This document shows, in pieces, positions 1 through 64,000 of a DNA stretch of 64,000 bases. Source of the stretch: Arcanobacterium phocae (lineage in GTDB: Bacteria; Actinomycetota; Actinomycetes; Actinomycetales; Actinomycetaceae); NCBI RefSeq assembly GCF_900105865.1, contig NZ_LT629804.1, positions 1,922,001 to 1,986,000 of the forward strand, written 5' to 3'. The notes below the pieces were generated by a model. That model made no database searches, was not told the DNA's origin, and worked only from the letters and a program-made list of their open reading frames with translations. Numbering within the stretch: position 1 is the first letter of the stretch; each line of letters starts with the position of its first letter. A program made the translations under genes and the position numbers.

Positions 1-1394
1 ACCCGCAACCACGGCCGCGCATCCGTCGTCGGCGATGGCAAAACTGAACACAAGTTTGCTACTACTAGGGCGCCTGAATCAGCAGACGTTACATAGAACA
101 AGAATCCGACAGCAGTCGCAAGCAGTACAATAGCTGTCCCACCTGGAACCTGCTGTAACAAATGATAAAAACCAAGCTCCGGAGTATTGAGAGTAATCCG
201 CGCAAACTCTGGTCCGTCGTCGGCGCGCAAAATATAGTCGATCGCACGGTTACCAAAAATAGAAATCCACATCACCACATAAAGGAATGGAATCGTCATC
301 ACGCCAAAAACAAATTGTCGGATAGTGCGGCCACGAGAGATTCGCGCCAAAAACATTCCAACAAATGACGCCCACGCCACCCACCAGGCCCAGAAGAACA
401 GCGTCCACGCGTTCTTCCAGATTTCAACATCAGAATAAGCCATCGTATCCATCGTCATCTGTGGGAAGTAGGCTACGAGATCACCAATGTTTGAAACCAT
501 GGCGTTCATCAAGAATTCCGGACGCCCGGTAGCCAGCACCCATCCCACTAGGGCGATCGCTGCTATAACGTTAATCTGCGAAAGAATACGTATCCCCCGC
601 GAGACACCCGACACGGCCGAAATGATTGCCATCAAAACCGCAACGAATATGAGAACAGTTTGGGTTGCTAGGCCTCGTTGGATCCCAAACATTATTTCGA
701 GTCCAACGTTGATTTGGACGACGCCGATTCCAAGGGTTGTTACGACGCCGAAAACGGCACCAAGAATGGCTGCAATATCAACAATGTCTCCGAAAATGCC
801 TGCCATGCGTTTTTCGCCAAAGATTGGTTCTAGTGCAGTGCGAGCCGCGATTGGGCGTCCACGACGGTATGCGAAGTAACCAAGCGCCAGCCCCATCAGG
901 GCGTACATTGCCCAGCCGGTTATTCCATAATGGAAAATGGCCCAAACAGGGGCTTGTTCCGCAGCAGTGACCGACTGTGGTGTACCTTGTGGCGGTTTCA
1001 TAAACTGCGATACTGGTTCTGCTACCGAAAAGAATAAGATATCTGTTCCGATACCAGCAGCGAAGAGCATAGACGCCCACGCTAGATTCGAATATTCAGG
1101 ACGAGAATCCGACGACGACAAGCGGATGTCACCATATCGAGAAAGCGCAATATAGAAAACAAAAACAACTGTCGCTGTTCCCAATAAAATATAGAACCAG
1201 CCGAACCATCTGCCAATCCATAAAGTAACGACACTCAGAACGTGCCCTGCAGCTTCTGGCCCAATAATTGTCCATAGGACTAGAGCTCCGATTGACAATG
1301 CAGCGCCCCAAAACACTCTGCGCTTAACTACTATTGCCCGATTCGGTTCAAGTGTCGCGTTCACCCGTCTCATTTCCGTTCTTGCTAGCATCAT
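1..1394 (-). CDS. BCCT family betaine/choline/carnitine transporter (partial, 3' end off window)
   Basis: A continuous minus-strand reading frame runs from about 1394 to the left edge, giving about 464 residues with no stop, so the C-terminus lies outside the window. It is a polytopic membrane protein that would take up compatible solutes such as glycine betaine with Na+ or H+. Family marks seen: GIGTDILFFSVAEP in an early helix, the Trp-rich stretch FFWAWWVAWASFVGMFLARI followed by SRGRTIR (the BCCT signature region), and TSADSGALVVANL near the edge. Three in-frame ATGs (1394, 1391, 1373) are possible starts and none has a convincing Shine-Dalgarno, so the exact N-terminus is uncertain. It is divergent from the ArsR-type regulator at 1536. 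The substrate cannot be told from sequence alone. Confidence 0.9.
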   Translation of the reverse strand, partial: MMLARTEMRRVNATLEPNRAIVVKRRVFWGAALSIGALVLWTIIGPEAAGHVLSVVTLWIGRWFGWFYILLGTATVVFVFYIALSRYGDIRLSSSDSRPEYSNLAWASMLFAAGIGTDILFFSVAEPVSQFMKPPQGTPQSVTAAEQAPVWAIFHYGITGWAMYALMGLALGYFAYRRGRPIAARTALEPIFGEKRMAGIFGDIVDIAAILGAVFGVVTTLGIGVVQINVGLEIMFGIQRGLATQTVLIFVAVLMAIISAVSGVSRGIRILSQINVIAAIALVGWVLATGRPEFLMNAMVSNIGDLVAYFPQMTMDTMAYSDVEIWKNAWTLFFWAWWVAWASFVGMFLARISRGRTIRQFVFGVMTIPFLYVVMWISIFGNRAIDYILRADDGPEFARITLNTPELGFYHLLQQVPGGTAIVLLATAVGFLFYVTSADSGALVVANLCSVLPSPTTDARPWLR

Positions 1395-1467
1395 ATCCGT
1401 CTTAGATTTACCACATGTGGAGCACTGTGCCAACCCTACGTGCAGCTATGCGCTTGCCTCCGAACAT

Positions 1468-1484
1468 ATAATGACTCTCATTAT
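1468..1484. promoter_or_regulatory. Candidate operator in the arsR-like promoter region
   Basis: Perfect inverted repeat ATAATGA-CTC-TCATTAT about 50 bases before the ATG of the SmtB-type regulator, in the AT-rich divergent intergenic region. ArsR-family repressors usually bind such dyads in their own promoter, so autoregulation is the natural guess. It also resembles the half-sites used by Fur/Zur proteins. Inference only. Confidence 0.4.
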
Positions 1485-1535
1485 TACTTAAATAAACATA
1501 TTGTAATTCTTTTATATCTGTGTCATGATTAAGGC

Positions 1536-1895
1536 ATGGACATCCTGAACGGACTGCCACAAGCAGCAGAACTTTTCAAAGCACTCGGTAACGAATCACG
1601 CCTAGCGCTCCTCGTTTTGCTCGATAAACAACCACTCGGAGTGGGCGCGCTTGCTGAGCAAGCACACATGTCTCAACCGCTGGTTTCCCAGCACCTTCGT
1701 ACGCTTCGAGCAGTCGGCCTTGTCACCTCAACCCGTCACGGGAAAGAGATGATCTATCAGGTAGCTGATGTGCACGTAGCGCACGTCGTTGCAGATGCCC
1801 TCATCCATGTTCAAGAATCAGTGGATTCTTATTCCCTACCCCACCCGCACGATGACCATCGTGCACGACAGAAAGAAGCCAACAATGACAATTAG
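1536..1895 (+). CDS. ArsR/SmtB-family metal-sensing repressor, zinc-type
   Basis: A 119-residue winged-helix protein of normal ArsR length. ALGNESRLALLVLL is the opening helix, MSQPLVSQHLRTLRAVGLV the recognition helix-turn-helix, and TRHGKEMIYQV the wing. The last helix carries DVHVAHVVADALIHVQE, which gives the D-x-H...H-x-x-E spacing of the alpha-5 zinc site known from SmtB (D104, H106, H117, E120). No alpha-3 cysteine pair is seen, so arsenic or cadmium sensing is unlikely. The known role of this class is to leave DNA when zinc binds, derepressing efflux or storage genes. The His-rich peptide gene begins inside its 3' end (11 bases overlap), so the peptide is the obvious target. Confidence 0.85.
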   Translation: MDILNGLPQAAELFKALGNESRLALLVLLDKQPLGVGALAEQAHMSQPLVSQHLRTLRAVGLVTSTRHGKEMIYQVADVHVAHVVADALIHVQESVDSYSLPHPHDDHRARQKEANNDN

Positions 1896-2181
1896 CGATC
1901 TCCACGCCGAGCACACCGTAGCCGAACACAAGCACGGCGAAGGCTGCGGCCACGAAGCTATCCAGCATGGCGACCACATCGATTACGTGCATGGCACCCA
2001 CCATCACGCCCTCCACGGTGACCACTACGACGAGCATGAAGCAGTAGCCGAACACACTGTTTCCGAGCACAAGCACGGCGAAGGCTGCGGCCACGAAGCT
2101 GTCCAACACGGAGACCACGTCGATTACATCCACGATGGCCATCGCCACGCACTTCACGGCGAACACTACGACGAGCACTGA
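1885..2181 (+). CDS. His-rich metal-binding peptide, internal tandem duplication
   Basis: A 98-residue hydrophilic protein, about one quarter histidine, with two cysteines and no signal peptide or membrane helix. It consists of two copies of a 47-residue unit (repeat starts at about residues 10 and 57) containing EHKHGEGCGHEA, HGDHxDYxH and HALHGxHYDEH. The ATG at 1885 is chosen because an AAAGAAG ribosome site sits just upstream and the start overlaps the arsR stop, which implies translational coupling; an earlier in-frame ATG at 1789 lies inside the regulator gene. Short proteins of this kind downstream of ArsR regulators in actinobacteria are often labelled 'zinc transporter permease', but nothing here is a permease. 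Zinc buffering or chaperoning is inferred from composition and neighbour. Confidence 0.8.
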   Translation: MTISDLHAEHTVAEHKHGEGCGHEAIQHGDHIDYVHGTHHHALHGDHYDEHEAVAEHTVSEHKHGEGCGHEAVQHGDHVDYIHDGHRHALHGEHYDEH

Positions 2182-2193
2182 ATTAAACTACTA

Positions 2194-2221
2194 AAGCGAC
2201 ATAGCCCCATAAATGTCGCTT
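2194..2221 (+). terminator. Hairpin after the His-rich peptide gene
   Basis: AAGCGACAT and ATGTCGCTT form a 9-bp stem 12 bases after the stop codon. It has no good T-run, so it may be a stabilising hairpin ahead of the stronger terminator at 2230. Confidence 0.5.
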
Positions 2222-2229
2222 AACAAAGA

Positions 2230-2263
2230 CGGGTGGGAAGATCATTTCTGATCTTCCCACCCG
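2230..2263. terminator. Strong bidirectional terminator between convergent operons
   Basis: A 15-bp perfect stem, CGGGTGGGAAGATCA with its complement and a 4-base loop, lies between the plus-strand zinc genes and the 3' end of the minus-strand cstA-ybdD pair. Confidence 0.75.
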
Positions 2264-2277
2264 ATATTTAACCCTCG

Positions 2278-2481
2278 CTAACAGCAACGAGCTTGCACAT
2301 TCCGTTCGGCTTCGTCAGCGCGTGCACGCCAAAACTCGCGCTCGCTCATCGGCTCATGACCAGGATGCTCCCGGCGATGACGTTCAACATAGGCATCGTA
2401 GGCGCCCTCTCCCGTCATAGCTCGCCATAAATACCGAACGTGCTCATATCGATCCCAGAATTTCTGGGAGAACTCTGACAT
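2278..2481 (-). CDS. YbdD/YjiX family small protein (DUF466, KCU-star relative with Cys)
   Basis: A 67-residue protein with the family pattern: FWxRYEHVRYLWRAMTGEGAYDAYVERHRREHPG then MSEREFWRARADEAE. It lies directly downstream of the CstA carrier gene on the same strand (69-base gap), the usual cstA-ybdD arrangement, and probably acts with CstA in pyruvate uptake as its partners do in enterobacteria. It ends in Arg-Cys-Cys-stop (CGT TGC TGT TAG). Pfam calls this family a putative selenoprotein group because some members end Lys-Cys-Sec-stop; here the last residue is an ordinary cysteine. The ribosome site is weak, so translation may be coupled to cstA. Confidence 0.85.
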   Translation of the reverse strand: MSEFSQKFWDRYEHVRYLWRAMTGEGAYDAYVERHRREHPGHEPMSEREFWRARADEAERNVQARCC

Positions 2482-2550
2482 GGTTGCCCTGCTTTCTATT
2501 AACGATCAGTATGTTTCATAGTGACAGGCACTTAGCCCGCCAGCATTTGT

Positions 2551-4908
2551 TCAGTGGGAGCGTGGTTTTGCGCCCGGGATAAGATTCGGATCGCCAACCT
2601 GCTCGTATTCGACCACAAGTTTCTTTTCAAGTGCGGTCGCAACTAAGTTAGTTGGCGCAAAGAAGTTCGACTCCTGGTACGGATCTTCACTGTGAGCAAA
2701 TTGTCCGGACTTGATGGTAGAGATAATCCGAACTGCAGCCATAACAATGACGAAAGCTACCGCGACAACGAAGATAATCGACAGTGTTCCTTGAATAAAG
2801 GTGTTACGAATGACTGCAGCATTATCTTCAATTGCTACTGGATCAGTGAGTGTTTCAGCTTTTGCGACAGCATCACGCCATTGCTGGAAGTAGCCGATTT
2901 TTGCGTCGGTGGAGAAAATCTTCTGATAGGACGCAGTAAAGGTTACCGCTACATCAAATGCGAATGGAATTAGTGGAATCCAAAGATACTTGATAAAACC
3001 TTTGCGCGCCACCACCACAGTGCACAGCAGCAACGCAATTGCAGCGATGAGCTGGTTAGCAATGCCGAACAGCGGGAACAGGGTTTGGATGCCACCACGC
3101 GGATCGGTGACGCCCATTAGCAGAAGTGAACCCCACGCAGCTACGACGAGCGCAGTTGCAATCCAGGCTCCCACGTTCCAATTTGGGTCCTTAAACTTTG
3201 GCATTACTGATCCCAGTGCTTCGGAGACTTGGAAACGTGCCACCCGGGTTACTGCGTCAACGGCCGAAAGAATGAATAAAGCTTCGAACATAATCGCGAA
3301 GTGGTACCAGAAACCCATCATTCCTTTGCCACCACCAACTTGATGCAGAATATGCGCCATCGAAACAGCCAATGTTGGCGCACCACCGGTTCGAGAAACG
3401 ACCGACGGCTCCCCGACATCCTTGGCGACTGCCTTAAATGCTTCAGCGCCAGTGACAGTAACTTCATTCCCCTGGCTGTCTTCGGTTTCCCACTGCGGTT
3501 CGATCCTTCCGCCTTCAACGTTCGTAACGCCCAAGTTCCCTACAGCAACTGCAGTAATCTCTTCGCGGTCTCCGTCGTACTGCTGAACAATCGCGGTCCC
3601 AGCGAGCTTATCGACGGTTCCTGCGGACGTGTTCATTCCGAAATAGATACCTTGGTTGAGCGAAGCAGCCGCGGCTAGAGCCATGATAGCGACGAACGAC
3701 TCCATCAGCATTCCGCCGTATCCGATCATGCGAACTTGGGATTCTTTCTGGACCATTTTTGGTGTGGTTCCAGAGGACACAGTTGCGTGCATACCAGATA
3801 GGGCGCCACATGCGATGGTGATGAAGAGGAATGGGAAAAGCTCGCCCGCGAATACTGGACCATCAGTATTCGTTGCAAATTCAGTTACGGCTGGCATTTC
3901 TAAGATGGGGCGCACGACGACGATGCCCAACGCTAAAATGGCGATAGTGCCAACTTTCATGAAGGTAGACAGATAATCACGTGGCGTAAGTAGCATCCAC
4001 ACCGGAAGAACGGCAGCGAAGAAGCCATAAATAACCATCGCTATAACTAACGTGGTCGGGCTCAAATGGAGCCATTCACCGATCGGCGACTCAGCAACAT
4101 AACGGCCGGAAATAATGCACAAAATCAGACCAAAACAACCAGCAATGGACACCTGAGTGATTTTTCCTGGTTGAACAAAACGCAACCACAAGCCCATCGC
4201 TATGGCGAGTGGAATCGTCATACCGACAGAGAATACGCCCCATGGCGATTCCGCGAGTGCATTAACACATACCATTGCTAGCACCGCGAGAACAATCATT
4301 AGCATGACGAGCACGATGACTGTTGCAACGGCACCACCAATTTTGCCAATTTCGTCTTGTGCCATCTTACCGAGTGAACGGCCACCACGTCGCATAGAAA
4401 AGAATAATACGAGCATGTCTTGAACTGCTCCAGCAATAAGGACACCGAAAATAATCCATAAGGTTCCCGGCAGATATCCCATCTGGGCAGCGAGTACTGG
4501 CCCAACTAGTGGCCCTGCACCAGCGATAGCAGCAAAATGGTGCCCGTAGAGGACCACCCGGTTGGTCGGATCAAAATCTCGACCATTATTGATACGCTCA
4601 GCCGGGGTGGCATTCGTATCATCTGGAATCATTATTTTGCGCTGGATATAGAGCGCATAGAACCGGTACCCAATGGCGTAGGTACACAGTGCAGTTATAA
4701 CGAACCAGATCGAATTAACTTCCTCGCCGCGGATAATAGCGAGCATAGTCCATCCAAGCGCTCCTAGGACGGAAATTCCTATCCATAAAGCTATTTTGAC
4801 AGGTGTCCATTTCTGGTGCGGCTTGACGCCGACTGGTACACCGTCTTTATTTCTGAGAATGTACTTTTCTTCCTCCGCGGTGTAAACCGGGGTGGCCGGA
4901 GCAGACAT
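2551..4908 (-). CDS. cstA: CstA family pyruvate/carbon starvation carrier
   Basis: A 785-residue polytopic membrane protein matching CstA throughout: FDPTNRVVLYGHHFAAIAGAGPLVGPVLAAQMGYLPG near residue 110, SMRRGGRSLGKMAQDEIG, the LLTPRDYLSTFMK loop, SGMHATVSSGTTPKM and a GIANQLIAAIALL segment near the C-terminus. An extramembrane insert of roughly 90 residues, around SAGTVDKLAGTAIVQQYDG, is family-typical. The family imports pyruvate (shown for E. coli CstA/BtsT) and peptides have also been proposed. Start 4908 is chosen because GGAGG lies 7 bases upstream; the frame is open 24 codons further but has no ribosome site there. First gene of a two-gene unit with ybdD. Confidence 0.93.
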   Translation of the reverse strand: MSAPATPVYTAEEEKYILRNKDGVPVGVKPHQKWTPVKIALWIGISVLGALGWTMLAIIRGEEVNSIWFVITALCTYAIGYRFYALYIQRKIMIPDDTNATPAERINNGRDFDPTNRVVLYGHHFAAIAGAGPLVGPVLAAQMGYLPGTLWIIFGVLIAGAVQDMLVLFFSMRRGGRSLGKMAQDEIGKIGGAVATVIVLVMLMIVLAVLAMVCVNALAESPWGVFSVGMTIPLAIAMGLWLRFVQPGKITQVSIAGCFGLILCIISGRYVAESPIGEWLHLSPTTLVIAMVIYGFFAAVLPVWMLLTPRDYLSTFMKVGTIAILALGIVVVRPILEMPAVTEFATNTDGPVFAGELFPFLFITIACGALSGMHATVSSGTTPKMVQKESQVRMIGYGGMLMESFVAIMALAAAASLNQGIYFGMNTSAGTVDKLAGTAIVQQYDGDREEITAVAVGNLGVTNVEGGRIEPQWETEDSQGNEVTVTGAEAFKAVAKDVGEPSVVSRTGGAPTLAVSMAHILHQVGGGKGMMGFWYHFAIMFEALFILSAVDAVTRVARFQVSEALGSVMPKFKDPNWNVGAWIATALVVAAWGSLLLMGVTDPRGGIQTLFPLFGIANQLIAAIALLLCTVVVARKGFIKYLWIPLIPFAFDVAVTFTASYQKIFSTDAKIGYFQQWRDAVAKAETLTDPVAIEDNAAVIRNTFIQGTLSIIFVVAVAFVIVMAAVRIISTIKSGQFAHSEDPYQESNFFAPTNLVATALEKKLVVEYEQVGDPNLIPGAKPRSH

Positions 4909-4970
4909 CTGTGTCCTCCAAACTAATCTTAAACTGACATAAAAGTCACGACGGCGTGCGCTCACGTATG

Positions 4971-5032
4971 TTTGCGACATACAAATTGCAACGTCGTGCG
5001 TTGCAAGTCTAAACGTATTTTGGTTTGCGACA
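4971..5032. promoter_or_regulatory. Repeat-rich putative operator upstream of cstA
   Basis: Two direct copies of TTTGCGACA (4971-4979 and 5024-5032) flank an inverted repeat, TTGCAAC-gtcgtgc-GTTGCAA (4986-5006). The block lies 60-125 bases upstream of the cstA start. The symmetric arrangement suggests a regulator site; which protein binds is unknown. Confidence 0.4.
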
Positions 5033-5132
5033 CAGGGTACTCTAGTCCTATTTCCTTTTATTCCTCATTAAATCAAGGAAAACTGGAAATGAGATATTTT
5101 TCCATCCTTGCTTGCTCTCTATTTCGGATCAG

Positions 5133-5642
5133 TTATATCATCTGGAACGATCCAAAAATCACACTCGCCCGAGCAATCGGGCAGATCGTGAAGCGATACG
5201 ATAATCCGTCGACATGGCGAGTGTTGAAGTCAAAATCCCAGTTTCCCGGGTAGACATCTCTCCTCTTTTCAATCCATTCCGCATGCCTATGTATCCCCCG
5301 CCGAAACGCATTGAAATGCCACGGCTTATTAAGATTGATCATTCCCAAGTATCGGCGTATCAATCGATTCTCATAAAACTCATCTATTATCTTCTTCATT
5401 TCATCTTTTTTAATGAGACTCCTATTTCCAGCATGAAATGAAAAGAACGCCAGCACCATATACAGATTGCTCGACATAGGACTTCGATAGCCAATGTCTT
5501 CTGCTCTACCAAGGAGATTTTTATATGCCTTGCGAGCATTATTCATAATTTCTTTGGATTCCGCTTGCGAATAGCGCTTCTTCAACGACTTTCGCACGTA
5601 ATGAGAGACAACGAGCCACGGCGTTGCACGATACTTCATCAT
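5133..5642 (-). CDS. Truncated ATC-hydrolase-like protein of unknown function behind a DtxR-like box
   Basis: A 169-residue protein, AT-richer than its neighbours, Lys/Arg-rich, with no signal peptide. The C-terminal part (YPGNWDFDFNTRHVDGLSYRF, then CPIARA) resembles the 'L-2-amino-thiazoline-4-carboxylic acid hydrolase' family (PF14196), whose members normally continue for another 40-60 residues with further conserved acids and cysteines. Here the frame stops 15 residues after CPI, so the gene looks truncated. Downstream bases in the other frame read CDFW, hinting at frame decay. Start 5642 is chosen for GAAGGTGA 5 bases upstream; a TTG at 5657 is also in frame. The similarity is from memory of the family pattern and is tentative. 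Confidence 0.5.
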   Translation of the reverse strand: MMKYRATPWLVVSHYVRKSLKKRYSQAESKEIMNNARKAYKNLLGRAEDIGYRSPMSSNLYMVLAFFSFHAGNRSLIKKDEMKKIIDEFYENRLIRRYLGMINLNKPWHFNAFRRGIHRHAEWIEKRRDVYPGNWDFDFNTRHVDGLSYRFTICPIARASVIFGSFQMI

Positions 5643-5657
5643 AGAAATCACCTTCAA

Positions 5658-5676
5658 TTAGGTTAGTGTCACCTAA
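5658..5676 (-). promoter_or_regulatory. DtxR/IdeR-type iron box
   Basis: TTAGGTTAGTGTCACCTAA matches the 19-base DtxR/IdeR consensus TTAGGTTAGSCTAACCTAA at about 16 of 19 positions. Its near edge is 15 bases upstream of the chosen ATG at 5642, so a bound repressor would block transcription of the 5133-5642 gene. It is 115 bases from the next plus-strand element and more likely serves the minus-strand gene. Confidence 0.65.
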
Positions 5677-5790
5677 GTTAATCGTAATACGCGAGCGCTT
5701 ATCTGGGTACCTCCAACTTACTTATGCCGAATCTTACAACCCTTGAATATATAGCCATTTCCACACGTATCGTTTTGAGAAAAAACATTT

Positions 5791-5827
5791 TGAGAATTAT
5801 TCTTATATCTATTGAGAATTATTCTTA
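5791..5827 (+). promoter_or_regulatory. Two tandem Fur/Zur-type 7-1-7 boxes
   Basis: TGAGAATTATTCTTA occurs identically at 5791-5805 and 5813-5827, 22 bases apart (two helical turns), ending 19 bases before the importer start at 5847. Each copy is a near-perfect palindrome AGAAT-T-ATTCT of the Fur-superfamily type (TGANAATNATTNTCA). Given the importer's three-His metal site, Zur is the most likely owner. Confidence 0.65.
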
Positions 5828-5846
5828 GCTATCGATAAGGGGTACC

Positions 5847-7406
5847 GTGAAGCGACTAATAGCTGGCATTATGGCGCTAGCGCTGCTGAGCGGTTGTTCC
5901 TCACCTACCTCATCGCAAGAGCACCATGTAGTCGCTTCGACCCCATTTTTGGCTGACATCACCCGCAATGTTGCCGGTGACCGCCTAGATGTAGTTCCTC
6001 TCGTCCCGCCGGGACGTGATCCGCACACCTACGAGGCAACTTTTTCCACTATTCGCTCCATTGCTTACGCAGATCTAGCAATCACAAATCAGCTGCTCCT
6101 TGAAGACGCCGCGTTAATGGATTCTCTCCACGCGAATCTCCCCAAAGACTCACGGATTGTTGCGTTGGGCGACGAAGCTGTTCCTTTCGGCGCCTATCAC
6201 ATTCCGCTTGTCGAAGATGTTTCGCTATCCACTGCCTGGCTCGGTTTACGAGTCGATGGTGCAGGTGGCTCGCAAGACTCTGTCACATTCACTGCGCAGG
6301 ATTTTGACGGCCCGGCCAAAATGGCGGCATTTACGACTGGCACATTTGGACAAGCCAATGCCTGGCTCAACACCTCCGATGGCATATCTGACGCAGACAA
6401 GTTAGCGTTGCCAACTAATGCGCACACACACATGTCGTGGGCATTTTCCCGCCCCGGAATTTACCACTTAACTCTTGGCGCAGCCCTCACTACTACAGAC
6501 TCCGAAACTGACTTAGGATCCAGCACAGTCACGTTCGCCGTCGGCGTTGATCCGGCATCCGTGGCAGAAAAAATGAAAGACGACGACGGACAACCTGCTC
6601 GTGTTATCAGTTCTGGTCATTTGGATATCACAGCTTCGCTACAAGGCGGACTATCGTTGCGGGGTGAAGACGCATCCGGAACATCATTCGTTACCGATCC
6701 AACCTCTGCAGTTATTGCAGTCCCACATTCAACCGCTACCAAAATCCCGCAGAAAGGTAACTGGCGTTTTATTGGTAAGCCGGGGGACGATGTGTGGATC
6801 TTGGCCCAAGCAGTTATCGGAAAGCACGTACATGGTGAAATCGATCCTCACATGTGGCTAGACGTACGCAACACCATGGCCTATGTTGACGTTATCGCAG
6901 AAGCGTTAGCAACATACGATCCTGCCGGTAAAGCTACTTACCTTGCCAACGCCACCGATTATAAGGATAAATTAGCTAAACTCGATCGCTGGATGCGCCT
7001 GACCTTAGCCGGCATACCAGAAAATCAACGCCGTCTTGTCACCAGCCACGACGGCTACGGATACTTTGCTAGAGGCTACGGGCTTGAAGTTGCCGGATAC
7101 GTCTCCCCTAATCCATCCCTAGAACCGTCCACTCGCGATCTTGCAAACCTTTCTGCCACTCTCGCAGCTTTGCGCGTTCCCGCAGTTTTTGCTGAGTTGG
7201 GCGGCTCTGGCCAGTCCCCTGCGTTGAAGAACCTAGCACGAGCTAACAATATCGATATCTGTTCAATTACTGGAGACGTCGTCCAAGACGGCCAAACCTA
7301 TATTGACCTCATGACTAACCTCACCACAACGGTAACCACATGTCTGAACCCTGGCGCTTTGCCACCATGGCCAGCAGACCTAGATATTCCAAAGGTAGAA
7401 CAATGA
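5847..7406 (+). CDS. Metal ABC transporter substrate-binding lipoprotein with inserted surface-anchor-type domain
   Basis: A 519-residue lipoprotein: signal peptide with lipobox LLSGC (Cys17). Residues about 27-115 and 326-519 make a ZnuA/TroA-type metal-binding fold. Ligands visible: His60 (DPHTYE), His335 (EIDPHMWLD), His401 (TSHDGYGYF) and Asp481 (QDGQTYIDLM); three His plus an acid favour zinc. Between the lobes, at about 120-325, sits an extra domain with WLGLRVDG and HTHMSWAFSRPGIYHLTL. This matches the actinobacterial insert of the 'anchored repeat' ABC transporters (TIGR03769/TIGR03772). Standard ZnuA is about 310 residues. First gene of a tightly overlapped four-gene operon behind twin Zur-type boxes. 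Confidence 0.9.
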   Translation: MKRLIAGIMALALLSGCSSPTSSQEHHVVASTPFLADITRNVAGDRLDVVPLVPPGRDPHTYEATFSTIRSIAYADLAITNQLLLEDAALMDSLHANLPKDSRIVALGDEAVPFGAYHIPLVEDVSLSTAWLGLRVDGAGGSQDSVTFTAQDFDGPAKMAAFTTGTFGQANAWLNTSDGISDADKLALPTNAHTHMSWAFSRPGIYHLTLGAALTTTDSETDLGSSTVTFAVGVDPASVAEKMKDDDGQPARVISSGHLDITASLQGGLSLRGEDASGTSFVTDPTSAVIAVPHSTATKIPQKGNWRFIGKPGDDVWILAQAVIGKHVHGEIDPHMWLDVRNTMAYVDVIAEALATYDPAGKATYLANATDYKDKLAKLDRWMRLTLAGIPENQRRLVTSHDGYGYFARGYGLEVAGYVSPNPSLEPSTRDLANLSATLAALRVPAVFAELGGSGQSPALKNLARANNIDICSITGDVVQDGQTYIDLMTNLTTTVTTCLNPGALPPWPADLDIPKVEQ

Positions 7407-8371
7407 AAAACCGAATCACTGCTATCCTTACAGCTACATTTTTAGCTGCCACAGTCTCTGTTCCGGCTTTCGCCACCACAGATTCTTCAGAAGCAGATCC
7501 AGCGCTAACCCAGCGCGTTGATGCTAACGAAAACATTGCACCAGCCGGTGAAGCTGTGGAACGCAGCGCAGGACATATCGATCTAGGTCCTAAGCTTATT
7601 GATGGTCAATGGGAGCTCATGGCTCGCGATGACACCGAGCCAACACCAGTATGGCGTCATGTCTCCGATATGATCTACCGCGTTTCTGACCAAGGTATCT
7701 TGGCCGTCCCAGAAGATGACACATATTCCTTTATCAAACCAAGTGGCGACAAAGTTTGGGTAGTCCCACAGCAAGAAATCCCAGACGTCGTCTGGCTAGG
7801 ATGGAACACCCAGGATCCAGCGGTAGCAGATAACGTTAATGGAACCGTCACCTTGACCTACGGCGGACACGATGGGCCAGGACAATTCAATGTCTTCGTC
7901 CAAGCTGGAAACTTTGGTGCCCCGCAAGTGCTGTGGACGTCAGACAAGAAAGAACAGCAACCCATCGACGTCGATCTTCACTCTCACACTCACGCCAACT
8001 GGGTATTTACTGAACCAGGGATTCATCGCGTCACGCTCACCGCAGCCGCAACGCTCAAAAATGGCTCCACCGTTTCGGACACCCAAATACTGACTTTCGC
8101 AGTAGGAACTGACACCGACGCTACAAACGCGCTCGCCGAAACTGCCGCAAAAGCTGATTCAGCAGCAACCTCAACTGACGCAACAAAAGACTCGACTTCG
8201 GACGATCAGCAACCAGCTACACAAGAGCCAGCATCCAACGAGGCCACCTCTTCAGTCCTCCCCCTCGTTGCCGGAATCGGCGGAGCTATCATCGTGATTG
8301 CACTCATCGCAGTCGCCGTTGTCAAGCACAAAGAATCCGCCACAAAGAAGGAAGCGAAGGACGAACTGTGA
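7403..8371 (+). CDS. Secreted membrane-anchored protein with one choice-of-anchor M (TIGR03769) domain
   Basis: A 322-residue exported protein: signal peptide ending AFA, one domain at about 80-235 with VWLGWNTQDP and HSHTHANWVFTEPGIHRVTL (the same fold as the insert in the preceding binding protein), a Ser/Thr/Asp-rich spacer, then a single transmembrane helix starting VLPLVAGIGGA and a Lys-rich cytoplasmic tail. Start 7403 overlaps the previous stop (ATGA). Relatives in this locus type usually have two or three domain copies and an LPXTG sorting signal; here there is one copy and only LPLVA at the expected place, so sortase anchoring is unlikely and plain membrane anchoring is inferred. Possible role: capturing or relaying metal at the surface for the importer. 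Function unproven. Confidence 0.85.
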   Translation: MKNRITAILTATFLAATVSVPAFATTDSSEADPALTQRVDANENIAPAGEAVERSAGHIDLGPKLIDGQWELMARDDTEPTPVWRHVSDMIYRVSDQGILAVPEDDTYSFIKPSGDKVWVVPQQEIPDVVWLGWNTQDPAVADNVNGTVTLTYGGHDGPGQFNVFVQAGNFGAPQVLWTSDKKEQQPIDVDLHSHTHANWVFTEPGIHRVTLTAAATLKNGSTVSDTQILTFAVGTDTDATNALAETAAKADSAATSTDATKDSTSDDQQPATQEPASNEATSSVLPLVAGIGGAIIVIALIAVAVVKHKESATKKEAKDEL

Positions 8372-9090
8372 CAGCACTGTTACAGGTATCGGACGTGAGC
8401 GTTCGCCTCGGCGGCCGCAACGTGTTACATGACGTCAGTTTCGACGTCGAAGCCGGCCAACTCATCGGCCTCATCGGTCCTAACGGTGCCGGAAAAACAA
8501 CGCTGATGCGAGCCATAAACGGGCTAATCCCAACCTCGGGCGGAACTATTACCCGGCATGCGAAACTTGGCTATGTCCCACAGTCACGCCAGATTGAATG
8601 GGACTATCCGATGTCGCTCGAACAGCTCGTTGCCACGTCGTTTATTCCACATCGCCGGTGGTACTCTCGCCTCGGCAAAGCCCAATGGCAAGCTGTTTAT
8701 CAGGCGCTAGAAACCGTTGGCTTAGCAGAATACTCGGAGCGTGCGCTCGCTGAACTTTCTGGTGGCCAAAAACAGCGGCTTCTGGTCGCGCGCGCCCTCG
8801 TTACTCAGCCATCGTTACTCCTGCTCGACGAGCCATTCACTGGTCTTGATCATCCCAACCAGGATTCCTTGACTGACCTATTCACCTCATTGGCAGAGCA
8901 GGGCGTCGGTATCATCATGTCCACCCACGATTTGCCAGGCGCTGTTGATATGTGCAGTCATCTGCTCATGCTCAATCGCTCGATTCGAGCCTACGGAACT
9001 CCAGCAGAACTACGCGATCCACAACTGTGGATGGATACCTACAGCGTGCGCGCTGATTCTTCATTGCTAAAGAGTTTAGGACTGGCATGA
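8368..9090 (+). CDS. Metal ABC transporter ATP-binding protein (anchored-repeat type)
   Basis: A 240-residue ABC ATPase. Walker A GPNGAGKTT near residue 37, signature LSGGQKQRLLVARAL near 132, Walker B LLLLDEP followed by FTGLDH, and the switch His in STHDL. It powers uptake of Zn or Mn with the permease that follows. The GTG start overlaps the preceding TGA by 4 bases and its own stop overlaps the permease ATG, so the operon is translationally coupled. Confidence 0.93.
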   Translation: MTALLQVSDVSVRLGGRNVLHDVSFDVEAGQLIGLIGPNGAGKTTLMRAINGLIPTSGGTITRHAKLGYVPQSRQIEWDYPMSLEQLVATSFIPHRRWYSRLGKAQWQAVYQALETVGLAEYSERALAELSGGQKQRLLVARALVTQPSLLLLDEPFTGLDHPNQDSLTDLFTSLAEQGVGIIMSTHDLPGAVDMCSHLLMLNRSIRAYGTPAELRDPQLWMDTYSVRADSSLLKSLGLA

Positions 9091-9947
9091 ACATCATAGA
9101 TTTTCTTAACGACCTCACCAATCCAGCTTTGAGCTTTCTACCGCGCGCTTTGGTGGTAGCGATTTTAGCTTCGATCGTGTGCGGAGTGGCCGGAACACAC
9201 GTCATTCTACGCGGTATGTCATTCGTTGGAGACGCCCTCTCCCACGCAGTTTTCCCTGGCATAGCAGCTGCCTTCGCGCTCCAAGGCTCGATTCTGTTAG
9301 GCGGTGCGCTAGCCGGAATTATCGTCACGCTACTCATTACCCTGTTTTCACAACATCGCCGGCTAAAGGAGGATTCAATTATTGGTGTCTTCTTTGCCGC
9401 CGCATTTGCCCTCGGCCTCGTTATCATGTCGCGAATCCCCGGCTATACCGGATCATTAGAATCGTTCCTTTTCGGTTCACTCAATGGATCGACCGATTCC
9501 GACATGCTAGCAGTAGCTGGCCTCGGATTTTTAATCATCGCGATCCTGGCTTTCTACCATCGCAAACTAGTAGCAGTAAGCGTTGATCGCGACTACGCGA
9601 CAAGCCTTGGTATTTCCACGTTAGTCGCTGATCTCGTGGTCTATCTTTCGGTAGCAGCCGCAGTTGTTATCTCAGTTCAGACCATCGGCAATATTCTTGT
9701 CCTTGCACTCCTCATTACACCGGCAGCAGCAGCCCGAATGCTTACCGATCGAGTCGCCACCATGATGATTATTTCGCCAGCAATCGGTTCTCTAGGAGCA
9801 TTTCTGGGAATCTGGGCATCATGGGCATGGGACGTACCCACCGGAGCCACGATCGTCCTGATCCTTACGGCGATATTCGTCGTCGTCTGGTTATTTGCTC
9901 CGCAACGCGGCGTTATTACTAGCTGGCTACGCGCAACTCGTAAGTGA
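9087..9947 (+). CDS. Metal ABC transporter permease, ABC-3 family
   Basis: A 286-residue membrane protein with about eight helices. Family marks: GTHVILRGMSFVGDALSHAVFPGIAAAF near residue 40, the DRDYATSLGI cytoplasmic loop (contact with the ATPase), and LLITPAAAARMLTDRV. It forms the channel of the Zn/Mn importer with the 8368 ATPase. Last gene of the operon; its 3' end overlaps the convergent sialidase-like gene by 21 bases. Confidence 0.92.
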   Translation: MNIIDFLNDLTNPALSFLPRALVVAILASIVCGVAGTHVILRGMSFVGDALSHAVFPGIAAAFALQGSILLGGALAGIIVTLLITLFSQHRRLKEDSIIGVFFAAAFALGLVIMSRIPGYTGSLESFLFGSLNGSTDSDMLAVAGLGFLIIAILAFYHRKLVAVSVDRDYATSLGISTLVADLVVYLSVAAAVVISVQTIGNILVLALLITPAAAARMLTDRVATMMIISPAIGSLGAFLGIWASWAWDVPTGATIVLILTAIFVVVWLFAPQRGVITSWLRATRK

Positions 9948-10925
9948 CAACGTCCAACTCCACAACTCATTATTGCGTTCAGCTACAACGGTAAGTCGGT
10001 CATCGTGCCATGCTGCATCGCAATAGCCAAATTCTTCTGGACCGAAGTCGTACAACACCTCGCTGGAAGCCATATCTATGATGGCACCGTGGTCCCGTCC
10101 GGTAAATGAGTGCGGATGGATCAGCATATTGCCAAGTGCTTTGGCGTTACATCCGGGATCGGGCAACGTCTGGTAAGTGAGATCAGAAAAGCCTAGACCA
10201 GCTTCGCTATAAGCCACCAGCCGCCCGCCTGCACCCCGACCTTCAAAACCTTGGATACGAGCATTGAGGATAACGCCCTTGTCTGCTTCCCAAGCAAGCG
10301 ACGTTTCATCAATCTGATAATGCGGATGGGACACCGGCTCTGACAATGCAATAATGTCGCCATTGCGTACATGCGCAACCCGAACAAATGTCTTACTACC
10401 GCGTCGCATAACGTAAGGGATCAACACCGAATCGTCAATCATAATCGTGGATCCCGACGTTGCAAACATTGCGTCTGCCCTGGTCTCTTCATACAGCTCA
10501 TCACATCGCCGATAGGTTAGCTGATCTAAGTCATCGCCATAGGCAATCCACGGCTCTAACCGTGGGCCAGCAAAACATGATGACATATAGCTCACTGGAT
10601 CAACAACCGAGCTATACGCTACCGTAATTGTTTGTCCATCAGACGCCACGCACGCATCTGAGGATATTGAGTGCTCCGGCAGAAGATAACGCTGAGGACC
10701 AGCATAACCGGCAGTAATATCGGCGTACGCAATTCGATTCGGATTGGGTAAATCTGATGCCATAACTTCGCCGGTAAACCTGCGTCCGCTCCCATATGCT
10801 GGCGCTGGACGCTGATCAAAGAAACACAAAATTCTATTGCGAAATACCGTGAGAGCTGGAATACGTACTTCACCAGCATTAATCGGCTGTGCGATGCGAA
10901 TTGGATCAGATAAGGAGGTAAACAT
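9927..10925 (-). CDS. Sialidase-like beta-propeller protein without export signal
   Basis: A 332-residue protein resembling exo-alpha-sialidases (GH33). The N-terminal EVRIPALTVFRNRILCFFDQRP corresponds to the FRIP motif and following strand, and LPNPNRIAYADI to the first Asp-box region, although no clean SxDxGxTW Asp box is seen. No signal peptide, membrane helix or carbohydrate module is present, unlike the large secreted sialidases of this group of bacteria. It may act on imported sialosides or be a degenerate relative. GGGAG lies upstream of the ATG. Eleven bases separate it from the upstream lipoprotein gene, so the two are probably co-transcribed. Confidence 0.65.
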   Translation of the reverse strand: MFTSLSDPIRIAQPINAGEVRIPALTVFRNRILCFFDQRPAPAYGSGRRFTGEVMASDLPNPNRIAYADITAGYAGPQRYLLPEHSISSDACVASDGQTITVAYSSVVDPVSYMSSCFAGPRLEPWIAYGDDLDQLTYRRCDELYEETRADAMFATSGSTIMIDDSVLIPYVMRRGSKTFVRVAHVRNGDIIALSEPVSHPHYQIDETSLAWEADKGVILNARIQGFEGRGAGGRLVAYSEAGLGFSDLTYQTLPDPGCNAKALGNMLIHPHSFTGRDHGAIIDMASSEVLYDFGPEEFGYCDAAWHDDRLTVVAERNNELWSWTLSLTSCA

Positions 10926-10936
10926 AGCTGAGCTCC

Positions 10937-11776
10937 CTACTGCTCCTGGTTTTCGTTTTCCCCGTCTTGTCCGTTACCGTCTGATTGTTCCGAAGGAGCT
11001 GGCTGTGCAGGTACTACCGTACTATCCGGAGTATCATCTACTGACGAATCTGGAATGTTCTGAACTTGATCCGATTGTGTCGCTTGGGGTTGTTGCGAGT
11101 ACTGAAGAGGCTGCGTGTTCGTAAGATTTTCATTTACTGCAGCACCATTTGTATTGCGCTGTTCAGTAGGGGTAACCACTGTTGCTAATACGTACTCACG
11201 TAATCCGTCAATGCCTGCTTGGTCGTCAGCCTTAATCGTATACTCATAAGAAATGCCATCAAGATCAAAGCCAAAGATCTCAGTTAGCTGGCTAGCCCCA
11301 TTGATGCGGAAATGATGAACATTGGTTTGTCCAAAAAGTACATCGTCTAGATACTCGACGTTCATGCCTTCTAAGCTAGGTGACGAGTTGAGATACTCGG
11401 CGTATTGTTGAGGATCTGGAGCAACCCCCGAGGTCCCTACCACGCTCAATATGCCTGCTTGCGACTTGCCTTCATTAGCCCAATACCCGATACGGCCGGG
11501 GATCTTTGACTTCTGTGCAGCGAAATCAGCCGGTAATTCAAGATGAATTGTTGCAGCGTCGATTTTAAGCCGTCCGTCAACTACCTCAGAGACAAAGTCC
11601 TCCGCTTTTAATGCTCGCTTCAATGTTGTTTCTGACAACGTGGACTCTGGTTCTTTTTCAGCTTGTTTCGTGGTTTGTGTAGGTGCTGGCTTTGGCTGTG
11701 GCTCTGGGGTGCTTTGCCCACAACCGCTCAGAAGCAGAGCAACAACAGCAAGAACACCTAGATACTTTCGAGACAC
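10937..11776 (-). CDS. Putative lipoprotein, unknown function
   Basis: A 279-residue lipoprotein with lipobox LLLSGC (Cys19), followed by a Pro/Thr/Glu-rich linker to about residue 50, a globular region of about 50-205 with mixed alpha/beta character (LELPADFAAQKSKIPGRIGYW, FGFDLDGISYEYTI), and a disordered Gln/Pro/Asp-rich tail ending in an acidic NENQEQ. AAGGAG precedes the ATG. I do not recognise the family. Upstream partner of the sialidase-like gene. Confidence 0.75.
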   Translation of the reverse strand: MSRKYLGVLAVVALLLSGCGQSTPEPQPKPAPTQTTKQAEKEPESTLSETTLKRALKAEDFVSEVVDGRLKIDAATIHLELPADFAAQKSKIPGRIGYWANEGKSQAGILSVVGTSGVAPDPQQYAEYLNSSPSLEGMNVEYLDDVLFGQTNVHHFRINGASQLTEIFGFDLDGISYEYTIKADDQAGIDGLREYVLATVVTPTEQRNTNGAAVNENLTNTQPLQYSQQPQATQSDQVQNIPDSSVDDTPDSTVVPAQPAPSEQSDGNGQDGENENQEQ

Positions 11777-11833
11777 ATTCTCTCCTTTGGGCGTGGGCAG
11801 ACTACTGGAAATAGTCTACGACATCAGAGATAT

Positions 11834-11868
11834 AAAAATGGCTCTGACATAGCGTCAGAGCCATTTTT
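11834..11868. terminator. Terminator of rpmF
   Basis: AAAATGGCTCTGAC and its complement with a 5-base loop, flanked by A- and T-runs, 12 bases past the bL32 stop. It insulates bL32 from the lipoprotein gene. Confidence 0.8.
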
Positions 11869-11879
11869 ATTAGCTTATA

Positions 11880-12044
11880 TCAGTCAAGCAAACCCTTTTG
11901 TGCGGCCTTTGCCAAACGGCGCGGGATACGCACCTCGCGGCCACCGGCGAACTTGACGGTCTGAAGCTCAGTGAGCTCAGCCTTCCACTGGGAGCGGCGA
12001 GAGCGGGTGTTGCTACGGGACATCTTGCGCTTAGGTACTGCCAT
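11880..12044 (-). CDS. rpmF: 50S ribosomal protein bL32, zinc-free form
   Basis: A 54-residue basic protein beginning [20 protein letters not shown], the actinobacterial bL32 pattern, ending [13 protein letters not shown]. It contains no cysteine, so it is the C-minus form lacking the zinc ribbon. Start 12044 is set by homology; AAAGGAGC lies 10 bases upstream. Part of the large ribosomal subunit. Confidence 0.95.
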
Positions 12045-12196
12045 GAGTCCAACCGCTCCTTTCATCTACGATCATGATGCTTGGTTATCCAAGCAGACAA
12101 GCAATAACTTTAGCACGCTCAGCCGATAAACAGCAGTCCACACTGTCTATTTGTGCGCAGAACCACTGGCTCTATTGCTTGATACACTTGGATGCG

Positions 12197-12850
12197 ATGA
12201 CTACCTTACACCGTTTACCCGTCGGTACCGAATTACGCTCCGAAATTGAGATCAAACGTTCCCGCTTTATCACGCTGATTCGCCGTGTTGAAACAGCAGA
12301 ACAAGCCCGTGGCTTGCTTGCCGATGCGCGCGCTGAGTTTCCTGACGCACGGCATCATTGCAGTGCTTATATTGTCTCAGTTCCGGACGCCCAACCGATA
12401 CACCATTCGTCCGACGACGGCGAGCCTTCCGGAACTGCCGGTCGCCCGATGCTCGACGTATTAATTGGATCCCAATTAACTGATATTGCAGCGGTAGTTG
12501 TACGGTATTTCGGCGGAACGCTTCTTGGCACTGGCGGACTAGTACGAGCCTATTCTGATTCGGTGAAATCTGGCCTTGCGGGAGCTCCCCTGGTTTCCCC
12601 TGTCTCGCGGGCTCTCTACACCGTAACGTTGCCGCATACTAGCGCTGGAAAGTTCGAAGCAGACGTACGTGCCCGCGGCTACGCCGTCGTTAATACTGAA
12701 TATGGCGCCGCTGGAGTTACTTTCCAGGTGGCAGTTGACGACGGCGAGACGTTCGCGGTGCTTATTTCAGAGTTCACTCGAGGTCAAGTTCAACCGGAGT
12801 TTTCTGGCCGCATAGTTACCGACGAACCAGCGGGACATATGTCACTTTAG
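12197..12850 (+). CDS. YigZ/IMPACT family protein
   Basis: A 217-residue protein of the usual YigZ length. The N-terminal IMPACT domain shows SRFITLIRRVETAEQARGLL, SDDGEPSGTAGRPMLDVL and VVVRYFGGTLLGTGGLVRAY, all hallmark motifs. The C-terminal DUF1949-like domain is at about 135-210. The exact bacterial role is unclear; the eukaryotic relative regulates the Gcn2 stress kinase. Start 12197 is chosen on homology; the frame is open further upstream but without family sequence, and no strong ribosome site is present. Confidence 0.88.
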   Translation: MTTLHRLPVGTELRSEIEIKRSRFITLIRRVETAEQARGLLADARAEFPDARHHCSAYIVSVPDAQPIHHSSDDGEPSGTAGRPMLDVLIGSQLTDIAAVVVRYFGGTLLGTGGLVRAYSDSVKSGLAGAPLVSPVSRALYTVTLPHTSAGKFEADVRARGYAVVNTEYGAAGVTFQVAVDDGETFAVLISEFTRGQVQPEFSGRIVTDEPAGHMSL

Positions 12851-12947
12851 CCATGCTCACGGCGAACAGCAGATCAGCTAGTTGGCATCAACCCCAGCTT
12901 CGCCGTACACTGGAGATGTTTATTTTTCAATAATGATGCTGAGGCGG

Positions 12948-12953
12948 AAGGAG
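12948..12953 (+). promoter_or_regulatory. Strong ribosome site of the Cys leader peptide
   Basis: AAGGAG with 7-base spacing to the ATG at 12961, one of the best ribosome sites in the window, placed in front of a 21-codon frame. It argues that the short frame is really translated. Confidence 0.75.
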
Positions 12954-12960
12954 AACACAA

Positions 12961-13026
12961 ATGACCATGTTCGTTTCACTCTTCACCGCATGTCATTGCA
13001 CCTGTCTACAGGGCGTCAAGCTTTAG
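12961..13026 (+). CDS. Cysteine-rich leader peptide of the cysK-cysE operon (putative attenuator)
   Basis: A 21-residue frame with a strong AAGGAG site. Its middle is TACHCTCLQG, three cysteine codons within five (TGT CAT TGC ACC TGT), and it stops at TAG, 69 bases before the cysteine synthase ATG. Cysteine is normally one of the rarest residues, so this density directly before a cysteine-biosynthesis gene is meaningful. By analogy with Cys-codon leader ORFs controlling mycobacterial cysteine genes, ribosome stalling when Cys-tRNA is scarce would change mRNA folding and raise cysK translation. A CCTGT-CT-ACAGG hairpin starts at the last Cys codons. Mechanism inferred. Confidence 0.7.
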   Translation: MTMFVSLFTACHCTCLQGVKL

Positions 13027-13095
13027 TTGTGTACCTGCGTACATGCTTGGCGCTCGAAAGTATGAAACGTAAATTTTAACTAGATAGGAAGCCTC

Positions 13096-14022
13096 ATGCT
13101 CTATAGCAATGCAACTGAACTTATTGGAAACACCCCGCTGGTACGCATCAATCACCTTACGGGAACCAACGCAACCGTCGCTGCAAAGCTCGAATATTTT
13201 AATCCAGCAAACTCAGTCAAAGATCGTATTGCTGTTGCTATCATTGACGCCGCAGAAGCATCTGGTCAACTCAAGCCCGGTGGCACAATCATCGAAGCGA
13301 CTTCTGGTAACACCGGAATCGGTCTAGCGTGGGTAGGTGCTTCCCGTGGCTACAACGTCATCTTAACTATGCCTGAATCGATGTCCAAAGAACGCCGGGT
13401 GCTACTACGTGGTTTCGGAGCCGAGCTTATTTTGACTCCTAAAGGTGACGGCATGCGTGGCGCCGTCGAAGCTGCAGACAAGCTCGTTGCCGAAACCCCC
13501 GGAGCTATCAAAGCATCCCAGTTTGCAAATGCTGCTAATCCGCAAAAGCATTACGAAACCACCGGTCCAGAAATCTGGAATGACCTCGATGGAAACGTCG
13601 ATATTTTTATTGCTGGCATTGGCACCGGCGGAACCATTACCGGCACCGGAAAGTATCTCAAAGAACGCAACCCTAATCTCAAGATCATTGCAGTCGAACC
13701 AAGCGAATCACCGCTGCTTTCCGAAGGTACTACTGGGCCGCACGGTATCCAAGGAATCGGAGCTAACTTTGTGCCGGATGTACTCGATACTCAGCTCTAT
13801 GACGAAGTACTCCCAGTCTCTACCGAGGACGCATTAGATTTCGCTCGGCGGGCGGCTCATGAAGAAGGGCTCTTGGTAGGTATTTCTTCCGGCGCTGCCC
13901 TAGCAGCTGCCGCAACCGTTGCTGCCCGTCCGGAAAATGCCGGTAAGACCATCGCGGTTATCATCCCTGATTTCGGCGAACGGTATATTTCAACGCCATT
14001 ATTCGCCGGTCTAGCAGACTGA
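13096..14022 (+). CDS. cysK: Cysteine synthase A (O-acetylserine sulfhydrylase)
   Basis: A 308-residue PLP enzyme that makes cysteine from O-acetylserine and sulfide. The PLP lysine is in NSVKDRIAV near residue 42, the substrate loop is [13 protein letters not shown] near 68, the phosphate cup is [17 protein letters not shown] near 175, and SSGAALAAA is near 265. AGGAAG precedes the ATG. It is followed 14 bases later by cysE, and the two enzymes normally form the cysteine synthase complex. The Cys-rich leader peptide upstream probably regulates it. Confidence 0.97.
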
Positions 14023-14036
14023 TTGGAAACCTACTG

Positions 14037-14618
14037 ATGCATGATCATCCGCCATTGTTTAAGCAAATGAAAGAAGATATGCAAGCTGTAATCAAACACG
14101 ATCCGGCAGCGCGTAATCTTCTCGAAGTGTTCCTAGCCTATCCGGGTGTTCATGCCGTGTGGGGTTACCGCATTGCCCACCGCATGTGGGGTCATAATTG
14201 GCTCAAAACACCAGCACGAATCTTCGCTCAAGGGGTCCGCACATTTACCGGGATCGAAATACATCCGGGTGCTGAACTTGGCCGCAGACTATTTATTGAT
14301 CACGGCATGGGCGTGGTTATTGGCGAAACTGCTGAGGTGGGCGACGACGTCGTTATCTTCCATGGAACCACGCTCGGCGGGGTCTCGATGTCCGAAGGCA
14401 AACGCCACCCCACCGTCGGTGATCGCGTGGTGATCGGGTCTGGCGCAAAAGTGCTCGGACCAATCACAATTGGAGACGATGTTGCTATCGGCGCAAATGC
14501 GGTGGTTGTTAAGGATGTTCCAGCCGGAAACACCGCCGTTGGAATCCCCGCAAAAAATCGGCCTGCCAAAGACAAAACAGAAACCGGTGAACAGCTCGAT
14601 CCGGCGATATGGATCTAG
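14037..14618 (+). CDS. cysE: Serine O-acetyltransferase
   Basis: A 193-residue short-form CysE that acetylates serine with acetyl-CoA. The C-terminal left-handed hexapeptide helix is clear: [43 protein letters not shown]; the active-site His is in FIDHGMG. The tail ends in the Ile (AIWI) expected to insert into the CysK active site in the cysteine synthase complex. Second gene of the operon, closed by a strong terminator. Confidence 0.96.
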
Positions 14619-14624
14619 GTACGT

Positions 14625-14651
14625 TAATGCCCCCGATTATCGGGGGCATTA
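14625..14651. terminator. Terminator of the cysK-cysE operon
   Basis: TAATGCCCCCGAT and its perfect complement around a one-base loop (in practice a 3-5 base loop), followed by CTCATTTTACTTTT. It sits between convergent cysE and rpiB and may serve both. Confidence 0.85.
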
Positions 14652-14657
14652 CTCATT

Positions 14658-15101
14658 TTACTTTTCGTAATCAGCCATCATGTCAATCCGTGACTGATGC
14701 CGAGATTCTGGATCAAATCCAGTGCTTAAGAAAATATCAACGAAACGCGTCGCTTCTTCTAGAGAATGTTGCCGAGCGCCGATCGAAATCACGTTTGCGT
14801 TATTGTGCTCGCGCGCTAGCGATGCAATCTCGTCATTCCACACCAGAGCTGCTCGAACGCCAGCAACCTTATTAGCTGCCATCTGTTCCCCATTACCAGA
14901 ACCGCCAATAACGATTCCCAGCGACCCCGGATCCGCAATAACCGCTTCGCCAGCAGCAAAACACACTGGCGGGTAGGCATCCATTTTGTCGTAGGTTTCG
15001 TAGCCGTGGTCAGTGACGTCATGGCCCTGTCCACGCAGATGCTCGATAAGATGGGCTTTTAATTCAAAACCGGCATGATCTGCCGCAATATGTACTCGCA
15101 T
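14658..15101 (-). CDS. rpiB: Ribose-5-phosphate isomerase B
   Basis: A 147-residue RpiB/LacAB-type isomerase of the pentose phosphate pathway, interconverting ribose-5-phosphate and ribulose-5-phosphate. HIAADHAGFELK at the N-terminus and GIVIGGSGNGEQMAANKVAGVRAALVW are diagnostic. The GNGEQ glutamate is the catalytic base used in the mycobacterial enzyme in place of the E. coli cysteine. REHNNANVISIGARQHS is also conserved. The start is at 15101 or 15107; there is no clear ribosome site, and only about 30 bases separate it from the divergent pepO start. Confidence 0.94.
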   Translation of the reverse strand: MRVHIAADHAGFELKAHLIEHLRGQGHDVTDHGYETYDKMDAYPPVCFAAGEAVIADPGSLGIVIGGSGNGEQMAANKVAGVRAALVWNDEIASLAREHNNANVISIGARQHSLEEATRFVDIFLSTGFDPESRHQSRIDMMADYEK

Positions 15102-15137
15102 GTACATTAGTCTACCCACATCCGGTAGGCTTATTCC

Positions 15138-17138
15138 ATGAGTATTGATACCACAACACAACAAGTGACCGATGCGCTCAACGCTTCGGTTCGCCCGCAA
15201 GACGATCTTTTCCGCTTTGTCAATGGCACTTGGATCGAATCGACACAGATTCCCGCTGACCAAGCTTCTGCCGGTTCTTTCATCGATCTGCGTAATCAAG
15301 CAGAAGAAGACGTTCGTACGATCATTACTGAACTTGCTCAATCAGGCTCGGACGATCCGGATGCAGCAAAGATTGGCGCGCTCTACAACTCATTCATGAA
15401 TGAAAGCGTCATCAACGGACTTGGCGCAACCCCACTAGATCCCGATCTGCGATTGCTTGATTCCGCACATACTAAAGCCGATCTGGAGATGGCCATTGCT
15501 CAGTTTTATTCCACTGGCGTTGGCGCACCATTCGGGATTGAGATAGACGCTGACCGTAACGATCCGGATCGCTATATTCCATGGGCGTATCAGTCCGGTC
15601 TTGGCCTGCCCGATGAGGCCTTCTACCATGCTGATGAGTATGCCCCTATTCTGGACGCCTACCGAACTTTCATTCCTACGTTATACTCACTTGCAACTGG
15701 CGCCAACGATGTGGAGGCTAAAGAAGCAGCTACTCAGATTCTTGCTGTCGAAACTGCCATCGCGTCTCACCACTTCACTGTTGTTGAATCGCGCGACGCC
15801 GAGCTAACCAACAATGTTATGGATTATGACGATTTCACCGCGCTCACCGGCAACTTCGGGCTAAAAGCCATTTTGACCGCGCTCGGTATCACTGCTGACA
15901 ATGCCCCGCAGATCCTCTGTATGACGCCACGTGCTTTCACCGGTTTGGGCGAGGTCTGGGAATCGTTCGACGTCGAAACTCTCCGCACCTACCTGCTTTG
16001 GCACCTGATTCTGGCACGTGCTCCATACCTAGCAGATGACATCTCGGCCGCGAATTTTGCATTCTATGGCACCGTACTTTCCGGCCAGGAAGTTCAGCGC
16101 GACCGCTGGAAGCGCGGCGTAGTTTTGGTCAACGGTGGCCTAGGCGAAGCCGTTGGAAAGATCTATGTTGCAAAACACTTCCCGCCAGAGAACAAGGCCA
16201 AGATGGAACAGCTTGTTGCTGATCTACTTGCCGCTTACCGCGAGTCAATTTCTACCTTGGACTGGATGACCGACGAAACCCGCGAGCGCGCACTAGCCAA
16301 GCTTGCCACGTTCACTCCGAAGATCGGGTATCCGGTAAAGTGGAAAGACTATTCCGCACTGGAGATCTCGGAAGACGATCTTCTCGGCAATATTCGGGCG
16401 GTTTCGAAGTTCGAGTTTGACGAGAATATCGCACGTCTGGGTAAGCCTGTGGACCGCGACGAATGGCATATGACACCGCAAACGGTTAACGCCTACTACA
16501 ACCCAGTCATGAACGAGATCGTCTTCCCAGCCGCGATTTTGCAACCGCCGTTCTTCGACGCCGAAGCTGATCCAGCCTGGAATTATGGCGGAATTGGTGC
16601 CGTTATTGGACACGAAATTGGGCATGGCTTCGACGACCAGGGTTCAAAGTACGACGGTAGTGGCCGGTTGAACAACTGGTGGACCGAGGCCGACCTTGCC
16701 GAATTCACCAAGCGAACTAAGGCGCTCGTCGATCAGTATTCTGCTTATGTCCCAGCACAGTTCCCACCTGATTCCCCACATCATGTGAATGGCGAATTAA
16801 CCTTGGGCGAAAATATTGGCGATTTAGGCGGTCTGACGATCGGTCTGAAAGCATATAACATTGCCTGCAAGCGTGCCGGTTTAGCGTCGTCGGAACAAGC
16901 TCCGGTCTTAGCTGGGCTCAGCGGCATTCAGCGCGTTCTTCTCTCCTATGCTCGCATTTGGCAGGAGGTACGCCGTGATGAACTTATGCTTCAGCGAGTA
17001 GCAACTGATCCGCATTCGCCGTCGGAATTCCGATGCAACGGCGTGGTCAAGAATGTGGACGCTTTTGCCGAAGCATTCAATGTCCAACCTGGTGACGCGC
17101 TCTATCTCGCTCCGGAGGAACGAGTTCGGATCTGGTAA
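15138..17138 (+). CDS. pepO: M13 family zinc metalloendopeptidase (PepO/neprilysin-like)
   Basis: A 666-residue M13 peptidase without signal peptide, so cytoplasmic. Zinc site HEIGH in VIGHEIGHGFDDQGS near residue 495, third ligand Glu in GENIGDLGGL near 556, NAYYNPVMNEIVFPAAILQPPF upstream, and the C-terminal Trp. Cleaves short peptides, probably downstream of oligopeptide import. The following GNAT gene starts 2 bases after its stop, so they form an operon. Confidence 0.95.
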   Translation: MSIDTTTQQVTDALNASVRPQDDLFRFVNGTWIESTQIPADQASAGSFIDLRNQAEEDVRTIITELAQSGSDDPDAAKIGALYNSFMNESVINGLGATPLDPDLRLLDSAHTKADLEMAIAQFYSTGVGAPFGIEIDADRNDPDRYIPWAYQSGLGLPDEAFYHADEYAPILDAYRTFIPTLYSLATGANDVEAKEAATQILAVETAIASHHFTVVESRDAELTNNVMDYDDFTALTGNFGLKAILTALGITADNAPQILCMTPRAFTGLGEVWESFDVETLRTYLLWHLILARAPYLADDISAANFAFYGTVLSGQEVQRDRWKRGVVLVNGGLGEAVGKIYVAKHFPPENKAKMEQLVADLLAAYRESISTLDWMTDETRERALAKLATFTPKIGYPVKWKDYSALEISEDDLLGNIRAVSKFEFDENIARLGKPVDRDEWHMTPQTVNAYYNPVMNEIVFPAAILQPPFFDAEADPAWNYGGIGAVIGHEIGHGFDDQGSKYDGSGRLNNWWTEADLAEFTKRTKALVDQYSAYVPAQFPPDSPHHVNGELTLGENIGDLGGLTIGLKAYNIACKRAGLASSEQAPVLAGLSGIQRVLLSYARIWQEVRRDELMLQRVATDPHSPSEFRCNGVVKNVDAFAEAFNVQPGDALYLAPEERVRIW

Positions 17139-17140
17139 TA

Positions 17141-17830
17141 ATGACGGTTCGAATTCCTTCCCGGGAGGAGTTTGCCCAGATCATTGATGACATCCTTATC
17201 CCGAGCTTTCCGGCTACCGAACGGCCGGATCGCTCGGGATTCTTGGAGATGTTCGATGACGGAATTATCTTCCCGTTAGCTTCGTTTGTAGATAACCAGC
17301 CGGTTGCCATTTCGCTGAGTATCTGGGATTTTTCCGGTCAGACGACGGCGCCCGCAGACGTAGTCTTGATTGCGTGGCTTGCAGTTGGCCAAGCCGGTCG
17401 TGGTAAAGGTGTTGGCTCATCACTGTTGCATGAAACCGTCAATGCGTTATCGCAACGCCATGACCCACTCCTTATTCTGCTTGAGGTCGAAGATCCACAG
17501 ATCCACACCCTGGTCAGTGAGTACGGAAATCCGGCAGCACGTATCCGGTTTTATGAGCATGCTGGAGCACATAAGATTGACATTCCGTTTGCTATGCCGC
17601 GCGAGGATCTCAGCCAAGACGTTCTGCCCGGGATGCTCCTATACGGCATTGGCGGACGTGCGTTGGCGCAGGCCGACCCGCAGTCGGTTGATATCGGCAA
17701 ACAACTCGCTGATTTTCTCCGGGCGTATGCTTTGGCCGCTGCCGAACCGCAATCTGACGATGGCAGTTTTACCCATCCAGAAATAGAGCGGATGATGCAA
17801 TACGCGCCCAAAGCCCGGTTTATCGGTTAA
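17141..17830 (+). CDS. GNAT family N-acetyltransferase
   Basis: A 229-residue protein with a GNAT fold in its first 150 residues. Acetyl-CoA pyrophosphate loop QAGRGKGVGSSLL near residue 88 (Q/RxxGxG/A pattern), preceded by the strand VVLIAWLAV. NPAARIRFYEHAGAHKI is the typical last motif. The C-terminal 70 residues are an uncharacterised extension. It is coupled to pepO; the acceptor substrate is unknown. Confidence 0.82.
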   Translation: MTVRIPSREEFAQIIDDILIPSFPATERPDRSGFLEMFDDGIIFPLASFVDNQPVAISLSIWDFSGQTTAPADVVLIAWLAVGQAGRGKGVGSSLLHETVNALSQRHDPLLILLEVEDPQIHTLVSEYGNPAARIRFYEHAGAHKIDIPFAMPREDLSQDVLPGMLLYGIGGRALAQADPQSVDIGKQLADFLRAYALAAAEPQSDDGSFTHPEIERMMQYAPKARFIG

Positions 17831-17842
17831 AAACACCTGCAC

Positions 17843-17906
17843 AAAATCTCGAGATCCCGCACGGAAGGAGCTATGTGGGCTCTATTGTGCGGGATCTCGA
17901 GATTTT
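17843..17906 (+). terminator. Long perfect inverted repeat, probable terminator of the pepO operon
   Basis: A 20-bp perfect stem (17843-17862 with 17887-17906) around a 24-base loop, 12 bases after the GNAT stop, ending in TTTT. The stem is longer and the loop larger than in ordinary terminators. The loop contains AAGGAG followed by an ATG. Confidence 0.55.
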
Positions 17907-18055
17907 ACACGTAACTTCACCGGACCGTCGTCGTTTTCGCGAACTGTACGCGAGCCTAGATAAGCGCGTAAACTAGAAATGTTTCGTGACTTTTTGTCAA
18001 ACGATTGGGAGATGCGCTGGCCACCAGCGCTGCCCTGCTACTGAAAGGACGATCC

Positions 18056-20602
18056 GTGCCAGGACAAAACCTTACGCGCATCGAAGCCGCACAACGTGCC
18101 GAGCTCATCACCACCCACAGCTATCGCGTGGAACTAGATCTGCGTGGTGAAACGACGTTCCGTTCCCAAACAATAGCCAAGTTCAGTGCTACCCCGGGAG
18201 CCTCAACTTTTATCGATCTTATTGCTCAGTCAGTAGAGAAAATCGTGCTGAACGGCACCGAGATTCCAACCGTAGCTTATTCTGATTCGCGTATTTTGCT
18301 CGAAAACCTGCAAGAGGAAAACGAGCTCTTCGTTGACGCAACATGCGAATTCTCCCATACCGGCGAAGGTCTGCATCGCGCGATCGACCCGGCAGACGGC
18401 GAGGCCTACCTCTATTCTCAGTTTGAAGTTCCAGATTCACGCCGTATGTACACTGTTTTTGAGCAGCCAGACCTCAAGGCAGAATTCACCTTTGTTGTCA
18501 CTGCTCCAGAACACTGGAAGGTATTCTCCGTCTCGCCTACCCCAGAATCAAAGCCAGCCGGAGACGGATTCGCTACATGGGAGTTCACCCCCACTGAGCG
18601 CATCTCATCGTATCTGACCTGTATTATAGCTGGCCCGTACGAAGGCACAACAGATTCTCACCAGTCAATGGATGGTCGCACAATTCCGATGGGCGTTTAT
18701 GCCCGCAAGTCGCTTGCTGAATATCTGGATGGACAGGAAGTCATTGACATCACCAAGCAGGCAATGGATTTCTTTGAAAATGCTTGGGATGTTCCGTACC
18801 CATTCCGCAAGTACGATCAGATTTTTGTACCAGAATACAATGCCGGTGCGATGGAGCACCCTGGTTGTGTAACAATCCTGGATGATTACGTCTTCCGTTC
18901 CCGCCCAACTGAGGCGCTGGTTGAGCGTCGCGCCATCACCGTTGTTCACGAACTTGCCCATATGTGGTTTGGCGATTTGGTGACGATGAAGTGGTGGAAT
19001 GATTTGTGGCTGAACGAATCCTTCGCCGAGTTCACCTCCCACGTGGCAACTGCTGAAGCTACCCGCTGGACAGACGCTTGGGTGACCTTCAATTCTTCGG
19101 AGAAGTCGTGGGCGCAGATGCAAGATCAGTTGCCGTCCACCCATCCGATCGCTGCTGATATTCGCGATTTGGAAGATGTTCAGGTCAATTTTGACGGCAT
19201 CACCTACGGTAAGGGTGCTTCGGTCTTCCAGCAGCTGGTTGCCTATGTGGGCCGCGATGCGTTCTTCACTGGCGTGTCTAAGTACCTAAAGAAGAAGGCA
19301 TGGGGTAACGCTACCCTCGAGGATTTGTTAGTTGAGCTTTCGGCCGCTTCGGGTCGCGATTTGACCGAGTGGGTCAAGTTGTGGCTCCAAGAATCTGGAA
19401 TCAATATTTTACGTCCGCGTATGACAATGGATGGTTCTACGATTTCCGAGTTCATTATCGAGCAGTCGAGTGATGGTCGCGCCTCGTTGCGCCCACATCG
19501 CATTGGCGTAGGCGGGTATTCGTTAGGTGAGGACGGCAAGCTTGTCCGCGTCGTTCACACAGAACTGGATATCGACGGCGAAGCCACTGTTGTCCCAGCG
19601 TTCTGTGGCATCGAGCGTCCACAGCTTATTTTGATTAACGACGGCGATCTGGCGTACGCCAAGGTTCGTCTTGACGATGAATCGTTGGCTTTTGCTATTG
19701 AACATATCAATGCGTTCACAGACCGTCTCCCCCGGACGCTCGTGCTGTTCTCTGCCTGGGATATGACGCGTGACGGGGAAATGCCAGCATCGGATTACGC
19801 CCAGCTTGTGTTGCGTGCGCTCGGAACCGAAGACCATGGCACTGTGCTTCGTTCCTTGATTAATCAGTTGACGACGGCGGTGAACTTGTATTCTGCACCG
19901 GCTAAGCGCGAGCAGCTACAGGAACAGGTTGGCGCCCGGGTAGCTCAATTGGCGTTGGACGCAGAACCAGAAAGTGATCGCCAGTTCCAGTTGGCAATGG
20001 CGGCAGTATCCTTGGCTCATACGGACGAACAGATCGATACCGTTGCTGGTTGGCTTGCTGGTGAAGGCGTTCCAGCTGGTTTGAGTATTGACGCGAACTT
20101 CCGGTGGGTAATTCTGACTCGATTGGCTGCTGCTAACCGAATTGATGCCGCTGTAATCGAAGCTGAACGGGTAGAGCGCGACAATACTGCATCAGGCGCA
20201 GCTCATGCTGCCCGAGCACGTGCTGCTATTTCTACGCCGGAAGCTAAAGTTTCTGCTTGGGAAGAGATTACTGGCGGCGTAGTACCAAATTCGATCCAGC
20301 GTGCTGCCGCTTACGGTTTCACGCAGGGAAATCCGGAGCTTCTCGTCCCATTTGTGGAGAAGTATTTCGCAAATATTGAATCACAGTGGGAAAACCGCAC
20401 TGTTGAAATCGCCTCGAATTTCATTGGCGGCACCTTCCCGACTAAGCTCACTGGACGCACCGATTTAGGGATCGACATTGTCGCGTTGGGCGAAGCATGG
20501 CTGGCTGATAATACTGAGGTTGCTCCTGCAGCGCGTCGGTTGTTCTCTGAAGCGCTAGCGCATGCGCAACGCGCTGCGCATGCTCAAAAGGCAGATGCCT
20601 AA
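18056..20602 (+). CDS. pepN: Aminopeptidase N (M1 family)
   Basis: An 848-residue cytoplasmic M1 zinc aminopeptidase of actinobacterial PepN type, releasing N-terminal residues from peptides. The zinc site HELAHMWFGDLVTMKWWNDLWLNE, with two His and the distal Glu, is near residue 300. The usual GAMEN substrate motif reads GAMEHPG here, an Asn to His change. The ERAP1-like C-terminal domain is at about 530-845. GTG at 18056 is taken as start because GAAAGGA lies 7 bases upstream and MPGQNLTRIEA matches the family N-terminus; the frame is open to 18005. Confidence 0.95.
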   Translation: MPGQNLTRIEAAQRAELITTHSYRVELDLRGETTFRSQTIAKFSATPGASTFIDLIAQSVEKIVLNGTEIPTVAYSDSRILLENLQEENELFVDATCEFSHTGEGLHRAIDPADGEAYLYSQFEVPDSRRMYTVFEQPDLKAEFTFVVTAPEHWKVFSVSPTPESKPAGDGFATWEFTPTERISSYLTCIIAGPYEGTTDSHQSMDGRTIPMGVYARKSLAEYLDGQEVIDITKQAMDFFENAWDVPYPFRKYDQIFVPEYNAGAMEHPGCVTILDDYVFRSRPTEALVERRAITVVHELAHMWFGDLVTMKWWNDLWLNESFAEFTSHVATAEATRWTDAWVTFNSSEKSWAQMQDQLPSTHPIAADIRDLEDVQVNFDGITYGKGASVFQQLVAYVGRDAFFTGVSKYLKKKAWGNATLEDLLVELSAASGRDLTEWVKLWLQESGINILRPRMTMDGSTISEFIIEQSSDGRASLRPHRIGVGGYSLGEDGKLVRVVHTELDIDGEATVVPAFCGIERPQLILINDGDLAYAKVRLDDESLAFAIEHINAFTDRLPRTLVLFSAWDMTRDGEMPASDYAQLVLRALGTEDHGTVLRSLINQLTTAVNLYSAPAKREQLQEQVGARVAQLALDAEPESDRQFQLAMAAVSLAHTDEQIDTVAGWLAGEGVPAGLSIDANFRWVILTRLAAANRIDAAVIEAERVERDNTASGAAHAARARAAISTPEAKVSAWEEITGGVVPNSIQRAAAYGFTQGNPELLVPFVEKYFANIESQWENRTVEIASNFIGGTFPTKLTGRTDLGIDIVALGEAWLADNTEVAPAARRLFSEALAHAQRAAHAQKADA

Positions 20603-20632
20603 AGTCTTAGAAACAAGTTACTGACCACCTGT

Positions 20633-20675
20633 AAAGTGGGGCCGTGGAATATTGTTCTGCGGCCCTCTACTTTTG
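20633..20675 (+). terminator. Terminator of pepN
   Basis: AAAGTGGGGCCG pairs with CGGCCCTCTACTTT with one internal mismatch, ending in a T-run, 30 bases after the pepN stop. Confidence 0.6.
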
Positions 20676-20695
20676 ATAGATGAAGAAAGATACTC

Positions 20696-21472
20696 ATGGA
20701 GACCTTGACCCAAACAATTGAAAAGCAAGCGGCTGTCGGAGCAGCGAAGTCAACAAAAGCTACTAATTTTGGTGGCTACCTTGTTGGTGGCGCGTTAGCT
20801 GGAGCCTTTGTTGGCATAGGTTGCTTATTTATGTATGCCGGAGTTTCCGGAATGTATGTTCATGGCTCAGATTTAACCGGGACGATGATGGGCCTCGTGT
20901 TTGGTATCGGTTTAGTCTTGGTTGTTTTCGCTGGTGGCGAGCTAGCTACCTCAGGAATGATGATCATGCCCTTGGCAGCGATTCGTCGGAAGGTTAGTGC
21001 ACTGCGTGCCGCATGGCTCATTATCTTTATGCTTCTTGGGAACCTCGTTGGCTCTATCGCAATCTCGGCGCTTATCAGCGCAGCTCAGGTTTTCAAAAAG
21101 GATTCGCTGAATTATCAAATGCTGGATGCGGTTGTCTCCGGAAAACTCCATAAAGCTAATTCCGAAGTTTTCTTTCGGGCGATCATGTGTAATGTGATGG
21201 TCTGCCTGGCAATTTGGACTATTAACCGAATGAAGAATGAGGTTGCACAAATCATTGTTATCGCGTGGGCGATTACTGTCTTCGTGGCAGCCGGCTTTGA
21301 ACACGTAGTGGCTAATATGACGTCGTTTTCGTTGGCGTTAATGAATGACGCCGGTGGCGCTACCGTCGGCGCATCTGCACTTAGCTTACTGGTTGCCGGA
21401 GCAGGAAATTTGGTTGGCGGTATGATCGTCGTCGGCGGAACATACCTGTTAGCCGCAAAAATGGAACGGTAA
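20696..21472 (+). CDS. Formate/nitrite transporter (FNT) family channel
   Basis: A 258-residue membrane protein with six helices of the FNT pentameric channel family. The central pore histidine is in AAGFEHVVANM near residue 200; FAGGELATSGMMIM and GNLVGGMIVVGGTYLL are the other family loops. It moves formate or nitrite with protons. The pyruvate formate-lyase operon elsewhere in the window would supply formate, so a FocA-like role is plausible, but it is not next to pfl and NirC-type nitrite transport cannot be excluded. Confidence 0.92.
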   Translation: METLTQTIEKQAAVGAAKSTKATNFGGYLVGGALAGAFVGIGCLFMYAGVSGMYVHGSDLTGTMMGLVFGIGLVLVVFAGGELATSGMMIMPLAAIRRKVSALRAAWLIIFMLLGNLVGSIAISALISAAQVFKKDSLNYQMLDAVVSGKLHKANSEVFFRAIMCNVMVCLAIWTINRMKNEVAQIIVIAWAITVFVAAGFEHVVANMTSFSLALMNDAGGATVGASALSLLVAGAGNLVGGMIVVGGTYLLAAKMER

Positions 21473-21489
21473 CATCCGTCGAGCATACA

Positions 21490-21526
21490 GTGGTGGCCTC
21501 ATTCTTATCCTGAATGAGGCCACCAC
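21490..21526. terminator. Bidirectional terminator
   Basis: GTGGTGGCCTCATTC with its perfect complement and a 7-base loop, between the convergent FNT and flavin monooxygenase genes. Confidence 0.85.
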
Positions 21527-21533
21527 TATACTC

Positions 21534-22571
21534 TTAGACGCTAGGCTTCCAGCCCAGAGCAGGCGCCACGAATTTAGCGAAATTATCCAAGATGCGAATG
21601 TTAACGTCTGTTCCAAGCTGATTTGGGATTGTCAACATCAAGGTGTCTGCCGATTCGACAGCTGGATCAACTTTCAGCTGCTCAATCAGTACATCTGGTT
21701 CAGCGGCGTAGGTTCGGCCGAACGTCGTTTTAGTAGCCCCCTCCAAAAGACCAATCTGGTCTTTGTCGCTGGCAAGTAGTCCAAACAATTCGCGGTCTTC
21801 GCTACTGACAATCGGAAAGACTGAACGAGAAACGGACACCCGAGGGTCCCAATCATGCCCGGCGTCTTCCCACGATTGACGGTAGACTCGAATCTGTTCT
21901 GCTTGCAACTCACCTAGAGTTGAACCATCTGCTTCAGAGACCAAAGTTGAGCTCATCAGATTGACCCCATCTCTAGCTGCCTGTTCAGCCGAAGCTCGCG
22001 TACCTGATCCCCACCAAACATGCCGTTCCAGGCTTGGCGAATGTGGGAATACGGGCAACGGTGTTCCTGGCTGGTACATCTGTGGATACTGCTGGTCGAG
22101 AGAATTAGCCTCAGCGAAAGCGTAACCACGAATTGCTGCCATAAAGAGTTCAAACTTCTGACGGGCCATATCTGCCCCATTTTCTGTGTTTGCACCATAT
22201 CCAAATGCCTCCCAACCACGACGAGCTGGTTCCGGTGAGCCACGGGATACCCCCAATGCTAAACGACCTTCGGATAGCAAATCGAGTGCAGCTGCTTCTT
22301 CTGCTAACTGTAACGGGTTTTCGTACCGCATATCGATAACCCCAGTACCAACTTCAATGCGTTTAGTTGCTCCGACAATTGCTCCCATAAGTGGCATTGG
22401 AGAAGCACCCTGGGGTGCAAAGTGGTGTACCCGGAAATATGCGCCATTGACACCAATTTCGTCAGCAGCCTGCGCAAGTTCTACGCTAGAGCGCAAAACT
22501 TGTCCAGCGTCCAATCCATCTTTGCCGTCAATAGAATGGTGTCCAAAACTTAAAAATCCAAACCTTTCCAT
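21534..22571 (-). CDS. LLM class flavin-dependent oxidoreductase
   Basis: A 345-residue luciferase-like monooxygenase. The TIM-barrel signatures RVHHFAPQGASPMPLMGAIVGAT, RIEVGTGVIDMRYENPLQLAEEAAALDLLSEGRLALGVSRGSPEP and WWGSGTRASAEQAARDG are typical of the alkanal-monooxygenase-like group that uses FMN. The physiological substrate is unknown. No Shine-Dalgarno is visible before the ATG; transcription may start close to it. Monocistronic. Confidence 0.9.
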   Translation of the reverse strand: MERFGFLSFGHHSIDGKDGLDAGQVLRSSVELAQAADEIGVNGAYFRVHHFAPQGASPMPLMGAIVGATKRIEVGTGVIDMRYENPLQLAEEAAALDLLSEGRLALGVSRGSPEPARRGWEAFGYGANTENGADMARQKFELFMAAIRGYAFAEANSLDQQYPQMYQPGTPLPVFPHSPSLERHVWWGSGTRASAEQAARDGVNLMSSTLVSEADGSTLGELQAEQIRVYRQSWEDAGHDWDPRVSVSRSVFPIVSSEDRELFGLLASDKDQIGLLEGATKTTFGRTYAAEPDVLIEQLKVDPAVESADTLMLTIPNQLGTDVNIRILDNFAKFVAPALGWKPSV

Positions 22572-22703
22572 AATTGAATACTAAACTAGCTTTATGGGTC
22601 TGTCCACAGTATGGGCAGACTTTTCGCTTTCGTCATAAATCTTCTATCATTAGTCTCCATAAGCTCCTCATATCGAGCGTTTCCCCCGCAAGAAAGGACT
22701 ATC

Positions 22704-23894
22704 ATGGAGCCTCCACTGATTAAACGGTTGCTGAGCAACCTCCTCGTTTGGATTGTTATCGCAATTGTTCTGGGTGCAGTACTTGGAAAAGTGCTACCAG
22801 AAATCGCTATCGTCCCATTCGCCACCTTCAATGACATCTTTGGAAAATTCCTCGGATTCGTCGTCCCATTGATCATCGTTGGATTAGTAACGCCTGCTAT
22901 CGCCGACTTGGGGAAGTCTGGGGGCCGCTGGGTTGCCCTGACAGTCGGTCTCGGTTACCTCTCAACTATTATTGCTGGCCTCGGCACCTGGGGTTTGGCT
23001 ACGATCATTTATCCGTCTTTGCTAGCAAGCCAACATGTCCCAGATCTAGCTGAACCCAAAAATGCGGTAGCTTCCATCATGGATGAGGCTTTCACGCTTC
23101 CACCTGTATTCGGTGTACTTACTGCACTTATCTTGGCGTTTCTCATCGGTTTCGGAACTGTAGCCGCAAATGCATACAAAATGATCGACCTATTGAGCGA
23201 ATTCCGCAGAGTTGTCAACGTCATCATCAGCCGGTCAATCGTTCCACTCCTACCAATACATGTGTTCGGAATATTCCTCAACATGTCAAAGTCTGGTCAA
23301 TTTGAAACCGTCATTGTTGCGATGGCTAAAGTTATTCTCTTTGCTTTTGCGCTTACTCTCGTCATGCTCGTATTCCAATATACGATTGCCGGAACCATCG
23401 CTAAGCGAAATCCAATCACGTCTCTATGGAATATGCGGGACGCCTACGCAACAGCCTTAGGAACTGCGTCCTCAGCTGCTACTATCCCAGTAACCCTTCG
23501 TTCCACCATGAAGAACGGCGTCTCTGAAGACGTAGCCGGTTTTGTAGTTCCGCTATGCGCCACCATTCACCTTGCTGGATCTACAATTAAGATCACTGCA
23601 TTCGCTTTGGCGCTTCAATACATGCTGGGAATAGCAGCATCTCCTAGTGCAATCATTAGTTTTGTGTTTATGCTCGGCATCATCATGATTGCCGCTCCTG
23701 GTGTTCCAGGCGGCGCTATTACTGCAGCACAATCAGTCGTTCAGGGAACCCTCGGATTCACCGACCCAATGTACGGAGTTATGGTTGCGCTATACGTAGC
23801 AGTCGATTCTTTCGGTACGGCAACAAATGTCACCGGCGACGGCGCTATCGCAATGATCGTGAATCGGTTCGCAATGACACGCATGAAGCGCTGA
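22704..23894 (+). CDS. Dicarboxylate/amino acid:cation symporter (DAACS family)
   Basis: A 396-residue membrane protein of the GltP/SstT/DctA superfamily that imports amino acids or dicarboxylates with Na+ or H+. Key segments: SSAATIPVTLRSTMKNGV (serine-rich hairpin loop HP1), CATIHLAGSTIKITAFALA (TM7 in place of NMDG), APGVPGGAITAAQSVV (HP2) and VDSFGTATNVTGDGAIAMIVNR (TM8, substrate-binding Asp/Asn). Start 22704 has AGAAAGGA upstream. The 3' end overlaps the convergent EIIB-like gene by 50 bases. Substrate not determinable. Confidence 0.9.
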   Translation: MEPPLIKRLLSNLLVWIVIAIVLGAVLGKVLPEIAIVPFATFNDIFGKFLGFVVPLIIVGLVTPAIADLGKSGGRWVALTVGLGYLSTIIAGLGTWGLATIIYPSLLASQHVPDLAEPKNAVASIMDEAFTLPPVFGVLTALILAFLIGFGTVAANAYKMIDLLSEFRRVVNVIISRSIVPLLPIHVFGIFLNMSKSGQFETVIVAMAKVILFAFALTLVMLVFQYTIAGTIAKRNPITSLWNMRDAYATALGTASSAATIPVTLRSTMKNGVSEDVAGFVVPLCATIHLAGSTIKITAFALALQYMLGIAASPSAIISFVFMLGIIMIAAPGVPGGAITAAQSVVQGTLGFTDPMYGVMVALYVAVDSFGTATNVTGDGAIAMIVNRFAMTRMKR

Positions 23895-24111
23895 GTTGTT
23901 CGGCGAGCTCGTTCGCTTGGCTACCGATAATAAGATGCACGTGGCCCTTTTGACGCACAATACCAATTGCTCCTGCAGCACGCAGCAAATCTTCATTTAC
24001 CAGCGCTAGCGACGCCACTTCCACCCGGATTCGGGTATAAGCAGGCGTGACCTCAAGGACATTATCCCGTCCCCCAAGGCCAAGAACGACTTCATCTGCA
24101 AACAGTTTCAC
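23845..24111 (-). CDS. Orphan glucose-type PTS EIIB-like domain without phospho-cysteine
   Basis: An 88-residue single-domain protein resembling the EIIB domain of glucose/sucrose PTS permeases: VVLGLGGRDNVLEVTP, TRIRVEV, LLRAAGAIGIVRQKGHVHLIIG. In active EIIB domains the motif is PCxTRLR with the phosphorylated Cys; here it reads PAYTRIR (CCT GCT TAT ACC CGA ATC CGG), so the Cys is Ala. No EIIC or EIIA gene is near. It could be a non-phosphorylatable regulatory relative or a decayed remnant. Overlaps the 3' end of the symporter gene in convergent orientation. Confidence 0.75.
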   Translation of the reverse strand: MKLFADEVVLGLGGRDNVLEVTPAYTRIRVEVASLALVNEDLLRAAGAIGIVRQKGHVHLIIGSQANELAEQLSASCVSLRTDSRSLR

Positions 24112-24130
24112 GTAAACCTTTCAAGAATCG

Positions 24131-24160
24131 AGAGTGCGGGCGGAAATCCGCCCGCACTCT
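24131..24160. terminator. Terminator of malQ
   Basis: AGAGTGCGGGCGGA and its perfect complement with a 2-base gap (effective 4-base loop), 18 bases past the malQ stop. Confidence 0.85.
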
Positions 24161-24177
24161 TGCTATATATCGACTTG

Positions 24178-26319
24178 TCAGCTCTTGAACGCCCGAGTAA
24201 AGGTCTCCATCAGCGACAGCAACCGAGGGTTCTTAGCAAGCTCTTCTACTAATACTACCTTCTCTGTACCATCAGCCAACGGGATTTTCCAATTTGGATA
24301 TTCTTGGTCAGTACCAGGCTGGTTTTGGGCACGACGCTCTCCTACGGCGTCGACAAGCGATACGCACAGCAACGGTGCCGGCGTCTTAGTGAGATAGACG
24401 TGCAACGCTTCAACCACTTCGCGTTCCGAAGGCTCGTCACCAATCAGACCATACTCGCGCAACCGAGCATAAACTGTCTCTCGCTCATGACGTGCCTGAG
24501 CCCGAACTTCTTCTTCTGGCTCAACTAATAAGCCAAGCCGAGCACGCAAATCGACGTGTTCCTCAGCAAGGTAGCCAGCAGCTGGCGGCAAATCATGGGT
24601 ATCAACCGAAACAAGTGCATTTGCTCGATAATCTTCAGGACGCAACGGGTTGCCTTGTTCGTCCTTCTCAAACCAGAAGATTGATGTTCCCAAGATGCCA
24701 CGGTCACGCAGGTACTCACGTACCCATGGCTCCACATTGCCCAGATCTTCACCGACGACGACGGCGCCAGCACGATAGGCCTCGAGCAAAAGCACACCTA
24801 CCATAGCGTCATGGTTAAACCGCACATACGTACCGTGGCTTGCTGCTGAACCTTCCGGAATCCACCAGAGACGGAATAGCCCCATCACGTGGTCTACACG
24901 TAATGCACCTGCATGACGCAGAACTGTGCGTGCCATATCACGCAATGGAGCATAGTCCATGCGCTCTAGGGCATCCGGACGCCACGGCGGCTGAGACCAG
25001 TTCTGTCCTTGCTGATTGTACATATCTGGCGGCGCTCCCACACCGATACCGCGAGCAAAAGTATCCGGCATCGTCCACGTATCAGAACCCTCTGGATGGA
25101 CTCCAACAGCCAGATCATGGGCAACACCAAATGCCATACCTGCCGCCTTAGCAGCACGCTGCGCATCAGCAAGTTGCTGATCCATAATCCACTGTAACCA
25201 TGCCCAGAAGTCAATTCGATCGCGTAGGCTGGCACGAGCCTTAGCCACAGCTCTGCCGTGAACATCCTTGAGTTCCTCTGGGAAAGGCTCACCATGGTAG
25301 TATTCCGTCAATGCACACCACAAGGCGAAGTCTTCTAAGCCCTGTCCCTCATTACGGCGATACTGCGCAAATTCACGCTCACGCGCCTGCGAACGCCCAG
25401 CTTTGAAAATAACCTCGAGTGCTTCACGCTTAGCTTTCCACGATGCATCGCGATCAATATGAGTATTCTTAACAGAATCCTTCTTCACGTTTTCTGCAGC
25501 CCACGTAATGAGTGAGCGCTCTGGCCCAGACAAATACGCGACCTCGCGGATATTTTCTGGACGGATGTACATCGGGTTGAAGAAACGACGAGTCACAGGC
25601 AGATATGGAGATGGCGACAATGGCTCAACTGGCTCTGCAGCGTGTAACGGATTGACGAGCAGGTAGTCAGCACCCATAGCGCCGAAAAGCGATGCCATCT
25701 CTAACAGATCGTCCGTATCACCAACGCCCCACGATTGAGCAGATCGGGTCGAATACAGCTGCGCCATCATTCCCCATGAACGATGCTGTGCCAGCGAACT
25801 ATTGTCCAATCGACCCGGGGTAACAATGAGCGTCGTTGAATCCTTAGCTATTTTGTCAGTGTCACTGTGGCTAACGATCGCATGGAGAGTATGGTAGCCA
25901 AGTGGCAGACCGGACTTAATTGCAAAACTAGCTTGGCCAATTTCATGCCCTTCGATGGTACGCGGTGGAGTAAAATCGTCCACCTGTCGCACAGCGAATT
26001 CCGAGCCATCTTCACATGTGATGCCTAATTCTACGTTCCAGCCATGTGGAACATGAACATGGACGACATAGTCTTGATCGTTGCGCGCTACCACACATGG
26101 TGGCAGAATTTGGCGCCATGGAGCTTCATCTTTAGCAACAAGTGCAGCTTCAATTGCGGCATCGTTGTGTGCATCGACGCCCATCGCGGCTAGTACAGAT
26201 GTGAGGGTTTCTTGGTCAACAAATTCATGTTCCCCATTAAAGCCCCAAAAATCGGTAGCAATATTGTAAACCTCAGCCAACCGATGCAATTTATCAAGAT
26301 CAAGTCTTTGATCCGGCAT
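24178..26319 (-). CDS. malQ: 4-alpha-glucanotransferase (amylomaltase, GH77)
   Basis: A 713-residue GH77 enzyme that transfers maltosyl units between malto-oligosaccharides in maltodextrin and glycogen metabolism. Catalytic nucleophile Asp in GALRVDHVMGLFRLWWIP, acid/base Glu in VVVGEDLGNVEPWVREYL, stabiliser Asp in SVDTHDLPPAAGYL. The N-terminal 150 residues form the beta-sandwich extension found in actinobacterial and E. coli MalQ. Start 26319 is set by AAGGAG 6 bases upstream; the open frame extends 49 codons further without a site. No other maltose genes are nearby. Confidence 0.95.
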   Translation of the reverse strand: MPDQRLDLDKLHRLAEVYNIATDFWGFNGEHEFVDQETLTSVLAAMGVDAHNDAAIEAALVAKDEAPWRQILPPCVVARNDQDYVVHVHVPHGWNVELGITCEDGSEFAVRQVDDFTPPRTIEGHEIGQASFAIKSGLPLGYHTLHAIVSHSDTDKIAKDSTTLIVTPGRLDNSSLAQHRSWGMMAQLYSTRSAQSWGVGDTDDLLEMASLFGAMGADYLLVNPLHAAEPVEPLSPSPYLPVTRRFFNPMYIRPENIREVAYLSGPERSLITWAAENVKKDSVKNTHIDRDASWKAKREALEVIFKAGRSQAREREFAQYRRNEGQGLEDFALWCALTEYYHGEPFPEELKDVHGRAVAKARASLRDRIDFWAWLQWIMDQQLADAQRAAKAAGMAFGVAHDLAVGVHPEGSDTWTMPDTFARGIGVGAPPDMYNQQGQNWSQPPWRPDALERMDYAPLRDMARTVLRHAGALRVDHVMGLFRLWWIPEGSAASHGTYVRFNHDAMVGVLLLEAYRAGAVVVGEDLGNVEPWVREYLRDRGILGTSIFWFEKDEQGNPLRPEDYRANALVSVDTHDLPPAAGYLAEEHVDLRARLGLLVEPEEEVRAQARHERETVYARLREYGLIGDEPSEREVVEALHVYLTKTPAPLLCVSLVDAVGERRAQNQPGTDQEYPNWKIPLADGTEKVVLVEELAKNPRLLSLMETFTRAFKS

Positions 26320-26493
26320 TGTCTCTCCTTGATGCGTGCGCAGTAGCACCCTCGCTACTTTTCTCGTAACTAATTGTGCCAGACTGCAAGGATTTTCTGT
26401 AACTGACATGCAGTTTTCTAAGAACAAGCATCCAATCTCTGTTTGCAGCGCATTATCACGTACCATGGAGTGAGGTATTTTATGGAGGCTTTT

Positions 26494-27393
26494 ATGCGTA
26501 AATTTCTACCCGTTCCAGATTCTTCCGAAGAACCGCTCGCATCAATTTTGCGAACGTTACGACTTGAAATCCGCGAACCAGGAAGCTACCTAGGCTCAAA
26601 TCTATCGCAATTTAACGGCAGAGTTTATGGTGGGCAAGTCTTTGGTCAAGCTGTAATGGCTGCTTGGGCAACTGTAGCTGACGCCTACCCGCAACGTCAG
26701 ATCCATTCGATCACTGCTGCTTTTATGCGTCCTGGCGATCAACAAGAGCCCATTGCATTTGATGTAGAGGAGGTTAATGACTCCCGCTCATTTTCTACAC
26801 GTCGGGTACACGCGTCACAATACGGAAAGACGATCCTCTCGTGCCGCGCTTCATTCCAGGAGCTGCAACCGGGCGTGGAGCACTCATCCGTCGCCCCAGA
26901 TGCTCCCGAGCCAGAAGCCCTTGACTCGTCACTGGAATTTTTTGCAAATTTTGATCATCCTGCTTCTAAGAATGTCCACACAACGAGTGCTATCGATATG
27001 CGTCACGTTGATGGTCCAATCTGGGTCAAACCTGCAGCTAAGCAAAACGGGCATACGCTGATTTGGTTTAAGATTCGCGAGGGACTCCCTGAACAGGCAG
27101 ATCAACTCTTACATCGAGCTGTTTTAGCGTACGCTACAGACCAGTTTATGTTGGAGCCGATCATGCGTATGCACGGCATGTTCTGGCTAAGTCCCGATAT
27201 TTCAGTCGCAACATTGGACCACGCAATCTGGTGGCATCGAGACGTCGACATGTCAGACTGGATACTTGCCGAGCTAGATTCCCCATCTGCTCAGGGCGGA
27301 CGTGGTCTATCTGTAGCAAAATTCTTCCAGCACGGAGTTCATATAGCAACTATGGCGCAAGAAGGGATGACTCGATCACGTTTGGTAAAGTAG
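26494..27393 (+). CDS. tesB: Acyl-CoA thioesterase II (TesB-like)
   Basis: A 299-residue double-hotdog thioesterase hydrolysing acyl-CoA to free acid. N-terminal hotdog: RVYGGQVFGQAVMAAWATV and HSITAAFMRPGDQQEPIAFDVEEVNDSRSFSTRRV. C-terminal hotdog: SVATLDHAIWWHRDVDMSDWILAELDSPSAQGGRGL and AQEGMTR. GGAGG lies 5 bases before ATG 26494; ATG 26482 is an alternative. Divergent from malQ and monocistronic, closed by a terminator. Confidence 0.92.
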   Translation: MRKFLPVPDSSEEPLASILRTLRLEIREPGSYLGSNLSQFNGRVYGGQVFGQAVMAAWATVADAYPQRQIHSITAAFMRPGDQQEPIAFDVEEVNDSRSFSTRRVHASQYGKTILSCRASFQELQPGVEHSSVAPDAPEPEALDSSLEFFANFDHPASKNVHTTSAIDMRHVDGPIWVKPAAKQNGHTLIWFKIREGLPEQADQLLHRAVLAYATDQFMLEPIMRMHGMFWLSPDISVATLDHAIWWHRDVDMSDWILAELDSPSAQGGRGLSVAKFFQHGVHIATMAQEGMTRSRLVK

Positions 27394-27429
27394 CCAGCTC
27401 CTAGTGAGCAGTTCTCCAACCACCTAAAA

Positions 27430-27465
27430 GCGTTCGGGTAGGAACGATAGCTCCTACCCGAACGC
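27430..27465. terminator. Bidirectional terminator between tesB and ettA
   Basis: GCGTTCGGGTAGGA with its perfect complement around an 8-base loop, between convergent genes. Confidence 0.8.
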
Positions 27466-27501
27466 CTGATTCATTAAGTTACGCAGGCAGCGTTATTATG
27501 T

Positions 27502-29184
27502 CTAGCCGCGGGTGAGCTTGCGGTATGTTGAAGCCCCCGGACGACCAGCATCTTCGCCTAAGCGTTCGATCTTGTTCTTTTCATACGCTTCGAAGTTCCC
27601 TTCGAACCAGTACCAGTTGGACGGGTTCTCTTCGGTCCCTTCGTATGCCAAAATATGCGTTGCTACCCGGTCCAGGAACCACCTATCGTGGGTGATAACA
27701 ACTGAACAGCCAGCAAAGTCAAGTAAAGCATTTTCCAAAGAGCTCAACGTCTCAACGTCTAAATCGTTCGTCGGTTCGTCAAGTAGGATGAGATTTCCGC
27801 CCTGCTTTAGAGTCAGCGCAAGATTCAACCGGTTGCGTTCACCACCCGAAAGCACACCAGCTTTCTTTTGCTGGTCTGCTCCCTTGAAGCCAAACGCGGA
27901 AACATATGCACGAGATGGCATTTCAACATTGCCAACTTGGATGTAATCTAAACCGTCAGAAACCACTTCCCACAGCGTCTTCTCCGGGTCAATGCCGCCA
28001 CGGTTCTGATCGACATAACTCAGCTTAACTGTTTCACCGATCTTCAAGTTGCCTTCGTCGAGTGGTTCTAAACCAACGATAGTTTTGAAAAGAGTAGTCT
28101 TTCCAACGCCGTTTGGACCAATGATTCCGACAATACCGTTTCGTGGCAGAGTAAATGACAGATTGTCGATCAAAACCCGATCTCCGAAGCCCTTCTTGAG
28201 ATTTGTTGCTTCGAGGACAACATTACCCAAACGTGGCCCTGGCGGAATCTGAATCTCTTCAAAATCAAGTTTGCGAGTGCGATCTGCTTCTGCAGCCATC
28301 TCCTCATACCGCGCTAGACGCGCCTTAGACTTTGCCTGACGACCTTTAGCGGAGCTACGAACCCATTCCAGTTCCTCAGAAAGACGCTTCTTTAACTTGG
28401 CATCCTTCTTTCCTTGGACTTCTAGACGTTCTTGCTTCTTTTCCAGATAGGTTGAGTAGTTACCTTCATACGGATACAGGTGACCACGATCAACTTCAGC
28501 AATCCATTGTGCGACATGATCAAGGAAGTAACGATCGTGGGTAACAGCGATAACAGCACCTGGATACTTCGCTAGGTGTTGCTCAAGCCATAGCACTGAT
28601 TCAGCGTCCAAATGGTTGGTAGGTTCGTCCAGTAGCAACAAATCTGGCGCTTCCAGCAGTAACTTACATAATGCAACTCGTCGCCGCTCACCACCGGAAA
28701 GTACGTTAACAGGACTATCGCCCGGTGGGCATTGCAGAGCTTCCATCGCCTGATCAAGCTGGGCATCAATATCCCACCCATTAGCAGCATCGATTTCCGT
28801 CTGCAAGGTACCCATTTCTTCCATGAGGGCATCAAAATCAGCATCCGGCTCCGCCATCTCCATGCCGATTTCATTGAAACGGTGCACCTTTCCGATAAGA
28901 TCCCCAACACCTTCTTGAACATTCTCAAGTACGGTCTTGTCTTCATTCAATGGCGGCTCTTGGAGCAAGATCCCCACTGAATAGCCAGGACTTAAGCGTG
29001 CCTCACCATTAGAAGGCTCGTCTAGACCAGCCATGATCTTTAGAATGGTAGACTTTCCAGCACCATTCGGGCCGACCATACCGATCTTGGCCCCAGGATA
29101 GAACGACATCGTAACATCGTCAAGAATTAGTTTGTCCCCTACTTTTTTGCGGGCACGCACCATGTTGTAAATAAACTCAGCCAC
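27502..29184 (-). CDS. ettA: Energy-dependent translational throttle protein EttA (ABC-F)
   Basis: A 560-residue soluble protein with two ABC domains and no membrane part. It has two Walker A motifs (GPNGAGKST near 35, GPNGVGKTT near 355), two signatures (LSGGERRRVALCKLLL, LSGGERNRLNLALTLK), LLDEPTNHLD and LLDEPTNDLD. The arm insertion in domain 1 and the Lys/Arg-rich linker (about 240-300) are typical. EttA binds the ribosomal E site and gates the first elongation step according to ADP/ATP. The GTG start has GGAG upstream. Confidence 0.95.
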   Translation of the reverse strand: MAEFIYNMVRARKKVGDKLILDDVTMSFYPGAKIGMVGPNGAGKSTILKIMAGLDEPSNGEARLSPGYSVGILLQEPPLNEDKTVLENVQEGVGDLIGKVHRFNEIGMEMAEPDADFDALMEEMGTLQTEIDAANGWDIDAQLDQAMEALQCPPGDSPVNVLSGGERRRVALCKLLLEAPDLLLLDEPTNHLDAESVLWLEQHLAKYPGAVIAVTHDRYFLDHVAQWIAEVDRGHLYPYEGNYSTYLEKKQERLEVQGKKDAKLKKRLSEELEWVRSSAKGRQAKSKARLARYEEMAAEADRTRKLDFEEIQIPPGPRLGNVVLEATNLKKGFGDRVLIDNLSFTLPRNGIVGIIGPNGVGKTTLFKTIVGLEPLDEGNLKIGETVKLSYVDQNRGGIDPEKTLWEVVSDGLDYIQVGNVEMPSRAYVSAFGFKGADQQKKAGVLSGGERNRLNLALTLKQGGNLILLDEPTNDLDVETLSSLENALLDFAGCSVVITHDRWFLDRVATHILAYEGTEENPSNWYWFEGNFEAYEKNKIERLGEDAGRPGASTYRKLTRG

Positions 29185-29277
29185 ATTTCTCCAATAGCTA
29201 GCAAATGGAATTGGTTAACCATACTTAACCATAGTCGACCCCTAGGCTTTACCTCAACCACACTGGTACCGTTTTCG

Positions 29278-29805
29278 TCACGACATAACAGCTTCTAACA
29301 CGCCCGCTGGATCCTGAGCTGTTTCCTGTTGGCAGGTTGTGAACTGTTTATCCGCTTCACTACTCATTGCATCAGCCGAATAGCGTGGTTCTCCTGGAAC
29401 AGATTCCAACGGCGTAGCAGATGTTTTTGTAAAGACAGCCGTCCCATGGGTCAAGTCGATTCCGAAACTGTCAGCTAGCAGAACGTGCTCTATCCGAGTC
29501 AGCCCTGATTTATCTTCGTATTGCCGCATGACCAGCCGCCCTCGTGCGATAACAGGAGTTCCTTTATCCACACTGACCGCAACATGAGCAGCTAGGCTCC
29601 CATATGTACGGACTGAATACCATGCTGTCTGCCCGTCTCTGAACTCATTTACAGACCGCGAGTAATACCGTGGAGTCACACCTACCCGCACCACAGTTGT
29701 TTTTGTACTAAGAACTTCTCCGGTGTCTTTATCAGTCGCGTTAGTAAAAACTGTTGGCGCGGCCCCAACATATCCACGAATCGCTACAATAGTTTCATTT
29801 GACAT
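29278..29805 (-). CDS. ssb: Single-stranded DNA-binding protein paralogue without acidic tip
   Basis: A 175-residue protein with an OB-fold in the first 115 residues: VAIRGYVGAAPTVF, TTVVRVGVTPRYYSR, TAWYSVRTYGSLAAHVAVSVDKGTPVIARGRLVMRQYEDKSG. The tail is Thr/Ser/Glu-rich and ends GVLEAVMS, lacking the acidic D-D-x-P-F tip by which housekeeping SSB recruits partners. It is therefore likely a secondary SSB, as seen in other actinobacteria. ATG 29805 has AAGGAG 5 bases upstream. The function beyond ssDNA binding is unknown. Confidence 0.85.
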   Translation of the reverse strand: MSNETIVAIRGYVGAAPTVFTNATDKDTGEVLSTKTTVVRVGVTPRYYSRSVNEFRDGQTAWYSVRTYGSLAAHVAVSVDKGTPVIARGRLVMRQYEDKSGLTRIEHVLLADSFGIDLTHGTAVFTKTSATPLESVPGEPRYSADAMSSEADKQFTTCQQETAQDPAGVLEAVMS

Positions 29806-29935
29806 GTTCACTCCTTCATGATGTAAAACGACTTACATCATCATTGTGAAACAAACATCATCAACCGTGTATATAGCTTATTAAATCTGTGGATAAGATA
29901 CTTGTTCGCATGAAATGTGCATAAGTTATAAAATA

Positions 29936-31399
29936 TTATGCAAATGTTTCAAGAGCTAGACGCGTCGTCTTGTGCTTCTCTAGCACTTCAGCAGGACCAG
30001 CAACCATAGTTTCATCAAAAACTTCACCCACCGCAGCACGAGCACGCTGCTCATACTGCTCGGCAAGAGCTACTGCCCGCCGTCGTAACCACGCCTTTGC
30101 AATCACAAAGAACACAATCGCGATAACAAACCCAACGCCAACCGTGCCTAAACGCCCACCGACTGAGGCAAATGGAATCCCTACTGATCCCAGCACGATC
30201 CCGGCGATTGAAACTACCGCGGCACACACCATCCACAACCACGCCATACTGCGACGTACCTGAGGCATTGCGACCGAATGGATAGCGTTGCCCACCGCAT
30301 GCCGTAACCGTTCTGCACTGGCAACATCAGCAGCCACAGCCTCTTGCCAAATATCGGGCAGGCCGTACCGAATATATCCAAGCCAGCTATCACGAATTGC
30401 CACCGACATAGAATGCCCGAGTTTTTCAGGTTCAACATAAGCAGTAGCGAAAATCGAACGCCCTGCATTTCTAATGGATTCAGACGCAGCACCGACGCCA
30501 CTGGCTCGCGCGATACGATCAATCATATCGTCGCGATAACTGCCAGAAATCTCTGCCTCCGTCTGCCCCACATTGAACCGTAACCGGCGTCCAATCGCAT
30601 CAAGTTCTGCCGCTGCCGTGCTAGCCGCAACCGAAGGACGACCCATCGCAGTTCGAATATGGTCTGCCAATTCGCTAACCCCTTCACCATTAAGGGCTGA
30701 AGTAGCAACGATTGGAATGTTCTTTAATCCGTCGCGAGCCAACAGCTTCTCGACGTCATCTATCAGCACAGCACGTTGTGACTCACGCACGGTGTCAATC
30801 TGATTGAGCGCAACTACCATAACGTCAGCCCGCTCAGTCAACTTTTCCAAATAGGAAGTATGTAGCACCTGATCGGCATACTTTTGCGGATCGAGCACCC
30901 ATATCAAAACATCTACCATCGGTAGCAACCGCTCAACTTCAAGCGAGTGCTCAACCGCAACTGAATCATGATCCGGCAAATCAATAAGAACTAACCGATC
31001 GAAAACTTCGTGGCCCACCGTTAGCTCAGAGTCATATTCAATACGACGGTCATGATCCACCGCCAAATAATCCAATAAGGCTGTTGCATCTGTGCCATAC
31101 GTACAAGCAGCTGCCCGCTCCGTCATTGGCCGAATTTCCCCGGAATCTGCAAAATTCAAGCCAGTAATAGCGTTGAACAATGAGGATTTCCCTGAGCCCG
31201 TACCGCCAACGAGAGCGGCCACCGCAATATCGGTTCCCAAACTCATCCGCTCCTGAGTCCGATGCAAATCGTCTTGAGCGCGAGCCGAAACGTAAGGATC
31301 AAAGAATCGTCCACCAGCAGCAACAGCTTTTTGGAGTTGCTCTAAGCGGTGCGCAATAGCTTGCGCACCTTCAACACGAATCGTCTGTTGGTCTTCCAT
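29936..31399 (-). CDS. Membrane-anchored GTPase (YfjP/dynamin-like), second of a pair
   Basis: A 487-residue GTPase. G1 GGTGSGKSSL near residue 65, G3 DLPDHD near 140, G4 NQID near 198, G5-like ATSAL. After the G domain come a helical region and two hydrophobic helices at about 385-440 (SMAWLWMVCAAVVSIAGIVLG and VGFVIAIVFFVIAKAWL). It is 25 bases downstream of a second GTPase gene of similar layout, so they probably form a heteromeric membrane-associated pair, as described for bacterial dynamin pairs. Role unknown. Confidence 0.82.
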   Translation of the reverse strand: MEDQQTIRVEGAQAIAHRLEQLQKAVAAGGRFFDPYVSARAQDDLHRTQERMSLGTDIAVAALVGGTGSGKSSLFNAITGLNFADSGEIRPMTERAAACTYGTDATALLDYLAVDHDRRIEYDSELTVGHEVFDRLVLIDLPDHDSVAVEHSLEVERLLPMVDVLIWVLDPQKYADQVLHTSYLEKLTERADVMVVALNQIDTVRESQRAVLIDDVEKLLARDGLKNIPIVATSALNGEGVSELADHIRTAMGRPSVAASTAAAELDAIGRRLRFNVGQTEAEISGSYRDDMIDRIARASGVGAASESIRNAGRSIFATAYVEPEKLGHSMSVAIRDSWLGYIRYGLPDIWQEAVAADVASAERLRHAVGNAIHSVAMPQVRRSMAWLWMVCAAVVSIAGIVLGSVGIPFASVGGRLGTVGVGFVIAIVFFVIAKAWLRRRAVALAEQYEQRARAAVGEVFDETMVAGPAEVLEKHKTTRLALETFA

Positions 31400-31424
31400 A
31401 CTGATTCTTCCTTCTCATTCCATA

Positions 31425-32978
31425 TCACGAATGGGCCAGATACTCACTAGCCCGCAAACGCAGATCAGTGCTGTCAGTAATAGTCACGCTATCAGCGACC
31501 TCAACATACACCTGCGTGAGCTCATCGAGCGCTTGATCCACTCGTCCCAGGAGATCTTCTCGAGCCTGCGTCACTCGCGCTTCCATATCTGTAGAACGCG
31601 CAGCCGAATTCGCACCTGATATTCCACCCGCTGCACAACCAAGTAGCGCCGCGACACCTGCCGAAGACAGCCATGGATGCCCATGAATCTTTTGCGCTTC
31701 TCGCGTCAAATCTTGCTTCCAAGATTTGACTGCCGATTCTACTATGCCATCAATATCGACATATTCACGCACCTGTGCAAGCATAGCTTCGGTATTAACA
31801 ACGTCTTTTTTCCATGCCTCGTCAGCTTGTGCATTTGCAGTGACTAAGGCTTGCGTGAGGGCAACTTTGACCGCAGTGTATAAAATATCGAACGTTGCAG
31901 TCACTGCGTTATCACGCGATTTCCGCTTACGATCAAAAATGCTAGGCTTTGACCGCGACACGAGCCCAGCCAATACACCACCTGTTGACGCAAATGACAA
32001 CCACGACGCGGTCGGTGCGCCTTGTCCGAAGCGACCATTGGCGATGTTAGTACGCAACTTTTCTAACGGCGCTTGCGCACTTTCAATCGCTTTATCTTTC
32101 AAATCCTGCAACGCATGCTCTTGGGCTTCCAGTGCATCAGCTAGCTGCAAAAGCTCATCACGCAATGCTGGTAATGTAGCCCGAGTAGTGCGATCTACTA
32201 GCGATTCGCCCATTTTCGTTGCCGCGATCATCTCCAGCCATGAACGCAACGAGGCAACATCTTCTTCAGGTAATAAGCCCTCATGTGCGCCTTGATCCGG
32301 CACAACAAACAGGGGAGCGTCTTGGAGACCTAATTCTTCCATCCGTCGTGCAAGATCAGCACGTACCGCACCGAGCGCCCGTTGCGATACCCGATCCAAC
32401 ACAACCGCGCATGTAATGCCACGTGAATGCGCGTTGTGAAGCGTGTTCCATGCTAAGGCATCGCCATATCGCGACGCCGTTGTAACAAACACCCACAAGT
32501 CTGCTGCATCCAAAAGTCGAGCAGACAGTTCGCGATTCGAGTCATCAACCGAGTCCAAGTCAGGAGCATCAACAAGGACAACTCCGGGGATAGCAGAAGC
32601 TATCAGAACCTGATCTCCCATATCTATCAACGCATGACCGTTCATCGCAGCTGCGTCATCAGGGTGCATAATAATCATCGGAGTGCGCGTCGTCGGACGC
32701 AAAACTGAAGCTTGCGAAACTCCTGCGCGTACGATCGAATTCACTAAGGTGGATTTACCCGCACCGGACGACCCGCCAAAGACAATAACTGCCGGAACAT
32801 CGCGAGCTTCAACATGTGGCAGTATACGCGACTCTAATTGGGTCAATAGTTGACGGCGCGAATCTTCTAGCGCCAGAGACCCCGGCATTTCTAATGGCAG
32901 GGTCGCCTCACGCAACGCACTAACAGTACGTCGCACTAAGTCAGCAAGATTCTTACGAGAAAACGAGTTGGCAGTCAC
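31425..32978 (-). CDS. Dynamin-like GTPase, first of a pair
   Basis: A 517-residue GTPase. G1 GGSSGAGKSTLVNSIV near residue 69, G3 DAPDLDS near 137, a G4-like AVVLDRVS near 190. A long helical region at about 265-480 includes coiled-coil-like stretches (LLQLADALEAQEHALQDLKDKAIESAQ) and one weak hydrophobic segment near SSAGVAALLGCAAGGISGA. The GTG at 32978 is the likely start. Upstream partner of the 29936-31399 GTPase. Actinobacterial pairs of this kind are often mislabelled ABC transporters. Confidence 0.82.
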   Translation of the reverse strand: MTANSFSRKNLADLVRRTVSALREATLPLEMPGSLALEDSRRQLLTQLESRILPHVEARDVPAVIVFGGSSGAGKSTLVNSIVRAGVSQASVLRPTTRTPMIIMHPDDAAAMNGHALIDMGDQVLIASAIPGVVLVDAPDLDSVDDSNRELSARLLDAADLWVFVTTASRYGDALAWNTLHNAHSRGITCAVVLDRVSQRALGAVRADLARRMEELGLQDAPLFVVPDQGAHEGLLPEEDVASLRSWLEMIAATKMGESLVDRTTRATLPALRDELLQLADALEAQEHALQDLKDKAIESAQAPLEKLRTNIANGRFGQGAPTASWLSFASTGGVLAGLVSRSKPSIFDRKRKSRDNAVTATFDILYTAVKVALTQALVTANAQADEAWKKDVVNTEAMLAQVREYVDIDGIVESAVKSWKQDLTREAQKIHGHPWLSSAGVAALLGCAAGGISGANSAARSTDMEARVTQAREDLLGRVDQALDELTQVYVEVADSVTITDSTDLRLRASEYLAHS

Positions 32979-33126
32979 CTTTCCATTACACCGTATTCCG
33001 CCAGTTTTTTCGCTATCAACACGTTAATTAACCTTTTGTGTGACCTCCTTAATCATAAACCTGTGATCCTTGTAAAATAATCAGGATAAACAATTTCCCT
33101 TCAGTCGTGTAAAATCCTGTTCGTAC

Positions 33127-33199
33127 GCCTCGATAGCTCAATGGATAGAGCAACAGACTTCTAATCTGTAGGTTGCGGGTTCGAGTCCCGCTCGGGGTG
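33127..33199 (+). tRNA. tRNA-Arg (UCU)
   Basis: Cloverleaf by eye: acceptor GCCTCGA with TCGGGGT, D arm AGCTCAATGGATAGAGC, anticodon stem-loop CAGACTTCTAATCTG with anticodon TCT, T arm GCGGGTTCGAGTCCCGC. No encoded CCA. A TAAAAT -10-like element precedes it. It is 42 bases upstream of orn. Confidence 0.95.
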
Positions 33200-33241
33200 C
33201 TGACTTCCCGATTGCTTCACGCAACTTGGTATCCTTATGTA

Positions 33242-33898
33242 GTGAGTAATTTTCCTGCACAAAATACACCGATCGTATGGATCGATTGTGAAATGACCGG
33301 CTTAGATCTAGAACGCGATGCACTTGTTGAGATTGCCGTCGTAGTGACAGACGCTGAGCTCAACCCACTTGATAACGGCCTCGACGTCGTCATCAAGCCA
33401 CCTGCCGAAGCGGTAGCAAACATGAATGACTTCGTGCGGAATATGCATACCAAAACAGGGCTTATTGAACGCTGGGAGCGTGGCATGACACTAGCTCAGG
33501 CAGAATCTGAATGTCTCGCATACATCAAGCGTTTCGTTCCCGATGCGCGAAAAGCGCCACTAGGAGGTAACTCGGTAGGGACAGATCGCACCTTCTTAGC
33601 GCGCGATGTTCCTGCACTCGTGGAACATCTCCACTACCGCGTCGTTGACGTATCCTCAATCAAGGAACTTGCTAAACGCTGGTTCCCGCGGACGTACTTT
33701 GCCGCGCCGGAAAAAACTGGAAACCACCAGGCCCTCGGTGATATCTACGATTCTATCGACGAGCTTCGCTATTATCGCTCTATCTTGTGGCCAGAAGGAG
33801 ATGGGCCATCTTCTGATGAAGCTAAAGCCCACGCCGCACGTATAACAGCTGATCTCACTGTGGACCGGGCGCAACGCGCTCACGAAAAACTTTCTTAA
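33242..33898 (+). CDS. orn: Oligoribonuclease
   Basis: A 218-residue DEDDh 3'-5' exonuclease that degrades 2-5 nt RNAs and pGpG. Catalytic residues: IDCEMTGLDLE (Asp, Glu), GGNSVGTDRTFLARDVP (Asp), KTGNHQALGDIYDSI (His, Asp). GTG 33242 is chosen because conserved sequence begins immediately after; there is no ribosome site, and a TATCCT element 7 bases upstream would fit a leaderless transcript. Confidence 0.94.
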   Translation: MSNFPAQNTPIVWIDCEMTGLDLERDALVEIAVVVTDAELNPLDNGLDVVIKPPAEAVANMNDFVRNMHTKTGLIERWERGMTLAQAESECLAYIKRFVPDARKAPLGGNSVGTDRTFLARDVPALVEHLHYRVVDVSSIKELAKRWFPRTYFAAPEKTGNHQALGDIYDSIDELRYYRSILWPEGDGPSSDEAKAHAARITADLTVDRAQRAHEKLS

Positions 33899-33916
33899 CG
33901 AGCGAACAAACTAGTT

Positions 33917-33946
33917 TGGGGCAGTATCTCATACGGTACTGCCCCA
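33917..33946 (+). terminator. Terminator of orn
   Basis: TGGGGCAGTA and complement with a 10-base loop, followed by CTTTTG, shortly after the orn stop. Confidence 0.75.
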
Positions 33947-33956
33947 CTTTTGACAC

Positions 33957-33984
33957 AAAAAAGACCGCCGGAAAACCGACGGCC
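33957..33984 (-). terminator. Terminator of tRNA-His
   Basis: On the minus strand GGCCGTCGG-TTTTC-CGGCGGTC then TTTTTT, just downstream of tRNA-His. Confidence 0.75.
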
Positions 33985-33988
33985 TTGA

Positions 33989-34064
33989 TGGGGTGGCTGA
34001 CGGGGCTTGAACCCGCGACCCCCTGGACCACAACCAGGTGCTCTACCACTGAGCTACAGCCACC
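33989..34064 (-). tRNA. tRNA-His (GUG)
   Basis: Minus-strand cloverleaf with anticodon loop TTGTGGT (anticodon GTG), D arm AGCTCAGTGGTAGAGC, T arm GCGGGTTCAAGCCCCGT, acceptor GTGGCTG with CAGCCAC, extra 5' G paired with C73 as required for His, and an encoded CCA. Confidence 0.95.
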
Positions 34065-34139
34065 ATTGTTGCACTGCAACGAAGAAAAACTATACCGATT
34101 TTCTTTCGATAACGCTAATTATATGCAACGTGATTAGAG

Positions 34140-35069
34140 TCACCAATCAGTCCGCATTTGAATAGCATCTGCAAACATGTTGAGATGTGCCTCGCTTTGA
34201 CTGAGATAAAGTGACCCATCAATGAGCGACACTTCAACCACATAGAACTCTTCTGGCGAATCCTCATCACCACGAACAATGTCTACGCGATTGAACAACA
34301 ACAGCTCGTCTTTACCATTGATTCGCTTGATGTGCTGATGAAGCGCCTTGCGAATACGCTCACCCCAGCGCCACGTTTCCTCGGTTGCATGAGAAGCTCG
34401 CGCCACTTCTTCCACTACACCATCTTCACGCTGGCTACGGAAGCGCGGATGAAGCATAGCTTCTTTTTCCACCTGATATGACGGCAAACCGTTGAGGTAA
34501 ACAAGAGAAGTTTCGCCTTGGCTATCGATTTCTTTCAGATAACGTTGAACCATCACAGTTCGGCCACGGGAAAGTTCATACATCGCATGTTCTACTGCTT
34601 CGCCACGCTGCTGCGCATCCACCGAAGAATACCGTCCGGTACCGCGCCCACCAGAGGCTACTGCCGGCTTAACAACGAAATCACCGAAAGCCGGGAAACG
34701 CGAATGAATCTGCTGTTTTGACAAGCCCTGCTCCGGCTCTAACCAGGTCGTAGGAATCGTTGGTAACCCACAAGCCTCCAATGCGTTAAGGTAATGCTTG
34801 TCAGAATTCCACTTGATAGTTTTTGCAGAGTTCAATACTCGCGGTAGCGAAGCCGTCCACGCCAAGAATTCATTCCGATACTTTGCATAATCTCGTACGG
34901 AGCGGATGACAACAGTTCCAGCTTCGTCCCAGTTGACCGACGGATCATTCCAGACGGCGATCCGCGGCTCTAACCCGCGATCCCGTAAGGCATCTGGAAG
35001 GTCCTGCTCATCAATATCCAGATTCGGAAGTTCTTCCGAGGTTACCAGAGTCACGATTGGTGCAGACAC
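34140..35069 (-). CDS. ATP-grasp enzyme (DcsG/RimK-like), substrate unknown
   Basis: A 309-residue ATP-grasp ligase. The pattern VNWDEAGTVVIRSVRDYAKYRNEFLAW, then KTIKWNSDKHYLNALEACGLPTIPTTWL, followed by FVVKPAVASGGRGTGRY and later FNRVDIVRG and EVSLIDGSLYLSQSEAHLNMFADAI, resembles the ATP-grasp group that includes D-cycloserine synthetase DcsG and glutathione-synthetase-like proteins. GTG 35069 is preferred because AAAGGTGG lies 5 bases upstream; the frame is open to 35177 without a site. No biosynthetic partners are adjacent, so it is an orphan ligase making an amide or peptide-like bond. Confidence 0.8.
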   Translation of the reverse strand: MSAPIVTLVTSEELPNLDIDEQDLPDALRDRGLEPRIAVWNDPSVNWDEAGTVVIRSVRDYAKYRNEFLAWTASLPRVLNSAKTIKWNSDKHYLNALEACGLPTIPTTWLEPEQGLSKQQIHSRFPAFGDFVVKPAVASGGRGTGRYSSVDAQQRGEAVEHAMYELSRGRTVMVQRYLKEIDSQGETSLVYLNGLPSYQVEKEAMLHPRFRSQREDGVVEEVARASHATEETWRWGERIRKALHQHIKRINGKDELLLFNRVDIVRGDEDSPEEFYVVEVSLIDGSLYLSQSEAHLNMFADAIQMRTDW

Positions 35070-35256
35070 GCTTACCACCTTTACCTTCAGAGCTAATGTT
35101 TTCCTCATACTACGCACGAGCGCACACGGATCAGGTGAAAGCCCAATCAAACACAAGTCTAACGGTTTCTTGCCCAATTCGCTTTACCGACCCAATAGTT
35201 ACCAATTTAATACTCATTCAAGGTAGGCTTTACCATTAAAACCATAGTGAACATAC

Positions 35257-35277
35257 GTTGACGTGACTTGCGTCAAC
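35257..35277. promoter_or_regulatory. Inverted repeat upstream of the YgjV-like gene
   Basis: GTTGACG-tgacttg-CGTCAAC, 18 bases before the ATG at 35295. Perfect 7-7-7 dyad in the untranslated region; possibly an operator. Confidence 0.35.
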
Positions 35278-35294
35278 AGAAATGAGGTTGAACG

Positions 35295-35912
35295 ATGAGT
35301 TGGTGGGAAATTTTCGGCTGGGCAGGATCCGTCCTTGTCGTTGTATCGCTGTGGATTCCGAGCGTCTGGCGTTTCCGCATACTCAACTTGTCAGGTTCAC
35401 TTATTGCCACAATCTACAACATTTATTTCGGTATTTGGCCATACGCCGCCATGAACGGCGTCATCGTTGGCATCGACGCATATTGGATCGCGCGGTTATC
35501 TCGCAAAGGCACAACCGCCGAACGAGGCTACGCCATTGTCAGCGCACATTCACAAGACGCGTTAGTTCAGCATTTCTTGGCACGTAACGTGACCGACATT
35601 CAAGCGAACTATCCACAGTTTTCGACGGCGGATCTGGATTCTTCGCGGATCAGTTTCATTATGCACGAGGACGAGATTGTTGGCTTGTTTGCAATGACGA
35701 CGACGGACGCAACCGGCACGATCATTCTGGACTACGTGACACCACGCTTCCGCGACCTCGGACCAGGCCGGTACATTTATACTCACCCGTCACTCTTTAC
35801 TGACGCCGGGGTTTCACGCCTTCAGATCCCTGCCGAAAACACCTCTGATCGAGGATATTTTGCTAAGCAAGGTTTTGCACAAGAAAACAATCATCTTGTT
35901 CGCAGCATCTAA
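35295..35912 (+). CDS. YgjV family membrane protein with C-terminal GNAT-like domain
   Basis: A 205-residue protein. Residues 1-75 form a compact membrane domain with three to four helices (GWAGSVLVVVSLWIPSVWRFRILNLSGSLIATIYNIYFGIWPYAAMNGVIVGIDAYWI), a YgjV pattern. Residues about 80-205 look like a soluble GNAT-type fold (IVGLFAMTT, RFRDLGPGRYIY, YFAKQGFAQ) though without a clear acetyl-CoA loop. AATGAGG precedes the ATG. Function unknown. Confidence 0.75.
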   Translation: MSWWEIFGWAGSVLVVVSLWIPSVWRFRILNLSGSLIATIYNIYFGIWPYAAMNGVIVGIDAYWIARLSRKGTTAERGYAIVSAHSQDALVQHFLARNVTDIQANYPQFSTADLDSSRISFIMHEDEIVGLFAMTTTDATGTIILDYVTPRFRDLGPGRYIYTHPSLFTDAGVSRLQIPAENTSDRGYFAKQGFAQENNHLVRSI

Positions 35913-35970
35913 AACGATGAACCACATCACATGGGGTGCTTGCAATCACATTTGAATCCGGTAAAAAAAT

Positions 35971-35999
35971 TTGCTCTGCAAAATAACGTGCGCTAAAGT
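35971..35999 (+). promoter_or_regulatory. Promoter of the tRNA-Lys genes
   Basis: TTGCTC (-35) and TAAAGT (-10) with a 17-base spacer, 12 bases before the first tRNA-Lys. Confidence 0.7.
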
Positions 36000-36011
36000 A
36001 ATACCTGTTGC

Positions 36012-36084
36012 GCACCGCTAGCTCAACTGGCAGAGCATCTGACTCTTAATCAGAGGGTTCTGGGTTCAAGTCCCAGGCGGTGTA
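36012..36084 (+). tRNA. tRNA-Lys (CUU), copy 1
   Basis: Cloverleaf: acceptor GCACCGC with GCGGTGT, D arm GCTCAACTGGCAGAGC, anticodon loop CTCTTAA (anticodon CTT), T arm CTGGGTTCAAGTCCCAG. No CCA encoded. Identical copy 135 bases downstream. Confidence 0.95.
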
Positions 36085-36090
36085 CGAAGA

Positions 36091-36118
36091 AAAATCCCTG
36101 GATTCGTCTAGGGATTTT
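36091..36118 (+). terminator. Hairpin between the two tRNA-Lys genes
   Basis: AAAATCCCT and AGGGATTTT form a 9-bp stem with a 10-base loop just after copy 1; a terminator or processing signal. Confidence 0.6.
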
Positions 36119-36146
36119 GACTCTCAAGATATTGTATTCTTGATGA

Positions 36147-36219
36147 GCACCGCTAGCTCAACTGGCAGAGCATCTGACTCTTAATCAGAGGGTTCTGGGT
36201 TCAAGTCCCAGGCGGTGTA
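36147..36219 (+). tRNA. tRNA-Lys (CUU), copy 2
   Basis: Base-for-base identical to copy 1 at 36012-36084, a recent or gene-converted tandem duplication. Confidence 0.95.
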
Positions 36220-36225
36220 CAGGTT

Positions 36226-36260
36226 AAAAGGACGGCTCGGAATTTCCGAGCCGTCCTTTT
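36226..36260. terminator. Bidirectional terminator
   Basis: AAAAGGACGGCTCGGAA and its complement, between tRNA-Lys and the convergent ABC permease gene. Confidence 0.85.
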
Positions 36261-36274
36261 GTTAGAATGTACTG

Positions 36275-37594
36275 TCAGAACCGAATTGCGTCAATAGGAC
36301 GCATCTTCACAGCTATAGTCGCCGGGATTATTCCACACAAGGCCCCTACCGTTGCAGAAATCCCTACTCCGATCAGAGCGGCTTGCATTGGGTATGCAAT
36401 AGTACTGGCACTCGCTGAGATCTCCTCGAATAGGAATCCACTGAACCCTAGTTGCGGGAGAACCCTAATTGTCATCACTGAAAACACCACGCCAACAAAA
36501 CCTGCCACCGTGGTGGCAACAACTGACTCTAAAAAGACGGCAAAGAATATTCGTCGCGCAGAAGCCCCCACAGCACGACGAATACCGATCTCACGCACCC
36601 GGGTTTTCACGGTCACAATACTCATTGTAAGCAGCCCCAAGGCACCTAACAGAATCACAATGCCACCAATTCCAGCAACAACTATCTGCATTACTCGGTC
36701 TTGTTGCATACTTTGTTCAGTAAATCCTTCATCCCAATGAGCATCGACGTGGTAGGAGTCGCCAAGGAACGATCCCAACGTTGCTTGGGCTACATTCTTG
36801 GCTTGTTCTTCCTCGCCTCGCGGTGCGAGGAACAAAAACGCCGGAGGCGATAGCTCGACTGACTCCGGGAAAATATATGCTTGCGCTTCAGCCGGTGCAT
36901 AGATAACGGCATTCTCAAAAACATTAATGTTCTTTATAACCCCTACTACCGTCACAGATCTCTTGTGATCCTTGCTCAACCAGATTCGAGGAAATGTAGC
37001 TACGGCTGGTCGTCCCAGTGTTGCCCATGCAGACTCATTGATCACAACCGGGTTCATCTGAAGCTGACCGTCATAAGAGTTCAAAAAACGGCCATCAATC
37101 AGGCTACGTGCGTGTAGCTTGAAATAGTCAGGATCCACAGCCACAGCCTCCGGATACTGACCAGGACATTGATCCAAATATTTTGGCGGACACGGATCAA
37201 AATCTGGCGCATCGATCGCCGTCAAGTGAATGTCAGCTTTTGTAGTCCAGACGGTTATACCGAGTTTATCGACGGTATTCTTCACTGCCTGGCGAAGATG
37301 CTCAATTTTCTCGATACTGCGCTCTTGCTTATTGTTTTCCAGCCCTGCACTATTCTCTGCTGGCATATTCGTTGTGTTCTCGAAAATCATTGCCGTAATA
37401 GTGCCCGGCTGACCATTCCAGTGGGCAATACTGCGTTGCTGACCTTCACTGAGGATAGTTCCTAACGCAATCACTGTTGCCATAGCCCACACTGCAGCGC
37501 CTACCCCAATAAGAGATAAGATGACGCGCGCCCGATTGATTTTGACTTCTTCCCACGCTTCTATGAACGCTCCAATAAAATTGTGGATCATCAC
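36275..37594 (-). CDS. MacB-like ABC transporter permease
   Basis: A 439-residue permease of the FtsX/MacB type: one N-terminal helix (RVILSLIGVGAAVWAMATVIALG), a large extracytoplasmic domain at about 50-310 with several cysteines (CPPKYLDQCPGQ), and three C-terminal helices. TMSIVTVKTRVREIGIRRAVGASARRIFFAVFLESVV is the conserved coupling segment. It works with the 37591 ATPase and the 38334 adaptor, probably exporting a peptide, toxin or antibiotic. Last gene of a three-gene operon; starts 4 bases inside the ATPase gene. Confidence 0.9.
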   Translation of the reverse strand: MMIHNFIGAFIEAWEEVKINRARVILSLIGVGAAVWAMATVIALGTILSEGQQRSIAHWNGQPGTITAMIFENTTNMPAENSAGLENNKQERSIEKIEHLRQAVKNTVDKLGITVWTTKADIHLTAIDAPDFDPCPPKYLDQCPGQYPEAVAVDPDYFKLHARSLIDGRFLNSYDGQLQMNPVVINESAWATLGRPAVATFPRIWLSKDHKRSVTVVGVIKNINVFENAVIYAPAEAQAYIFPESVELSPPAFLFLAPRGEEEQAKNVAQATLGSFLGDSYHVDAHWDEGFTEQSMQQDRVMQIVVAGIGGIVILLGALGLLTMSIVTVKTRVREIGIRRAVGASARRIFFAVFLESVVATTVAGFVGVVFSVMTIRVLPQLGFSGFLFEEISASASTIAYPMQAALIGVGISATVGALCGIIPATIAVKMRPIDAIRF

Positions 37595-38325
37595 TCTGCC
37601 TCTTCTCGGCCAGGTAACTTATCACCAGTGGATAAGACTTCCATACCAGCACCAATCGGGTTTAACACACCATCAGAGATTCGATAAACCGTGTTGGCAC
37701 GCTGTGCAACATTCATGTCATGGCTGATAACGATCAGCGCCGCATTGTTCTTCTGCGCTGCCCGTTCAAGCACATCCATAACTTGCATCCCAGTGTCCGG
37801 ATCCAAAGCACCGGTTGGCTCATCAGCCAATATGAGTCGCGGATTGCGTACCAAAGCGCGAGCGATCGCAACCCGCTGTTGCTCTCCGCCAGATAGTTGA
37901 CTCGGATATGCGTCGAGTCTGTCTCCCAACCCTACCGATTCGAGTATCCGGGCCGCTTTCTCATGCCGTTTGTATAATTCCAGACCTGAATTATAGAAGA
38001 GCGGTACTTCGACATTATTGAGCACAGTGCGCGACGGAAATAGATTAAACTGCTGGAACACGAATCCTACGGATTCACCGCGCAAGCGTGAACGATGGGC
38101 ATCACTGAGACTAACAACATCGATATCATCCCACATATATGTTCCGCTACTAGGCTGATCTAACAACCCAATAATATTGAGTAAAGTTGATTTTCCGGTT
38201 CCGGAATGTCCCACAATTGAGATATGTTCCCCACTGGCAATGTCACAGTTAACCCCACGCAAGATATGTAGATCTTCGCCATTAGGCAAGGTGACCGTCC
38301 GGGTAATATCACGGAGTTGAAGCAT
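37591..38325 (-). CDS. MacB/LolD-like ABC transporter ATP-binding protein
   Basis: A 244-residue ATPase. Walker [10 protein letters not shown] near residue 40, [19 protein letters not shown]-loop, signature [15 protein letters not shown] near 145, Walker [17 protein letters not shown], switch His in VISHD. Typical of MacB/LolD family ATPases paired with FtsX-like permeases. Confidence 0.93.
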
Positions 38326-38333
38326 GCTATTTC

Positions 38334-39356
38334 CTAGAAGTCGGCCGAGCTCATTGGGTCATCGGATTCTTGTTTTTCTTCGGTCTTTCGGGGAACGAAC
38401 TCAAGAACCTCAGTTTCCTCATCTAATCCTTCAGTAATGACAACCATTTTTCCGTCATTTATTCCAAGTTTCACGACAACCGGCGAGGGCTCTCCTTTAC
38501 CATCTTTTGCGGGAAGATATACTTTTCCTTCCCGGAATCGACCCTCTACCGCAGTAACGGGCAGTAGCAAGGCGTCTGTTACCTCTTCACCTGCGATATT
38601 TAGCGTGGCTTTAATACCATCAAAAACCGTTTGATCAGCTGGAATATCACAGGTGAGCAGCGGGGTTGAGCTCTGCGCTCCCCCTTCACCATTCGCACTA
38701 CTCGATTTCACCGACGTTGTATGCAAGTTAGTGCACATAAATGGTGCCGGGCCATTCGTAATCGCCACCTCGGCTTGCTGCGGGATAGACTGCAACGAGT
38801 AGAGCTGATCAGGAGTCACATTCACATTCGCATGAAAAGTGGCCGGCACAATAGTCCCTAGTGAATCGTTGTATGACACGTGTTGCTTGAGCATTGCATC
38901 AAAATTGACTGTTCCAGCACTAGGAGCAACGACGTTGTTATACGTGACAGTTGTGCTGGTTTGTGGTTCTGCCGGGCCCGTGGCCTCGTCCCTATTAGAC
39001 ACTGCGTTTGACGGCGTTACTTCCACGCTCGTTGTTGATTTTACTTGCAATAGTGGCGCACCTTGTTCGACCTGAGTACCGTCAGCTACAAAGAAATGAA
39101 CGATCTCGCCTTCGGCACTGGATTTAATCGCTTTCGCGTCGTCACGCAAAATCGTAGCTTCGAACTGGGTATCGTTCTTGACGTCGCCACGTTGAGCTGT
39201 GACTGTAGGGAGAACAAATTGTCCTTGTCCTTGTAACTCTTTTTCAGCTTTATGCGACGGGAAAAACGCAAATTTTACCAGCGCAACAGCGATAACAGCG
39301 GCGATAATCAGCCGTAGAATACTAAAAATTAGTTTACGAGTGGGATGAGCTTCCAT
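38334..39356 (-). CDS. HlyD/MacA-like membrane fusion adaptor
   Basis: A 340-residue protein with an N-terminal signal anchor (FSILRLIIAAVIAVALVKFAFF), a split biotinyl-lipoyl-like domain (IKSSAEGEIVHFFVADGTQVEQGAPLLQV, then VAPSAGTVNFDAMLKQHV), a central beta region and a C-terminal DALLLPVTAVEGRFREGKVYL segment. This is the adaptor of a MacAB-type system in a Gram-positive envelope, where no TolC exists; the coiled-coil hairpin is accordingly very short. ATG 39356 has AAGGAT upstream. First gene of the operon. Confidence 0.87.
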   Translation of the reverse strand: MEAHPTRKLIFSILRLIIAAVIAVALVKFAFFPSHKAEKELQGQGQFVLPTVTAQRGDVKNDTQFEATILRDDAKAIKSSAEGEIVHFFVADGTQVEQGAPLLQVKSTTSVEVTPSNAVSNRDEATGPAEPQTSTTVTYNNVVAPSAGTVNFDAMLKQHVSYNDSLGTIVPATFHANVNVTPDQLYSLQSIPQQAEVAITNGPAPFMCTNLHTTSVKSSSANGEGGAQSSTPLLTCDIPADQTVFDGIKATLNIAGEEVTDALLLPVTAVEGRFREGKVYLPAKDGKGEPSPVVVKLGINDGKMVVITEGLDEETEVLEFVPRKTEEKQESDDPMSSADF

Positions 39357-39531
39357 TAACGGATCCTTCGCGATCAAGGGCACTAGTTACAGACTATGCC
39401 TTGTAACACCATTGTTAGATTTTAGGATACCCTACAGTTTCCGCAATCGGTATTTTTGCAAATCTATGGAAAATTCCGAGAGTCAAACCTGATATATTTG
39501 AGACGTTATATGTTACCTACGGAGATTGATA

Positions 39532-42201
39532 ATGAGCAACGAACCTGGCCTCAACCTTGCCCTCGATGCGCTAGAAGATGCTCACGGCCTATCTCCTGCT
39601 CCCGAAGACATTTATGATGCGTTTTCCGCGTGGGTATCATCGACTGGCAAACAGATGTATCCCCATCAAGACGAAGCACTGTTGAATATCGTCTCCGGCG
39701 ATCACGTTATTGTCTCTACTCCAACAGGTTCAGGAAAGTCCATGATCGCCATGCAAGCCTTATTCACTGGCCTAGCGACCGGACGAACCGCTTATTATAC
39801 TGCACCACTTAAAGCGCTCGTATCCGAAAAGTTCTTTGAGCTCATTGGACATTTTGGTGCACACAACGTCGGTATGGTTACTGGAGACTCATCAATCAAC
39901 GCCGGCGCACCCATTATCTGTGCAACTGCAGAAATCTTAGCCAATATTGCCTTACGAGAAGGCGACCAAGCCGACGTCGGCATGGTTGTGATGGACGAAT
40001 TCCATTTCTATGACGATCCGCAACGCGGGTGGGCTTGGCAGGTTCCGCTCCTAACGTTGCCGCAAGCCCAACAAATTTTACTGTCCGCTACTCTCGGCGA
40101 CACGACAAAATTGACGTCAGATCTCACCCGCCGCACCAATCGTCCGGTAAGCATCGTCGACGACGCCGTTCGTCCAGTCCCCCTGCATTTTTCTTGGTCA
40201 ACTGAGCCAATTGGTGAAGTCATCAAAGAACTTGTCGCCACCCACATGGCACCGGTCTACGTAGTTCATTTTTCGCAGCGCGACGCCGTCTCTCAAGCAC
40301 TCGCCTTGCAATCGATGGCCGTCGCTTCAAAAGAACAAAAAGAACGGATTGCCGCTGCCCTCGCTTCATTCACCTTCTCCCCCGGATTTGGCAAAGTCCT
40401 GTCAAAACTTCTGCGTGCCGGAATCGGTATTCATCACGCCGGACTACTCCCTCGCTATCGTCGCCTAGTCGAACGCCTAGCCCAAGCCGGACTACTCAAC
40501 GTCATTTGCGGAACTGACACCCTCGGCGTCGGCATTAACGTTCCGATCCGAACCGTGCTCATGACATCGCTAACCAAGTTCGACGGTACGAAACAACGGC
40601 ATATTACCGCCCGCGAATTCCACCAAATTGCTGGACGAGCAGGACGTGCCGGTTACGATACGGTGGGATACGTCGTCGTCCAAGCCCCCGAACACGAAAT
40701 CGAAAACGCGCGCCGCCTACGTAAAGCCGGCGATGACCCAGCAAAAGTTAAACGCGTCCAGAAAGTTAAAGCTCCCGAAGGCACAATCAGCTGGTCAGAA
40801 AACACGTTCAATACGTTGCTGGCAGCCCAACCAGAAACTCTGACGTCGCGGATGCGCGTCGATCATAGCCTCATACTGAACTTACTTCAGCGTCCTAATC
40901 CGATAACTGCTGCTAAGACTGTGCTGTGTGACAACCATGAGCCACACCGCGAGCGTAATACTCTCCTGCGCAAGGCAATCACTATTTATCAGTCGTTACG
41001 GACTGCCGGCGTCATCACTCACGAAGACCGCGACTGGCGAACAGAACACGGCGATGAAAACGCCATTCATTTCACTCGCGATGTCCCCTCCGACTTTGCC
41101 TTAAACTCCCCGCTAGCACCGTTTGCCTTGGCCGCTTTTGACTTGTTGGATATGGACAGTCCTTCCTACGCACTCGACGTCGTATCAATTATCGAGGCAG
41201 TAAGCGAAGACCCTACCCCCGCACTCTACGCACAACAACGCCAAGCGCGTGGCGAACTCATTGGTAAGCTCAAAGCCGACGGCGTGGAATACGATGAACG
41301 CATGGTGCTTGTTGATGAGGTTACCTGGCCGAAACCACTGGCTGATCTCCTCGAACCGGCACTCGAAACGTACGCTAAAACGAATCCGTGGGTGCGCGGG
41401 CAAGAGTTAAAACCAAAATCCGTTGTGCGGCAACTGATCGAAGAAGGTTTGACCTTCTCTGAGTTTATTTCTCGCTACGATTTAGCACGCTCCGAAGGCG
41501 TACTTTTACGCTATATTACGGACGTGTACCGAGCAATGCGGCAGACAATACCGCTAGCGGCCCGCACCGATGAGGTGAAGGATATTGTCGACTGGCTGGC
41601 ACGGTTAGTTCGCTCGATTGACTCCTCGCTTCTCGACGAGTGGGAAGCATTGGCCGATGGCCGGATCACCTTGGCTGAATTAAACTCCCTTGGTTCAGAC
41701 GATTCAGTTCAAGGCGAAGAAGCTGCTTTCGGCGCCGACGACGACGGCACCGTCGCCTTCACCCGGAATAAACATGCACTACGAGTAGCAATTCGTAACC
41801 ACATGTTCTATCGCATTGAGCTTTTGGACCGCGAAGACTACGAAGAATTGGAACGATTGGACGGCAGTGCCGGATGGGATGCCGACCGCTGGGCAGATGC
41901 GATTGCCCCCTACTTTGACGAATACGATTTCCTTGGCACTGATCAAGCTGCACGTGGTACACAGTTCTTCGCAATTTTAGAAGACCCTTCATTTGCCGAT
42001 TTGCTCCAAGCAGGAATGGATAACGACGAGGCTTCCGCTCTGCTCGAAACCCACAGCAGTGGACGGGTCTGGTTGGCCTTGCAGATCCTTGATTCCGGGG
42101 ACGACGCAGCAGCGTGGGGCTTGTGGGCCATTGTCGATTTGGACGCCTCGGACGAAGCCAACAAGCTGGTTCTCAGACCGATTCAACTAGGCGAGCGATA
42201 A
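39532..42201 (+). CDS. DExH-box RNA helicase, Ski2-like with DUF3516 C-terminus
   Basis: An 889-residue superfamily II helicase. Motif I TPTGSGKSMIA near residue 65, motif II DEFHFYDDPQRGWAWQ near 155, motif III LSATLGDT, motif VI HQIAGRAGRAGYD near 365. The C-terminal half (about 480-889, with VVRQLIEEGLTFSEFISRYDLARSEGVLLRYITDVYRAMRQTIP) is the DUF3516 domain typical of actinobacteria. It probably acts in RNA turnover or ribosome biogenesis. GGAG lies 7 bases before the ATG. The YggS gene starts 3 bases after the stop. Confidence 0.93.
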   Translation: MSNEPGLNLALDALEDAHGLSPAPEDIYDAFSAWVSSTGKQMYPHQDEALLNIVSGDHVIVSTPTGSGKSMIAMQALFTGLATGRTAYYTAPLKALVSEKFFELIGHFGAHNVGMVTGDSSINAGAPIICATAEILANIALREGDQADVGMVVMDEFHFYDDPQRGWAWQVPLLTLPQAQQILLSATLGDTTKLTSDLTRRTNRPVSIVDDAVRPVPLHFSWSTEPIGEVIKELVATHMAPVYVVHFSQRDAVSQALALQSMAVASKEQKERIAAALASFTFSPGFGKVLSKLLRAGIGIHHAGLLPRYRRLVERLAQAGLLNVICGTDTLGVGINVPIRTVLMTSLTKFDGTKQRHITAREFHQIAGRAGRAGYDTVGYVVVQAPEHEIENARRLRKAGDDPAKVKRVQKVKAPEGTISWSENTFNTLLAAQPETLTSRMRVDHSLILNLLQRPNPITAAKTVLCDNHEPHRERNTLLRKAITIYQSLRTAGVITHEDRDWRTEHGDENAIHFTRDVPSDFALNSPLAPFALAAFDLLDMDSPSYALDVVSIIEAVSEDPTPALYAQQRQARGELIGKLKADGVEYDERMVLVDEVTWPKPLADLLEPALETYAKTNPWVRGQELKPKSVVRQLIEEGLTFSEFISRYDLARSEGVLLRYITDVYRAMRQTIPLAARTDEVKDIVDWLARLVRSIDSSLLDEWEALADGRITLAELNSLGSDDSVQGEEAAFGADDDGTVAFTRNKHALRVAIRNHMFYRIELLDREDYEELERLDGSAGWDADRWADAIAPYFDEYDFLGTDQAARGTQFFAILEDPSFADLLQAGMDNDEASALLETHSSGRVWLALQILDSGDDAAAWGLWAIVDLDASDEANKLVLRPIQLGER

Positions 42202-42204
42202 ATA

Positions 42205-42918
42205 ATGTCCCCAGTAAATATTGCTGACAATATTGCCCAGGTTCGCGAAGACATTTCGCGTTTTGCTCAAGGACGGCATGTTGATCTAATACTAGCAGCC
42301 AAGCACCAACCACTGGAGCTCCTCATTGAAGCCTACACTGCTGGTGGAACATTGATGGGACATAACCTCATCGATCAGCTTGCTACAGCTACAGCAGGGT
42401 TACATGGTGCTGATATCCATCCATATACAACTGTTATCGGGCATGTTCAATCGAACAAGCTGTCAGTTGCTATGAGGTGGGCTGACCGAATAGATACAGT
42501 GGATTCACTCAAAACAGCACAACGTATCAACCGCCGGCAAGAAGCACGAATAGCTTCTGGGGAGGCAACTGGACCGTATCCGATCCTTCTGCAACTTAAT
42601 TCTTCTGGAGCTTCTACTCAGTTCGGTTGCGACCCGGAGAGTTTTGTTGAATTAGCACACGTCATATCGGATCTTCAGTTCGTGCGTATCGCTGGGGTAA
42701 TGACGATTGGTGCTCGCGGTTCCGAGGCTGATATTCGTGCCTCGTTTGTGCTGACTCGGCACTTAGCAGAGCAGATGCGCGAATTACCTGGACTGGAACA
42801 AGCCGATGTTCTTTCTATGGGGATGAGTGGCGATTTGCGCCTAGCTATCGAGGAGGGGTCAACAGTGGTTCGCGTTGGAACAGCTATTTTTGGTGCTCGT
42901 CCGATGCAATCGGTGTAG
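42205..42918 (+). CDS. YggS/PLPBP family pyridoxal-phosphate protein, divergent
   Basis: A 237-residue single-domain TIM barrel (alanine racemase-like). The PLP lysine is in ILAAKHQPLELLIEAYTAGG near residue 31; GHVQSNKLSVAMRWADRIDTVDS corresponds to the conserved GxLQxNK helix; LSMGMSGDLRLAIEEGSTVVRVGTAIFG is the phosphate cradle. The usual FGEN motif reads MGHN here. Family members maintain PLP homeostasis. Probably co-transcribed with the helicase. Confidence 0.88.
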   Translation: MSPVNIADNIAQVREDISRFAQGRHVDLILAAKHQPLELLIEAYTAGGTLMGHNLIDQLATATAGLHGADIHPYTTVIGHVQSNKLSVAMRWADRIDTVDSLKTAQRINRRQEARIASGEATGPYPILLQLNSSGASTQFGCDPESFVELAHVISDLQFVRIAGVMTIGARGSEADIRASFVLTRHLAEQMRELPGLEQADVLSMGMSGDLRLAIEEGSTVVRVGTAIFGARPMQSV

Positions 42919-42926
42919 GCTTCAGC

Positions 42927-42957
42927 TTGACCCTCACGCAAGGTGATACTTCACAAT
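42927..42957 (+). promoter_or_regulatory. MerR-type 19-bp-spacer promoter with operator, leaderless start
   Basis: -35 TTGACC (42927-42932) and -10 CACAAT (42952-42957) are separated by 19 bases, the overlong spacer that MerR-family activators correct. The spacer contains the dyad TCAC-GCAAG-GTGA. Transcription starting 7 bases after the -10 would begin at the ATG at 42964, giving a leaderless mRNA. Confidence 0.65.
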
Positions 42958-42963
42958 CAAAAT

Positions 42964-43761
42964 ATGAACGCTACGAATGATATTCGTTATACAGTTGGCC
43001 AAGTTGCTGACATATTTCAGGTGACTGTACGGACTCTCCATCATTGGGAGCAGGCCGGATTACTCCAACCCGCGGAGCGGAGCTGGTCTAATTACCGGTT
43101 GTACTCCGACGCAGATTGCCAACGTATTCAGCACATTCTGATTTACCGTGCGACGGGCATGGCATTAGCGGATATCAGAGTTCTCCTTGACGGGGATTCC
43201 AGCGGGATTGACCATTTAATCAAACAACGCGAAACGTTAATCAATCAGCAGCAAGAGCTAGCTGACATGATTGCAGCGATCGATATCCTTATGGAGGATA
43301 CTGTGAAGAAACAACCTATGACGGCACACCAGATTGGTGAAATTCTAAGACAAGCTAATTTTGCCGAATATCAACAGGAAGCTGAAGATAAATACGCCAG
43401 CTCTGATGACTGGAAGGTTAGTGAAGAACGTACGAAAGAGTGGACTGCGAATGATTGGCTGTCTGTTCGTGCGCAGTTCGCCGATATTGATGCAAAACTA
43501 GTTGCTGCAGTACGAGAGGGTATAGCCTCAGATAGCTCAGCAGCACAAAAACTAGTTGAAGAACATCGTCAAGTGCTCAGCACGTTTTTCCCAGTGACAC
43601 ATGCGAAGCATTTTATTCTTTCTCGTGGGTATATTAAGGACGAACGCTTCCGCGAATATTACGAGAATCAGCAAGAAGACTTAGCTCAATGGCTAGCTGA
43701 CGCAATTGCCGCTAATTCACAGGCAAATGGCGTAGATCCGGCTGCCTGCATCTGGGAGTAG
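42964..43761 (+). CDS. TipA-like MerR-family regulator with TipAS domain
   Basis: A 265-residue regulator. N-terminal MerR winged helix: YTVGQVADIFQVTVRTLHHWEQAGLLQPAERSWSNYRLYSDADCQRIQHILIYRATGMALADIRVLL. A coiled-coil dimerisation helix is at about 85-115, then a TipAS ligand domain at about 135-260 (VTHAKHFILSRGYIKDERFREYYE and DLAQWLADAIAANS). TipA relatives sense thiopeptides or other hydrophobic drugs. Autoregulation is supported by the MerR-type promoter directly at its own start. Confidence 0.9.
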   Translation: MNATNDIRYTVGQVADIFQVTVRTLHHWEQAGLLQPAERSWSNYRLYSDADCQRIQHILIYRATGMALADIRVLLDGDSSGIDHLIKQRETLINQQQELADMIAAIDILMEDTVKKQPMTAHQIGEILRQANFAEYQQEAEDKYASSDDWKVSEERTKEWTANDWLSVRAQFADIDAKLVAAVREGIASDSSAAQKLVEEHRQVLSTFFPVTHAKHFILSRGYIKDERFREYYENQQEDLAQWLADAIAANSQANGVDPAACIWE

Positions 43762-43775
43762 TCTTACATGCGCGT

Positions 43776-43847
43776 GCATACAGTTTGCATAATTACAACG
43801 TTTACGCCGTAGTTGGCCTGTTAATGCGAAAAATGCAAACTGTATGC
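43776..43847. repeat. Inverted repeat with 15-bp perfect arms
   Basis: GCATACAGTTTGCAT (43776-43790) and ATGCAAACTGTATGC (43833-43847) with a 42-base loop, between the TipA-like gene and the broken lipoprotein gene. The arms also extend imperfectly into CGCG. Too wide for an ordinary terminator. Confidence 0.7.
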
Positions 43848-43879
43848 GCGTTTCTTCTTGTTGCGAGTAGATTATAGGT

Positions 43880-44335
43880 ATGCATGCAGTAATTAAAACC
43901 CCGATGTTGATTGTTGTTTCTCTAGTACTACTTTTGACCGCTTGTTCGTCTGCTACGCATGCAGAATATTAAGAGAATACATCCGATAGTGTCACTGTAT
44001 TTGATGACCATGGCCGAAAGATCGCTACGTTCGCATCTCACAAAGATTTAGACTTTTTCTCCACGTTGGTTGGAGACAGCTTTACCTCTGATGCAGATGA
44101 ATACGAATTGGCGGGTCTAGCAATGGAGGTTCCAGAAGATGCACATGCTAATTACACTTATGTCTTCACACATTTTCGGGATGACGGGAAAGAAGAAATA
44201 GCAAAATTATTGGTCTATAAGAATTATCCTTATGTGACTTTAACTGGAATTACGATGGTCACACCATTGACATGGGACATCTCGAATGAGGAGATGGAAA
44301 TTTCTACAGCATCTCTCGCACACAAGTCTAAATGA
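43880..44335 (+). pseudogene. Lipoprotein gene interrupted by an in-frame TAA
   Basis: From the ATG at 43880 the frame encodes a good lipoprotein signal (LVLLLTACSS, lipobox LTAC), then hits TAA at codon 31 (43970-43972) immediately after HAEY. The same frame then continues open for 120 codons to 44335 with protein-like sequence (VTVFDDHGRKIATFASHKD, then ELAGLAMEVPEDAHANYTYVF). The simplest reading is a nonsense mutation in a secreted lipoprotein of about 150 residues. Internal restart inside the body would lose the export signal. Family not recognised. A sequencing error cannot be excluded. Confidence 0.75.
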
Positions 44336-44393
44336 GACTAGGTGAGCTAAAACTACGTAGTCTTATTCGGATACATGCTCATGATGAGAGCAG

Positions 44394-45320
44394 TTAAAAC
44401 ACTGTCAGTCCGCGTGCGCGGAAAACATCACGGACAGCTTCAGTTGCTTCCTTTGACGGAGGTTCGACATCCTGTAATTGGTACTCAAGACCTAAGGAAG
44501 CCCATTTGTCACGGGCCATCTGATGGAATGGAAGAACTTCAACTCGTTCTACACTGGATGCCCAGCCTGCAACGATGTCGGCCACTGCTTCAACATTTTG
44601 TGGATCATCTGTTAGCCCTGGAACAAGGACAAAACGGATCCAGATTTTGTTCCCTCGCGCTACAAGACGTTTGCCGAAGCTTAACGTTGGCTCAAGGTCA
44701 CGCCCAGTAGTTCGCTTGTAATAGTCGGGGATTCCCGACTTTACATCGAGCAAAAAGAGATCGACATTGTCGAGCATCTCGTCGGTCATATTCGCACCCA
44801 AAAATCCGGACGAATCAACTGCAGTATGAATGCCCATGTCTTTGCAACCTTGCAATAGCTTCGCGAGAAATTTAGGTTGCATCATTGGTTCACCTCCAGA
44901 GAAGGTGACACCACCATTTGACACTGTGAATACCGCTTTATATCGCGAGATTTTTTCGAGCATATCAGCCGTTCTTACTGCTGTACCCTCTTTCATTTTT
45001 AAGGTGTCTGGATTATGGCAATATAGACACCGAAGCGGACAACCAGCGAAAAATGTCGTTAGTCGGGTGCCCGGACCATCAACCGCTGTTACGAGTTCCC
45101 AAGAGTGGACAGAGCCGATGTCACCTGCTTGCACACCAGAAACATGTTCATGGTGTGACATCGGCCCTGCCAGGGAAACTCCGTCAAGACCTGCTCCACT
45201 TAAACGTGGGACTTCATCTTCAATAGGCTGCGGACGGTACTCACCAGTAGTTCCTTCAGAACCCCAGTAACGAGTAGCATCAAATTCTTCAGCGCTGTGG
45301 TGTGCAGTAGATGTTGTCAT
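44394..45320 (-). CDS. pflA: Pyruvate formate-lyase-activating enzyme
   Basis: A 308-residue radical SAM enzyme that installs the glycyl radical of PFL. The 4Fe-4S motif is CxxxCxxC in GCPLRCLYCHNPDT near residue 99; NGGVTFSGGEPMMQPKFLAKLLQ is the SAM-binding GGE motif. It is about 60 residues longer at the N-terminus than E. coli PflA. It is last in the pflB - radical subunit - pflA operon, 26 bases after the glycyl-radical gene. Confidence 0.95.
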   Translation of the reverse strand: MTTSTAHHSAEEFDATRYWGSEGTTGEYRPQPIEDEVPRLSGAGLDGVSLAGPMSHHEHVSGVQAGDIGSVHSWELVTAVDGPGTRLTTFFAGCPLRCLYCHNPDTLKMKEGTAVRTADMLEKISRYKAVFTVSNGGVTFSGGEPMMQPKFLAKLLQGCKDMGIHTAVDSSGFLGANMTDEMLDNVDLFLLDVKSGIPDYYKRTTGRDLEPTLSFGKRLVARGNKIWIRFVLVPGLTDDPQNVEAVADIVAGWASSVERVEVLPFHQMARDKWASLGLEYQLQDVEPPSKEATEAVRDVFRARGLTVF

Positions 45321-45346
45321 AAAAGCAGATCAATCCTTAAAAGATC

Positions 45347-45595
45347 TCACATACCCTGGTGGAAGGTACGGGAGATAACGTCGAGCTGCTGCTCACGGGT
45401 GAGGCGCACAAAGTTCACTGCGTAACCCGAAACGCGAACGGTCAGCTGTGGGTACTTCTCTGGGTGCTCCATTGCGTCCTCGAGGGTGTCGCGGTTGAGC
45501 ACGTTGATGTTTGCATGGTAAAGGCCCTGTACGCCACCTTTTGCGGCGCGCTGTGCCTTCATCGAAGCGAGACGCTCTTCGTATGTTGTTGCCAT
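45347..45595 (-). CDS. grcA: Separate glycyl-radical subunit of pyruvate formate-lyase (GrcA-like)
   Basis: An 82-residue protein equal to the C-terminal glycyl-radical domain of [53 protein letters not shown]. The radical glycine is in RVSGYAV. It has its own ATG with AAAGGA upstream, a short basic N-terminal helix and a 49-base gap from the pflB stop. Since the preceding PflB ends before this domain, the protein is probably an obligate subunit, unlike E. coli GrcA, which is a spare part for damaged PFL. Confidence 0.9.
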
Positions 45596-45644
45596 GATAT
45601 TTTCCTTTCGTGGGAGTGATTGTTTCATTGAACGAAACTGGGCG

Positions 45645-47732
45645 TCAGCCCTTCTTGATGAAGCCAGCATCCATGATGCCAACCAAGTTATCGACCTGCT
45701 CAGCCAAGTCACGGCCAAGAGACGATGGGACGATTGTGTTAGTGAGAGAAATACCGTCGAGGGCATCTTTGTAGTGGAGCTTTCCAACAGAAAGCATTGA
45801 GGCTAGCATGCCGTGCGTATCCATTCCATTTTCTGGGTTTGCACCCGGAGCGAATGGCGTACCTGCACGGTGTCCAGACGGGAAGTTACCAGTTGCCTTA
45901 CCATAAACCACATTTGAGGTAATGGTAAGAACTGACTGGGTTGGGATCGCATTGCGATACATCGGGATCTTCTTGATTTTCTCCATAATGGTGTGGACGA
46001 TTGTAGCAGCGATGTCATCTGCACGATCATCATCATTGCCATAAGTTGGGAATTCGCCTTCAGTCGTGTAATCAACAATCAAACCAGTTTCATCGCGAAC
46101 TGGCGTGACCTTGGCATACTTAATAGCCGAAAGCGAGTCAGCTACGATTGACAGCCCTGCAATTCCACAACCCATGGTGCGAAGAATTTCAGAGTCGTGC
46201 AGTGCCATTTCCATGGCCTCGTAAGCGTACTTATCGTGGCAATAGTGGATGATGTTAAGAGCCTCAACATAGGTACCAACAACCCAATCGAGCATCTCTT
46301 CATACTTTGCCCAGACCTCATCAAAGTCAAGTGGACCATCACCCTTAATTGGCTCATATCCATCAACGATCTGCTTTCCAGACATTTCATCTCTGCCGCC
46401 GTTAAGCGCATAGAGCAGAGCCTTAGCGGCATTAACACGTGCGCCGAAGAACTGCATCTGCTTGCCAACTGCCATTGGCGACACACAGCATGCGATAGCG
46501 GCGTCATCGCCCCAGTAGCTACGGATCTGTTCGTCAGCCTCATATTGAATCGATGAGGTCTCGATAGACACTCGCGCACAGAAACGCTTATAACCGATCG
46601 GTAACTTGTCAGACCAGAAAATCGTGATGTTTGGCTCCGGAGCTGGTCCAAGATTAACCAGCGTCTGCAACAAACGGAACGAAGTCTTGGTGACGAGCGG
46701 ACGACCATCTTCGCCGAAGCCACCATCAGACCAAGTCGCCCAGTACGGATCACCAGAGAAGATTTCGTCGTAGGCTGTGGTGCGAAGGAATCGGACGATG
46801 CGCAACTTAATAACAAGCTGATCGATGATTTCTTGCGCATCCTGCTCAGTAATACGGCCGGCTACCAAATCACGCTCGAAGTAGATATCAAAAAATGCCG
46901 AAAGGCGACCGAACGACATTGCAGCACCGTCTTGCGACTTGACAGAGCCAAGGTAGCCGAAATAGGTCCACTGGACCGCTTCTTGAGCTGTCTTTGCCGG
47001 ACGGGAGATATCAAAACCGTAGCTAGAAGCCATGTTCTTTAGCTTCTTCAACGCTTTAATCTGCTCAGAAATCTCTTCACGATTACGCGCCCAATCCTGA
47101 CTAAAAGGTTGATCAGCGTAAAGATCCTTATCCTTCATCTTTTCGGAGATTAGATGGTCAACACCATACAATGCAACACGACGATAATCACCAATAATGC
47201 GACCACGTCCGTACGCGTCCGGAAGGCCGGTAATGATATGGGAGGAACGGGCCGCACGAATGCGTGGGGTGTAAATATCGAAAACACCGTCATTGTGAGT
47301 CTTGCGATACTTGGTGAAAATCTCTTTAACATCCGGATTCGGCTCTTTGTCGGCTTCTTTGATAGCGGTTTCAACCATTCGCCATCCACCGTTAGGCATC
47401 ATTGCACGCTTGAGTGGAACATCGGTTTGGAGACCAACAATGACATCGTCGTCTTCAGAAATGTAGCCAGCTCCAAATGCATCTACATCTGCAGGCGTAT
47501 TGACATCAACATCATAGACGCGCTTTTGACGCTCAACGGAAAGATACTTATCTGCTAACGTATCCCAGACCCTGCGCGTCTTTTCAGTTTCGCCGGCAAG
47601 AAACGAGGCATCACCTTCGTATGGAGTGTAATTCTTCTGAATGAAGTCACGAACGTCAATAGCATCCTGCCATAGACCATTCTTGAAGCCCTCCCACTCA
47701 GGGTGCGAAGCAGTTTCGACTGTTTGAGTCAC
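45645..47732 (-). CDS. pflB: Pyruvate formate-lyase catalytic core lacking the glycyl-radical domain
   Basis: A 695-residue formate C-acetyltransferase converting pyruvate and CoA to acetyl-CoA and formate. The catalytic Cys-Cys pair is in [23 protein letters not shown] near residue 415. It ends [13 protein letters not shown], exactly where E. coli PFL (760 residues) continues into its radical domain; that domain is encoded by the next gene. GTG start with AAAAGGAG 9 bases upstream. A DosR-like box lies about 190 bases upstream, consistent with induction by low oxygen. Confidence 0.95.
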
Positions 47733-47993
47733 GGTGCATTACTCCTTTTCACTGCAACCAGCGGGACTTTTGTTATACGCGAATCCACACCGATCGCATC
47801 TATTTCCCAGCAACTAGCTGCTGGCGCTACCTTCAGATTAGTCGCCTTTCTCTGTAGATTCTTAGCGAAAATAGCTCTCGGCATAAAACGTACGGTAGTG
47901 CTCCTCACAGCACCCATCCATTAGGGACTAAGGTCCTTTCGTTCCAATCGCCTTTTGCTCTAAACCGATAAAACTCAGCACAGAAAATACCAA
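47733..47993 (-). promoter_or_regulatory. Upstream region of the pfl operon
   Basis: A gap of 261 bases with no gene between ilvE and pflB (both minus). It holds the ribosome site of pflB at its left end and the GGGACTAAGGTCC element at 47921-47940. No clear FNR or Rex site was seen. Confidence 0.5.
47921..47940. promoter_or_regulatory. DosR/DevR-like box upstream of pflB
   Basis: TTAGGGACTAAGGTCCTTTC matches the mycobacterial DosR consensus TTSGGGACTWWAGTCCCSAA at 14 of 20 positions with the whole GGGAC...GTCC core intact. The only downstream gene on the appropriate strand is pflB. No dosRS homologue lies in the window. Confidence 0.5.
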
Positions 47994-49139
47994 CTACGCT
48001 TCTACAAGTCGATACATCCATCCAAAGCGATCCGGAACTCGACCAAATTGAATATCAGTCAGTTCGCGGTAGATGCGATGAGCGACGGCCGATCCTAACA
48101 AATCCACCCGTTTGTCTCCCATCGTTAAAGAACCGATAGAAACTACCGCAGCAGCAGTGCCACAGGAAAACATTTCCACAACCTCACCATTTTCGATCCC
48201 TGTCCACAGTTCAGCTAGTTCAATATCTTCTTCCCGAGTTAACACCCCGTCGTCGTCGAGCAACTGCAAAATAGCAGAACGAGTCGAACCTGGAAGGATG
48301 GTCCCAGAAAGCGCCGGCGTACGAACGGTCCCGTCAGCCATCACTACAAAAACATTCATCGCACCTAGCTCTTCAATCCGCGAATTGGTTGCAGCATCAA
48401 GAAAAAGAACCTCATCATAACCACGCTCAAACGCATGTGACTTCGCGTAAAAAGATGCAGCATAGTTCCCGCCAGTTTTAACGTTACCCATCCCACCCGG
48501 GCCAGCACGGTGATGTGTACGTTCTACCCAGACATTAATAGGTGTGAAACCATGAGCAAAATATGGCCCCGACGGCGAAGCAACTACGCCGTACTCGAAC
48601 CGCTTCGCGGCACGCACTCCCAAAAATGCCTCCGAAGCAAAAATGAATGGACGCAAGTATAAGGTCGCCCCGGCAGCTTGCGGAACCCAGCGGCGATCTG
48701 CTCGGACCAGTCCAACCAACGAACCTAAAAAATCTTCAACCGGGAACTGCGGGATCATTAACCGCTCATTTGACATATTCAACCGGGCAGCATTGTAAGC
48801 GGGTCTAAAAGTCCAGATGGATCCGTCGGCATGCCGGTAGGCCTTGAGTCCCTCAAAAACTTCTTGCCCATAATGCAAAACAGCTCCGGCTGGATCTAAC
48901 GAAAGTGGACCATAAGGCTTAATCTTGAAATCATGCCAACCGGCAGACTCCTCCCATGAGGCCCGCGCCATATAATCAGTAAACTCAACTCCGAATCCAA
49001 GCGTACGCATAACTGCTTGATAGTGCTTTTCTTCAGCTAGTCCCGGATGTGGCAATGTTACAAATCTTTGAGCAACATCATCGGCACAAGGCCACTGCCT
49101 AGTAGCACATTGTTCAAGAGCTGTCTGAGAGCGCGGCAT
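47994..49139 (-). CDS. ilvE: Branched-chain amino acid aminotransferase
   Basis: A 381-residue class IV PLP aminotransferase making Val, Leu and Ile from their keto acids. VLHYGQEVFEGLKAYRHADGSIWTFRP at about 80-110, YLRPFIFASEAFLGV, and the PLP lysine in GMGNVKTGGNYAASF near 220. EELGAMNVFVV and LSGTILPGSTRSAILQL are the conserved later motifs. GAGGAG 8 bases before the ATG. Monocistronic by position. Confidence 0.95.
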   Translation of the reverse strand: MPRSQTALEQCATRQWPCADDVAQRFVTLPHPGLAEEKHYQAVMRTLGFGVEFTDYMARASWEESAGWHDFKIKPYGPLSLDPAGAVLHYGQEVFEGLKAYRHADGSIWTFRPAYNAARLNMSNERLMIPQFPVEDFLGSLVGLVRADRRWVPQAAGATLYLRPFIFASEAFLGVRAAKRFEYGVVASPSGPYFAHGFTPINVWVERTHHRAGPGGMGNVKTGGNYAASFYAKSHAFERGYDEVLFLDAATNSRIEELGAMNVFVVMADGTVRTPALSGTILPGSTRSAILQLLDDDGVLTREEDIELAELWTGIENGEVVEMFSCGTAAAVVSIGSLTMGDKRVDLLGSAVAHRIYRELTDIQFGRVPDRFGWMYRLVEA

Positions 49140-49203
49140 GAATACATCTCCTCAAATAACTGTCAACAACCAGACCTATCGTACGCTCTTTATTTAGTAT
49201 GAG

Positions 49204-50649
49204 TTAGTCACAGATTTCCATTTGTGAATCATCTGGATAAATCTGTCCCATATAGACTGGAGACATAAGGTTTTCGACAGACAGTGCACGATCCAACTCA
49301 GCAGGACTCATTAACCCTCGCTCTAGCACTACTTCTCGCACTGATTTCCCTGTTCGAATAGCCTCTTTACCAACTAGATCCCCTTTATGGTGACCAATAA
49401 TGTCATTGAGATACGTAACGATACCGATCGAATTCATCACATGGGCTCGACATACTTCCTCGTTCACAGTTATGCCAGAAACACAACGTTCTCGTAAGGT
49501 CACTAATGCTCGTCTCAGAAGTTGAATCGACTCAAAAATCGCCTGACCAATCACCGGTTCCATCACGTTCAGCTGTAGCTGGCCAGCTTGTGAGGCTAAC
49601 ATGACAGTCGTATCATTGCCCATCACTTTGAATGCAATCTGGTTGACTACTTCCGGAATCACCGGGTTCACTTTCGCTGGCATAATCGATGAGCCGGCCT
49701 GCATTTTGGGTAGGTTAATCTCATTCAGCCCAGCTCTCGGACCAGAAGAAAGCAAACGCAGATCGTTGCAGATGGTCGATAGTTTGACCGCTAACCGGCG
49801 CAATGCAGAATGGATCGAAATATAAGCGCCAGTATCGGATGTTGCCTCAATTAGGTTCGGTGCAGCAACAAGATCTAACCCAGTTACTTCTGAGAGCCTG
49901 CGCACTACAATCTCCTGGAATCCATCAGGGGTATTGAGTTTAGTACCGATAGCCGTTGCACCCAGATTGATTTCAAGTAGCAGTGCCGACGTACGTTTCA
50001 AATTACGTATTTCTTCGTCCATGAGCACTCCGAATCCTTCGAATTCTTGCCCAAGAGTCATTGGCACTGCATCTTGGAGCTGAGTGCGGCCCATTTTCAG
50101 TACGTTTGCGTTTTGTTCTCCGAGCATATTGAACGCATGACGCATGTGCTTGATCTCCGCTATAAGATCTTTAACCATCCAATAGACTGCAATACGAAAG
50201 CCCGTTGGATATGCATCATTAGTGGACTGAGATTTATTGACATGGTCATTAGGGTTAACGACGTCGTACTTTCCTTTTGGCTCGCCAAGAATCTCCAACG
50301 CCAAATTTGCTACAACTTCGTTGGCATTCATATTGACTGACGTTCCGGCTCCACCTTGGAATACATCCACCGGGAATTGATCCATACAGCGGCCTTCATT
50401 CAAGATCAGGTCACAGGCAGCAACTATAGCTTTACTCACTCGAGCCGACAATACTTTTTTATCTCGGTTAGCAAGGGCTTCGGCTTTTTTCACACTAACC
50501 ATGGCCCTGATAAATTCAGGAATATCGTTGATCGTAGCACCAGAGATAGCGAAGTTCTCAATTGCTCGTTGAGTATGTACTCCATAATAAGCATCTTCAG
50601 GGATTTCTCGTGTTCCGAGTAGATCTTCCTCCACGCGCGAGTTAGACAC
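49204..50649 (-). CDS. aspA: Aspartate ammonia-lyase
   Basis: A 481-residue fumarase/aspartase superfamily enzyme that deaminates aspartate to fumarate. The signature loop [11 protein letters not shown] near residue 325 carries the catalytic Ser. [35 protein letters not shown] and [18 protein letters not shown] identify aspartase rather than fumarase. Divergent from the AspT/SucE-like carrier, which fits aspartate uptake, conversion to fumarate and export of succinate. Confidence 0.94.
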
Positions 50650-50826
50650 TTGCCCCTCCTAGGACTGCAGTCAATTCTTCTGTTAGTAAGCATAGTCGCC
50701 TATCAGCAAACTGTCTGAACTTCAGGTAGATTAACGAGCATTTCTATTTTCTCCCGTAGCTTACTACTACTAGGACTATCTGCTCAGTTTTATTTTTAAA
50801 GCCAGCTATGATTGGTATAACTATCT

Positions 50827-50848
50827 ACAAGATCACATAATATCTTGT
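50827..50848. promoter_or_regulatory. Inverted repeat in the aspA-carrier intergenic region
   Basis: ACAAGAT-8 bases-ATCTTGT, 26 bases before the carrier ATG in the 224-base divergent region. Candidate operator, binding protein unknown. Confidence 0.4.
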
Positions 50849-50873
50849 CCATCACTCACTCACCAGGAGTCAC

Positions 50874-52475
50874 ATGTCCTTCTTTTTCCAATTATTCGCG
50901 GATAACCAAGTACTGTTGCTTTTCTTCCTTGTTGGATGCGGCGCGATTCTTGCAAAGATCCGTATTCGAGGAATATCGCTAGGGGCCGCAGCCGTATTGT
51001 TTCTTTCTATCGGAATCACTGCGTGGGCGCTTAATAGCGGATACGAAATTCAGGTCGAGCACGATCTTGGTGTTCTTGGACTTGCGCTCTTCGCATTCGC
51101 TATCGGTATTACTTCAGGTCCAACATTTTTCAATACGCTAAAATCGTCAATTCTGCCAGTCATTTTAATGCTAGTAGCGTTTATTGTCGCCGCTGGAGTT
51201 GCTGCTGGCGTCGGTCGCGCCTTGGGCATGGATTGGGCACTGATTGCCGGTATCTTCGCCGGCGCAACAACAAATACACCGGCTTTGTCTGCAGCGGGAA
51301 CTGCGTCGGGAGACCCCGCTTTAGCAACTGTTGGATATGCGATCACATACTTATTCGGCGTTATTGCAATGCTCGGCTTTTCTGCTTTGGCTCTTTCACG
51401 CCGCAGTTCTGACAAAGATAAGCCCTCACCTATTCGTAACCGGACGATCCGTGTAGAACGCTCCGATAGGCCGACCATCGCTTCCCTTCTTGGGACCATC
51501 GGGGGAGGTTTACAGTTTTCCCGCATTCGTCGCGGAGAAACCGGGCCTATTTGGCTACCAACTAACTCTGACGTCCTAGAAAAAGATGATCTTGTGACTG
51601 TGATTGGCACCGTTGAGGAGGTTGACCGCGCCATTAAACTTGTTGGCCATGGCTCATCACACTCCCTTATCGCGGATCGTCGTTATCTCGACTTCCGTCG
51701 TATCACCATCTCTAATTCTGGAATTGCAGGGCGCAAACTTGGTGAATTGGAAATCGACGAGAAGTTTGGTGGCACCATTTCACGTATTCGTCGGGGTGAT
51801 ACAGACATGGTCGCTGACCCATCAATTCGATTACAGCTTGGCGATCGCGTTCGCGTTGTAGCACCAACGCATTCCTTAGCAAAGATTTCCGAATTCTTTG
51901 GTGACTCCTCACATGGCTTGACCGACATCAATCCCGTAGCGTTGGGATTAGGAATGGCACTCGGCATTATTATCGGCGAATGGGAAATCCTCACACCATC
52001 GGGGCTCACATTCTCTATCGGTTCTGCAGCTGGCACCCTTCTCGTCGGGCTAGTTATGGGCCGGTTGGGACGCATCGGCAAAGTTGTCACTACGCTTCCA
52101 TACACAACATGTCAGGTTCTATCCGAGCTTGGCCTACTCGTGTTCCTATCCTATGCTGGCACAAAAGCTGGATCACAAATCGTTGTCGCATTTACTGGGG
52201 GCGCATGGATGCAGATTCTCTTGCTGGGTATCTTAGTGACGCTCATTGTGGGAGGCGCTTTCTATGTCTCAATGCGACTCCTGACTTCCACTGGCGGTAC
52301 CCGACTAGCGGGCGCCATTGGTGGAATCCAAACTCAGCCAGCAGTACTCGGATTTGCTAATGACCGTACGTCGTTCGATCCGCGAGTAGCACTCGGATAC
52401 GCAATGGTTTACCCAGTAGCTATGGTGGCCAAAATCTTCATTGCTCAGATTCTAGGTTCTTTCGCTGGTCTCTAA
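50874..52475 (+). CDS. AspT/YidE/SucE-type aspartate-alanine exchanger family carrier
   Basis: A 533-residue membrane protein: N-terminal block of five to six helices, a cytoplasmic middle at about 180-350 with two RCK_C (TrkA_C) domains (SRIRRGETGPIWLPTNSDVL and ISRIRRGDTDMVADPSIRL), and a second block of five to six helices (LGLVVGL-like motifs, GGIQTQPAVLGFAND near 490). The internal repeats GIFAGATTNTPALSAAGTA and GGIQTQPAVLGFA are the paired family signature. Known members exchange aspartate for alanine or export succinate. The divergent aspA supports aspartate or C4-dicarboxylate transport. CAGGAGTC precedes the ATG. Confidence 0.9.
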   Translation: MSFFFQLFADNQVLLLFFLVGCGAILAKIRIRGISLGAAAVLFLSIGITAWALNSGYEIQVEHDLGVLGLALFAFAIGITSGPTFFNTLKSSILPVILMLVAFIVAAGVAAGVGRALGMDWALIAGIFAGATTNTPALSAAGTASGDPALATVGYAITYLFGVIAMLGFSALALSRRSSDKDKPSPIRNRTIRVERSDRPTIASLLGTIGGGLQFSRIRRGETGPIWLPTNSDVLEKDDLVTVIGTVEEVDRAIKLVGHGSSHSLIADRRYLDFRRITISNSGIAGRKLGELEIDEKFGGTISRIRRGDTDMVADPSIRLQLGDRVRVVAPTHSLAKISEFFGDSSHGLTDINPVALGLGMALGIIIGEWEILTPSGLTFSIGSAAGTLLVGLVMGRLGRIGKVVTTLPYTTCQVLSELGLLVFLSYAGTKAGSQIVVAFTGGAWMQILLLGILVTLIVGGAFYVSMRLLTSTGGTRLAGAIGGIQTQPAVLGFANDRTSFDPRVALGYAMVYPVAMVAKIFIAQILGSFAGL

Positions 52476-52484
52476 TAGCTCCAC

Positions 52485-52528
52485 ATAAATGTTGGGTGAG
52501 GACGAATCCGTCCTCACCCAACATTTAT
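52485..52528. terminator. Bidirectional terminator
   Basis: Perfect 20-bp stem beginning ATAAATGTTGGGTGAGG with a 4-base loop, between the convergent carrier and thrE genes. Confidence 0.9.
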
Positions 52529-52540
52529 AAAGACAACGTA

Positions 52541-53869
52541 CTAAACAGCATCTCGAACATCAGTGTCTAGCGTATCTGGTAAATGGGAAGTATCCATGTC
52601 GTGTCGCCAGCCGTCGTCCATCAGAACACGAGCAATAGCTAAACCGAAACCAATCGACATAATAACGAAGAAAACCTCAGCAAAAGTTGAAATAGCCCCT
52701 TGAAAGTCTCCTTCATTAAGGGCAACCAATCCACGGTAAAACGGAACACCGGGAATCATGATGACTACTGCTGGAACGGACAGAGATACCCGTGAATGGG
52801 ATGTCTTCCATGCGACAAACGTCGCTACAATACCTACAACCATAGCCGCGAGTCCAACGCCTAGCTGCCATGGCAAGTTCATGTTTTCCTGTAGGAGCAA
52901 ACGACCGGTGTTAGCGAATGCACCTGCCACTGCTGCCGCCGCGCATACTTTCCACGGCGCATTGAACAAAACAGCGAACCCATATGCCGCCACGAATGAT
53001 GTCAGGATACGTAAGAATGTCATGGTTGCAAACGGAAGCGGCGGAACTACTGACGCCTCAACATGCCAGTCAAGAGCGTGGACAACGATCCACACTGATA
53101 CACCGGCGGAACCAATAACCATAATGCAATACGAGAACCGTGCCAATGCAGACTGTACGTCGTTACGCACGAAGTCAAGCATCGCCGTCGTCAACGGAAA
53201 ACCTGGAATGAGGTACAAAATGGACGAGATCAAACCAGATTCGTACTGGATAAGGTAAAGGAGACCGCCAAGACTGCCGACCTCAAGCAACATTATGTAT
53301 ACCAACGTCGATGCCACTGCACACAAAATCCAGATAATGAAATGAGCAATCCCCCGGCTAAGCAGTAGCTTACGAATCAGCTGGCCGATTCCCGCAGCAA
53401 AGAAAACGCAGGTGCATTCAACAGTTCGTCCACCATTCAGGAAGCAGAATCCCGCACAAGCAATAGCCGATGCGAGAACAGTCGTCCATATTCCATAGTG
53501 TCGATCACGAGCTGTAGTTTCCTTCAAAATTCCGCGAAGTTGTGCTGCTGTCATCCCCTCGTGCAGCTGTGCAACAGCCTGCATAATACGGTCGAGCTTT
53601 TCCGCATTGACGCCAACGCGACGTTGCTCAGCAAAGCTTGTATAAGATTCCTTGCCCGACCATGCAGTAGCCGTAATATCGGTCATAGATACTGATGATT
53701 CAAGTTTTGTTAATCCGATTGCTTTGGCAGCTCGCGACATAGCTGCTTTCACCCGGTATGCTCCCGCACCGCAGGCAAGCAACATTGTGCCGAGCATAAG
53801 AATACAACGAATTTTTTCGGCTATCGTTTCTTGGCTCTGTTCCGGATTATTGGTGGGCTGATCGTCCAT
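52541..53869 (-). CDS. thrE: Threonine/serine exporter ThrE
   Basis: A 442-residue membrane protein with the ThrE layout: N-terminal ThrE domain (DUF1212, about 35-280, with MLLACGAGAYRVKAAMSRAAKAIG and IPGFPLTTAMLDFVRND) and C-terminal ThrE_2/DUF3815 (about 285-420, with IPGVPFYRGLVALNEGD), about ten helices. The homologue in Corynebacterium glutamicum exports threonine and serine. The exact substrate here is inferred. Confidence 0.92.
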   Translation of the reverse strand: MDDQPTNNPEQSQETIAEKIRCILMLGTMLLACGAGAYRVKAAMSRAAKAIGLTKLESSVSMTDITATAWSGKESYTSFAEQRRVGVNAEKLDRIMQAVAQLHEGMTAAQLRGILKETTARDRHYGIWTTVLASAIACAGFCFLNGGRTVECTCVFFAAGIGQLIRKLLLSRGIAHFIIWILCAVASTLVYIMLLEVGSLGGLLYLIQYESGLISSILYLIPGFPLTTAMLDFVRNDVQSALARFSYCIMVIGSAGVSVWIVVHALDWHVEASVVPPLPFATMTFLRILTSFVAAYGFAVLFNAPWKVCAAAAVAGAFANTGRLLLQENMNLPWQLGVGLAAMVVGIVATFVAWKTSHSRVSLSVPAVVIMIPGVPFYRGLVALNEGDFQGAISTFAEVFFVIMSIGFGLAIARVLMDDGWRHDMDTSHLPDTLDTDVRDAV

Positions 53870-53986
53870 ATTTCTCTCATAACTGGTCTAAAAACGGTAG
53901 GATTTGCGACAACCATTCTATGCCTTTAATTTCCGCTCGTAGCGGGTCGTAACTCCCAAATATGATCTTTCTCTGGGATCTGTTTG

Positions 53987-54742
53987 TCACATTTGCTTTC
54001 GTTCAGCGACCCACATGTAGGTAATGTATGGAATTTCGACGACATGGTCTTCGTGATAGCCCAATTTTTCATACAGATACCATCGCACATTTGCCTGCAT
54101 TTTCTCTTGGTTTTGCGGTGTAGACGTAATCCACGACGACCGAGTGGTTCCGAGCTGACACACCTGTGCCGGCGTCAAATAATCTTGCCAAAACGTAACG
54201 CTAAGAGTGGGTTTACTAAAATGTTCGCCAACGACGGGACCTTTTGTTGGCTTATGAATATCCCCCGAACGCATAATACGGCTCAACCGTTTAACCCACG
54301 GAATTGAAACATCCATCTGATTAAAGAGCAGAACGAGCTGTCCCCCAGGGCACAGAATTCGGGCCGCTTCGTCACTTGCCGCATCCGGATCGACCCAATG
54401 CCAACTTTGCGCATAAAAAACCACATCGCATGAGGACGCAGGAAGACGGGTGTCTTCCCCGGAAGTATCTAGTACCCGCCGTGTCGAATCTGGAAGTATT
54501 TCGATGAGTTGCGATCGCATATCAGCGCTAGGCTCGATTGCGATAACATCAGTGTCGCTGCCAGACAGATCAACAAGTTGTGACGTGAGTTTTCCCGTAC
54601 CGGCACCGATATCGACGACGCAGCTGGGCGCATCGCCGTCGAAAAAACGTGAAAGCAGCGTTGTTGGATAGCCTGGACGTACATCACGATAAGTCAGCGC
54701 GGTAGCACCAGCACGGGAATATGGATTAAGCGGAATTGTCAT
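53987..54742 (-). CDS. Class I SAM-dependent methyltransferase
   Basis: A 251-residue methyltransferase of the UbiE/YcgJ type. Motif I VVDIGAGTGKLTSQLVDL near residue 40, DVIAIEPSADMRSQL (motif II acid), DVVFYAQSWHWVDPDAASDEAARIL (post-II/III). Small-molecule methylation is likely; the substrate is unknown. Monocistronic, convergent with nothing and divergent from nhaA. Confidence 0.88.
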   Translation of the reverse strand: MTIPLNPYSRAGATALTYRDVRPGYPTTLLSRFFDGDAPSCVVDIGAGTGKLTSQLVDLSGSDTDVIAIEPSADMRSQLIEILPDSTRRVLDTSGEDTRLPASSCDVVFYAQSWHWVDPDAASDEAARILCPGGQLVLLFNQMDVSIPWVKRLSRIMRSGDIHKPTKGPVVGEHFSKPTLSVTFWQDYLTPAQVCQLGTTRSSWITSTPQNQEKMQANVRWYLYEKLGYHEDHVVEIPYITYMWVAERKQM

Positions 54743-54810
54743 GAAACTATTGTGTCTGAAAACAAGAAATAATGGAAAACTTGATCAACCTAACTGTCTG
54801 CGCAGGTTTC

Positions 54811-54878
54811 GTGTTGTACCGCTCGCGTAATATGTAAGTAGGAGAGCCGGGAAGTCTGGTCGGCGCGCAACATGTCCC
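54811..54878 (+). ncRNA. Candidate structured leader (riboswitch-like) RNA of nhaA
   Basis: The 155-base region before nhaA contains a compact foldable block. GTTG (54813-54816) pairs with CAAC (54868-54871), CGCG (54824-54827) with CGCG (54864-54867), and between them CCGG-GAAGT-CTGG (54847-54859) forms a hairpin within GAGAGCCGGGAAGTCTGG. Ion-sensing RNAs such as the nhaA-I (lithium) and nhaA-II motifs occur at this position in other bacteria. Whether this is one of them is an inference from location and folding; I cannot run a covariance model. Confidence 0.45.
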
Positions 54879-54897
54879 TTCAAAGAAAAGAACTGCT

Positions 54898-56271
54898 ATG
54901 AGCCCTCATTCATCATCCAAACGCACAGTGCTCTCCTACGGAAGTTACGATGAGCATCGGCGTATTGGTAAAATACTACGAAAAGAAACTACCGGCGGAA
55001 TTGCACTGATGATAGCCGCACTCATCGCTATCATTTGGGCCAACTCTCCGTGGGCATCGTATTATCTTCAGTTGCGTGACACGGAAATTGGTATCGATGC
55101 ATTGCATTTACATCTAAGTGTCGGACATTGGGCGGCAGACGGACTTCTCGCTCTATTTTTCTTTTTAGTCGGTCTGGAGCTAAAACAAGAATTCGTTATT
55201 GGTGATCTACGCTCCCCTGCTCGCGCCGTCGTGCCAATCGTAGCGGCAATTGGCGGCGTCATTGTTCCGGCAACAATTTTCGCCATTCTCAATTGGACTG
55301 ATCCAACGACTTTTCAAGGATGGGCTATCCCCACAGCTACAGACATCGCATTCGCAGTTGCTGTACTCGCAATCATAGGATCCCATTTACCAAGCCCACT
55401 CAGATTATTTTTATTGACACTAGCCGTCGTTGACGACTTAATCGCGATAACAATCATCGCTGTTTTTTACACGACTGAGGTGAATGTTTCATACCTCGCT
55501 TTGTTCCTCATCCCAGCAGCAATTTTTGGCTTCCTCGTTCAACGATTCCATGTGTTCTGGGTCAAGCACCGTTGGGCATCATGGCTAATCTTGTTTCCGA
55601 TAGCGCTGTGCGCCTGGTATTTCTTGCACGAGGCTGGCATTCACGCCACGATTGCTGGCGTCATTCTTGGTTTCCTAGTACCTGTGTCATTAGACTCTCA
55701 GCGTGCACAGCAGGCACTGACTACGTACCGTCCCAGTGTACAAGGACATGGTGACCATGAACCAGGCTTAACTTCTATGTTCGAGCACGGAATCCGGCCG
55801 CTATCGTCAGCAGTAGCTGTTCCACTGTTTGCATTTTTTTCGGCAGGGGTCACAGTAGGCGGGTGGGACGGCCTGCTAGAATCCGTTTCCTCACCAGTGG
55901 CGTTGGGCATCATCATCGGATTAGTGTTCGGTAAGCCACTTGGAATTGTATTATCGACATTCATCTTGACCAAGGTGACCCGAGCTAGTCTCGATGACGC
56001 GATTACCTGGGTAGACACAATTGGTGTTGGATTCTTAGCAGGCATAGGGTTCACAGTATCGTTACTGATCGGCGAATTGTCGTATGGCTTAGGCGATACC
56101 AATAACGACTCAGCGAAAGTCGGAATTTTATTGGCGTCGGTATTCGCAGCATTGCTCGCGATTGCTATTTTGACTCCGCGGAACACGCATTATCGGCAAG
56201 TTGAGAACAAAGAGACAGCTGACGAGGATCATAACGGTATACCAGACGTGTTCGATTCCGGAAGGATATAA
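54898..56271 (+). CDS. nhaA: Na+/H+ antiporter NhaA
   Basis: A 457-residue antiporter with about 12 helices. FFFLVGLELKQEFVIGDL near residue 95, PTATDIAFAVAVLAIIG with the paired-helix Asp near 160, and LAVVDDLIAITIIAVFYT with the two essential Asp residues near 180. VGFLAGIGFTVSLLIGELSY carries the conserved Lys-region helix. The hydrophilic tail after residue 430 is short. Exchanges Na+ (or Li+) for protons at alkaline pH. GAAAAGAA precedes the ATG weakly; leader RNA control is possible. Confidence 0.95.
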   Translation: MSPHSSSKRTVLSYGSYDEHRRIGKILRKETTGGIALMIAALIAIIWANSPWASYYLQLRDTEIGIDALHLHLSVGHWAADGLLALFFFLVGLELKQEFVIGDLRSPARAVVPIVAAIGGVIVPATIFAILNWTDPTTFQGWAIPTATDIAFAVAVLAIIGSHLPSPLRLFLLTLAVVDDLIAITIIAVFYTTEVNVSYLALFLIPAAIFGFLVQRFHVFWVKHRWASWLILFPIALCAWYFLHEAGIHATIAGVILGFLVPVSLDSQRAQQALTTYRPSVQGHGDHEPGLTSMFEHGIRPLSSAVAVPLFAFFSAGVTVGGWDGLLESVSSPVALGIIIGLVFGKPLGIVLSTFILTKVTRASLDDAITWVDTIGVGFLAGIGFTVSLLIGELSYGLGDTNNDSAKVGILLASVFAALLAIAILTPRNTHYRQVENKETADEDHNGIPDVFDSGRI

Positions 56272-56284
56272 AGTCCGAGCTCGG

Positions 56285-56331
56285 TATAGTTTTGGGGAGC
56301 ACGATGTCAGATCGTGCTCCCCAAAACTATA
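56285..56331. terminator. Bidirectional terminator
   Basis: 21-bp perfect stem beginning TATAGTTTTGGGGAGCACG with a 5-base loop, between convergent nhaA and the DUF2871 gene. Confidence 0.9.
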
Positions 56332-56340
56332 ACAAGAAGA

Positions 56341-56781
56341 TCATCGATAGTGAAGTGACCCCGAATATCCAGCGTCTCCGCGAATACTTAAGTAGATGAT
56401 CCGGAATAGCCATACCCAAGAGATGGCGAGCAAAATATGTCCAATACCGGAGATGCCGGAAAACGCGGGGCTCCATGCATCGCAACCAGCAGTTATCTCT
56501 ACAATTCCACGAACGCTCAGAGCCGCCACAGTCCATGTCAGCCCGATGTTGTACAACCAAAACCAGCCGGAAAACTGTTTACGCTCAGAAAGTTCAAAAT
56601 GCTTATCTAGCGCGAGAAGAACCAGGAAAAATATCGTTCCGAGGACGAGAGTGTGAGTATGAATGGTACTCAAGCTGGTAGGGCCATCGAACGAGTAAGC
56701 TCGAGTGAACTCGCGATAGAAAACACCCGATGCTAAACCAATAACCAGGTACGTCACTGAAGCGATAAAAAGTTTGCGCAT
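56341..56781 (-). CDS. DUF2871 family membrane protein
   Basis: A 146-residue protein with four hydrophobic helices. TYLVIGLASGVFYREFTRAYSF, the His-rich LSTIHTHTLVLGTIFFLVLLALDKHF and ISGIGHILLAISWVWLF match the DUF2871 pattern; the conserved histidines may bind heme or metal. Start 56781 is chosen as the first ATG before the family sequence. Function unknown. Confidence 0.82.
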   Translation of the reverse strand: MRKLFIASVTYLVIGLASGVFYREFTRAYSFDGPTSLSTIHTHTLVLGTIFFLVLLALDKHFELSERKQFSGWFWLYNIGLTWTVAALSVRGIVEITAGCDAWSPAFSGISGIGHILLAISWVWLFRIIYLSIRGDAGYSGSLHYR

Positions 56782-56968
56782 GAACAAAGTATAGCCAACC
56801 AGGAACGCTTTTGCGACACTCAAAATACTGCCTGTCGCACACACTTAGGGTATACTGTCAGAGACTCTTTCAAGCGGTATTTCGAGTAGTATTCGACGGT
56901 GAATAGATGTGCTAGTAGTTGGTGAAGATTAGTTGTAGTTATCGATGAGCGAACACGCAAACAAAAAA

Positions 56969-57007
56969 GCGGGAGGGGCCTGGTCGTGGTGACCGGGTCC
57001 CTCCCGC
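56969..57007 (-). terminator. rRNA operon terminator
   Basis: On the minus strand GCGGGAGGGACC pairs with GGCCCCTCCCGC, then TTTTTTG, just downstream of 5S. Confidence 0.9.
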
Positions 57008-57019
57008 TTTTTCAGATGT

Positions 57020-57139
57020 GTGACGGCGGTGTCCTACTCTCCCACACTCCCTCGAGTGCAGTACCATCGGCGTTAGCAGGCTTAGCTACCGGGTTCGGTA
57101 TGGGTACCGGGCGTTTCCCTGCCACTATGACCACCGTCA
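57020..57139 (-). rRNA. 5S ribosomal RNA
   Basis: Minus-strand sequence begins GACGGTGGTCATAGTGGC, contains CCCGGTACCCATACCGAAC and ends CACCGCCGTCA, the standard 5S pattern with complementary ends. Ends approximate to a few bases. Confidence 0.93.
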
Positions 57140-57234
57140 AAATGGTTGACGTAACACACATGCTTTATGTGTGGGAGTCAAGAATCGTATAGTAGACGCG
57201 AACACGCTTGTAACACAAGAAATGTTTCATGTTT

Positions 57235-62107
<4,873 letters not shown>

Positions 62108-62500
62108 AACAAAAACCAAACACCCCACAAAAAGGGCATCCAATCAATACACGTTCGAAAAGCCCGAAAAACAGACTCTAAAAACAGACAAACCAAAACT
62201 AGCTCATCCAAAATAAAAACAACAACAAACAACAAACCAGCCCAAAAGACCAGCCCACCATCTGCCATCAAAATAAATATGATCAAAATAAAAAGCTGAC
62301 ACACTATTGAGATATCAAACAACACACCCACACCCAACAACCACCCAGAAAAACCAGGCAACCATCAAGAAGGCAACCACCAGAACCACAACCGCGCTCC
62401 CGGCGACAGATAAAAACTATACGCACCCACAACCCAAACAGCAAACCAAAATGGAGTAACCCCCATCACATTTCTACTTTTTGCCTTACTGCTCGAAAAA
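62108..62500 (-). promoter_or_regulatory. rRNA operon leader and promoter region (no gene)
   Basis: 393 bases without a gene. A promoter is visible on the minus strand at 62416-62444: TTGCTG (-35), 17-base spacer, TATAGT (-10), giving a leader of about 300 bases before 16S. The leader is rich in G and T on the transcribed strand and holds runs such as TTTTTATTTTGATC. I see no coding potential. Confidence 0.65.
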
Positions 62501-62501
62501 A

Positions 62502-62529
62502 GTCGGCGGGGCACATGTGCCCCGCCGAC
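62502..62529. terminator. Terminator of the malic enzyme gene
   Basis: 28-base perfect palindrome GTCGGCGGGGCACA/TGTGCCCCGCCGAC, followed on the minus strand by TTTTTT, 26 bases after the malic enzyme stop. Confidence 0.92.
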
Positions 62530-62555
62530 CTACAGTCACCAATTACAACAATCTT

Positions 62556-63959
62556 TTACATTTCTTCACGCGTTAAAGAGTGCTTGTACTCTTCCCGAAT
62601 TGCACGTGCAACACGTTGCGCAGCAGTTGGATGGAAAACGCCTGGAATGATGAAGTTTGCATTCAGTTGCTCTGGCTCTACAGAATCAGCAATTGCTTGC
62701 GCAGCAAGCACCAGCATGCGATCCGTAACCTCAGTAGCTTTTACGTCTAGCATTCCTCGGAAAATTCCTGGGAACGCCAGGACATTGTTGATCTGGTTCG
62801 GATAGTCGGAACGCCCGGTGGCCACGATAGCAGCATGCTCGGCAGCCTCGATTGGATTGATTTCCGGAATCGGATTAGCCAACGCGAATACAATCGGTTC
62901 CTTAGCCATTCCAGCAATATCCTTACTCGTTAGCAAGTTACCTGCCGAGACACCAATGAATACGTCAGCACCTTCCAAGACGTCGTGAATAGACCCCTGT
63001 TGACCGCGTGGGTTGGTGTTCTGCGCAATCCAATTACGGTCAGTGCCGGCTTCCTCACGGAACGGTCCCAACGCGCCGTTACGGCCAACACCGATGATGT
63101 CACGTGCGCCCTGCTTCATGAGAAGACGAATAATCGCATTACCTGCAGCTCCAACACCAGAAACAACAATACGAATATCTTCAATCTTCTTACCAACAAC
63201 TTTCAGTGCGTTAATCAAAGCTGCAAGCACAACAACTGCAGTGCCGTGCTGGTCATCATGGAAAACCGGGATGTCCAATTCAGCACGCAAACGCCGTTCA
63301 ATCTCAAAGCAGCGTGGCGCCGAAATATCTTCCAGATTAATGCCTGCGAAACCAGGGGAAATTGCCTTGACGATGCTAATAATTTCCTCAGTATCAGTGG
63401 TATCCAGACAGATTGGCCACGCATCGACATCACCAAACTTCTTGAATAACGCAGCCTTGCCTTCCATAACCGGCATCGCAGCCTTCGGACCTACATCTCC
63501 CAGCCCCAAAACCGCAGTACCATCAGAGACCACTGCCACCGTATTGCGTTTAACTGTCAACTTGCGTGCAAGTTCTGGATCCTTGGCAATCATCGTCGAA
63601 ATCCGCGCTACCCCAGGGGTGTAGACACGCGCCAAATCCTGGCGAGTGTTTAACGGTCGTTTCAACGCAATTTCAATTTTTCCGCCCAGATGTGCTTGCA
63701 CAGTAGAATCATGGATTCCGTGGACGTGCACACCTTCTAGTGCCTCAAGCTTTGCAGCAATCTGTTCGGCATGCTCAATATCATCGACTTTAGCGGTGAT
63801 ATCGGTTACCAGATTGACATCGTCAGATTCGACCATATCCACACCGGTCACAATTGCGCCGTAGTCTGCGAATTCCTTAACTAAAGTAGCGGTTGCCCGC
63901 GGATCAAAAGGAATTCCGATACGCACGGTTACATTGTAGCTAGGTAGTGTTTTCGACAT
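62556..63959 (-). CDS. NAD(P)-dependent malic enzyme with N-terminal ACT domain
   Basis: A 467-residue enzyme decarboxylating malate to pyruvate. Residues 1-80 form an ACT-like regulatory domain (VRIGIPFDPRATATLVKEFADYGAIVTGVDMVESDDV). The catalytic part shows RVYTPGVARI (Tyr), VVSDGTAVLGLGDVGPKAAMPVMEGKAALFKKFG, LEDISAPRCFEIERRL and FHDDQHGTAVVVLAALINA (metal Asp), and a Rossmann VVSGVGAAGNAIIRLL near 290. The ACT domain suggests allosteric control by an amino acid or other small ligand. AAGGAG precedes the ATG. Supplies pyruvate to PFL. Confidence 0.94.
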   Translation of the reverse strand: MSKTLPSYNVTVRIGIPFDPRATATLVKEFADYGAIVTGVDMVESDDVNLVTDITAKVDDIEHAEQIAAKLEALEGVHVHGIHDSTVQAHLGGKIEIALKRPLNTRQDLARVYTPGVARISTMIAKDPELARKLTVKRNTVAVVSDGTAVLGLGDVGPKAAMPVMEGKAALFKKFGDVDAWPICLDTTDTEEIISIVKAISPGFAGINLEDISAPRCFEIERRLRAELDIPVFHDDQHGTAVVVLAALINALKVVGKKIEDIRIVVSGVGAAGNAIIRLLMKQGARDIIGVGRNGALGPFREEAGTDRNWIAQNTNPRGQQGSIHDVLEGADVFIGVSAGNLLTSKDIAGMAKEPIVFALANPIPEINPIEAAEHAAIVATGRSDYPNQINNVLAFPGIFRGMLDVKATEVTDRMLVLAAQAIADSVEPEQLNANFIIPGVFHPTAAQRVARAIREEYKHSLTREEM

Positions 63960-64000
63960 AAGTTCTCCTTGTTTAAGCTACACACAGTAATGCGCAGGAC

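Follow-up and report, generated by a model that had tools for sequence, protein, structure and literature searches.

What is the short cysteine-rich reading frame that lies directly before cysK in Arcanobacterium phocae, and how might it bear on the expression of this gene? The question arose from an initial annotation of a 64,000-nucleotide stretch of contig NZ_LT629804.1 (the window), which proposed amino-acid attenuation at the cysK ribosome site. Judged by sequence comparison and folding models, this proposal is the best-supported mechanism for the window, and we consider it probable that the 5' region of cysK(-cysE) is a cysteine-responsive translational attenuator.

The leader frame and its operon

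The leader, the genes that follow it and the putative promoter are located as follows.

12882..12911, + strand: promoter-like sequence TTGGCA - 18 - TACACT (9/12 matches)
12917..12930, + strand: motif TGTTTATTTTTCAA, just 3' of the -10 (recurrence among relatives)
12948..12953, + strand: leader Shine-Dalgarno (SD) sequence AAGGAG (read from the sequence)
12961..13026, + strand: leader ORF, 21 codons, peptide MTMFVSLFTACHCTCLQGVKL* (read from the sequence; conserved before cysK in the family)
12991..13005, + strand: Cys codons TGT (12991), TGC (12997) and TGT (13003) (sequence and leader comparison)
13086-13091, + strand: cysK SD sequence AGGAAG (sequence)
13096..14022, + strand: cysK, cysteine synthase A (TIGR01139, E 9.4e-131)
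14037..14618, + strand: cysE, serine O-acetyltransferase, 14 nt after cysK (TIGR01172, E 1.6e-70)

The run TGT CAT TGC ACC TGT (12991-13005) belongs to a frame that starts with ATG at 12961 and stops with TAG at 13024-13026, 69 bases (13027-13095) before the cysK ATG (13096). The 21-codon frame, its AAGGAG site, the three Cys codons and the gap are all present where they had first been described. Among named CysK proteins, the nearest to that of the window comes from A. phocae, at 99% identity. The accompanying claim that such a run is far above chance did not hold up: the window contains 212 SD-led ORFs of 8-40 codons, exactly one of which has at least three Cys codons in five, and eight Markov-shuffled windows, each with 341-398 SD-led ORFs, yielded 0 to 6 (mean 1.9). 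The raw improbability of the run was therefore rejected as evidence; the leader is significant because of its place before cysK and its conservation, not its rarity in 64 kb.

A Cys leader directly precedes cysK in eight of nine genomes of the same genus, the exception being G003. A search of the family, Actinomycetaceae, located cysK in 194 of 200 genomes, and 70 of the upstream regions were read (nine of the genus, 21 further best-scoring search loci and 40 chosen for genus coverage). The predicted conservation of the Cys run was borne out, with the leader and a hairpin, P1 (see below), present in 56 of these 70 regions and absent from 14. By genus, 28 had both and six did not, among 34 examined of 36; some members lacked the leader in four of the 28 (g2, g10, g16 and g19) and in the window's own genus. 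The leader peptides differ widely in sequence and length, their end being kept (typically Cys-Leu or Cys-Arg before the stop), and 55 of the 56 have at least two Cys codons (median 3). By its sequence, the locus is a short leader with end-product codons ahead of a biosynthetic operon, which is what characterises amino-acid-responsive leader-peptide attenuators. The comparison indicates that the frame is real, and its translation is predicted from its SD sequence and start codon.

The promoter search found one site, against 0.5 expected in shuffles, which is weak evidence taken alone; the predicted transcription start would lie at ~12918, about 43 nt before the leader ATG. The motif at 12917-12930 is the sole copy in the genome matching TGTTKATNTTTCAA without mismatch. 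Either TGTTTATTTTTCAA or TTGATNTTTCAA follows the -10 of the cysK promoter in seven of the nine genomes of the genus (not L008 and L009) and in members of one other genus (besides the window, loci L002-L007, L019, L020, L024 and L029), and this recurring sequence is possibly an operator or start-site element. At L005, the cysK locus of G003, the whole leader and P1 are absent and the motif is kept as TTTATTTTTCAA, 44 nt before cysK, so that this genome apparently carries a natural deletion of the leader and P1. An inverted repeat, AATGCCCCCG-ATTAT-CGGGGGCATT, lies 3' of cysE (14626-14650) and is likely to be the operon terminator. Upstream of the leader, on the same strand, is a gene of the YigZ/IMPACT family (12074-12850), with a score just below the curated cut-off of TIGR00257.

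The hairpin P1 and the last cysteine codon

The most conserved part of the leader RNA is a hairpin, the 5' arm of which falls inside the leader frame.

13011..13021, + strand: P1 5' arm, GGGCGUCAAGC, within the leader ORF (fold and covariation)
13045..13055, + strand: P1 3' arm, GCUUGGCGCUC (fold and covariation)
13029..13044, + strand: P2 tip hairpin, GUGUAC-CUGC-GUACAU (fold and alignment)

In the window, P1 bears a 7-nt bulge and has P2 on top. The GTAC-CTGC-GTAC dyad noted initially is indeed present at 13031-13042, but it is just the P2 tip of the longer, conserved P1. The P1 arms read GGGCGUC/GACGCUC in one genus and AGGUGGC/GCCACCU, GGGUGCC/GGCACCC or GGGCGAAUGG/CCAUUCGCCC elsewhere. 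In an alignment of 35 family sequences, 93.2% of P1 cells were paired and double changes occurred in 7 of 11 pairs, with a covariation score that was reached by none of 500 shuffles; the number of double-change pairs in P1 and P2 together, a measure that is weak in this smaller alignment, was reached by 28 of 500. With 54 sequences from several families, 92.0% of cells were paired, the covariation score was again reached by none of 500 shuffles, and double changes were found in 10 of 11 P1 pairs (reached by 1 of 500).

The register between codon and hairpin is fixed. In all 56 family leaders, the stem starts 8 nt from where the last Cys codon begins. In 41 of them the stop codon contributes its third base as the first of the stem; in 13, including that of the window, the frame continues and its stop lies 13 nt into the hairpin. 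The mean stem score was 21.4 at the fixed offset and 8.7 at other offsets, a test that is partly circular, because P1 positions were first picked by a script seeking the best hairpin near the Cys codons (seven were set by hand, nine were shifted by 1-2 bases and L044 was added by hand). For a divergent set, from which the near-duplicates L002, L023 and L031 were left out, the score was 18.7, versus 12.2 for a shuffled-loop control.

The last Cys codon is UGU in all 86 distinct leaders compared, 56 of the family and 30 from outside it, eight of the latter having been found by a pattern requiring UGUC and 22 by a pattern requiring C or T after the codon. The other Cys codons of the same leaders comprise 39 UGU and 62 UGC in the family, and 23 UGU and 42 UGC outside it. 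The base after the last UGU is C in 48 of the 56 family leaders. An earlier outside set of 33 rows had included L136, L142 and L172, which their titles place in the window's family (L142 also repeats L067); the recount gave 30 rows, or 29 for spacers (without L161).

Searches with Rfam covariance models gave no match at 12900-13100 at the gathering threshold, and none over the element at seven loci with E up to 10 (T-box, riboswitches and others). On this comparative evidence, the element combines a conserved leader coding for cysteine with a structured RNA core absent from Rfam. Judged by ribosome footprint sizes, P1 would face the front (entry) edge of a ribosome that waits on the last Cys codon; we infer that P1 holds the waiting ribosome and shortens the path from the Cys codons to the cysK SD sequence.

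Predicted pairing of the last cysteine codon region with the cysK ribosome site

The minimum-energy fold of the whole leader contains P1, P2 and a third helix, P0.

13001..13008, + strand: P0 5' strand, CCUGUCUA, over the last Cys codon (minimum-energy fold)
13081..13088, + strand: P0 3' strand, UAGAUAGG, over the cysK SD sequence (minimum-energy fold)

P0 comprises 8 bp in the window, including one G-U, and 5 of 200 shuffles folded as well as the leader. Folding of 12940-13110, the check proposed at the outset, gave a positive result, with P0, P1 and P2 as the structures found. The dyad in the spacer had been suggested as the switch of the cysK ribosome site; this part of the proposal was not upheld, the candidate switching helix being that between the last Cys codon region and the SD sequence. 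The same fold also pairs 12935-12945, in the 5' UTR before the leader SD sequence, with 13091-13101, the region of the cysK start codon.

The strands of P0 vary among relatives and yet pair, as in L007 (CCUGUCUAU/AUAGACAGG), L006 (CCUGUCUGAGG/UCUCAGAUAGG), L053 (CUGUCGGUGG/CCACCGACAG) and L064 (CUGUCUGU/ACAGACAG), and further in L079, L034 and L059; these examples were anchored on a core consisting of UGU and the base before it, whereas the permutation test used no anchor. In 55 family sequences, pairing between the Cys region and the cysK start region scored 12.90, against 11.40 ± 0.31 when species were permuted (reached in 0/5000), and the result was the same (0/5000) for 46 dereplicated sequences. 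Control windows at -52..-22 and -82..-52 gave 1457/5000 and 3969/5000, so that, among the windows tested, the signal was confined to the start region. It was found for spacers shorter than 60 nt (0/3000, n=21) and of 60-85 nt (12/3000, n=19), and was absent from the 15 family sequences with spacers longer than 85 nt (1461/3000) and from 21 sequences outside the family (3035/5000). L045, in which no start was found, was left out of the P0, footprint and spacer tests, and L136, L142, L172 and L161 were left out of the 21 outside sequences. A leader region not expected to pair also gave a smaller excess (147/5000 in the family and 82/5000 outside), for which reason part of the P0 signal may reflect relatedness. 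The P0 score was in the top 5% against foreign start regions for 7 of the 55 family sequences, the window not being among them.

P0 as a universal feature is ruled out by the null results for long spacers and other families. Unlike P0, P1 is present in all members and must therefore have a role beyond supporting P0; its ancestral function was probably a different one, since P1 and the UGU codon are kept where P0 shows no signal; the preference for UGU likewise holds there. When the last Cys region was tested for pairing with the SD sequence of the leader itself, 51 sequences gave no signal (1740/5000). For the codons just before that region, the same 51 sequences gave 12/5000, with strong pairing in a few only: in L042, L027, L031 and L043, CU-rich codons before the last Cys codon can pair with the leader SD sequence, which suggests a second layer of control in some lineages.

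Sequence comparison supports the leader, P1, the fixed register of P1 and, in short-spacer relatives, P0. The mechanism we propose presumes in addition that the leader is translated, that it responds to cysteine and that P1 acts on the ribosome. With charged tRNA-Cys plentiful, ribosomes would pass the three Cys codons and end at 13024-13026, after which CCUGUCUA (13001-13008) would pair with UAGAUAGG (13081-13088) and shut the cysK SD sequence. With cysteine short, a ribosome would wait on a Cys codon and cover CCUGUCUA, the SD sequence would be freed and cysK translated; P1 (13011-13055), at the front edge of the waiting ribosome, would hold it there and bring the Cys codons closer to the SD sequence.

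Folding with a masked ribosome footprint was used to model these positions. In the window, the cysK SD region had an unpaired probability of 0.22 on the free RNA, 0.57 when the last Cys codon occupied the A site and 0.80 with the ribosome two codons before that codon; the value was 0.58 two codons past it, where this leader has no stop, and 0.24 both at the actual stop and early in the leader. The window model thus predicts an SD sequence that opens with the ribosome on or just past the Cys codons and recloses at the stop. Across 55 family members the modelled opening was small (0.456 to 0.528), exceeding 0.2 in ten, versus four for a ribosome early in the leader; this modest effect is consistent with the limitation of P0 to part of the family. 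With the ribosome two codons past the last Cys codon, the family mean was 0.524, as open as on the codon itself. As 41 of the 56 relatives stop at this point, a ribosome bound at the stop would open the SD sequence too, and in these relatives the model needs quick release.

Other possible outputs of the hairpin, distribution and known systems

The distribution of P0 leaves room for a broader reading, which we put forward tentatively and would sooner doubt than adopt: UGUC-NN-UA(G) and P1 would form one ancient ribosome-position module before cysK in Actinomycetales, wired to different outputs. P1 would lie at the mRNA entry of a ribosome that waits on an obligatory UGU codon; a short spacer would lead to Cys-codon/SD pairing, and a long C-rich spacer to a different, perhaps transcriptional or Rho-linked, output. 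If this is true, the use of UGU over UGC without known exception would mean that, beyond encoding Cys, this codon serves as an RNA motif or is deliberately slow.

Transcription attenuation, with P1 as terminator or antiterminator and the leader ribosome deciding on passage of the polymerase into cysK, is unlikely. It would account for P1 being the most conserved part, in a register to the last Cys codon that suits a structure sensed by a stalled ribosome, and for its retention where P0 shows no signal; at least five T in the 8 nt after P1 were found in four of the 56 family members, among them L040 (TTTTTTGC) and L073 (ATTTTTAC). A T-run does not, however, follow P1 in the window (GAAAGTAT) or in 52 of the 56, none of the 29 outside sequences has even four T in these 8 nt, and neither arm of P1 has a competing partner: permutation gave no signal for pairing of the 3' arm near cysK or of the 5' arm in the upstream leader (3968/5000 and 4583/5000 for the two arms). 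P1 was rejected as a general intrinsic terminator on the lack of a T-run in those 52 members. T-rich sequence adjoins P1 in L040, L073 and L066 (TTTTGC), for which reason it may be an intrinsic terminator in these lineages. In transcription attenuators of the trp type, a leader peptide carries codons for the product and an RNA structure reads the position of the ribosome. The present element resembles them in its product codons and in the proposed reading of ribosome position by RNA structure, but the window has no T-run terminator or competing hairpin.

Rho-dependent attenuation, in which ribosomes leaving at the leader stop would bare a C-rich spacer and Rho would end transcription before cysK, is very unlikely for this locus. 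Outside the family, the spacers are rich in C and poor in G (mean C 0.46, G 0.26; n=29, without an intergenic control), and Rho has been proposed for mycobacterial Cys leaders, in a prediction that its authors term weak (Seliverstov et al. 2005, PMC1262725); the window's own spacer of 40 nt after P1, with C 0.12 and G 0.20, makes a poor Rho site.

It is highly improbable that P1 binds a ligand or protein in the manner of a riboswitch, the Cys codons being secondary. Unpaired bases are kept in part of the family (a UUUAG bulge, and UGUC before P1), and P1 is retained with a single Cys codon in Gordonia L129 and L138; against this, divergent genera keep UGU and the base of P1 but vary in the loop and P2 or have lost them, at least two Cys codons are present in 55 of 56 family leaders, and no Rfam match was found. 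In L129, L138, L173 and L179, all from Gordonia, the leader peptides resemble each other in amino-acid sequence, have the ending LTDHC[R/Q]* and contain one Cys codon only, UGU; the model matched P1 in L129 and L138 only, and in L173 a longer-range stem, GACCCGU/ACGGGUC, was seen by eye in place of P1. That the peptide acts in trans or binds metal, with the RNA features incidental, is scarcely credible: it contains CxCxC, but the peptides diverge apart from their Cys-rich end while the RNA hairpin covaries. Translational attenuation is, on sequence comparison and folding models, the most likely identity of the element in the window.

The family covariance model R1 found one site in the window's genome (E up to 10). 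Two candidates for a second element there were rejected, the only site added by model R2 (E 6.8) and an exact GGGCGTCAGGCTT at G000:264295, which sits in an unrelated terminator-like hairpin. In the order, R1 matched 68 of 297 genomes at E≤0.1, and nine of the ten loci read outside the family lie before cysK (not L102). Applied to named cysK loci (the 80 best of 541), R1 gave 33 matches at E≤1, of which 30 lie upstream of cysK and three (L182, L143 and L167) do not; these matches, with family judged by record titles, include Cellulomonas, Promicromonospora, Isoptericola, Sanguibacter, Actinotalea and Gordonia, the last reached through named loci only. In the class, R2 matched 5 of 394 genomes at E≤0.01, of which the window's own and G206, from the same order, are real and L192-L194 are chance matches. 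Nothing certain was found outside the order in these 394 genomes; this is weak evidence of absence, because only 13 candidates were scored per genome.

Canestrari et al. 2020 reportedly described mycobacterial attenuators formed by polycysteine leaderless short ORFs (sORFs). Such sORFs are presented as cysteine-responsive translation attenuators in the passages that cite them in PMC13236596, PMC9094748 and PMC9031893. The present element resembles them in having a run of Cys codons in a short ORF before sulfur or cysteine genes; those are leaderless, whereas this leader is led by AAGGAG, with a predicted 5' end ~43 nt upstream, and, compared with the sORFs as described by the citing papers, it stands before cysK(-cysE) in fixed register with a covarying hairpin. 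In the sections of Seliverstov et al. 2005 that concern these genes (PMC1262725), Cys-codon runs near the stop are described for leaders of cys operons in Mycobacterium and P. acnes and for that of cbs in B. longum; the Mycobacterium alignment is said there to contain no conserved hairpin fit as a terminator, and the mode of regulation is called unknown. Actinomyces naeslundii is in the genome list of that survey, and the passages of its Cysteine section cited here name no Actinomyces leader. The LEU element, in which leader Leu codons pair with the leuA SD sequence around an inner structure according to the corresponding part of the same survey (PMC1262725), shares with the present element the pairing of an end-product codon run with the SD sequence of a biosynthetic gene around an inner structure; it differs in its amino acid and gene (Leu and leuA, rather than Cys and cysK) and in having an inner pseudoknot or alternative hairpin rather than P1/P2. 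We have not assigned the element to either group, because it is SD-led, its gene is cysK and P1 is added. Among the papers listed by literature searches, none dealt with a leader element of cysK in Actinomycetales.

Covariation, together with the constant distance from codon to hairpin, qualifies the element for curation as an RNA family. How one sensor is coupled to different outputs could be tested directly by comparing species that have P0, species that lack it and the leaderless G003 of the same genus. The 2005 survey, in the passages cited here, placed Cys leaders in other lineages only and without a mechanism (PMC1262725); the present analysis puts forward a structure and a mechanism for cysteine control across a large actinobacterial group that includes the animal-associated Arcanobacterium and Trueperella.
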